Shown here one piece after another: positions 1-46,684 of a DNA stretch of 46,684 nucleotides. Below the pieces are notes generated by a model, which did not search any database, was not told the origin of the DNA, and saw only the letters and a program-made list of their open reading frames with translations. A program made the position numbers and the translations under genes. Within the stretch, counting starts at the first letter, position 1. Every line of letters starts with the position of its first letter. The stretch lies in assembly GCA_009869945.1 (NCBI GenBank), contig WIXG01000497.1, positions 1 through 46,684 on the forward strand, written 5' to 3'. This stretch comes from Mesaphorura yosii. Taxonomy: Eukaryota > Arthropoda > Collembola > Poduromorpha > Tullbergiidae.

Positions 1-98
1 CATTGTAAGTCAAAATTTATTGTAATCAATCAATGAGAATTCAAGATTAAAAATTAGACAATGGGTATCGAAATTTTTGTACGAGAATATTGCAATTA

Positions 99-1197
99 TT
101 AAATTGTCCCCATTTGGAGCCACTGTTGATTTACATTACCTTTGACACAGGTCTCTGTATGAACATTAGCAGAATTGTTGGGGTCGTATGTGAGACAGAG
201 TGCAGAGAGAAGATCCAAGTAGTAAGTGTATGTTTGAATTCCTTCCTGCAAGGCATACAATCAAAACAATGTAAAAACAATATGATCAAAAAGCTCCGCA
301 TAAAAAAACAAACAAAAAAATGTGCGAATTTCTTACGCTTGGGTATGTAAATAGAAGCCATTGATGATTTTTTGCAGTCACTGAGCATGTGTACTGATAT
401 GTTGGTGCAGCGGAACTACCACCATCAAGACATTTTGTACTGCCACGGTTCTTAAATACGCTTGGTGTAGAATTAGTCATTTGAAAATGTTGACCAAATG
501 CACCAGCATCACAAAGTACATTCGCGTTTGTCTCAGCACCATTTAATGGACTTCCACCTTTAACTCCAAGACAGTTCAGGTTAAGACTTTGGGCATTTGT
601 AATGGGTGCTCCACCAGCTGCAGGTACATCAGTCCCAACTGTCCAGATTTGATGTAGGGCACCATTGGAACAATCATACTGATCCACATATGAACCACCA
701 TTTTCTGAAGTCATACAACGTCCTGTAGCAAAATTCTGAAACCATGTTTGACCAGGAAGTGGAAGTACTACGGGTGGTGTTTGAATCCAATATTGGGGCA
801 GACGTGCAGGATCACACTCTTGTTGTGTGATATGGACTTCATTCCCAGTCCCACCTACGACGTCCAGACATTTTGTTGAGCATGGTGAAGTCAGACCGGT
901 AACGATGGGCGAGAACTGCACACCGAAACAAAGAAATTGCAAAAAGTCAGATTTTTATGCACATGAGTGACTTACCCAAACATTGCTGTCCAGCACATCC
1001 CATTTTTGATATGCTGAACTAGTACAAGTGGCGACAGACATGCCTACAAGGTCACCATTTTGGTTCCCCGTAGGTTGGAGACATTTGCTCTGACTTGACC
1101 ATGGTTTCAAAAAATATGTGAAGGCGTACGATGGAGAGGGAGCGTATGAGAAGAAGAGTAAGAGCCCAAGGGCCGGGGAAATGTGGACGAGCTTCAT
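99..1197 (-). CDS. Secreted ricin-B-type (beta-trefoil) lectin, 315 aa
   Basis: Three exons: 976..1197, 337..915 and 99..245, all joined in phase 0 through introns of 60 and 91 bp with GT-AG ends. The protein opens with a hydrophobic signal peptide (residues 1-25, LLLFFSYAPSPSYA), so it should be secreted. After it come about six repeats of the ricin-B/QxW type, each with a CL or CM motif followed about 30-40 residues later by Q-x-W or a variant (YQKW, LPQYW, HQIW, HQWL, QQWLQM). That is the pattern of two beta-trefoil domains, which usually bind galactose-type sugars. The last repeat is only recovered if the third exon is read through to the TAA at 99; its frame is hidden by the splice. A poly(A) signal (AATAAA on this strand) lies at 16-21. 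The sugar specificity and role (defence or digestion) are unknown. No catalytic toxin chain is attached. Confidence 0.85.
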
Positions 1198-1251
1198 TCT
1201 TGGGAAATTCTTGGATTGGAGACTGGATTCAGAATTGTTAACTGTGGTTTC

Positions 1252-1288
1252 TATTTATAGACCCATGCCAGTAGTCTGATTGACGTCA
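1252..1288 (-). promoter_or_regulatory. TATA box and CRE-like palindrome of the lectin gene
   Basis: On the minus strand a TATAAATA lies at 1252-1259, about 55 nt upstream of the lectin start codon. A perfect TGACGTCA palindrome, the CREB/ATF consensus, lies at 1281-1288, 21 bp further upstream. Factor binding is an inference. Confidence 0.6.
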
Positions 1289-1297
1289 ATTGTCCCT

Positions 1298-1754
1298 CGT
1301 CCGATGTACGGCGCGTGTGACCTCTCTCAAGAACTTGTCATTAATTAAAGTTCATACGTGTATTACTTTGAGACAGACGAGAGAATGTGTCAGAGGTCGC
1401 AGAGATTAAACAAAAATTGACTTGTTGCACACGAAAATTTCAGTGCCTGATTCTATTTTAAGATTTTTTTTTTGCATTAAGGAGGAGGAAGAAGAGTAAG
1501 GTACCAACTCTTGAAAAGCTTTTTCTTGTACAAGTCTTTAATCAATGAACATAGATATAAAAAAAATCTGAATAAATCCAGAATTAATTGACGTACATTG
1601 ATATTTTATTCTTGCATCTAATTATGGCGAGATGTGAAGTTTGTTTAATCTCTGTAACCTCTGACCCATTCTCTCGTCTGTCTCAAAGTAATACACATAT
1701 GAACTTTAATTAATGACAAGTTCTTGAGAGAGGTCACGCGCCGTACATAGGACG
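1298..1754. mobile_element. Foldback (MITE-like) element with ~117-bp inverted arms
   Basis: The stretch 1298-1415 recurs in reverse complement at about 1639-1754. The outer ends start CGTCC(G/T)ATGTACGGCGCGTG and the arms stay nearly identical for about 117 bp, with roughly seven substitutions and one 2-bp gap. About 220 bp of AT-rich sequence separates them and no long ORF is present, so the unit could fold into a long hairpin. This is the structure of a non-autonomous foldback DNA transposon. No target-site duplication could be recognised, so family and exact ends are open. It begins 10 bp beyond the CRE palindrome of the lectin promoter. Confidence 0.75.
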
Positions 1755-1759
1755 GCTCC

Positions 1760-2100
1760 TTGTCGAGCTGCGGGATGTTGCCCATGATTGAAGCGGCGGC
1801 CTGCGGCGTGAATTGTGGCTGCATACGCCAACGCCAACGGACAACACTCGATTCAGTTCAGAATTCGGCAAGTGGAATAGACTGGCATATCACGGCGCTG
1901 CGTAGCCGCACGGCGGGCGCCAATCACCGATGCCCTTATTCGCTAATTCGAGTACTGCCTGTCTCGTTCAGGATTTCGACCGTGCCGTGATGGACTGACA
2001 GACAGAACAGTCAGAGACCGTCCGCCGTCGCGTAGTAGCGATGGTGTCAGGCCTCCATAGCACTGGTGAGAGAGCACATTCCTAATGATTAAATAATTAA
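1760..2100. other. Gene-free spacer
   Basis: This is GC-richer sequence between the foldback element and the zinc-finger relic. It has one short ORF of 76 codons without recognisable motifs, and I see no RNA gene or repeat here. Confidence 0.5.
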
Positions 2101-2103
2101 TTC

Positions 2104-3099
2104 TTAATTCGTAGTTTGGCTTAAATCTTCCATCACATGAAGATCTCGAAGTTGCTGGTCTTGACTTTCAGATTCTTGAACGTGCGGTGGATTGGCTGGA
2201 TCATTGTCCAATGTATGAACTGAATGAGCTGAAGCTGAGCCGGTACGGGGCGCGTCCTCGGCCTTCCCTTCGCCGTGAGGATGGGCAGCCCGCTCCGCCT
2301 TCAGCCTGCGGGCTTTCTTCTCCTCGCGATCGGAGGTGAATGTAGTGGTAGTTGAAGATCGGAAACGACTTGCCGCACTGGTCGCAAATGTGCGGGTTCC
2401 TCGCCTGCTGCGCCTCCGACGCTGAGCCCGACTCCGCGCACCGCAGCCTGGTGGTCCCTCAGCGTCTCCTTCAGTTCGAACGCCTTCCCACAACCCCGTT
2501 GGGGGCACACGTTCTTCCTCGGCCCGACTCCTGCGTGCCGCCGCTTGTGTTCTTGGATGCCCCGCGCGGTCGTGAAGCGACGAGGGCAGAGGTCGCACGG
2601 AAAGTCCGGTAGCTCATCTGCGGCATCTGTTGCCGAGGTGGTAAACCTGCGACTTGTTACCTAGACGCTTCCGTTTTGAATTCGGCCAGCGCGCTTTCCA
2701 TTTGGTTCACGATGTGCGCCGTTTCCAAACTCAATTGCGCCTTCCTTTTCTCGTGTGCCCCGAATTCCGCCGTGACCATTTACCAATTCCGTTGAAACGA
2801 CTCTGACTTTTGTTACTGTGAGAATTTCTGCTCTCAGTTTCTGGAATCGGTAAGCATTCGTTTGGCGACGTAGCCGTTAGCAGTCCTCCAGTTTCCCGAT
2901 CACGGTTTTCTTCACTTCTGCAGCCTTCCAATGAGAAGTACACTTCCTCCAGGTCGTGCACGCATTTACTGCAGTACTCGGCTGCCCTCAGCGGGATTTG
3001 CAGGTCAAAATCATGCCCAAAGGCAAAGCTGATGTTGCCCTCAGTCTTCCCCCACAGCAAAATGCCAATCAGCCCTTCCTCGGCTTCGCGACCCTCCAC
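2104..3099 (-). pseudogene. Degenerate C2H2 zinc-finger protein gene
   Basis: Finger-like sequence is spread over all three minus-strand frames. A good C2H2 finger (CDLCPRRFTTARGIQEHKRRH) at about 2540-2610 continues in frame into a second (CPQRGCGKAFELKETLRDHQ), whose last zinc-binding His is replaced. The third finger (HICDQCGKSFPIFNYHYIHL) needs a frame change near 2410 and lacks its last His. A basic tail (EEKKARRLKAER) is in yet another frame, with a stop at 2104. The upstream part (2731-3099) has a Cys pair and a LEEVYFSLEGC-type stretch that could be the N-terminal region of the same kind of protein. The frame changes and lost ligands indicate decay. It was probably a DNA-binding transcription factor. 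Confidence 0.5.
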
Positions 3100-3399
3100 T
3101 GCATTTTGGCAAAGCTTTTCTGAACTGGCTAGGGGTCTTGCAACGTGATGGTTCCGTCAGGAAATGTACACAGACCAAAGTCTTCGAACTTTACACAATG
3201 TATGAGCTCATTGTTATGTGAAACCTATTTTTTCTCGTCTACGAAACTCTTGCCTTTCCAGACTAACTCGACTTCTAGACTAATTTTCTGTTGTAAAAAC
3301 GTGTTTGGAGTTAAAGTTCAACGATTGGAGACACTTCCGCTCAGGAGTTTCTGAAGTGCTGAGTGCAATAATTTTCTCTACGCTATTTTTTGTAGGTTT

Positions 3400-4470
3400 G
3401 TGGGAATTGGTGGAATTTCACTGGTTCCACACCGTAAGCCATTGGACCATCCCAGCTGAATACAAGGTAGAATTGAACAATCGCATCGTTTTCATATACC
3501 AGGGCAGGGTTTGCATGGGCGATACGGACAGGTAGCGGTGCATTGGATCAAGAGAACAGCCAAGTGGCTGGGGACCAGGATGGGGAGGGACGGATGGATC
3601 AGCTCGCTCACAACCATCTGCATCGCGGTGGCAGGATTCTTCAAAGCCAAGGGGCTCAACCTGACGGAGTTTGACTGATTCACCGGACAGCAGGTGGACT
3701 GATTCTGTGGCTACTTTGACTCCAAGGCGAAGGAGCTGGAAAGGAAGACCACAGTTTTCCCTGTGCAAGTGCACGTCCAGCCGGACCCCGGTAGTACGAG
3801 CACAAACCAACAGCACATGGTGGACGAAGCCAAGCGCGAGGAGATCAACTTGCAGTTTATCGACAACTTGCAGCTGAAGCTGAAGAAAAACTTCCTCGTC
3901 AGATTAAAGGAGGAAACACTGGAGCCCGGGCTGAAGCAGCTTTGTAATCGCTTCATAAATGCGAGCTGCGATCGTGTACTATGGGAGAAGCTGCTGATTT
4001 CTTTGGTCGGCTACGTAACCAGAAGAACATTCTGAGCCAGATTTGCTACCATGACACCGGAATTTAGGCCGTGGACGAGGGCGTCGGAGGCCATCGCAGA
4101 CTGCGGGATCAGAGAAACATCTTCAATATCGAGTGACGGGCACGTGTCAATCTTACAGTGACCCTTCGGGATGTGTATAAATCGTTCGGAGAGCATGATA
4201 TCTGCCTCGTCCGGTCAGGTGGAGGTGAGAAAACATGCAGCCTGGGTGCGATGTTCATCTTGGATGGCAGATCCGCGGACAAGATGACGATGGCGACCAA
4301 TGTGCAGCTTACCTGCGTCCGGCGCATTTCAGTGCCTGCCCAGGCAGAGAAGGAGGAGCAATTTCCAATTTTTTTTTCCAGTATGCAAAACCACTGCCGC
4401 CCGGAATTGAGGCCTCTCTCGACCGCTCGATGATACCGATTAGCGCAATTTTGAACATTCAAGGGTCGTC
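3400..4470 (+). other. Broken, unidentified coding remnants
   Basis: Several protein-like stretches follow each other on the plus strand in shifting frames. They include one at 3390-3535 ending at a TAG, one at about 3532-3678 (VAVHWIKRTAKWLGTRMG) that overlaps it in a different frame, one at 3763-4035 rich in charged helix-like sequence, and one at 4158-4433. Stops and frame changes between them exclude a single intact ORF, and I could not find consistent splice sites. They could be the decayed 5' part of the gene ending at 5219, or another relic. I recognise no family. Confidence 0.25.
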
Positions 4471-4623
4471 CTACATCATTTCCTCAGCTGCCTGTACCAT
4501 CAGCATCTGACCAAGACAATAGACGAGTTGCCATGTGCGACGACGACCCGTGCCCTACAATGATACACCACTCTACAATGTTTGAGCTCTCACTTAATAG
4601 TTGACTCTATCTCGATTTTACAG

Positions 4624-5219
4624 GGACGATCCACACTTTTCCCGAGAGCGACACGGAAGCCACGGACAAGGCGCCTGAGTTCTTCTGCCTCCGGCTGCGG
4701 GCGACCAATCAGCTCGTGGTCGTCGTGAAGGCCAACAGGGGTGGCCACCTCCTCTTCTACAATGTGGACAACGAGGACGACGACGAGTATCCGGAGTACA
4801 AGGTTGAGGTCGTGCTCGGTGGCGACAACAACTCGACCGCATCCATCGGACTCCGCAAGGGCGACTCGGATGCCGACAAGTACCCCCAGGGCCTGGTCGG
4901 CGCCTGTGGGATCATCTCGGGCAGCCACTTCAAGACCTACACCATCCGCTGGTTCAAGGGTCGGGTGATGCTTTACAATCACAGGTTCGAGACGCCATTG
5001 CCGACATGGGACACACCGCCGGAGCTCGGGTTTACTCGCGTAGGGGTGCAGACTCTTGGCTGCACGGGGGAATGGGAGGTTGGTGGGCCGCCCCTGGTGA
5101 CCACGGCGGATGAATTGGTTTCCAGGGGATTAAGCTGTGTCACAGGGGCAGCTGACGGCGGGGCAGATTGTGGGTCCATCATTTTGGAAGTTTCAAGGGA
5201 ATGGAGTTGGTTAGGCTAA
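4624..5219 (+). CDS. C-terminal exon with Methyltransf_FA (farnesoic acid O-methyltransferase-like) domain
   Basis: An AG acceptor (ttttacag) at 4616-4623 opens a reading frame that runs to the TAA at 5217-5219, about 198 residues; an ATG at 4716 lies in frame. The sequence fits the Pfam Methyltransf_FA domain pattern: FFCLRLRA near the start, a YKVEVVLGG strand followed by NNSTASIG, then YTIRWFKGRVMLYN, the PLPTW turn and a GFTRVGVQTLG-x-GEW ending. In arthropods this domain occurs in juvenile-hormone-related FAMeT proteins and in many proteins of unknown function, and enzyme activity is doubtful. A poly(A) signal AATAAA lies at 5237-5242. The 5' exons are not resolved: sequence just upstream is broken, so the gene may be partial or degenerate. 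Confidence 0.55.
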
Positions 5220-5249
5220 ATGGTGACTACTAAACTAATAAAATGTGAT

Positions 5250-5732
5250 TACACAATCCGTCACTTCATTACTTCACCACGAACAATTATTCCTTATCTT
5301 ATCGGGGGGCTATGACATGTTAAATTTCTACAATCGACGGCATCATGATGGTGCTTCCTGGGTATGAATGCCAAGCCAAATGAAGGCCGATACGGGTGCT
5401 TGATTATTGCGAACACGAACCTGCATGGAAATTGAAGTGCAAACTGATGGAACTATCAACTGGATTCTAACAATGGACAAAGCAAAGGACTGTGAAATAA
5501 AGAATTGGCAGAGAATAGACATAACGAAAGGCGGTGATTCATAATCTACTGACTTTAGTTCAGCTGAATTGCATCTCTTCTCTACAGAATTTTTGTCCAA
5601 CTGTATAAGACAATACTACATTACACGTAATGAACGGAAAGCATATCTTCCGTAGGAATGCTAACCTAAGCGTGGTAGTATAATAGAGAGAATGGAGAAT
5701 GTGAGGCGGCGCAGGGTCGGAATTTCACGAGG
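5250..5732. other. Gene-free spacer
   Basis: Apart from the 3' end of the preceding gene I see only short, motif-free ORFs. The longest, on the minus strand at 5343-5600, has no recognisable domain. Confidence 0.4.
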
Positions 5733-6190
5733 TCAAGCTTCTTGTTCATTTGATGTGGGCAGGGGTTGTGGAGGAGGGTAGTTCATCTGCTCCAGATAAA
5801 TTTCGGACAGCTGCGGGGTCAACTCAAAGTTGATCCGGACGATGTTCAAGTCCGTCTCCGATTCGAGGGTGAAGTGAAGGGTGCGAATTGAGATGGCGGC
5901 GAGGGAGAAGAAACACCTGGTCTGGGGGAGGTAGACGGATCGCAGGTCATGCAGATTTGCATGCATGCAGGTCTAAGATGCTTAAAAGAATGAGGGCGGA
6001 TGATTGGAGGAGAGCAGTCCAGTCTTCCATCAGCAGGTAATCAGTACCATGGATGGCGGGGCTGTCGAGGGGTAGTAGTTTCGTTGCGGACCGACACTGG
6101 CTCGTACAGCTGTCTGAATTCGGGGGCGAAGGCGGTGTTCCAGCATTGGCATGTCCGTCGGAGGGTCTTGAGGTCATTCGGTGGAAGCTC
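5733..6190 (-). pseudogene. F-box/LRR-like remnant
   Basis: One minus-strand frame at about 6080-6190 reads FELPPNDLKTLRRTCQCWNT followed by AFAPEFR, which resembles the second half of an F-box (L..LR.TC..W...). A different frame at 5733-5966 encodes a leucine-rich stretch (LHDLRSVYLPQTRCFF, later SIRTLHFTLE) of the LRR type. The frames do not join and the first half of the F-box is missing, so this looks like a fragment. It lies directly behind the pump gene on the same strand and overlaps that gene's probable 3' UTR. Family assignment is weak. Confidence 0.25.
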
Positions 6191-8913
6191 AAATTTATTA
6201 TTCTCCCTCCTAAAAGCGACATTACAAGAACAAAGAATAGGGTTACTTAATATCCGAACTCTTGCTGAACCCATGTCCATGTCTTGCATTTTCTTAAAAT
6301 CAACCGTAATATTTCAGAATAGACGATCATGTAGATAAAATACGGTACGGCACACAACCACCAATTTAATCTGCAAAAAGATTCAAATGAATACACATGA
6401 TCACGAAATGTGCTTTTTAATTGCTCATCGTACTCGATCACTTACTTGACAAACTGCAGTCCAATCGCTGGTGAAAATTCTGGCGTGTATGAAAAGAATA
6501 TCAGAAGTGCAAGTTCGAAACCAATGGCAAGGTACACGACCCAGTTCCTGTGAGAACGTGTTAGGTGTTACTGGTGTTACAATTACCAACTGAACGACCA
6601 ATTAAATGCTAGACTACTAAACTGCTTACGACTTACGAGAATAATTTAGTGAATAATGAGTCTCGTCTGTTCTTTTGTACTAAAACATCGCCTATTTGGG
6701 TAATGACGATGGAAATGAAATACGCTGTCCAGCAGGTTTGCTCCAAGTCTTTTCTGGCGGCATACGTCTGGAAATAAATTGCAATTGTGTGCAATTAAAA
6801 TCGGAGGTTCCCCATATTTATAAAAGTGGCTAATTTAAACAGGAAATTCTACCCATTCTTGGCCGTACGAATCTTCTAGATCATTTATGGCCGAATCTTC
6901 CCAATAGTCGGAAAGTCCCAGCAGTCGATCAGGCAGCCAACCATTTTGCCCCATGACCACGAAATAGGTGAACATTCCGGAAAAGCTCTCAATTACCCCA
7001 ATTTGGCCGTACGCGAAGGACACCAATCTGGACGAGGGCGGCAGCAATTTTGCACATAATTAATCAAGCTGAAATCCTTCGAGATTGTCGTAATTTACCT
7101 CCCAGTCACCAATTTTCCTTCTTTTGGATCTCTAGGCGGTCTTTCCATGAGTCCTCCTTCTGCTTTCTCATACGATAAGGCGATCGTTGGCAAGATGTCT
7201 GTGCCCAAACATACCAAGAGCATGGGAACCGTGCCAAGGGGCAACGGGATCCTGATCAGGATCAATGCCAAGTATGGACTGAGCTCAGCAATATTTGCCG
7301 CCAACAGATATGTGATGCACTTCTTCAAGTTGTCAAAGATTAAACGGCCTTCCTCACAGCCATACACAATCGATGCAAAATTGTCGTCCAGCAGAATCAT
7401 ATCGGCGGCTTGCTTGGAGACATCAGAGCCTGCGATTCCCATTGCGACTCCGATATCAGCCTTCTTGAGTGCCGGGGAATCGTTCACACCGTCGCCAGTG
7501 ACTGCCACGATATGGCCGAGAGTCTGGAATCCTTCGACGATAATCTGCGCGGAAAGCACCCAAGATAAGCGGAAAAGTTCAAAATCGGGCGTCCTTAGTG
7601 GAATTTTTTCAGTTACATTTCTACGGAAGATATGCTTTCCGTTTAATACTTGTAATGCAGTATTTTCTTACGAGCTTCTGCTGGGGTGATACGCGGGCGA
7701 AGACAATCTCCGAATGAGATCTCAGGCAATCGTCAAGTTGTGCCGGGCTCATGTCGATGAGCTCCAGTCCCGTTATCACAGCCGCCTTGCAGTGATGAGG
7801 ATCCACGGCTTCGGGACGTATGCCGAGTCTCCTGGCAACGTCAGAGACTGTTTCGCTGCCTTCGGAAATGATTCCAACTTGCTTCGCAATCGCCTTGGCT
7901 GTGACAGGATGGTCACCAGTGACCATGACCACTTTAATCCCGGCCGTTTTGCATGTCTGCACAGCGGCGGGTACTCCTGCTCGTGGTGGGTCAATCATGG
8001 AAATTAAGCCCACAAATCGCAGGCCGATATCTAGAAAATCTGTGTTCTCAGAGCCGAATTTGAAACCGACGGGATACTGGTCCAGTGGGAGGCGACAGTC
8101 GCAGAATGCAATCACACGCTCGCCCAAGCTGCCAAGTTTCTCGTTGGCCGAAACCACTGCCTTCTCCCAACTCTCATCGAATGTTAGATCTTCAGGTCCA
8201 ATCTTGATTGTCTTGCAGTAGTCTGCAATGCGCTCAGGGGCTCCCTGAAATCGCACAAGGCATTTTAATTTAACCAATTAGCAATTTCGGCCAAGATCAT
8301 TCACCTTCATCACCAGAAGATATCTGGGATCCGCCGGATCTCGCATGTCGTGAATAGAAACTTGATATTTATGCACAGAGTTGAATGGAATTTCAAATAC
8401 TTTCGGATGTTTGCTCTGAAAATTTTCTATATTTCCAATGATTGCCTCCATGCAACGTAGAATCGCTGATTCGGATGCGTCGCCATTAACTTTTCTGTCA
8501 TAGTCATGGCCATAGTCATCGATCATTAAACTAAACTGCAGACTCGTCTATATCTATATCGACTCGAACCTGGTTTACCTTATCGCAATTGGGACATCTT
8601 TCTGCTCAGCCATGAACTTGGCTCTGCTGCAAAGGCTCGCCGCGATGCCCAGCGCCTCAAATCCGGGGACGTTATTATTATTCACGGCGTCCCCCATTTC
8701 GTGAACCTGGTTGTCCACCCACACGTGCGCCACCGACATTTTGTTTTGCGTGAGCGTCCCGGTCTTGTCTGAGCAGATTACTGAGCATGACCCTAACGTT
8801 TCGACAGCATGCAGATTCTTCACAAGGCAATTCCTGTCCGCCATTTTCTTGGCTGTCAGAGCCAGTACCACTGTGAACGACACAATGATTCCTTCTGGGA
8901 CGTTGGCGACAAT

Positions 8914-8936
8914 AGGCACTTTCGTTTACTTTGAGT
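8914..8936 (+). repeat. Left terminal inverted repeat of the Harbinger element
   Basis: A 23-bp repeat starting AGGCACTTTCG and preceded by the AAT duplication. It differs from the right end at one position (A against T, position 15). Confidence 0.88.
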
Positions 8937-9099
8937 CGTCCTCAACTTCTGTATCTCATGAAACAATTGAGGTGAGCTAAGTGGCGAAGAAAACGAACGG
9001 ACCAATCTCTTATTTGAAAAATTTAAAGTTTAGAGTGCGCGTTTTGATCTGCCGCAGATTACTCTGATTATGTTTTGCTGTTGTGCAAGCTAATTAAAA

Positions 9100-10620
9100 A
9101 TGGATGCAGGCAAATTTAATCGAAAGCGCGTGAGGCCAAACAAGCATGAAGTGTTAAGAAACCGTGTCATCACGAGAGCAAAAGTGCTTCTGTTTCTGGA
9201 ATTCGGCGATCCTGATCTCGAAGATGACATCCTGACTGAAACAATCATATACCGGCGCATTATCAATCGATATCGATACCTTCGACCCCCAAATAAAATA
9301 CCAAAGTGCAATTCGTGGTTCTCTAATGTTCTACCAAACTACACTGATCAAAGGTATGCTTTCATTTAGACACCCACAATTTATGACTATTGAATTCGAT
9401 CCGATTTTCTGACAGATTTCGAACTGTGTTCCGGATGAGCCAGAATTCGTTCTTGGAAATGCTGCAAATGATTGAAATGGATCCTGTATTTGAGTGGAAG
9501 TACAGGTGCTTACATTGTCAGTTTCTGGGTTACTTGTAAGTCATAATCAAATGATGTCCTGATGTCATTAGGCCGCAAATACCGGTTGTAATTCAGATGG
9601 CCGTCGCTTTGTCGCGATTCGGACATTTTGGAAACATGGCTTCGTATTTCCATATCGCTCGAGACTTTGGAATATCCGACCATGGAACTGTTCAAGAGTG
9701 CACGAGAAGAGTAATTTCAGCATTACTCAACATCAAAAATACAATTACATGGCCACATTCTGAAGAACGTGCCTCGATCTCCGAATTAATGGCGCATCAA
9801 GGTTAACCAAGATTTATTGCTAAATGTGCCCAACTTAACACTTCTCCGGATTACAGGCTTCAAACATTGTGTTGGATTTGTCGACGGATCCCACGTTCGG
9901 CTTGAAAACTGTCCCTTAGACGATTCGAAGTCCTACTACAACCGGAAATGTTTCAATTCGATCCAAGTACAAGTAATCTGCAATCCAGCTAAAAGAATAA
10001 TTCATGCGGTTGTCGGCTACCCAGGCGCTGTCCACGACTCGAAGGTGTTTCGAGAATGTTCAGTTTCCAAACACCCTGGCACGTACTTTTCCAAACACCA
10101 GTTCATTTTGGGAGACGCTGGTTACAAGTTACAGTCAAATCTAATTACACCCTTCAAACGAACCGGTAGGTCAGAAACAAACCAATAAACAATTTATTAT
10201 CAGAATTTTATTTCAGGAACTTTGTTGGCTTACCAAGAAAAGTTTAACAAGGCTCTCTCACACTCTCGCGTTGCTGTTGAACACACATTTGGGGTACTTA
10301 AAAGTAGGTTCCAGAGCTTGAATGGTCTCAGGATTCAAGTAAGTAAGTAAAACATATTTACAAACAGATAACACAATGACCTTGAAAGTTATGTACAGGT
10401 TAGCAGATCAGTGGGACATAAACGTGCTTGTGACTGGATTCAGTGCACATTAATTCTTTACAATCTTCTGTTGGACTCAGATTCATGGACAATCGATGAC
10501 ATGTCACATGATTTCGACGCACCCGAGCCTGATGCTGCCTCTGAAGAAGATCCTGGTGCTGACGCAGATGGAATAGCTAAAAGAGAAATATTAGCACGTT
10601 ATTTGTCTGAGCTGGGTTAG
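9100..10620 (+). CDS. Harbinger transposase (DDE_Tnp_4), 408 aa
   Basis: Six exons: 9100..9353, 9416..9505, 9572..9801, 9857..10165, 10217..10338 and 10399..10620, joined by introns of 51-66 bp with GT-AG ends and consistent phases. The N-terminal half contains the helix-turn-helix region typical of the family. The C-terminal nuclease core keeps the acidic residues: Asp201 in FVDGSH, Asp278 in LGDAGY and Glu316 in AVEHTFGVLK; PGAVHDSKVF is also conserved. The enzyme cuts and pastes the element at its terminal repeats, usually with help from the Myb-like partner. A poly(A) signal AATAAA lies at 10726-10731. No frame break is visible, so it is probably functional. Confidence 0.88.
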
Positions 10621-10764
10621 CTTTGTAGATCTTGACCCACTACTTACCATGGAAAATTCCGCACACTTGCATAAGTCGTTGTCCATATGACAAATCCGGT
10701 TCTCTGTTATAAAAGTATGAAATCAAATAAAGCCCTCGTGGATTAATATGTATCTAAATTCTAC

Positions 10765-11842
10765 TCACTTTCCCATCTTCAGGAGCTCAAGGTCTCGTCT
10801 TTCTTGCATTTCCATGACTTTAATCATCAAGCGATTTCTCTCTGTTTCTTCAAATTGACTTTTCTGAATGCCCAGTTGATCTCGTTGGATTTGCAACTTA
10901 CTTTCTTCAATTGATAATTGCATGTCGCGGTGTTCCTTTTCTTGATTTAAGCGCTTCTCTTCAACTTCGACCTTCTTATTCATAAAGAAATCAAGGTCAT
11001 CAAGGGATGTCGCGATATTCTTGCGCTTTGATCCACCTGGTTTATTCAGTGTGCGGCGAAATGAAGCGGCAGATTCACTGAGGACAGACGGCGGCGTTTG
11101 TCGTCTCGAGGTTTCCTTTTCAGGTACATTTTCCGGTTCCCCTTCACCAATTAAGTCAATTTGAATGACATTTTCTTCTGGGCTAAGTATTTCAAAGTCT
11201 GCATGTGTTCCATCCTCAGCAAAGTCAACAGGAACATTCTCGAGCTGGTTCCCACCTTTATTAACCATGAATCCACTGTCATAAACAATTGGTGGATTGA
11301 TGTCATTTCTTGTTCCCCAAACTTCCTCCAGTATTTTGAATTGTGGGCAGTGCTTTTTCAAGAATGCTGTTATGAATAGAAGACATGAGTGATTTGGTTC
11401 CATGCCAACATGATAGCTGAGCAATTGACGGTACATACCTTCGATTGAACGTGGATCGGTTTCCTGTAAGCCGCTGCCAGTTTTGTCCAACCACTCATTG
11501 ACAAATTTGTACTTAATTTCCAGTTTCTCGTAGCAATTTCTTATCTGTTTGTATGTGCAGGCAAATCCAAGTTGGGCTCGCATTTTCTCTATGAAATTCT
11601 TGATGTCCTTTCTCTGTGGACAAAATGATTTTTAAATTGTCTTAGTCGGCTCATATCTACGAAAACTTTTAAAGCAGATTAAGATAGCTTACGTCATATT
11701 TGCCTTCCTTATGAGCCTCCAGAATGTATTCCGCAATCTTGGTCTTCTCGGTTTCAGTCCACCTTTTTCGTTTTGCATCGTCTTTATCAATATTAACTTC
11801 ACTTGCCTGCATCTTTCTTACTTTTGCAGTTTTCGGACCCAT
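10765..11842 (-). CDS. Harbinger Myb/SANT-like DNA-binding protein, 332 aa
   Basis: Two exons, 11693..11842 and 10765..11613, joined in phase 0 through a 79-bp intron. Residues 25-110 carry a trihelix Myb/SANT-like domain (RKRWTETEKTKIAEYI, then a FIEKMRAQLGFACTYKQIRN helix). A Ser/Thr/Pro-rich linker and a basic KRKN stretch follow, and the last 80 residues form a strongly charged coiled coil (EVEEKRLNQEKEHRDMQLS). In Harbinger elements the second protein binds the transposon ends and brings the transposase into the nucleus. It is convergent with the transposase gene and 144 bp away from it. The assignment rests on position and domain type. Confidence 0.8.
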
Positions 11843-12566
11843 TTTTACAAATTAATTTAAAAGAAACTGGTCTTGAAATCTTAATGCCGTTTAGTTTGAG
11901 CTTTACTGAAAACTGAGCAAAATTAAATGAAATCCAAACCGAACCACAGTAAGCGAAATACTTGTGCATTCTCCATTACAAGCCACACAAATTCCGGACT
12001 TAGAAAAAAATTTCGCCAGAATTATTTACAAACTTTGTGATTATATTTCTCCCGTCTCCTGTAGAATAGCAGGCTAGGTTTTGGTACTCTGGTATATTGG
12101 ACCAGGCTCTACCAGAAACACCAAAGTCTGGCGGCTACTTTTGCAGGAGCGCCGAGAAACGGACCCCCCAAAATCAGGCGTCAGCCATTTTGGGGGGCGA
12201 GGTTCTATGATGACCCCACCCAAATGAGGTGTCGTTGGAAAGCTCATGACAGTGGCTCTCCAACGCAACAAACCTCAGGCTCCTGCGTCAATTTGTTGGC
12301 GCGTAATAGCCGGTCAAAGGTCACGCCTTCCCATATGCAAACACAAGGAGTGCACTAGTAATGTGGTACTTCGCTCACTGTACGAACCCTGATAGGGGAG
12401 CGGAGCACGAAACCAGATATGTCGTGCACTTGGGTAGAAAGAGGCAAAGAAGTACCTCGGTAGGTCCTCTTTCCTCATTTCCCCCCTCATTCGGTTCGAC
12501 CAATCACAGCGCGAGAAAAATGAGGTGGTTTGAGGCGCGGAAAGAGTTGAGGAGAAAGAGGTGAAA

Positions 12567-12589
12567 ACTCAAAGAAAACGAAAGTGCCT
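12567..12589 (-). repeat. Right terminal inverted repeat of the Harbinger element
   Basis: Reverse complement of the left repeat with one mismatch. It ends CGAAAGTGCCT and is followed by AAT and the pump exon. Confidence 0.88.
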
Positions 12590-13958
12590 AATGATCCCAA
12601 TGACAAACAAAATTGAGTCCAGGATCGAGTAGCCCATTGTCTGTGCGACGATGAAGAAGACTGCTCCAAAGAACGAGCCGAAGCCGCAGAGCAATTTGAC
12701 GAAATGAGTCACTTCACGGGATAATGGAGTGTCGATCGTCTGGACGCCCGATGTGAGGCCAGCTATGCGGCCAATGAAGGCGTGGTTTCCCGTACTGACG
12801 ACGAGACCGCGTGCGGTTCCTGCACGCGCAAATATTGGAAATTAGTCGAGGAATTGGACGTCAATTGGACGATCTTGTAAATAAAGTTACCTTCAAGGGC
12901 ATACGATGAGAAGAAGGCAAGATTTTTGGTCTCCAACGGATTTTCATTCGTCGATTCCACAGTTCTTTCCTGCGGATTGGATTCCCCGGTTAATGATGAA
13001 TTGTCGACCTTGAAATCTTGACATTCGATAATTCGTATGTCCGCCGGGATTCGATCGCCGAATTTAATCTGTTCAGCAAAGAAGACATCGGTTTTAGATA
13101 ACGATACCTTTGCACCGCGCCAATTAACTCACATCAACGATATCACCAACAACCAACTCATTAGTATTCACACTATAAATCTGCTCATCTTTTATGACTC
13201 TGGCGTACGTCGGCACCATTTTTGTGAATGACTCCATAATTTTGTCCGTGCTGTACTCTTGGTAGAATGTGAAGAGCCCGAGGATTAGCACGAGGCCAGA
13301 AAGGATGAACCCAAGGTACAACTGCAAAATCAAGCACAAATTTAGACGTTTCGTGATTTGTAGAGTTGAAATTTTGAATTGGTACATTGTCGAAGGGTGC
13401 GTCGCCTTCGACGACTTGGAAAAGGTATGCTGCAAAGCACAGAATCGCTCCAGCCCACAAGAGCAGTTGAATCCCACCGATGAGTGTCTTGGCGAATTTG
13501 ACCAGCAGGCTCGGCTTGGGGGGAGGTGTAAGAATATTCGTGCCGTAGACCTCAACATTCTTCACCCGCTGACTTTCTCCAAGCCCTCGCACCGGATCAG
13601 TACCGAACCGATTGTACAGGGTGGCAATTGGCACTGTATGGTAATCAACTTCCAATTCCTTCCTCAAGTACGTCAGCGAATGGCGACGGACAAGGTGGCT
13701 CTGCCCTACGTTTACGGGTTTAAATTCTTTGACTTTGGGTCCCACAGATTCGCTTTTCCAAACCGTGCCAGCAGCCTGCAATTCAGTCTCAACTCAGTCA
13801 GCAGACCGAAATAGCCCTGTCAGTACCAAGTAACTTACGTCGAATCCAATTTGACTCGTTTCGGACAACCTTCTTGACGAAATCATCGTCACGGGGTCCG
13901 GATCCGAAGGCGGGAAGGGAGTACTCGTCGAGAACCAATCTCTTTGCTTGATTGCCAT

Positions 13959-14730
13959 GATGGATTATTATAGCCAAACTATGCTATGCTCAGGTTCTTG
14001 ATCAAGTAACTAATTCCATTCCAACTGATTAAGTTGCACTGGTTTTATACCTTGGCCAATTTCAATGCAAATGGCTCTACTTTGAACTGTTGCCTGGTCA
14101 GGCTAATTGGCATTTGTCAATTCGAGACTCTCTGGTAAAGATCATATACGCTTTTTCGTTTCCGCATATAAACAATGCTTAAACGAGAATTGTGGTAAAA
14201 ACGAGAAACTAATTGCATCAGACAGACAGTGAGAGTGCACTCGGTAGGCGAGTGGTGCAACACTTCATTTACATTGAAATCTGCATCATCAAAATTAAAA
14301 TAATTTTGATTTCCGACTGAAAGCAGTTTTCCCATGCGAATACAAATTCCAAATCTGATCTTTGGCTCCTGGGTTGAATATACGGCCATGAGGTTTTCCA
14401 ATTTGTTCTATTTTTGGCTCGTTTTCAATTCTTGTGAGCTAATTTTAGATTTAAAGTGTGCAATTTAAATATGTCTGGAGTCTATTCTGTATTTATAGGC
14501 ATGCAAAGTAAGTAAAAATGACGCACTTGCACTCTTGAAATTGATTTTCGCACAATTATCGGGGGGATTACATCTCAATTGTATCAAGCAGGTAGGAGAT
14601 TGTTATGTGAGACAATGGAGCCCCTCTTTAGTGGACAATGGAATGTCACAATGGATCACAGTACCATTCACACCAACTGCAATACTTTATTACCTGTAAG
14701 ACTGATTGAACATAATCTGATCTGAAATTA
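13959..14730. other. Upstream region of the pump gene, no gene seen
   Basis: Apart from the TATA box at 14043-14049 it holds one 94-codon minus-strand ORF without recognisable motifs. It separates the pump promoter from the ADGF relic. Confidence 0.4.
14043..14049 (-). promoter_or_regulatory. TATA box of the pump gene
   Basis: TATAAAA on the minus strand about 85 nt upstream of the ATG at 13958, with a TCAGT initiator-like sequence roughly 25 nt downstream of it. Confidence 0.5.
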
Positions 14731-14739
14731 ACTTACGTC

Positions 14740-15345
14740 AGCACAGAGCACTCAAGCACTAAGGAAGGCCCGAAGCACCCCAGATGCCCGGGTGCTGGGC
14801 ACGACAACCGGGAAGTCAGCTCCATCGTGTCCGCAGCAAGCCCGCAGCGGGATGATCTCGAAAGTCTCGCACGAGGCCAAGTACTTGGTTCGAAATTGGG
14901 CACAACTCTACGCCTATTCGCCTTTGACGGATAATATCCAACAGAGCAGGTCTGTTCAGTAGAGAAAAGCCGTGCCCGAGCAAAATCGCGCCCAGTAATT
15001 TATCATTATTGCCAGACAGCTGTCTCCGGCGTGGAAAAAGTACTCGATCCCCATCTGGCGCTTCGCGTCATACAATCGCGGGCCGTAAAACTAGAGCGAG
15101 TTTCCCTTGTCTTCTCTGCCGACCAAGTCGAAGGCGATGACGAAGCCAGGAAACTCGACCATCAGTTTTGCGGCAGTTGGGAGGTGTTTGGCAAGCGCTG
15201 AAGGCGGTAGAGTGCGTAGTTTCGTGAAGATGTACTTGGCCCCGAAGAAACGTGGGTGCTCCTTCTTGTACTTGGCCACAATTTCAATTGCATTTGCCAC
15301 AGCCTCGTGAAGGCTCAGCCTGGCTCCGTTTTTCGACAAGTTATG
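14740..15345 (-). pseudogene. ADGF/ADA2-type adenosine deaminase relic
   Basis: Read on the minus strand, the pieces follow the order of the C-terminal half of adenosine-deaminase growth factors. At 15091-15339 lies a helix-rich segment ending FVIAFDLVGREDKGNSL, matching the family's GxDLVGxED motif. An in-frame TAG follows, then FYGPRLYDAKRQMGIEYFFH and AGD at about 15015-15090 (family HAGE). After a frame change comes a HGFSLLNRP / ELCPISNQVLGL / FRDHPAAGL segment at about 14850-14985, and after another a PGIWGASGL segment at about 14770 (family SSDDPxxWG). The SSDDP metal-site motif itself is damaged. Family enzymes are secreted, zinc-dependent and convert adenosine to inosine. With at least one stop and two or three shifts this copy is dead, and its 5' half is absent. 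Confidence 0.7.
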
Positions 15346-15639
15346 TCACTGACTGAGTCAAGTTGGATTCTCTCGAATCTCTGATCCGGATTTAAAAATC
15401 TGGGGGCGACCTTTTGCGAGTTTGGCGGCGGTGGAATGAATAAACACTTTTTGTCGGATTCTTGTGATTTCTAATTTGGGAATTGGGATCTATTCATTCG
15501 TTTCTGAGAATGTGCCACTAAACATGTTTAGTGACAATTCTCGATACTATAGTTGACGTAGCACGGAGCAGCAACTCGAAACTGGCTTGACCAGTTCTTT
15601 ATAGCATGGTCTGGCATTCCAGGAACGCCGTCCTGGCCG
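15346..15639. other. Intergenic region ahead of the protease gene
   Basis: No ORF or repeat of note. It leads into the TATA box at 15640. Confidence 0.4.
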
Positions 15640-15646
15640 TATAAAA
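15640..15646 (+). promoter_or_regulatory. TATA box of the protease-LRR gene
   Basis: TATAAAA about 95 nt upstream of the chosen start codon, with a CAACAGTCAAC initiator-like sequence about 25 nt downstream. Confidence 0.55.
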
Positions 15647-15740
15647 CTGTACGGACCGAAGCCCAGTCCCAACAGTCAACAAATTATTGATACGGATGTC
15701 GCAGATACCAATCTCCAATCAAGGATCAGACTGTCAAGAG

Positions 15741-18700
15741 ATGAGCACAAAGCTCGAGTGGATTCTACTGTTTGGCACCTTACTCCTGCTGGATTCAGGG
15801 GTGAAGACCCACCCTCAATTCGTGGAGGCTGCGGGGACCACCTGCGATGCACTGATCCCCAATCGGGTAAGTGTCCATCATCAAACAGCTCCAAAATTGC
15901 GAAATTTGTGATCCTTAACCCAATTCTGATGCCTGATTCAGAATGTAGACGTATCCTGCATGCCCCCCTTGTCTTTGACGAATACTACAACTAAATGCAC
16001 TACTAAGCAACCGATTGGAACCCGAGCCCGATACAAGTGCCATCCTTTCTATGTCCCCGGCCCCAACATCAAGACGCCCACGCTATCTGAGCAGTCGGGA
16101 GAGATCCAGTGCAGTACGAATGGATCCTGGATCCATCTGAACAAATTCCGAACCTTTCGTTGCGTGGAGGACTGTGGACGGCGTCTGGTAAACTCCAAAC
16201 CGCTCATCATCAATGGCCGACCCACAAACAGCAGCTCTTGGCCATGGCACGTGGCACTCTACCGCAGACGGAATGAACGGACAGTGTTCCTGTACATTTG
16301 TGGTGGGTCACTGATACGGGACAATGTGGTCCTCACGGCGGCGCATTGTGTAGCTGCCACTGACGGGAAAGTGGCCGGCAAGGTGCAGGATTATACGGCG
16401 GCAGTGGGAGCGACTTTCTCTCAATTTGGGAAGAATGAGGCGGATAAGACTGTGCAAATTATACGAATCGCGAAGATTTACATCTCGAAGCATTACGATG
16501 CGAAGAAAGACTACAATGCGGATATCGCGATCATTCACCTGCAGAACCCTGTACGGTTGAATGAGAACGTACTTCCGGTTTGTGTACCGCGCGACTACGC
16601 TCTGGACTCAGCCGCGGTCAAACCAGGCAAATATGGCGACGTGAGTGCCTATATTCATACCCTCGATATATCTATATCTATACTCCATATCTATACTCCA
16701 TATCTAATACACACTACCTTTATATGTATCTAGATTATTGGATTTGGACTGGACGAGACTGGGACACAGTCCCCGATCTTGAAGCATGCGTCCCTCCAAA
16801 TCCAGTCACACGCAACCTGCTTCCGGTCCTTCAACCAGATCCTGACAGAGTCCCAACTTTGTGCGGGAAGTGTTGCTGCCGGCGCGGGTCAAAATCTGAT
16901 CACAGTCTGCAACGGAGACAGTGGTGGCGGGCTGGTCGCCCCTGAAAATGCCTTGGACAAGTACTTCATTCATGTAAGTAATGACTAGGACTATAGTGGC
17001 CTTTTGTCCTCGCTCTAATTTTGGCCCGCCTTTCAGGGGATCGTGAGCTCTGGTGGCCCGCTCATCGACGGAACCTGTCAGAACTACGGCGTATTCACCC
17101 GCGTCTTTCAATACGTGCACTGGATCAGGGAGACTCTGACCGAAATCAGTGGCGGCGAGTCGGATCAGTTCACAGACATCAAGTACGACTACAAACTGGT
17201 CGCACCGACGGCCAAAGGTGGACAGATCGTGCGTCGACGATTCATCGAAATTCCGCGCGAATGGGACAACCGAGTGCGGTCAGTCGAGCTGACGAACGTG
17301 GATCTGGATCCGGGAGCGCTTCTTGAGTTCCTGCAACACACGAGGACCCTGCGCTCGCTGAATATGACCAGGGTCAATCTGGACCGGCCCTTGACTGGGA
17401 GGACACGCACGTATCTCCCACACTTGCAGTCATTCACGCTGCATGACCTCCGTGAAGACCTATTCGTGAACACGAGTCTCATATTTCCGATTCCGATCAC
17501 TCGTTCGTGGGTGAAGTCGCAACTGTTCTTTGACAAAGACAATTATGACGAGACAGACCTGCAGACATGGCCCGTGGAGAAGATGGGGGCGCTTGGCACG
17601 AATATTGAGCTGACGGTCAATATATTCAAGCTGATACAAATTGACCATGGCCAAGGAATCGTGGCGCTGTCCAGGATTCCATTTTCCGACGAAATCCTCC
17701 GCAATCTCCCATCAACATTACAACTCCAGCATCTGGCACTGTCCGGCTGTGAATTCGACGCTTCGATCTTGCTCCAAGACCGGCATCGGAGGGGTATTCG
17801 ACATCTTAGCCTGGACAATGTCAATTTCACGGGTCCAGAAGCAGTCACGGACGTGATTCGACAGCTGGTCAACTTGGAAACCCTCAACTTCGCAACAGAG
17901 CACGACCCAAACACGGGTATGGCCGTGTACCTGGACCAATTTCCCAAGTCTCTCCAGCACCTGACGTTGTCCCGGGTATCGGTCAAGTATTCCCGGACCC
18001 AGCCACCAGTCTCCAGGTTCTATTTCGAGAACCTGCACACCTTCGGCTGCAGTAACTGTGCCCTAGAACGGCGGGTCGTGCAGGAGTTCCATTGGACGTT
18101 CCAGACCATACGGAGACTCATCCTCCGAACGAAGGACACGATCAACATCAAGCGCCTGGTGGACCGCATGAAGCAACTGACTTCGGTCTCAATTCAAGGT
18201 TTTGGTCTGGCATGTACCGGGAAGAATGCAAACAGAACCTCGCTTGCAGCGTGCCTTGGCGAACGGCCTGGCAATTTTCTTGGTCTGGACCACTTCAAGG
18301 TACTCATACCTCCAATTGGACCCGAGTCTGCAGGCCAGAGAGTTTTAACCGATTTGCAGGATGGTACCATGTACCTCAGCAGAGATTCAGGTGCTCGCGG
18401 TCGTGGAGAATGGACACTTCGTCAGTACACGTATGGCAGTCCTTTTGTAGTCCGAGCAGAAGCGCAAAACTTCGTAGACTTTGGCCGGCTCCATTTCTGG
18501 ACCAGTTTCTATGAGACATGGGAACGGATTCCGCTCACTCCGACCGAGGTCGCAGCGATCAAGACTGGACACTACAAGTTCAACGGCACCGTCACCTCGA
18601 CAAGTGCGAAGAACCTTCTGCACTGGCGACCGGTGCCCCACCTGACCCAGACTCGGATCAAGACGCTGGAGGTCAGTCACGCGCACGTGACTCCTGACGC

Positions 18701-20186
18701 GCTTGCTCAGTCGCTCCAGCTAGCGGACGGGCTTGAGTCCATCGTGCTGGACAATGTCACGTTGTCAGGCCTGTTCGAGAAGAGAACGGCATTCATCCCG
18801 CCCTCTCTTCGCAAGTACAGTCTGACCCGCACGGTCGTGGCCAATCACTCCAACCCGCTCTCACTGGTCTTGTCGCGGGTCAACGACATTTCACCCATTG
18901 ACGCTCAACTATTCCGGCTTATGTTTCCATTCAAAGAGAACATCCGTGCCGCCATTACCCGTGCGAACGTGATTGGTCGAGATGGTGACCGCGGTGACCC
19001 ACAAAGTGCGACGACTGAGTCATCCAACCCATTCCTGCGGGAATGGGCCAAAATTCAGAATGGTGCCTACATCTCGATAGGCCAGATTCCGAAGGCGGTC
19101 TTTGAAAGTGTGGACAAGCTGAAGAAGCTGAACATTCTTCCGTTACCTGACCGCACCCTGGACGTCGCGTCCCCAGAAATCTACCTCCAATCCCAGTTGA
19201 AGGAGGTCGACATTGTGCAGGGACGGTGTCGCCTCTTTCGCATGAACAAGACCATCACCGGGTCCAACGGTGCTGTCGGAGGGGAGCTTCTGATTGCAAT
19301 CAATGTTCTGAACGAAGTGTTTGAACACTGGAACCAATCCGCAGCATTGGAGCTGTCGCAGAGTAACCGATCGGAGCCTCCGCCACTGATCAAGCTGAGC
19401 GTCAGCGGCCAATCGTTGCACAGCGTCCTGAATTCGGTCCCACGCACCATTCGCCATCTCAACCTGCAAAACATTCCGCCGTCAACCAGTTCCGCGCAGA
19501 TCAATCGATTCATTGGACGACAACATCATCTGGAAGACTTGACCTTGATCCAGTGGTCAGCGATTGGGATCCTAAGCATTTTTTTCCCGGCGCTTGATTT
19601 CCCGACGCCCACGGTCAGCCTGAGCGCATTCAGACATAACTCGGCCCGAATGAAGCATCTCAATTTCTACAACACACGATTCAAGTACACTGCCGGCATC
19701 CGATTCGGCCAGTTGACCACCCTCTCTTTTCTCAACTGCCACTTTGAGGATGAAGTGGGTTCACATTTCGGTGACATATTCCTGCGGAACACGACCAAAG
19801 TCGACCTCACTCACAACCAGTGTCCCGTGGCCATCTTGGCCGACATGTTGAGCGACAGTCCAAACAACACACTGCAGTTCGTATACATAAGATTCAGTAA
19901 CTGTGGCTGTTTTGAGAGCAAAGGGAGCAAAGCTGAACAGATTGAGCGAATGCTGAGCAAGAAAGGAATCGACACAGCGCAGTTGAAGGCTCGGTCCAAA
20001 AGCTGCGAATTTGTGTACGTGAGACTGAGAAGGGATCGATCTGCACGCGAAAAGTGGATTTGGCGTGAAGGAGAAGGACACGAAGACTCGAAACATTTGT
20101 ACGAAAAGAGACTCGCGAGTCGGTATGACTTCCAGATTGCCGAGTCGGCTCTACATAAAGGCATCCCGTGTTTGTACAACCATTGA
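15741..20186 (+). CDS. Modular protein: sushi domain + chymotrypsin-fold serine protease + long LRR region, 1404 aa
   Basis: Four exons: 15741..15866, 15942..16640, 16734..16973 and 17037..20186, all in phase 0. I chose the ATG at 15741 because it gives a clean signal peptide (LEWILLFGTLLLLDSGV); in-frame ATGs also lie at 15687 and 15696. Residues ~33-116 form a CCP/sushi module (YKC, GEIQCSTNGSW, FRC). The protease domain runs from ~131 to 395 with a complete triad: His177 (LTAAHC), Asp236 (NADIAII) and Ser338 (NGDSGGG). The activation site reads KPL-IING, so cleavage would follow Leu130, as in insect modular protease / HP14-type initiators. The residue at the S1-pocket base (six before Ser338) is Thr332, so specificity is not trypsin-like. 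A single 3.15-kb exon then adds about 1000 residues of irregular leucine-rich repeats (patterns like LRSLNMTRVNL, LQHLALSGCEF, LEDLTLIQW). An ATTAAA signal follows at 20223. Likely secreted; a role in pattern-triggered proteolysis is inferred. Confidence 0.85.
16663..16710 (+). repeat. Short tandem repeat in a protease intron
   Basis: Intron 2 of the protease gene carries TATATC units and two copies of TATACTCCATATC. It has no coding content and is a candidate microsatellite. Confidence 0.5.
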
Positions 20187-20669
20187 CTCAACCATTCACC
20201 CTTTTACACTAGTTTCAACATAGATTAAAAGATTGAACTTGAAATCTCTTCAGCTTTAATTCATTCATTCATTGACATTTGACTCACAAATCGACGCGTG
20301 CCACAGTTATTCATGACATGCCTACTACAAGCCAACTTGTTGAGTTCAACTACAATGAAGCGGTGCGGTTTTGCGATTTGCTGTAGTCAGTGAGTTTATA
20401 ATCACGTCTTATCAGCAAACGGAATGAAGTTCATATTTCTAGCAATCACAATCACATTAATTGACTTTTCACTCCGACATGGAGCTGTGGAGGACCGCAT
20501 GAGACAGTTTGGTGAATTTAGTGCTCACTTTCTAAATATTTAGCATCAAATATGCTCTAATTTTTGTCATGATTGAAAATCATGTGTGTTGATTTGAATA
20601 TACTCAACAAACTTTAGGGTAGTGCAAGAAATTTATTCGACGGGTACGTGGCATTGTATTCAAGAATGA
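20187..20669. other. Spacer between two convergent genes
   Basis: It holds the 3' ends of the protease gene (ATTAAA at 20223) and of the chemoreceptor gene (minus-strand AATAAA at 20670-20675). I see nothing else. Confidence 0.45.
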
Positions 20670-20699
20670 TTTATTAAACACAATTAATATTCACAAGAA

Positions 20700-21965
20700 T
20701 TAGAAAGTCAAGAGCAGATTCACGAGGTTGTCGCCCACTGTCCTCCAGAACTCGACATTCGAGTCTCGCGTGTAGCTCCTGCAGACATTGCCCACATTCA
20801 CCGTCCATGGTCGACAAGCCCGCACATACGCCAGCCAGTACTTGCCCGTGCCTCGCGCCCGCATCTGGCGAAATTTGAGCTCCTCGGCTGAGACATGGTG
20901 CGCAGTGTAGACTTGGCGGCACAGGATTACCAACCAAATAGTCGAACCAACAGCCGCAACGACCATGTACACCGTCATGGCTGGATTGTACCTGACTTTG
21001 ATGAGGGAGTAGCAGATGAGAACGTCGTAGGACATGGCGGTTGTGATCGAGAACACTTTGAAGGGGTCCAGGATCTCGTTGTACATTGTGCAGAGTACGC
21101 GGACGATCAGCTGCTCACTTGCCCACTTGCGTAGCGACTGCTCGGAGTCTGGGTGGGAGGCGCCCATAGTCCTGGTTCTGTAATACAAGACATGCCGCTT
21201 TAAATACACACTAGCTTAGCATTACAGGTTAAAGAAGTGAAACTACCGGTTGAAAGTGAGCCCTTTGTGCACTCCAGTCAGGGCCATCAACAGGAGAATG
21301 GTGGGGAGCATCACAGCGCAGGAAAACTGCGCGATTACGTAGACCGTGCACAGAACCATGTACGACCACGCGGTGGAGGGGTAGTTTCTCCATATCCAGA
21401 CTACGATGGGAATCTGGGTCTGTGTAGGGCACACAGGTATCAGGGTGCCAAGTATAAGCTCGCAATCGATCAGAAACCCGAGCACAGTCAGCCATTGCAA
21501 TATGAACAGGCTCAAAAACCAAACTTTGATGTACAGAATCGGGAATCTGATGCGGCACCCGTTCCTGGACTCGTAGCCAGTGAGGAATTGGTGAGCAAGA
21601 CGAAATTTTGTAATTACTGGCCGCGGATTGACTACGAATTCGTATTGGGTCCGTACGATCAGGCTGTTGAGGATCGTGAACAGCAGAAGCACCATAAACT
21701 CGGGCCTCTGCAGTTGTAATCCTTTCGAGTACAGGCCATGGATGAGTTGAGCCAGCATGAGCGCTGTGACGCTCCCGGTTGACCAGAGTCCGAAGTAGGA
21801 GGCGATATGGCGGAAAGGGTGGCCGTGCAGCCGCAGTATCTCGATAGAGTCCTTCGGGTCGTTGTATACACGACTGGAGTACCAAAAGTTGGTGTACTTC
21901 AGAATCATGAAATACAGTTTATACGCAGAGTTCAGGTCGCCCGAATTGGCCATGGTTTTGAACAA
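20700..21965 (-). CDS. Seven-transmembrane chemoreceptor (gustatory/odorant receptor-like), 398 aa
   Basis: Two exons, 21247..21965 and 20700..21177, with a 69-bp intron in the C-terminal third. The protein is rich in hydrophobic segments (PEFMVLLLFTILNSLIVRTQ, LSLFILQWLTVLGFLI, WSYMVLCTVYVIAQFSCAVM, MTVYMVVAAVGSTIWLVILC), consistent with seven membrane helices. It has no signal peptide, and its length is typical of arthropod 7tm_6/7tm_7 receptors. The C-terminus (RACRPWTVNVGNVCR, ending DNLVNLLLTF) has the layout of the family's last exon, where a TYhhhhhQF-like block closes the protein. Such receptors form ligand-gated cation channels in sensory neurons. The ligand is unknown. Whether it is a GR or another lineage-specific chemoreceptor cannot be decided by eye. 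Confidence 0.75.
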
Positions 21966-22012
21966 TGGTTACTGACAACGAAATAAATCGGCTTGCTCCG
22001 AAATGGGCAAGT

Positions 22013-22019
22013 TTTTATA
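22013..22019 (-). promoter_or_regulatory. TATA box of the chemoreceptor gene
   Basis: TATAAAA on the minus strand, 48 nt upstream of the ATG at 21965. Confidence 0.45.
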
Positions 22020-23785
22020 GCTTTTAGGAAAGCTGGAGGCATAAGACCATTTGCGAAACATCAAAACTACATTAAAGGCAAATTCATTCTTTTTGTAGAA
22101 ACTAAAAGCCCATTAGAAACTAAAACGGAGCTCGAACGAGCCTCATGGACTTTAAAGTGCCAGAGTACCCGAGACAAGTCATTTTACTGTTACGCAATCG
22201 GATCCATACAGTAATCGTAAAGCAACGTCGTCATCGAGTGTATGACGTGCAGTGACTCAAATCGATTAACAGTGCCAGTGCAACACCACGAAGCATTTTG
22301 ATTTTAAGGAAACACTTTGGCCAGCCGACCAATTTCTCGCCCTTGTCTTTGTGATTGCGTTCAGCATTTGTCTCTGTAACGTCCACAAATTGTCGGTTTC
22401 CGAATAGTTTACAATAATTTTTATGTCGATCATCAATGGTGGACAGTACGTCATTCGTATATCCTCTCTTCAAGGAATTTATGTTGCGAATCCGACACGG
22501 CACGTACTGAACCATGAATCAGAATAATTTTTTTTGTCGTCTCTGTAAGAAGGCAATCCGCACACAATCCGCGGACTCGTAATATCCGATCGCAAATGAG
22601 AGAGGAAGCAGCACCGAACAGATGCTGGACTCGACATGAAGGCTCTGGCACTGTATTATGGCAAATGTACACATAATTTATGAGTATTCAATAAATCCGA
22701 GAAGGTAGTAAAAAAAAAAGCGATCGCCTGAGGCATACTCGCGCCCTATGCCACCTCCAATGGGGGGGAGGTGTGTGTTTTGTTCGTCAATATATGCTAT
22801 ACTGAATATACTGAATGCGCCAATAATTTTGTCGTCTTACATTTTCGAGTAAACGGAAACGCTGAAATACTCGTAAAAATAATTAAGTGAATGTATTTAC
22901 CGTAAAATCTTGAGACAATTGGCATAAAGTCTTCTTCCCTATTTCAATGTAAATGCTGGCACCCTTACACTGAAAACCCAAGACTCACAAGAGAACCTAC
23001 TACACTTTCTACAGTATCTTTCTACACTACACAAAAATGATAAATGGCTCCCACCTACACATCATGCTACACTTGGATGAGAATATTGATCAGTATAAGC
23101 CTGGTGATCTTCAAGAAAATCTCCCCGACATGGATCGGATTTTGCATTGAGTTCACATCATTCAGGTCAAGGTCAAAGGGCATTGGGCAACGTATCATTT
23201 ATTGAAATGATTGCATGAGTCCATGAGTCCATGAGTCAAACCTAACTGGCGCCTGGCGTGTAATACCGTTGTTTCGAAGAACGACTGATCACTAATTAGA
23301 ATTATCAGCACATCACAAATATTGCACGTGCTTTAAAGGATGGCCATCCCCCGAAATGTTCGTCGAAATGAGTGCAATGAGTTAGCGGTTCTGCTGATGT
23401 CAATGAAAATGCATTCCTGAAATGTAAGGCAAAATGACAATTTATTTTAATTTTTGGCAAACAAGGGGCTGGTCGATTTGTAATCAGGTAATGATAGCAT
23501 TTGAATTGATTTCGACTTATCGACTGTGCTGTGACTCAGTGTCTGAGTGCAACATCTTGAAGAAAAATCAATACGACGAAATTTCTTTACTTACACAGCA
23601 ATATTCGTCATTCACTCGTTTGACTCGAGCCTGGTTCAATTTAAAGGCAAGACTGTCAAAACCTAAATATTTAATTTCAGGCACTCGAGTCACAAGGCTG
23701 CTTTCATCTGCAATTCAGCCAGAATTTCACGACACAACAGACAGCATTTATTTAGTGAGTGGACAACGAACAAATAAATCATAGC
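22020..23785. other. Long spacer with no firm gene
   Basis: The ORFs here are below 120 codons and carry no recognised domain. A plus-strand AATAAA at 22690-22695 followed by an A10 run at 22710-22719 looks like the end of a reverse-transcribed copy. Around 23217-23240 the unit GAGTCCAT is repeated in tandem. Confidence 0.45.
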
Positions 23786-24062
23786 ATGGGCTCCTGTTAC
23801 TCATCTGGTGCATTGCCTTGGTTCCGACGATGGCGACGGCGTGGGCATAAGAAAAAGCAAATCGCGTAAGAGCGGCGGCAACGGGTGGTTCAGTGATTTT
23901 ATCAGCGGCGGAAGCGGTGATTGCAGAGAACTTGGCGGCGGTGGCGATCACGGAGGAGGTGATTGTGGTGGAGGAGATTGGGGAGGAGGTGACTGTGGTG
24001 GAGGCGATTGGGGAGGAGTTGATTGTGGTGGTGGCGATTGCGGAGGAGGTGATTGTGGATGA
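23786..24062 (+). CDS. Small Gly/Asp/Cys-repeat protein (71 aa if spliced)
   Basis: The preferred model has exons 23786..23865 and 23927..24062 with a 61-bp GT-AG intron. It starts MGSCYSSGALPWF, continues with a very basic stretch (RRWRRRGHKKK) and then about ten copies of GGGDC / GGGDW, ending at the TGA at 24060. An unspliced alternative of 84 residues from an in-frame ATG at 23808 reaches the same repeats. The MGSC start could allow N-terminal myristoylation or palmitoylation (inference). The alternating DC and DW units might bind metal or form beta-like strands. I do not recognise the family. The repeat could also be a simple-sequence artefact of GA-rich DNA. Confidence 0.4.
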
Positions 24063-25640
24063 GATGATTGTATTGGTGGCGGCTGTGATTGACCGATTGA
24101 CACCTTTTCGTTACTAAGTCGTAGCACTTTAAAGAATTTAACCGTCTTTCCAGTCTAGTTTAAACTGGCCATAACCAGCCACACGCAATTCGCAATTACC
24201 AATTAGCATGCCCGATTAACGTTGTTTTTCACGAGTTTGAATAATGGATCAGGTTCCTGGTTTAGTTGGCCAAGGTGTCAAATTTCATGACTCATACCCT
24301 GAGATAACGTTTGCTGAGACTGAGACAGAGTTTGCTAATGCATTTGAGCATCTCTGCCTGCAATCTGCACGTGGCAGCCTAAATCACGGTTAATCAGCAG
24401 AAAATTAGTGCCAGTCCCCAGAAGCTGTCTGTTATGTAATTCGCCAGGCCGTCACGCCGTCACGCGTACTGTCACATGTATTTTGTCATCGTCGCATCAT
24501 TAAACGAGCATTAATAATTAATTTGCTGATTACTCACTGGAAACGCTGCAATTTATCACTTAATTGGCCTTGTCGTCATGCATCATGTTCCATTGCCAAT
24601 TGCCATTTGCGGTTGCAATCTTTTGCACTGCGCAAAACCCCAAATTACTGCACTGCACTGCATTGCATTTGAGGAAATTTTATGCACGCGACGCAGTTTC
24701 CAGGATGGCGTGGCCGTGACTGGAAAAATTCGGGGCAGGCAACGAGGACGAGCTTTCGCATTCGCTTTGCCTTACCTTCACATTTCGTCAACGTCAACAA
24801 CATTTGAATATTCAAGTGCGGTGTATAAAAAGGCGATGGATCTTCAAACAGAAAGCAAAACAAGTGCAAAATTACCACAGTCAAAGGCGAAAGCCTAAAT
24901 TAGCATTCATTACAGTCGTTACTCATTCGCAACTCGCAATTTGCATCTCTTCTCCAGTCAGAGTAGGCAAAGATCATCTTCTGAAGCCGTGCTGTACGTG
25001 ATTTGTCCTCCAGCGATCTGCTGCATTGTTTTTCTGGACAAATAACAAGTGCAGCGACTCTCTCCCGCAGTTCTTTGTATTCCAGGCTGTTTTTTTTATT
25101 GATTCGCGATTCGCACCACTCCAGGACTCCAGCAGGTATAATAAAATACTCCCACAGCGTGCAGAGCAACGGCGAAGCACAACAGCAAAAATCAGCAGTC
25201 AGCAGGGTCAATTACTTATCCAGCACGGCCTCGCTGCTTCTCTGCTCTTGTGTAAACAAACACGCAGAGGAAGATAACAAGAGCCGTGTTTGTGTATACC
25301 TTACTGATTACGAGTGCTTTACTGTTCTGTTCTGTTCTGATTCATTAGTCACTCACTGTTCACTGGACAGCTCAATAACAATAACCACTCACCCGTTCAT
25401 CTGTCCAGCGAATTCGAATTGCGAATTCAGTATTCAGCCTCGCATTCTTTCGCCACTCGCCTTTTCCTGGCATTGTCCACTGTCGATTGTCCGTGCGAGG
25501 TCAGCCAACCGATACACACCAGAGCAGAGACGACAGACAAGTTGTCAGCAGTTGTCGTTGTCACTGTAAGTGTATTGAAGGTTTGAAGGACGTCGGGTTC
25601 CAATTCATTGTCAATTGAGTCTCTTACAGCAAGCACGAGC
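24063..25640. other. Upstream region of beta-glucuronidase, no firm gene
   Basis: There is no convincing coding sequence. A TATAAAA at 24824-24830 could start a long-leader transcript. The 188-codon open frame at 25003-25569 lacks an internal ATG and has no protein-like features. Short direct repeats such as CTGCACTGCACTGCATTGCA occur near 24650. Confidence 0.4.
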
Positions 25641-25641
25641 G

Positions 25642-25649
25642 TATAAATA
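25642..25649 (+). promoter_or_regulatory. Probable TATA box of the beta-glucuronidase gene
   Basis: TATAAATA about 230 nt upstream of the start codon, giving a predicted cap site near 25670. The leader then contains CGTCACGTCACGTCACGT at 25745-25762. Confidence 0.4.
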
Positions 25650-25873
25650 ATTCGCCAATTTATCGATTCCAGAGTGCCAGTGCAGCAGAGAGCAGCAAAT
25701 AACAGGTGCAGGTGTCCAGAGAGCCAGTTTTTGTGACCACACACCGTCACGTCACGTCACGTAACACGTTACGCAAGCCCGAAGCGCGTTGACACTTTTT
25801 CCCAACATTCAGCGTCCAGGTAACGAGTCAACTGATTGGGCCTTAATTGGAGTCTGGAGTTGTGCGGTCCAGT

Positions 25874-28526
25874 ATGTCGCCCAGCAGTCTGGCCGCAGCC
25901 GCCACAGCTCGCAGCAAGATGCTCAACTTGACGTTCCTCGTCGCTCTCGCTTTCTGCACATCAGCCGCTGGCGCCGGTCTGCTCTATCCTCGCGACTCGG
26001 AGTCACGTGAAGTCCGAAGTCTGGACGGCATTTGGAACTTTCGTCTCGCACCTCGGCACGATGCTATGCTGGGTTTCGCCGCACAGTGGTACTCGGCCCC
26101 TCTAGAGTCGACCGGTCCTGTCGAACTGATGCCCGTCCCGAGCAGCTACAACGACATCACGCAGAGCAGAGAAATTCGTGACCACGTCGGCTGGGTTTGG
26201 TACGATCGCACTTTTTTCATACCCAAATCGTGGGTCAGCACTCAACAGCGGATCTTTCTGCGCTTTGGCGGTGTGAATTATCACGCGGTGGTGGTAAGAC
26301 AATTAACTAAGCAATTATTGCAATACTGAATAGAATATTTGTCGTATTTGTCTGATTTGCACGCTTTTTCTTGTGTTTGCAGTGGATTAACGGCCTCCGA
26401 GTCCTCTCCCATGCTGGCCCGCATCTGCCATTCCAAACGGAGCTCAATGCGACTGATCTCTTCTTGAATCAGCCCAATCGTATCACGGTGGCTGTGAACA
26501 ATACGCTCAGCTCGACGACTGTCCCACAAGGCCGCGTGGTGCACCAGACTGCCGAGCGGTACCCGAAAGGCTACTTCACGCTCGAGTACAACTTTGACTT
26601 TTTCAACTACGCCGGGATCCATCGGAGCGTTCTACTGTACACAACGCCGCGGGTGTACATTGAAGACGTGACGGTGCAGACGGACGTGACTGGCGATGGG
26701 ACAACCGGTGAGCCAATTTCGCAATTTTTCTGAGCATTTTTCTGTAATTTTGTCTAATTCGCCTTCTGCCTTCTGTTTTCTGCAGGAACACTAAACTACT
26801 CAATTAACATTGACAGCGAAGGGCTTTCGAATGCAATCAACTCCAATCTCGCCATTCGTAAACGCAAGACTTTGTCGACCGGGCTGCTGGTCGTCACGCT
26901 CGAAGACAAGCACGGCACAGTCGTCGCCAGCTCCTCTTCTGCCTCCGGCACGCTCACGGTCCCCAACGCCAAGCTGTGGTGGCCGCTGACGATGGTCCCG
27001 AACGACGCGGACGCAGGTTACCTGTACACACTCGTCGTGAGTCTGTTGGAGCCGGGCAGTGACGTGTACAGGCTCAAAGTCGGGTTCCGCTCCGTCCGCT
27101 GGACCAATTCGACCTTCACAATCAACGGGAAGCCCTTCTACTTCCGGGGATTCGGCCGGCACGAAGACTGGTCGATCCGTGGCAAGGGGATCGACAACGC
27201 CAACATTGTGAAGGACCACAATCTAGTCAAGTGGACGGGCGCGAACTCCTACCGCACCTCGCACTACCCCTACGCAGAAGAGATTATGGACTTGACTGAC
27301 GAGCTGGGAATCGTCGTCATTGATGAAGTGCCCGCCGTCGCTCTGGACGGGTTTGGAGCCGAGTTGCTGGAGAACCACAAGCAGGCGGTGCGGGAGCTTG
27401 TGCAGAGGGACAAAAATCGGCCGAGTGTCGTCATGTGGTCGGTCGGAAACGAGCCGCAGAGTCAGAAGAAGGAGGCTGACCCGTATTTCGCGTAAGTTCG
27501 TGCCCGCGCCACGGCGTGGCTGCCCGCGTTTTGTTTAGTACGATCCTCTTAATTTTTGGATTTTCGTATACAAAAGTGAGGTCGTCAGGCTGACGCGGAG
27601 TCTCGACGCGACCCGACCAGTGACTCTGGTCTCCAATCAAGGATGGAGCAATGATCTCGTTGTACGTTAATCCTGCCTTTTTCTTTTTCTCTTTTTCATG
27701 GCTTCCCGCCTCGCTTTGGCTTCCTTTGCTGCTTCAGTGAAGTGACTCGGCTTACCCGCCAGCTTGACCCCACGCGCCCAGTGACCTTGGTAGTTGCTCA
27801 GAGCTACGCTTCGGACGTGACTGTAAATTGCCATTTACTTTGTGAAATACACAGCGTCGCAATATTTTCAAATTATTAATTCCCCACCGTCGCCGCGGCG
27901 TTTTTTTGCATTGCAGGCAAAACACCTGGATATAATCTGCATAAATCGCTACTACAGCTGGTATTCCGATCCCGGGCACACCGAACTCATCGAGAAATCG
28001 ACGGTCCTCGACGCGCTGAACTGGATTCGCAAATTCCAGCGCCCGCTCCTTATCGCCGAGTACGGGGCGGACACAATCAGCGGGCTGCATATGGACCCAG
28101 CGTTCGTATTCACCGAAGAGTACCAGCTGCAGCTGATGCGCGAGAATTTCAAGGCTTTTGACTACCTGCGGCAGAATACGAGCGCATTCATCGGAGAGGT
28201 GACTGAAAACGCAATTTTGGTCTTCCGCACGTGAAAATCATTGATAAATGCCTAAAACGTGTATTTTGCATGCGAATTTGCAGATGATTTGGAATTTCGC
28301 GGATTTCATGACGGCGCAGGGTATCACGCGTGTGACGGGGAATCGGAAGGGGATTTTCACGAGGGAGAGGCAGCCGAAGGCGAGCGCCCACCTGCTTCGG
28401 GGGAGGTATTACGGGCTTGCGAAGGAGATGGACGGGTATCCACTGCCAGGAGGCCTGCACACGGAGGGACCTCTTTACTACGGTCACGCCGACGGTAGTG
28501 GTGCAAGTGTTAAAAGTGTTAATTAA
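25874..28526 (+). CDS. GUSB: Beta-glucuronidase (GH2), 686 aa, with one duplicated alternative exon
   Basis: Exons: 25874..26293, 26383..26707, 26786..27491, 27577..27661 (or 27738..27822 instead), 27917..28198 and 28284..28526. The signal peptide ([20 protein letters not shown]) starts at the in-frame ATG at 25919; the ATG at 25874 adds 15 residues. The GH2 sugar-binding domain starts [20 protein letters not shown], an immunoglobulin-like domain follows, and the TIM barrel opens with [18 protein letters not shown]. The acid/base is Glu471 in WSVGNEP and the nucleophile Glu560 in [10 protein letters not shown]; their spacing of 89 equals that in human GUSB (Glu451, Glu540). The enzyme hydrolyses beta-D-glucuronides, usually in lysosomes or outside the cell. 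Two 85-nt exons encode alternative versions of the segment between the two catalytic residues. The gene is intact. Confidence 0.9.
27738..27822 (+). CDS. Alternative (mutually exclusive) exon of beta-glucuronidase
   Basis: This 85-nt exon has the same length, entry phase (T|GAx) and exit phase as the exon at 27577-27661. It encodes [20 protein letters not shown] then QSYASDVT, parallel to [20 protein letters not shown] then QGWSNDLV. It is flanked by a pyrimidine-rich acceptor (gctgcttcag) and a GTAAAT donor. Because 85 is not a multiple of three, including both exons would break the frame, so only one can be used per mRNA. Confidence 0.82.
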
Positions 28527-31025
28527 CAATTAGTGACTCTGTATTTTATTTTGATAGACTGTGTGCGCTTTTTGTATGTCGTCTGTAGAGTGACTGGCCT
28601 GGAATGAAATACAATAGAATTAAATTCCTTGGCCTTCAATGTGAATGTCTTTTTGAGAGTCATCGTCCACGTCTTCGTCTTGAATTGAATTCAGTCCGGC
28701 CAACATCAGCAGAATCCGCGTGGCTTCTTTTCTCTTGCATTTTTCATTGTTGCTGCTGTCGCTGGAATTTTTTGTACCCGCGCACGCAATTTCACGCTTT
28801 GACATGCAAAAAGTGTAGGCATTCAATCGCCACAGCTTTGTTCAAGGTCACCAGCCGCAGTCGCAGCCGCAAGCTTTTTTGATTGAATGGCGATGGCGAG
28901 CCCGATCGGCAAATTTCGTTCATTTCATTTCGTATATTCGCTGGGAATTCACAATCGCTGGAGGGAATTCTTCATACTGGCTGAAGTTTCAGTACATTTT
29001 TGGCCTTTGTGGGCTGCGAATTGCGAAAATACACGAAATTAAAGTCAATGCAGTTTGTGGCATGCGCCTTGGCCTACCAAGCTTGCAAAAATTTGCATAA
29101 TCCTGAAATTATTTGACAGAGACCACAAAATCGCAATAATTCATGACCATCATTGCTCAATGGACTTAAATACTACTACGAATTTCATTGTTTAAATGGT
29201 TTTAAAGGCCTTAAGTCTAGATTTCAGACGGGCTGGCTGACTGTGACTGTCAAGCGAGAAGCGAATTAAGCACGCAATTAATTGTAGCATTTCGCAATTT
29301 GTACTGCACTTCATTCACTTTTTGGGCGTGAGCACTGCGAACACAACGTACGTGGCCATAAACAATGAGAATGAACGAGCAACCAGCAAAGTAACATGTA
29401 AACAAGTAATCGAGAGAAATATCAAGCTCAAGGAAGCGAAGCGCGACGTTAAATTGCATTTACTATTTGCATCTTGAGTAAAGAAATGCAGGTATGACAA
29501 AGAATTGGCGAATTTGTAAATTGCACGCAGACTGGGCATTCAGGTTTCAGGAATCAGGCATCAGCAACAAAACCGGTTCAGCATCCTGCAAAATTTGTAA
29601 ATTTGCACAGTCCTTATCTGAAACGACTCTTGTCGAATAGCCAGTGAATGTGCGTACGCACATTAAATTAATTTCCTACTTCAGCCACGCACTTACGCAC
29701 TTTTGAGCCTTTGGGCTCTCTGCAGCCTGCCATCACTTCCCCTTTCGCCCACCCAGCGAATGGCCAAAGCCTTACAAAGCAGGTGCAGGTGCAAGCAATA
29801 AAAAACAAGAAATGGTAATAAAATGATTGTATCTTAATTTGTAGTACACATTTGTTATGATTTTGTGTCTTGTTTTTCTTTTCTTATAAATTCCCTTCTC
29901 TCACGTCGCGATCGCGTTGGAGAGCAGCGACAGCGCATCCGACAGACTGACAGACTGTCCGGCTCGCTGGCTTTGTGGCTGACGTGCACTTCCTTCCTCA
30001 AAGTAGCGTTCCTTTAATACAGAATGCAGAAGATTTAAGAAAAGAATCGAGCAAGAAAAGAGTCTGCCTATTTTTATCCTTTAGCTGTGCCCAAGCTCAG
30101 ATCAGCGAAGGGCTCGGTGCCTTGAAGCCTTGAAAACCTTGAATGGGCGACCTTGCTTGATTGTCTCGCACCTCGTCTCGCTGTTGACCCAACCAAATGC
30201 AGGAACCAGTAACCCTTGCTTTGCTTTATGGGTCCTCAACCCAAATAATATACAAGTCTATTCGAGATCATAACAGCAATGACAGCAAAGGACCTCTTCT
30301 TCAATGTCAGAAAGACAGAGTTCGTCGCAGTGGATCTGCACTGCATCTGCGTCTGCATTTTGAGGGATACACGACCGAAGTCGAAGGCCAGCAAGAATTA
30401 AGAATTACCACACAATGTAATGCGACAGCAGCAGCAGGCAACTTGAAGTCTTACATATTTACGCTATTTAGCTACGTTTACGTATTTGGCTTATTTTCAT
30501 GCACTTAGATGATGACTGAATTATGTAAATGTGCCTGTACTTTGCATTTAGCTATAATTACTCTTTACAGTACTGCGAGGTGAAGTGTTGAATTAAGAAT
30601 TACGTATACAATGTGAGGTAATTCTGTTGTATCACTTCGGTGTCTTGTGTGTTTGACTACGTTTTTTTTGCTGGTTTGCTTCAAAGAAACAATTTCTGTA
30701 CATGATTCAAGCACCAAACCAGCAGAAACTGACCACTAAACAAAAAAGGCAAGACACAGATTCGAGTACATTGTTAATTGTTACTTTTTGTGACTTTCTG
30801 CGTCTCGTCTCCGTGTTCGTGTTCTTGTCTCAAATTTCCTTATTCCTTCATTCGCTGCCTGTCTGTCAGTCGCTCTTTGGATTCCGCCTCGATCGCGTGT
30901 TTTGTGCTCCTGCCGCGTTAGTTCTTCCCAGTCCGTGCCAAAACTCCTCCACTCCAGCGAGCTAGTTTGTGGTGCAACGCGTAGCCACCACTCCAGCAGT
31001 GCATTTCGGGCAGCCACGTTCAGCA
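28527..31025. other. Long intergenic region
   Basis: Mostly AT-rich sequence with GC-richer patches. No ORF above about 105 codons shows protein-like features, and there is no tRNA-like or inverted-repeat structure that I can see. The last part (about 30890-31025) is probably the leader of the micropeptide/CRAL-TRIO transcript. Confidence 0.4.
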
Positions 31026-31118
31026 ATGGAGCTCTTCACGGTCATATTCCTCTTCTACCTCACTTGCTACATCCTCTACGGGATCCTCCTCATTGATTTG
31101 TCACCGTACGGCTTCTAA
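31026..31118 (+). CDS. 30-residue hydrophobic micropeptide upstream of the CRAL-TRIO ORF
   Basis: An ATG in good context (G at -3, G at +4) opens a 30-codon frame starting MELFTVIFLFYLTCYILYG and ending SPYGF-stop. Residues 4-24 are almost entirely hydrophobic or aromatic, enough for one membrane helix, with a Glu at the N-terminus and Asp-Leu-Ser-Pro at the end. It stops 38 nt before the next ATG, so both ORFs may share one mRNA. It is too short for homology by eye. It could be a real single-pass peptide or a translation-regulating upstream ORF. Confidence 0.45.
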   Translation: MELFTVIFLFYLTCYILYGILLIDLSPYGF

Positions 31119-31156
31119 ATCAAGGGCTGGGCGCCGAAGATCCCGCCACGCCAACC

Positions 31157-32041
31157 ATGGGCGACACTCCTTCGCCCGGCGACCCGTCTGAGCCGCTCCC
31201 TTCCTGGCGTGAAGGCTACAGCCCGCAGGAGCTGGAGCTCCTGCCGATCCTCCGCTCCGAAGTAGCCTCAATGCGGGGACTCGACCACCAGGGTGCAGAC
31301 AGCAACCAGGGCGCCGAGCAGCGGCAGCAGCAGCATCAGCTCCTTCCCGATCACTTCCTCATCCGCTGGCTCCGTGCCCGCTCGCACTCGGTGCCCCGGG
31401 CGCTCCAAATGCTGCGCGCCTACTACGATTGGCGGGACGAGCACGATTTCCCCGCCTGCATCGACCCGGAGCACTACACCACGCCGGCGGTCGTGGAATC
31501 CGACCTGACCGTCCGTTTCCTCGGCGAAGACGACCTGCACCGCCCCGTCATCTGGGCGCCGGTGGGTCGGTGGCACGTGCGGCTCTTGCTTGAGCAGGGC
31601 CTGAAGGAGCAGCTCGTTCTCTTCGTGTACAGTCTCTTTCAGCGGGTGCTCGACCGGATCGAGCAGGCGCGGACCGACCACGGCGTGGTGCAGGTTGTCG
31701 CGATTCTCGACATGGCTGAGCTGAGCTGGGCCAAACTGAGCCTCGACACGCTCCAGTCGACGACCCGCTTCTTCCGGGAATTTGAAGCGTACTTCCCCGA
31801 GATTGTGTGCACAGTCTTCGTGCTCAATGCGCCGATGGTCTTCACGTGGGTGTACAACTTTGTGCGCCCGTTCATGTCCGCTGCGACGGTGCAGAAAGTG
31901 CGAGTGTTTGGCTGGGGGGAGGCGAGCTGGGGCCCTACGCTGAGAGACGCGTTTCCGGCTGGTGTGCTCCCGAAGGAGTACGGCGGTCAGGGAGCGGCTG
32001 TGCTTGCGGCCGATGGCAATGGCAATGGCGTACTTACTTAA
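31157..32041 (+). CDS. CRAL-TRIO (Sec14-like) lipid-binding protein, 294 aa, intronless
   Basis: One uninterrupted frame with a strong start context (CCAACCATGG). A CRAL_TRIO_N helical region lies at about residues 25-100 (LPDHFLIRWLRARSHSVPRA, then ALQMLRAYYDWRDE), followed by the lipid-binding lobe at about 110-275 (PVIWAPVGRW, VVQVVAILDMAELSW, FEAYFPEIVCTVFVLNAP, FVRPFMSAATVQKVRVFG, GVLPKEYGG). Members carry phosphoinositides, tocopherol or retinoids between membranes. There is no signal peptide, so it is probably cytosolic. AATAAA follows at 32117-32122. The ORF is GC-rich and lacks introns, unlike most genes in the window. It is convergent with the Tudor gene 264 bp away. Confidence 0.85.
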   Translation: MGDTPSPGDPSEPLPSWREGYSPQELELLPILRSEVASMRGLDHQGADSNQGAEQRQQQHQLLPDHFLIRWLRARSHSVPRALQMLRAYYDWRDEHDFPACIDPEHYTTPAVVESDLTVRFLGEDDLHRPVIWAPVGRWHVRLLLEQGLKEQLVLFVYSLFQRVLDRIEQARTDHGVVQVVAILDMAELSWAKLSLDTLQSTTRFFREFEAYFPEIVCTVFVLNAPMVFTWVYNFVRPFMSAATVQKVRVFGWGEASWGPTLRDAFPAGVLPKEYGGQGAAVLAADGNGNGVLT

Positions 32042-32305
32042 TTATCGTTGGTGATTAGAGTACAATGCAACTTTTCTTCCGTTTTCTTGTTCTTTGACTT
32101 AATTTTCCTGATTGTGAATAAATTTCTGGAGTAGAATTAAAATTAATTGCAACTCAGATTGTGGATCTTCGGTTTCGATTTTTATTTAAATATTTGCTTA
32201 TCTTCAAAAATACTTAAAATACATAAAATTGGATTCAGAAGCATGAAATATTTGTAAAATACGAATAAATTTCTTCTCGGCTGGGCGTTTCAAGACTGGA
32301 GGAAA

Positions 32306-34118
32306 CTAAAATCTGACGTCCATCTGGAACTCCTCTGCGTATCCATCACGTATCATCCTCTCACAGACGTCCTCCTCTTCGCCCCTACCATCGCCAACGC
32401 GAACGGTGAGCACTCCGCCGAAGTAAAAGCCTTCCGGGCTCTCCCCGGCATCCGTCGGCGTGAAGCGGCAAACTTTCCCCCCGACCAACCCTTTAAAATG
32501 GCGCACGGCCTCCTCCGACCAATCCACCTCAGACTGCGGAGGGCAAATCTGTCTGAAGATGACGCGAGTGGCCAGAGCGGGAATTTGGCGGAGCGCCGTT
32601 GGCATGGCCTTGAGTTCTGACTTGCTGACCTGTGCTATGTTGCCGTAGTCGACGAATTTAACGGTGCACGAGTCAGTGTCGCAGAGGGGATTTGCATTTG
32701 CTTCGACCACTTTGGCTCGATACAAGCCACGGCCCTCCTCATCGCCATCACCGTCGTCGAAGTATGCGATGCACGGAGTGTCGACCCTCGGATCAGGCGG
32801 CAGGGGCTCCCAATCATGGACGGAATTGATCAACGCCTCGATTTGGCCGTGCTTCTCGCGGATGGAAATGGGTGCGATGTATATTTCGGCGGGGTCGAGC
32901 GTCCACGTCACTTGGACCTAGAAAAGAGAATAAAGACCATGTTTATAGGCAATTCAGGCTTTGATCGAAGTCAAACTTGGCGCCACGCCAAGAGTAAACT
33001 TACTTCAACCGTTTCGCCAATCGTCAGCCGCTCCGCGCAAAGGACGGGAGGAGGAGGCGGTGGGAGCCCGAGAACAGAACTGCCTCCGCTCTCGCTCCCT
33101 TCAGACTTTCCTCTGCCCCTTCCTCGCCCTACCCCTCGGCCGGCCACACCAAAAGTAGATACAGCAGCTGGGGGAGTCTGCACTGGGACTTCCGGCACCC
33201 ACGCCAATGCCGGGTCACACTGAGCTTCAACCTGCGTCGCTATCACTTCCGACGGTGACGGTGACTGTGACTCCGAACTGGTTGCGGTGGCAGTAGAGAG
33301 CGTGCTAACCAAATCCGCCGAATTAGCAGCTTCAGATTCTTGTGTTTGACCAGATGTAGTTGGAGGAATTGACTGTGATTGCGAGTGCGAAGGCTTCTCG
33401 CCTGCTTGGGCTTGGGCTTCCTGAACTGCTGCTGCTGCTCCCGCATTTGAGTCGGAAGCAACCCTGAATCGTGGGACGCCCAGACTCGGGCCCTGAATTG
33501 CATTCCCTCCTGGAGGAGGAAGTCCCATCGAAGCGTGCAGTTCGTCCAGTGCTTGTTTCCTTTGCGAAGACAAACGAGTAATTAATTAATCAATATCGAA
33601 TTAGAATTCAGTGGCTCCTTGCAGTATAATCGCAATTCGCAAACTTACTGTTCCGTCGTCAGCAGCCTGGAGCAGGTGTCCGTGCAGAAGAAGGATTTGC
33701 ATTTACTGCAGCAGAACGCCTTGCTTCCTCCACACGGGCAGGAGATGGGCTTGACATCGTGCATGCAGACTCCAAAGACGTTGCCAAAGGTCAGTTTAGC
33801 CAAGAAGTCCTTATCACCGATTTCGGCGGTGCGTGCGCTGGGGCACTCGAGTGGAAAATCCCACGAGGAGGCTCGGAGTTGCTGAAGAGTTTGGGTTATC
33901 GGGTGAGTCGGCAGCTGCTGCTGAGGCGACAGGGATCCGTTCATTGAAGGACCTGCTCGGTTCTGGTAATAAGGAGGAGGGCCAGATCGGTTGCCTCCCC
34001 GAAAGCCTCGACCACGATTTCCCCCTCCGCCGCCACCCCTACGCAGCGGTGGGTGGTTGAATCGAGCTCCGATTCCTGTAGCGGCTGCGTAGGGATTTGG
34101 CGGGTCAAAGCTGTTCAT
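32306..34118 (-). CDS. RGG-box, zinc-finger and extended-Tudor protein, 545 aa
   Basis: Three exons: 33649..34118, 33004..33559 and 32306..32917, with introns of 89 and 86 bp. Residues 26-45 are an RGG/Gly-rich segment (LRRGGGGGGNRGRGFRGGN), a possible RNA-binding and arginine-methylation site. Residues 118-149 hold a Cys cluster (SCPCGGSKAFCCSKCKSFFC, TDTC) resembling a MYND-like zinc finger. The middle is a low-complexity Ser/Gln/Ala/Pro region with a second RG stretch (GRGVGRGRGRGK). Residues ~343-545 are an extended Tudor domain with the signature GLYRAKVVEA and FVDYGN (430-435), which in the family reads methylated arginine in Piwi-type partners. MYND plus Tudor is the layout of TDRD1/Veneno-like piRNA factors, but a single Tudor domain is short for them. 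A minus-strand AATAAA lies at 32181-32186. Confidence 0.82.
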
Positions 34119-34510
34119 CTTTGCAGACGGACGGGTGCACTGGTTAGGTTACACTGGATCACTTAATTTATTGTTTTAGTTTTCGGATTCGCAAATGTGG
34201 ACGCGTGGAGGTGGCTGCACTATATTTTTGTGAGACTCGACGAATTGATCACGATAATGAATATGATTTCGATTTTCAACCTGAATTCAGGCCGCAACTG
34301 CGTTCAAATTCCTGCTCGTAATTTCTCCTTGCTTTAACTCTTGAGCGCACGTGCGATTTCGCTCGTCGTCTTTGTTGACGAGCCTCCCAGATCCAAAATC
34401 GGGCCAAGGCCCGTAGTCTTTATTTCAAGAATTCAATCAACAGCAAATTATGATTATGCAATTTCACTAAACAACAAGAATAAATGTCAAAGAATTAAAT
34501 GCGCAAGTAC

Positions 34511-35960
34511 TCAGCCACGGTCGCGATTGAGAGGACACGGCTGGAGGTCCAGCACAGCCGAATTGAACGCTGTCCAGAGCCTGGAGTTGTTCAGGCACAG
34601 CGTGGATCCTCCTCGTGACTTCTGCCCCTCCATTCGATTCAGGTCAGACACGCACGTCCACGGGCCGCCGCCAGCCTCCTCTCGCCCCACCGCCCACTTG
34701 GAGTGATCGTTCCTGCTGAAGCTTAACTCTCGCCCTTCCTCCACGGCGATCTTCTTGTCTTTGATATTGTACACGGGAAACTCGTCGCTGCAATTCGACG
34801 TGAAGGCGTTCACTCCATTCAGCCACGACTGTACGTCAAGACTCGATTTGAGGGTCGGGGCGAGCCATTCCGAGTAAATTTCCTGGTCAAGGCGAGGGCT
34901 CTTCGCAAACAGCTGGAAATTCAGTCCGTCTTGCGTTAGGATCGGAAAGACTTGCGATATCGGACCGCGGCTGCTGAACCTTCGCGTGCCGAGAAACTCC
35001 TTCAGTTTGGGGTACGCCGACTGCAGCTCTTCGGGCAGGGTCGAATTGTTGATGTGAGGGCGAACAAGGCGAAATACTCCGGCGACGTCATCGATTTGAG
35101 CCCGAGTGAGCGACAGACACAGAAACATTTGAGCGTTTGTGAGGCCCGAGCTCGGGTAAAAATTGTAATACCCGCTGGCACCAAGCGCCAGCTTCGTCTT
35201 TGGCGGTGGCACATCAGGAAACTTTGGCACGGAATGAATTAACCAGACTCCAGTCGCATTTCCCGCGATGATAACGCCTTTTGCATGCCCGTTGTACCCG
35301 AAATCGTCTCGGAATGCTGGTTGGTCGTTGTAAATGACGGAAAGTAGCGAAGGTTTGCTGACGGCGAGCTAAAATCCATGCCCACACCGCGATGCAATAC
35401 AATTTGAATACAAATTCGACAAATTGGGACAAGATCAATCAGAATATGACTCACATTCTGGAAAAACGGCTTCAGCGTCTCTCCAACGACGGAGTGCTGG
35501 TCGCCAATTGGTTTCTCGGATGGTGTCCACTTCAAGGAGGTAGGAAGAATATACGAGTAGCCGCTGCCCTGTCTGAATTGGGGTCCAGCGCCGGCGACGC
35601 GGATCCGCGGCAGTTTGTAGGCGATGAACCTGAGTTTAGAAGGCAGAAATCGGTCAATCAGCCAATCCCAGCAGGCAGCAGTCACTCAAGATGTCAAAGC
35701 CTCCAGGCGCTGGTAGATCATCGAACAAGATCAACTTACCAAGGAACTGGATTCCCATCTTCGTCCTGGCATTGAATCGTAGCCGGCTCCTCCGCGGCAG
35801 ATCCCCTAGTTGGCGTTCGCGGCTGATCACTTTTCTTCTTTGCACCTGCACTCGCACTGCGGGCAAGGCAACCTTTCACAGTCACATCTTGCAGGAGAAT
35901 TAGAATGAAGAAGAAAAGGAGGAGCGAGTAATTCCGTTCAAGATTGTGAAAAAGATGCAT
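34511..35960 (-). CDS. DNASE2: Deoxyribonuclease II, 417 aa
   Basis: Three exons: 35740..35960, 35455..35629 and 34511..35368. A strong signal peptide (NYSLLLFFFILILLQDVTV) starts the protein. The DNase II fold follows: CQDEDGNPVPW-FIAYKLPR, YNGHAKGV with His160, WLIHSVPKFP, and near the C-terminus NDHSKWAV with the catalytic His354, then WTCVSDLNRMEGQKSRGG and STLC. Both HxK catalytic motifs are intact. The enzyme cuts DNA at acidic pH in lysosomes, or outside the cell, leaving 3'-phosphates. Between signal peptide and domain lies a basic, Ser/Ala-rich insert (about residues 33-58) not usual in the family. A minus-strand AATAAA lies at 34419-34424. Confidence 0.88.
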
Positions 35961-36919
35961 GATTAACTCCAGCCTTCAATACAGATGATTTTCTCACGTC
36001 TGCTGCTGAGTTGGAGTCGGTTGGTGTTGCGTTGGTGGATGTGCAAACAGACTGAAAGCTGATCCACATACTAATTATAATTCTAATTAGTCAATGAATG
36101 CATGCACGGAAAGCGAAGCGCGATTACTCATTCTATTTCTATTTTCTATTGCCTGCGAATTGTGCCAAGTGTTTTGTTTACGATTCACGATTCACGAAGA
36201 GGAAGACGAAGAGGAAAGTGTTTCCAAAATACGGTTAGCTTAATAATAGCTAAATCACTAATCAGGCCAGACCAGAGCAAATGTCTAGCAGTTGAGAAAT
36301 GAGTGACTGAGCAGGGAGACAGAACAGGAAGTCAAAAACTCTCTTCTTTACCATTCAGCAGCAGGAATAATTTAATGTATGAGTCATCGTCATTGCGTTG
36401 TTAATTAATTTGCCATGTAATCATAATTACTCGCTGACGAGCACGAGCGTACGGGAACTCTGATTTGGTTGGGAGTCTCAGCAAAGAATCTCTTTCTGGT
36501 TCAATTTCAGCGGAGACCTGGAAAACCAGGCTAGAATTGGCAGAATCCAGCATAATGCAAACGGCATGGCATGACGGGTACGATAAAGCTAAAAGATGAG
36601 ACGAGAGATGCAATGAGAATGGGAAGATGATGAATCGAAAGCGCCAATTGAAATATCACAAAAGTCGACTATTCGTATAACCCGGTGGCATTTAGTTGAA
36701 TCTTGTTCACCACCGATGTGAAATGTGAGTGATAAGAACGCTGAGTGAATGCCTTCGTTTGGTAAAATTCTTATTGCTTAATTCAGCCGACTTGAGTGCC
36801 TGTGCCTGCTACCTGCTTAATTATCTGATTATCTGATGTGGTCGAGATTAAACTCAGACGTTGGTGTTTGGTTGTTTGAAATTTGAAACTCACGGCTGCT
36901 GTTGCTTCTGCTGCTGATA
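35961..36919. other. Divergent upstream region between DNase II and XPD
   Basis: No coding potential beyond short ORFs and no clear TATA box near either gene. It is probably a shared promoter region holding the leaders of both genes. Confidence 0.4.
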
Positions 36920-39909
36920 ATGAAGTAAGTTAACTATTAACTAATATGTAGATGATGGATTTGACAGGTAATTGCTCAGTTACTTACTCATTGATTTATT
37001 GACCGATCTTAGGCTCAACGTGGACGGACTGGAAGTTCTCTTCCCCTACGACTATATTTACCCGGAGCAGTTCTCTTACATGACCGAACTGAAGAAATCA
37101 CTCGATGCAAAGGTAATTAACTTGTAACTGAATACTCAAGCGGCAAATTGCGCATTTTAAGACTGACTGTAATTGAATTGAATTACTCCTCCAGGGTCAC
37201 TGCATGCTTGAGATGCCTTCTGGCACTGGAAAAACAGTTTCTATCCTTTCCCTCGTGGTTTCCTACATGAAGTACAACCCATCAGTCGTATCCAAGCTTA
37301 TCTACTGCTCGAGAACACTGCCGGAGATTGAAAAGGCGCTGGCAGAGCTAAAATACTTGCTCGACTACTACGAGAAGATAAACGGCGTTCCCGAGCCGAT
37401 TCTGGCGTTGGCGTTAAGCTCAAGAAAGAATTTGTGCATTCATCCAACTGTAAGTTTATTAACTGTTAACTCTAACCCAAAATACTCGACAAGTCGAACT
37501 CTAATTATTTATTTACGAAAACTCTTTATTTAGGTGAGCAAAGAGAAGGAAGGTCGAATCGTAGACGGTCGCTGTCACAGCTTAACTGCGTCGTACGTTC
37601 GTGCTCGTCATCAGAAGGACGAATCAATTCCTGTATGTGATTTCTATGAGGCCTTCGATTCGGAGGGCCGGGAAGCGCCACTGCCTTTCGGGGTTTACGA
37701 TTTGAATGAACTGAAGTCGTATGGAAGGAAGAAAGGCTATTGCCCGTATTTTGTGGCTCGTTATGCGGTAAGTTATTTAATTAATCCTGCACTTGGGCAC
37801 GAAGCAGTAAATTAATTCGGTTGCAACTAATTTTCTTGTGGCTTTTTCAGATATCGCATGCCAACATTGTAATTTACAGCTATCATTACTTGCTGGATCC
37901 GAAGATTGCCGAAATTGTGAGCAAGGAACTCACGAGAAGCTCCATCGTCGTGTTTGATGAAGCTCACAATATTGGTAAGGGAAATACATTATCATTTTAA
38001 CTGATCAACTGGTTTCATGAAGTAATTTACGAATTATGAATGTTACAATTTTCCAGATAATGTGTGCATTGATTCCATGAGCGTCAAGATCAACAAACGA
38101 ATCCTCGATCGCTGCACCACAAACTTGAGTACTTTGACACAAACAATTGAAGAGTAAGTTCTAAGTTTTACTGAAATTCAAAAGAAAAAGGAATTTATTA
38201 ATTTTGGATCAACATTAATTTTTTCTTTTGCACCACCTACTTTTTTAACAGTTTGAAGGAACGCGACCAAGCCAAGCTGAAAGAAGAGTACCACCGCCTT
38301 GTCGAAGGTCTTCGTGACGCAGGCGTTGCTCGTGACGCCGATTTGGTGCTGGCCAATCCAATCCTCCCCGACCAAATCCTCCAGGAAGCCGTTCCAGGCA
38401 ACATTCGAAATGCGGAGCACTTTGTCCATTTTCTCAGCAAATTCGTGCACTACATCAAAATGCGCCTGAAAGTCCAGCACGTCGTGCAAGAGTCGCCTGC
38501 CGGCTTCATCAAGGACGTGAACGGAAAAATTTGTGTGGACCGCAAACCACTCCGCTTCACAGCCGAGCGCCTTGCCTCTCTCATCAAAACCCTCGAGATC
38601 GCCGACATGTCGGATTTCTCGCCGCTGATTCTCATTTCGCAGTTTGCAACGCTAGTCTCGACGTACACGAAGGGATTCACGATCATCATCGAGCCGTTCG
38701 ACGAAAAGAGTCCGACGGTGTCGAATCCGATTCTGCATTTCAGTTGTCTAGACTCGTCGATCGCGATCAAGCCGATTTTCGATCGATTTCAGTCGGTCGT
38801 GATCACTTCGGGCACGCTTTCGCCGCTCGATATGTACCCGAAAATCCTCGACTTTCAACCGGTGCTCATGACGAGCTTCACGATGACACTCGCTCGACAG
38901 TGCATCCTGCCAATGGTAAATAGAAATTGCCCAAATTGCTAATTTTGTGTGTGCAAAATGTGAATTTTCGGGTTTAGGTGGCAAAATTCAAAAATTTTGC
39001 AAATTTTGCTTTCAGATCGTGTCGAAAGGCAACGATCAAGTCGCAATCTCGTCCAAGTACGAAACGCGCGAGGACATTGCCGTCATCCGAAATTACGGCT
39101 CACTTCTCGTCGAAATGGCGCAAATCGTCCCGGACGGGCTCGTCTGCTTCTTCACGTCGTACTTGTACATGGAGAACGTCGTCGCGAGCTGGTACGACCA
39201 CGGAGTCATCGACCAGCTCTCAAAGTACAAACTGCTCTTCATCGAGACGCAGGACGCGGCGGAGACGAGCCTCGCGCTCCTAAACTACATCAAAGCGTGT
39301 GAGAACGGGCGTGGAGCCGTGCTGCTCTCTGTGGCTCGTGGAAAAGTCTCCGAAGGCGTGGATTTCGACCATCATCTCGGTCGGGCCGTGCTCATGTTCG
39401 GAATTCCGTACGTCTACACGCAAAGTCGGATCCTCAAAGCTCGGCTGGAGTATTTGCGGGATCAATTTCAGGTAATATTTCCATTTCCCATCGAATTTTC
39501 CTGATTTTCGGCCGCTTTCCCCGTCCTTTTTATATCATTTCTCCGAATTTTGTCGTCACAGATTCGAGAAAACGATTTTCTGACCTTTGACGCGATGCGT
39601 CATGCCGCTCAGTGCGTTGGGCGAGTCCTCCGAGGCAAGACAGACTACGGAATCATGGTTTTTGCCGACAAACGCTTCTCGCGTTCGGATAAGAAGAACA
39701 AACTGCCGAAATGGATTCAGGAGCACCTGAAAGACCAGATGTGCAACCTGAGCGTGGAGGAGTCGGTGCAGATTTCCAAGCGCTGGCTCCGTCAGATGGC
39801 ACAGCCCTTCACGCGGGAGGACCAGCTGGGCATCTCCCTCCTGACCTTGGAGCAGCTCCAGAATGACGACCTGCAGAAGAAGATTTTCCAGCGGGCGCAG
39901 CAGGCTTAA
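36920..39909 (+). CDS. ERCC2: XPD/ERCC2 DNA helicase of TFIIH, 760 aa
   Basis: Nine coding exons: 36920..36924, 37013..37112, 37195..37449, 37534..37767, 37851..37974, 38057..38153, 38252..38915, 39016..39471 and 39562..39909. The length equals that of human XPD. The first exon gives only ATG-AA; splicing to exon 2 yields [20 protein letters not shown]. Walker A is MPSGTGKT, Walker B VVFDEAHN and motif [16 protein letters not shown]. The four iron-sulfur cysteines are in NLCIHP, DGRCHS, IPVCDF and GYCPYF. As a 5'-3' helicase in TFIIH it opens DNA for nucleotide excision repair and supports RNA polymerase II initiation. AATAAA follows at 39957-39962. The gene appears complete and conserved. 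Confidence 0.95.
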
Positions 39910-40270
39910 TGCAAATCAGTACTTTTTTGAGTTTTTCTATACCCTTTTCTATTGTCAATAAATTACTGTCATTAAATTATTGATTGTTATTGATTTCACA
40001 GTTTTCAAGTCGTTAAACTCAATAAACTGTTGCTGATGCTGATTTGCTGGTGAAAGAGTCGGTAATTGGCAATTTCTTCCGTAATCATCCGTAAACATAC
40101 ATTTGCTATTTGCGCGATTTCACTGCGCAAATCACTAATCACTTGACACGTTACTAAAGTTTCGTCACTCGGCAAAGTCGCCATTGTCTGCATTTGAAAA
40201 GTTTAGTCTTCAAGGTAGGTTCGAAATTTTTGTCATTCTTGTGCATTCTGCGCCCTTTCAGCCTCACAAA

Positions 40271-42637
40271 ATGAGAAAATTCCTTATATCATCGCCGCTA
40301 TTGTGCGTGTTGGCAGCGGTAATCATAATCAGCGATTCCAAGCAAGAAACAAGCGTTCGGTACACCGACAAGAAGGTGGGCCCCGTTTTCGACTTCCTAA
40401 ACGCACTTTCACATGAGTGGAAGCCCCATTTTGATGTTGTTATTGTTCCTTGCTCTTCTGGAGCAGCCAAATCTCTTAATTCTTCGACTGCGACTGCGGC
40501 GGCGAATTGGACAACAACGACTGACGAGGTGGAGAACTTGCTCTTGGCAAGCTGTCCTTCGATTGCAATCAGCTTGTGCTCGAATCCTGCTTCTGATGAT
40601 TCGAAAATGCAATTTCAGCGCAGCGAGCAATCCCACGACGTTTACGTCTTTGAGAATATGGATAAAGAAGCTTTCACACAAGTAAGACCCCATTGAAGTT
40701 ATTACTCTTATAACACCCGTTACAACAATGAGGAGTTTTTTCTATTCTGCTTCCAGATGCTGGCCATTGAGCTAAATCGATTGCTCCTGCCCCACAACGG
40801 GGCCAGCACCTCGAATCCGAGCCTGGCGGCTCCCATTTACATTTTCTTAGCCTCTTCAGAGTCGGAATTCTTGGAATCAAACGGGTCGGCTCAGAATTTG
40901 AGTGAAGCACTGATAAATCGTGTACGAGACCAGTTTTCGAAGAATTTGACGTCGACGGCTGGGGCCGCCAGCAATTTGGAGCGTGTCCTGAGCTTAAACA
41001 GTAACGTGTACATCCTGGCGACCAGCGCCAAGGCCTCTGGCCAAGGCACCAACTGGAATTGGACCCTCTTCGAAATGTACGCATTAAGCGAGGAGGAGAA
41101 GGAGAAAACCAAAGTCGAAGTCGAAGTCAAAGTCAATCCAATCGGGCATGGGCGCGACCTCTCTTCGTTTGGCAATAAAGTGGCTACGCGCAGCAATCTG
41201 GGAGGCGTCACAATTCGTGCCACCGCCCCAGAAGGAAATATGACTCAAGGCGAAGTGAATTGGACGCCAGCAAATTCGTCGACGGAGAGCCCGCGGCTCT
41301 CACACGGATTTGGCGTCGACATCTTTAAATGCCTGCAGCACGCGCTTCATTTCCACTGGGTTTCGGTGCCCACGAAGGGCTGGGCGAGCTTGGAGCCCGC
41401 GCCGACTACCGGCAATGTCCCCGCTCGCTCTCGCTGGGCCGTGGGTATGGCGCAGGAGGTGGTCGAGGGCCGGGCAGACATCGCACTAGCGAAAACGAGC
41501 ATTCTGCCCTACCGCGCCGCATCCCTCTCGTATTTGGTCCCGATCCATGCGCTCATTCTCACCGCATTCTTCCGTCAGCCGTCCATCAGCACAGAGCGCG
41601 ACATTCTCCTACTTCCCTTCGAGCCCCAACTTTGGGCGGTGCTTGTTGGAACGTGGCTGCTGCTGCTGGGAAGCATGAAACTCGTCGCGGAGCTCCGGGA
41701 GCGGTTTCTCGACGACCCTGGCACAGCTACGGCACGGCAGGTTCGGGATTGGAATCCTCCCATCCTTTGGTGCTTCGCCGCAATTTGCCAGCAGGGTTGG
41801 CACTCCGCCCCTCGCCCAACCCAGCTCCGCCTGATTCTTGTGCTCGGGCTCTTCCTTGGCCTTCTGTCCTTCGTCGCCTACTCTGCGACGATGGTGTCGT
41901 TCTTCACCGTCACGCCGAACCCCATCAACTCCTTCGAGCAGCTCCTGCGCAGTTCGCTCCAGATCACGATCGACGTCGACAACAGTGTGGCTCTCACGCT
42001 CAGCCAGCCAATCACAGCCAAAGTCGCCGGTGGGAGTGTGGGCCTGGTCAGCGACAATTCGACGACGACGCCTGCAGCAGCAGCAACAGCGACCAGTCTT
42101 CTAATTCAGAAGGTCGGTTCTGGCGGGAATTCCAGTCTGCTCCAGGCGCCTGAAGCCCAAGCCCGCCTTCTTGCGCGACCCGCTGCGTTTTTGACATTTC
42201 CCGACAAGTTTTACACGACAATCAAATCAAGCACGGGCGGTGGCCCGTGCGGCGCTGCTGCAGCGGATGACCGGTTTCTCTGCTCTGAAATCTCGTCCTT
42301 CTCCGTCACGTCGATCCCCTTTCGCTCCGGGCTGTTTGTGGCGAAAGGTTCGCCCTACAAGGAGCTCTTCAACGCCAAGATTCTGCTCGTATTCACTTCA
42401 GGGCTAATGCGGCGGTACGTGGCGGACTACGAAGCGACGTATACGCCGATTTGTACGAGTCACGGGCGGCGGCGGCTTAGTAAGCAGTACGTTGGGGCTT
42501 GGGTCAATGATTTGTACTCTGCGTACTTGATTCTGGTCGTGGGACTCGCGGGCGGAACAGTGCTGCTGATTCTGGAACGAAGTGGACATCGAATTCATCA
42601 TCTGCGCGTAGTTCAATTTAAACACACTTACACATGA
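40271..42637 (+). CDS. Ionotropic receptor (variant iGluR family), 763 aa
   Basis: Two exons, 40271..40681 and 40757..42637, with a 75-bp intron. A signal peptide (MRKFLISSPLLCVLAAVIII) starts at an ATG with an A-rich context. A poorly conserved extracellular region with many N-glycosylation sites follows, then the split ligand-binding lobe. The channel core has a first membrane helix at about 429-448 (LWAVLVGTWLLLLGSMKLVA), a pore segment WCFAAICQQGW at about 475-485 and a second helix at about 496-520 whose AYSATMVSFFT matches the iGluR SYTANLAAFLT block. A last helix near 727-746 (LILVVGLAGGTVLLILE) precedes a short tail. The Thr/Asp/Arg glutamate contacts of true iGluRs are not evident, which is typical of chemosensory IRs. 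The ligand is unknown. The intron-poor structure suggests a divergent IR. Confidence 0.82.
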
Positions 42638-42859
42638 AAGCCTTTGTTGAATTTGAATCCTTGGAATACGCTAAGCCAACCTAGTAAACAAAACACAAAT
42701 AGGAAAAAATGACGATGGGAAGACGCTAAATTCAAGCCAAATTAAACCTAACGAGTTCTCAACGCCATACGTATCACTATGGAGTGATTTATAGCATTCA
42801 GATCTGAATGAATTTTAGGACAGAAACGGCGCTTGGCAAAACTAAATGGCACTCGTAAA
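42638..42859. other. 3' flank of the ionotropic receptor
   Basis: AT-rich sequence with a perfect 16-bp palindrome, CATTCAGATCTGAATG, near 42798. No gene seen. Confidence 0.35.
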
Positions 42860-42999
42860 CTATCGCATCAGCTGTTGTGGTTGAATTGAGATCATTTCGC
42901 TCCCTGAAAGGTAAGCGGGGCACGCAAGCCAAAAAGGCAAAACCCTCAGTGACGAATAGAGATGTCTACATGTAGATATCTCTCTCAGTATCAAATGTA

Positions 43000-43395
43000 C
43001 GCAGCCGCAATTATTATGTGTGAGGCAGTTCATATTCGCTGGTCGGAGCAGGTTGAAGAGACAAGATGGTGAGGACCATGAGAAGGGCGAAGCCCTTAGT
43101 CCCAGAAGGACTTGCATGGAACCGGAGATGGTACACGATCGAGAGTATGATGATTGAAATCACGTACATAAAGGTCACGTCGAACTGGAAGGTGGAGCCA
43201 CTCGGACAAAAATGATTTACACTGAACTGAGGACGCCTTCCATGATAGTCTCAGACCCATCGCGATGCAAGCTCCGAAGGGCATGCGAGCAAGCTCGCGC
43301 TTGCACGCCTCGTACTTTTTGGTGCCAGTCAACGTAAGCTTCCGAACGAACAGGGGCCTGTTGAATTGAGTCAAGCTTATTTTAATCAAATGCAT
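43000..43395 (-). pseudogene. Membrane-protein fragment, possibly chemoreceptor C-terminal exons
   Basis: After an AG acceptor near 43360 the minus strand reads PLFVRKLTLTGTKKYEACKR then ELARMPFG, similar in layout to the loop before the last helix of 7tm chemoreceptors. In another frame, behind a possible 51-bp intron (weak GTTCAG donor), a hydrophobic stretch follows (FDVTFMYVISIIILSIVYHL), ending near 43020. The usual C-terminal motif is not recognisable and no upstream exons are visible, so this is a fragment or a decayed gene. Confidence 0.25.
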
Positions 43396-43759
43396 GTATT
43401 TATTTTATCGTATCTTATAGTAATATTTAAAGCACATTTTTTGCGGTTTTCTGTCATTGCCGGCTCTAATATTGTATGACCTAATATTTTATGACTTAAG
43501 TGTTTTCGAAGTTTCTGGTCACAAAAGAGGCACGGCAGCAGTTTTTAAATTCAGAATTGTTTCTGCGCTTCTGCAGTGAGTCTTCTCGAGTCGTGCTCTT
43601 GAAGCAATTTATAGCCAGTATCTGTAAGGTACAAACATCGAAGATACTCCTTGCCAAAGTTCCGACGACATTCAGGATCAGAAACTTCCTTTAACTTAAG
43701 ACTCTCCTTCACAAGCTCAGCATGATTTGTAAGATAGGACTCGACTCCGTCTCTGTCTA
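43396..43759. other. Spacer with unassigned minus-strand frame
   Basis: AT-rich sequence. The minus strand at 43551-43740 has a fairly protein-like amphipathic stretch (ESLKLKEVSDPECRRNFGKE), which could be an unrecognised exon. There is no start, splice or homology support. Confidence 0.25.
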
Positions 43760-44128
43760 ATGCGGAGGGCTCCTGGGGCGCGTGGGGTCGGAGACGACGG
43801 TTATTTGTACGAAATTGTGGGCACAAGGCCGGATTCTGCAACCTTTCTCGCGGATGTAGAGTTTAGAAAGATGATGCAAACAGAAGCGCCTGAAGTGGTC
43901 AAGGGGTACTGGGCTCTGACTACACCGGTTATGGAGGCGATACGGGGCTCGGAATGGTTTTCGAAGGCCATGGATAGAGTGGGCGAACTTTGGGCAAGGT
44001 ACATGAAGGGAGTTGTGGAAAGGAAAGCAAGACCTGAGCCTTTAGAGCATGGAATGGGTTGGCGCATGGATTCATTGGACAGGAGCACCCGTTTGTGGAG
44101 CCCTGGGTCGCGTAGTGATGTGGGGTAA
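43760..44128 (+). CDS. Unidentified small ORF, 122 aa
   Basis: An ATG-initiated frame with a protein-like middle part: TFLADVEFRKMMQTEAPEVV, then ALTTPVMEAIRGSEWFSKAM and ELWARYMKGV. It is mostly amphipathic helix, with no signal peptide or membrane segment. The N-terminal 20 residues (RRAPGARGVGDDG) and the C-terminal RSTRLWSPGSRSDVG look less natural. AATAAA lies about 80 nt downstream near 44206, supporting a transcribed 3' end on this strand. The helical part vaguely recalls CFI-box-type C-terminal regions of bacterial proteins, too weakly to name. It may be a final exon. Confidence 0.3.
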   Translation: MRRAPGARGVGDDGYLYEIVGTRPDSATFLADVEFRKMMQTEAPEVVKGYWALTTPVMEAIRGSEWFSKAMDRVGELWARYMKGVVERKARPEPLEHGMGWRMDSLDRSTRLWSPGSRSDVG

Positions 44129-44653
44129 AGGCGGAGGGAGCAAGTTGTACATTTTTTATGCTTGGGTTCATGATTTTACTGTTCCTGGCTCAGAGAGCTC
44201 GTGTAAAATAAAACTTTTTAAAAATGGCAACAGAGTTAAATTTATTCAGTTTCGGTATCAAATTTAGAGCACATGCTTTGCGGTCATAGGCTCATTATAA
44301 TGTTCATGCTCGTTACATAATGCGTGACCCGGGCACAAGCACGACTCACTAACACTGTGACCTTGCTTTACAGACTGTGTGTTCTCAACAAGTGTTGTGT
44401 TGCTGTATTCGTATTTTATTAATGCTCTGCACGATTGATTACGTAAGACCTTCAATGCTGTTGAGTACTGACTCATATTTCCTCTGTTATTTTCCCAACG
44501 TTTCAACTTCAAATTCAAACGAATTCGCGTATATTCGAGATTCGTATAAATTCGCCAATTTCCAGTTTGTGCTTGAACTTGCACGAATTCATTTTAGTTC
44601 AACAGTCAGTTATATCTGATCAGAATCCTTTACATTTGTTAAATTCACAAAAA
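44129..44653. other. Spacer
   Basis: Short ORFs only. It leads into the 5' end of the acetyltransferase relic. Confidence 0.35.
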
Positions 44654-45430
44654 ATGAGTCAGCAACTACAGCAACAAGAATTGGACAAGGAGAGTTACAT
44701 GGAAGGACAGTGGAAGCAGTTCATATTCAAAAGAATTGAGCCTGACGACCACGCAAAAATTTTACTACATCTCCGCGCAACATTTTACAAGATGAACTCG
44801 GTTGTTGACTGTCAGATTACGGCGACCAAGAATTTCAGGCTATCGACGACTACGTTGTCAAGTGCCTGAACCAGAATGATGATATTAGTTTTTACGCGGA
44901 AGATGAAGCGACTGGAAAGGTAAGGCGACCTGACATTTTGCGCTTACGTGCAGAAAACAAAAATGTATTACGTATTAAATTTGGATGCAGGTTGCAGGTG
45001 TTCGTATAACTTCCAAATGTACGAAGGAAGAAGAGGAAAAAGATGATGATCTGTCAAAGCTTTCCGAGAAAATGATCAAAGTGCTTGGCTTTATTGAAAT
45101 ACTCAAGAAAAAGTGCAATTTATTTGAGAAATACGGAATCGAGCACTACGCAAATTTTTTGTCCAATCCGTTGACCCTGAATACCTGAAACAAGGTCTTG
45201 CTTCAGAAATGAATCGGCGTAGTTTGGCCCTACTGCGGAGCCGGAGTTATCCTTTATGCCATTCAATGTTTACAAGTCCTTATGCTAGGAAAGCAGTGCA
45301 GAAACTTGGATTTGAAGAGACAGGACGGCTTGACTTTTACGGTTATGTTGATAAGAGCGGGAGCCTACTTTTTCCTACCGCGGAGCCTGGAATGGTTTTA
45401 GTAGGTTTGGCTAAACTGTTGCAAAAATAA
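44654..45430 (+). pseudogene. Arylalkylamine N-acetyltransferase-like (GNAT) relic
   Basis: The first exon (44654..44919) starts MSQQLQQQELDKESYMEGQW and continues FIFKRIEPDDHAKILLHLRA TFY, a typical AANAT/dopamine-acetyltransferase N-terminus. Near 44790 the frame changes: downstream it reads YGDQEFQAIDDYVVKCLNQN, and in that frame a TGA lies just upstream. A GT-AG intron (44920-44990) leads to VAGVRITSKCTKEEEE. At about 45150, in a T6 run, the frame shifts again to SVDPEYLKQGLASEMNRRSL, whose KQGLAS fits the acetyl-CoA loop (Q/R-x-x-G-x-A/G). The end, FTSPYARKAVQKLGFEETGR, is also typical. AATAAA lies at 45454-45459. Two shifts and a stop indicate a pseudogene unless they are assembly errors. 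The retained intron rules out a retrocopy. Confidence 0.65.
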
Positions 45431-45785
45431 TTGATAATTCTACTCAACTCAGTAATAAAATGGCGAGACATGAAATTTGGCAACAATTCTAAAGGCCACC
45501 TATTGATCCGTTTTTTTGGTGCACCAAAAATTCATAGTTTTAAATTGCTTTGAAATCATAAAATAAATAAACATAAAAGCGAATTAAGAAACTGCAATCC
45601 GATGACTATATCCAAATTGACGTTCGCTAGGCAGAAACTTTCCATTCACGTTGTGTTTGGTTTATCGCGAAATTGGTCATGAATGAATTTCTCGGTGAAC
45701 TCATAATCCGGGCTCCCAAACTAAAGTCTTCTCTAAATTCAATCTTTTAATTGTTTAATTGCTACGACAAAAATAGTCTTAACTA
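45431..45785. other. Spacer
   Basis: AT-rich 3' flank of the acetyltransferase relic. No further feature seen. Confidence 0.35.
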
Positions 45786-46275
45786 TTAATTAAATGCAAT
45801 CAGGAGTGTGAATGTATAGTCAGCAGTAATTTGCCAAGTTGTAATGGTTGACCATTCATGAGTGAAACCAAGCCTATTATTTATCTTCATATCTGGTATT
45901 GATTTAATGAGAGCTCTTGTTTTGTTTCCTAATGGAATTGAGGCAAGTCGCCGGGGTAGGTCAATATGTAGCGCCTCATATGCACCTTTAATGTGTGGGC
46001 CATAGCGATAAATAATACCGATAAAGGTGCCAGTTTGAATGCCTGAACCAGGGAAAATCGCGGATGCTGCCCAAAGAAGTCGGTTAAAAAAATGAATTGG
46101 GCTAAACATTGGAAAAATGAGTCATATGTGCCTAAGAGACAGTCGGATGTCCCTTAGGAAGCGTAATGTCATGGTACACATCATTGAAGAGTTGCATCCC
46201 TACATGTTGTGCGCGATGTGTAGGTGCAATGTTGGATGGATCTCGATATGAGTCACGTGTGATCCTTGAATTTCT
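45786..46275 (-). pseudogene. Chemoreceptor-like C-terminal fragment
   Basis: A minus-strand frame at 45786-46109 encodes FFNRLLWAASAIFPGSGIQT, GTFIGIIYRYG, a charged loop (NKTRALIKSIPDMKINNRLG) and a final WQITADYTFTLLIAFN-stop. The layout resembles the last two helices of arthropod gustatory-type receptors. Upstream, 46140-46275 is open in a second frame (NSRITRDSYRDPSNI, GMQLFNDVYHDITLPKGH) and ends in a TAG without a clear donor. A 7tm chemoreceptor gene running off the window, or its relic, is the likeliest source. Confidence 0.35.
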
Positions 46276-46684
46276 GGTGAATAACTGTTGAGGCAAGGAT
46301 AAATAGAAAAGTTCAAAGGTTAAGGCAGAATTTAAAAAAAGTATTTAAATCAATTTTTTTGAAAACAAATTTTATTTTATTGGCAAACAAAATTATAATC
46401 TTTTATCCATGAGAAGCGGAATTTTCCTTAAAAATGTCTGCCGCCTCGCACACAACAAAACTCTTCGCACAAAGCAGCAACGCAAACCCAAACTCCATTT
46501 CAAGATCTCAAATATTTACAAAATATACAAATGCAGGATTCAGGCCTGCCACACTTTGTACAAATACACCGTGGTCAAAAAGTTTTAAAGCTCTCATTAA
46601 AATAACGATAACTCGTAAACGAATGTGAAAATTTTGGAACGAATTTATTCATATGATAGATAATTTAACAAGGAATAATGTGTA
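46276..46684. other. Window end, AT-rich, no gene identified
   Basis: Only a 64-codon low-complexity ORF is present. It may be an intron or the 5' region of the minus-strand receptor fragment. Confidence 0.3.

What the first reader, a model, noticed from the sequence alone, without database searches (positions are those of the whole stretch)
8911..12592. Harbinger transposon inserted inside a coding exon of an otherwise intact Na+/K+-ATPase-like gene
Seen: 23-bp inverted ends and AAT on both flanks. The pump reading frame stops at an Ile codon (ATT) on one side and resumes on the other at Val-Ala-Asn-Val-Pro-Glu-Gly, so removing the element plus one AAT gives back an exon with correct phases to both neighbours. 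Known: VANVPEG is an invariant M4 motif of P2-type pumps and Harbinger makes 3-bp duplications. Inference: a very recent, possibly heterozygous or somatically excisable insertion into an important gene. As it stands the protein would end after 375 residues, before the phosphorylated Asp.
Basis: partly seen in the sequence, partly recalled or inferred. Interest (0 to 1): 0.88.

Follow-up and report, generated by a model that had tools for sequence, protein, structure and literature searches.

The report
Harbinger transposon interrupting springtail pump gene
A complete, possibly mobile DNA transposon sits inside an otherwise intact ion-pump gene of a springtail-like animal and breaks it as it stands, but the gene is a fast-evolving extra copy, so this looks like a clear but ordinary event.

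Summary
A 3,676-bp PIF/Harbinger-type element (8914-12589) has 23-bp inverted ends (22 of 23 match) and an AAT duplication, and splits exon 5 of a P-type pump gene on the minus strand. Without it and one ATT, 12 exons give 1,059 residues with no internal stop and GT-AG at 11 of 11 introns. As it stands, translation stops after 375 residues. A paralogue has this exon uninterrupted, so the insertion is derived. The element has an intact transposase and an intact second ORF; its end pattern matched only its own two ends in the 93-Mb assembly. No credible splice pair would remove it.

'Important gene' is weakened. The gene belongs to a springtail-type side branch of Na+/K+-ATPase alpha with Cys for the M6 Asp, has a 3.4-fold longer branch than its sister copy, and the genome also holds a near-canonical alpha locus and four other alpha-like loci. 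Heterozygosity and excision cannot be judged: the assembly showed no empty allele. Recency rests on the absence of lesions (at most about 1-2% neutral divergence). New member of a known kind; modest interest.

The parts
8911..8913 (.). Target-site duplication AAT, left copy
8914..12589 (+). PIF/Harbinger-type element, 3,676 bp
   Evidence: ends and duplication; proteins
8914..8936 (+). Left terminal inverted repeat (23 bp)
12567..12589 (-). Right terminal inverted repeat (22 of 23 match)
12590..12592 (.). Target-site duplication AAT, right copy
9100..10620 (+). Transposase gene, 6 exons (9100-9353, 9416-9505, 9572-9801, 9857-10165, 10217-10338, 10399-10620), 408 aa, intact
   Evidence: DDE_Tnp_4 E 4.4e-36
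10765..11842 (-). Second ORF, putative Myb/SANT-like protein, 2 exons (11842-11693, 11613-10765), 332 aa, intact
   Evidence: only a sub-cut-off Pfam match
11996..12341 (.). Stretch of the element that resembles a dispersed repeat of this genome
   Evidence: 35 other matches listed; alignment
12590..12819 (-). Pump exon 5, upstream half (ends ...FVIGII)
8579..8910 (-). Pump exon 5, downstream half (starts VANVPEG)
12891..13958 (-). Pump exons 1-4 (13958-13839, 13775-13386, 13321-13133, 13068-12891)
6247..8494 (-). Pump exons 6-12 (8494-8305, 8244-7672, 7544-7099, 7027-6853, 6767-6637, 6547-6446, 6370-6247)

Best explanation
An apparently autonomous PIF/Harbinger-type DNA transposon (transposase plus a second, putative Myb/SANT-like protein on the other strand) inserted by cut-and-paste at an AAT/ATT trinucleotide inside exon 5 of a Na+/K+-ATPase alpha-like paralogue and duplicated those 3 bp. 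SHOWN: the ends, the duplication, two intact ORFs, the uninterrupted exon in a paralogue, the intact remainder of the gene, the stop after residue 375. INFERRED: this allele makes no working pump (it ends in M4, before the phosphorylation site); the insertion is young; it was tolerated because the gene is a divergent paralogue beside a near-canonical alpha locus, or because an intact allele survives in the population; if the transposase is active, precise excision with one copy of the duplication would restore the frame, as reported for mPing.
For: Ends and duplication. Joined frame and splice sites; stop after 375. Transposase of 408 aa open across six exons with the blocks DGSH, GDAGY and VEHTFG and the whole DDE_Tnp_4 profile at E 4.4e-36; 2 of 6 database relatives are named HARBI1. 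Second ORF of 332 aa. Uninterrupted exon in the C109 copy and the same motif uninterrupted in the C194 copy. Related elements of the same genome: 4 of 4 with assignable ends begin AG, end CT and are flanked by AAT (L043, L047, L048) or ATT (L046); of the 6 loci fetched, L044 gave no assignable ends and L045 was not examined. Alpha-like loci, tree. Precise excision of PIF/Pong/Harbinger elements: abstract of PMC4561436, passages of PMC2836001.
Against: No evidence on expression, allele frequency or excision was available. 'Young' rests on absence of lesions and on assumed indel rates. The second ORF reaches only E 0.0036 against one Pfam DNA-binding profile, below its cut-off, so its Myb/SANT nature is not proved. 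A dispersed repeat inside the element suits a long-resident element as well as a new one.
Confidence: 0.88

Rival explanations
1. The element is removed from the mRNA as an intron, so the gene still makes a pump.
For: In-frame, stop-free GT/AG pairs exist: four, all with donor 12579. The one that keeps VANVPEG (acceptor 8918) would add six residues, RHFLPI, inside M4. One of the four uses an acceptor of ordinary strength (8870, score 6.5).
Against: Donor 12579 scores -4.2 where the 16 accepted donors score 2.2 to 10.3; acceptor 8918 scores -3.5 where the 16 accepted acceptors score 2.4 to 13.1; the other three pairs lose VANVPEG. No GT-AG pair removes the element exactly. The matrix was trained on introns that I called myself, and only 12700-12540 and 8990-8860 were scanned.
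Confidence: 0.04
2. Contig misjoin: the element belongs elsewhere and the assembly joined it into the gene.
For: No reads were available to check the junctions.
Against: Both junctions carry the same AAT next to matching ends, and the reading frame resumes exactly; the element matches nowhere else in full.
Confidence: 0.02
3. The gene was already losing its function when the element landed; the insertion is a late mark on a dying paralogue.
For: 41 of 430 otherwise invariant sites changed, against 9 of 398 in the C109 copy; end branch 0.51 against 0.15.
Against: No stop, frameshift or broken splice site in 12 exons, and the motifs TGES, DKTGT and GDGVND are kept. The Folsomia alpha-B protein, which is annotated as a gene, shows as many such changes (51 of 440) and a longer branch (0.81), so fast change need not mean decay.
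Confidence: 0.3

Closest known systems
PIF/Harbinger superfamily (animal HARBI1-type elements; rice Ping/Pong/mPing)
   Same: DDE transposase, second ORF, short inverted ends, 3-bp duplication (general description in passages of PMC9179366, and PMC9710019).
   Different: The duplication is AAT/ATT and not TAA/TTA; 'TWA, AT or AWT' is listed for PIF/Harbinger in a table of PMC9033116 (passage). Single copy in this assembly.
Na+/K+-ATPase alpha, springtail side branch (Orchesella P0008/P0009; Folsomia 'alpha-B' P0095)
   Same: The joined protein groups with this branch and shares ANIAEL in M5 and Cys in the M6 motif with Orchesella.
   Different: Interrupted by the element; long branch (0.51); the tree program calls the window row and P0095 long rows of unsure place.

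Membership tests
PIF/Harbinger | DDE transposase of the DDE_Tnp_4 type | tested here: met
   E 4.4e-36 over profile positions 1-158 of 158
PIF/Harbinger | Second ORF with a Myb/SANT-like domain | tested here: inconclusive
   Intact 332-aa ORF; its 6 matches outside the element include 5 beside transposase matches; Pfam match E 0.0036, 18.4 bits against a cut-off of 29.5 (with a query that carried one extra residue)
PIF/Harbinger | Terminal inverted repeats and a 3-bp target duplication | tested here: met
   22 of 23 and AAT/AAT
PIF/Harbinger | Mobility (excision and insertion) | not testable with these tools
   Needs a transposition assay or population data
Na+/K+-ATPase alpha (P2C) | Sequence relation to Na+/K+-ATPase alpha over the whole length | tested here: met
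   Best solved structures are Na+/K+-ATPase alpha subunits, residues 71-1073 of the uncorrected 1,075-aa model
Na+/K+-ATPase alpha (P2C) | Canonical M5/M6 cation-site motifs (NIPE, IDLGTD) | tested here: not met
   NIAE and VCLGTD; hence 'Na+/K+-ATPase alpha-like', and the ions carried are not known

The most novel reading that the evidence does not exclude
The element is a newly arrived (possibly horizontally acquired), still active single-copy Harbinger, and its precise excision makes this pump gene a reversible allele, so that individuals or tissues are mosaics of broken and restored copies.
Probability: 0.1. Interest if true: 0.6.

Novelty: new member of a known kind. Interest (0 to 1): 0.3.

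Why it matters
It is a clean natural-knockout candidate with a defined empty site, so one PCR could show whether an animal Harbinger is active and excises precisely. It also points to a springtail side branch of Na+/K+-ATPase alpha in which the M6 Asp is replaced. As biology it is an ordinary class II insertion in a divergent paralogue.

Tried and rejected
Empty site or second haplotype: both flanks were searched in the own genome; each gave 3 matches, the locus itself and the C109 and C194 paralogues (77% and 69% for the downstream flank, 65% and 70% for the upstream flank). Element as an intron: no credible pair. Domesticated transposase: put aside because ends and duplication are present. 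Structured RNA: no Rfam match up to E 1 in 8800-12700. dN/dS against C109: dS is saturated (NG86 returned -1; YN00 failed), so none is given. First pump model (1,075 aa) was wrong at two splice sites and corrected with the paralogue; searches used the uncorrected model. The second ORF as typed had one residue too many (333 for 332), found. Papers: narrow word searches for Harbinger in Collembola and for such an insertion and for springtail Na,K-ATPase copies listed no paper whose title or abstract start is about these; I read no paper in full.

Full report
What is there. The window is contig C497 (46,684 bases) of a 93.0-Mb, 1,127-contig assembly. In the protein search with the pump (7,985 proteins at E up to 0.001, 120 listed) the first row is a partial record labelled Camelus (50% identity); the next two are springtails, Orchesella dallaii and O. 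cincta, at 61% and 60%. I therefore call the animal springtail-like; the species is not known to me. The element is 8914-12589, 3,676 bp, ends matching at 22 of 23 positions, AAT on both sides.

The pump. On the minus strand 12 exons between 13958 and 6247 give 1,059 residues once the element and one ATT are left out, with GT-AG at 11 of 11 introns and no internal stop. TGES, DKTGT, GDGVND and VANVPEG are present in that protein. As it stands translation runs six residues into the element and stops after 375, before the Asp that would be residue 417.

Ancestral state. The paralogue on C109 has the same exon as one 574-base exon reading [13 protein letters not shown], and its 15-exon model is open over 1,062 residues. 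The C194 copy reads FVVGIVVANVPEG without a break. The interruption is therefore a derived insertion, not an old intron.

How important is the gene. The Folsomia alpha protein P0029 gave 74 matches of 74 candidates, 46 of them scored in full by the tool's note. Matches in several pieces fall at C13 (apart from one 40% piece about 3 kb or more away, pieces of 68-99%; residues 1-106, 182-223 and 775-821 unmatched), C23 (55-85%), C816 (47-72%), C194, C109 and this locus; weaker ones belong to other P-type ATPases. C13 is near-canonical; I did not build its gene model or check that it is intact. In a 12-row tree the window gene and C109 group (100/100) and lie with Orchesella P0008/P0009 and Folsomia 'alpha-B' P0095, apart from the canonical alphas; the root is a midpoint for drawing only, and the program flags the window row and P0095 as long rows of unsure place. 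End branches: window 0.51, C109 0.15, P0095 0.81. Sites changed where the other seven of eight sequences agree: window 41 of 430, C109 9 of 398, P0095 51 of 440, the other five 1 to 5 of 390-394; sister pairs in the set keep some of these low. The M6 motif LCIDLGTD of canonical alphas is LLVCLGTD here, with Cys also in C109 and Orchesella and Val in P0095; M5 SNIPEI is ANIAEL. That this M6 Asp (D804 in pig numbering) binds Na+ and K+ is recalled, not looked up.

The transposon. Transposase: 408 aa in six exons on the plus strand, 9100-10620; DDE_Tnp_4 E 4.4e-36. Database relatives: 6 at E up to 0.001 among 1,587 candidates; the two best, at 35% identity, are from the fungi Powellomyces and Puccinia; two are named HARBI1. 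Second ORF: 332 aa on the minus strand, 11842-10765, two exons; six matches outside the element, five of them beside transposase matches; Pfam gives only a sub-cut-off DNA-binding match. In the own genome 36 transposase matches were listed, five of them this element's own; the best other is 47% (C71). The end pattern with up to 3 mismatches matched once on each strand in the whole assembly, both here and both exact; the control, the pattern read backwards, also scored once on each strand, so a lone hit would have meant little. With the DNA search, in which only a repeat-like part matched elsewhere, the family looks single-copy in this assembly; these searches give lower bounds.

Target site. 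Four related elements with assignable ends begin AG, end CT, and are flanked by AAT (L043, L047, L048) or ATT (L046). A table in PMC9033116 lists 'TWA, AT or AWT' for PIF/Harbinger (passage), so this target is not new.

Age and origin. With no lesion in 3,177 coding bases the 95% upper bound on neutral divergence since insertion is 2.3% counting nonsense only, 1.3% or 0.9% if indels run at a twentieth or a tenth of substitutions; these ratios are assumed. Single copy and distant relatives would suit a recent arrival; but 11996-12341 resembles a dispersed repeat of this genome (35 other matches listed, 67-89% identity over 46-324 bases, alignment), which speaks for residence in this lineage.

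Excision and splicing. [quoted passage not shown] passages of PMC2836001). That would restore this exon; nothing here shows that it happens. Splicing out the element is not credible: all four in-frame, stop-free pairs need a donor that scores -4.2, against 2.2 to 10.3 for 16 accepted donors.

Verdict. 'Important gene' does not hold as put; heterozygosity and somatic excision remain untested.

Noticed in passing
window 11996-12341; L002-L008: A stretch inside the element resembles a dispersed repeat of this genome (35 other matches listed) with a shared GGGGTTCTATGATGACCCCACCCAAATGA core in several copies; no Rfam match.
   Followed up: partly
window 7220-7197 (minus strand); C109, C194; P0008, P0009, P0095: A springtail-type side branch of Na+/K+-ATPase alpha has Cys or Val in place of the M6 Asp of IDLGTD.
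   Followed up: partly
window 5606-5660 and 7616-7670: A 55-base inverted repeat, 89% complementary; one arm lies in a pump intron, the other beyond the gene's 3' end.
   Followed up: no
window 1298-1414 and 1640-1754: A 117-base inverted repeat, 94% identical, about 225 bases apart; looks like a small foldback element.
   Followed up: no
L009 neighbourhood: contigs C13, C23, C816, C194, C109, C497: Six Na+/K+-ATPase alpha-like loci in one 93-Mb genome, more than I would expect from memory for a hexapod.
   Followed up: partly
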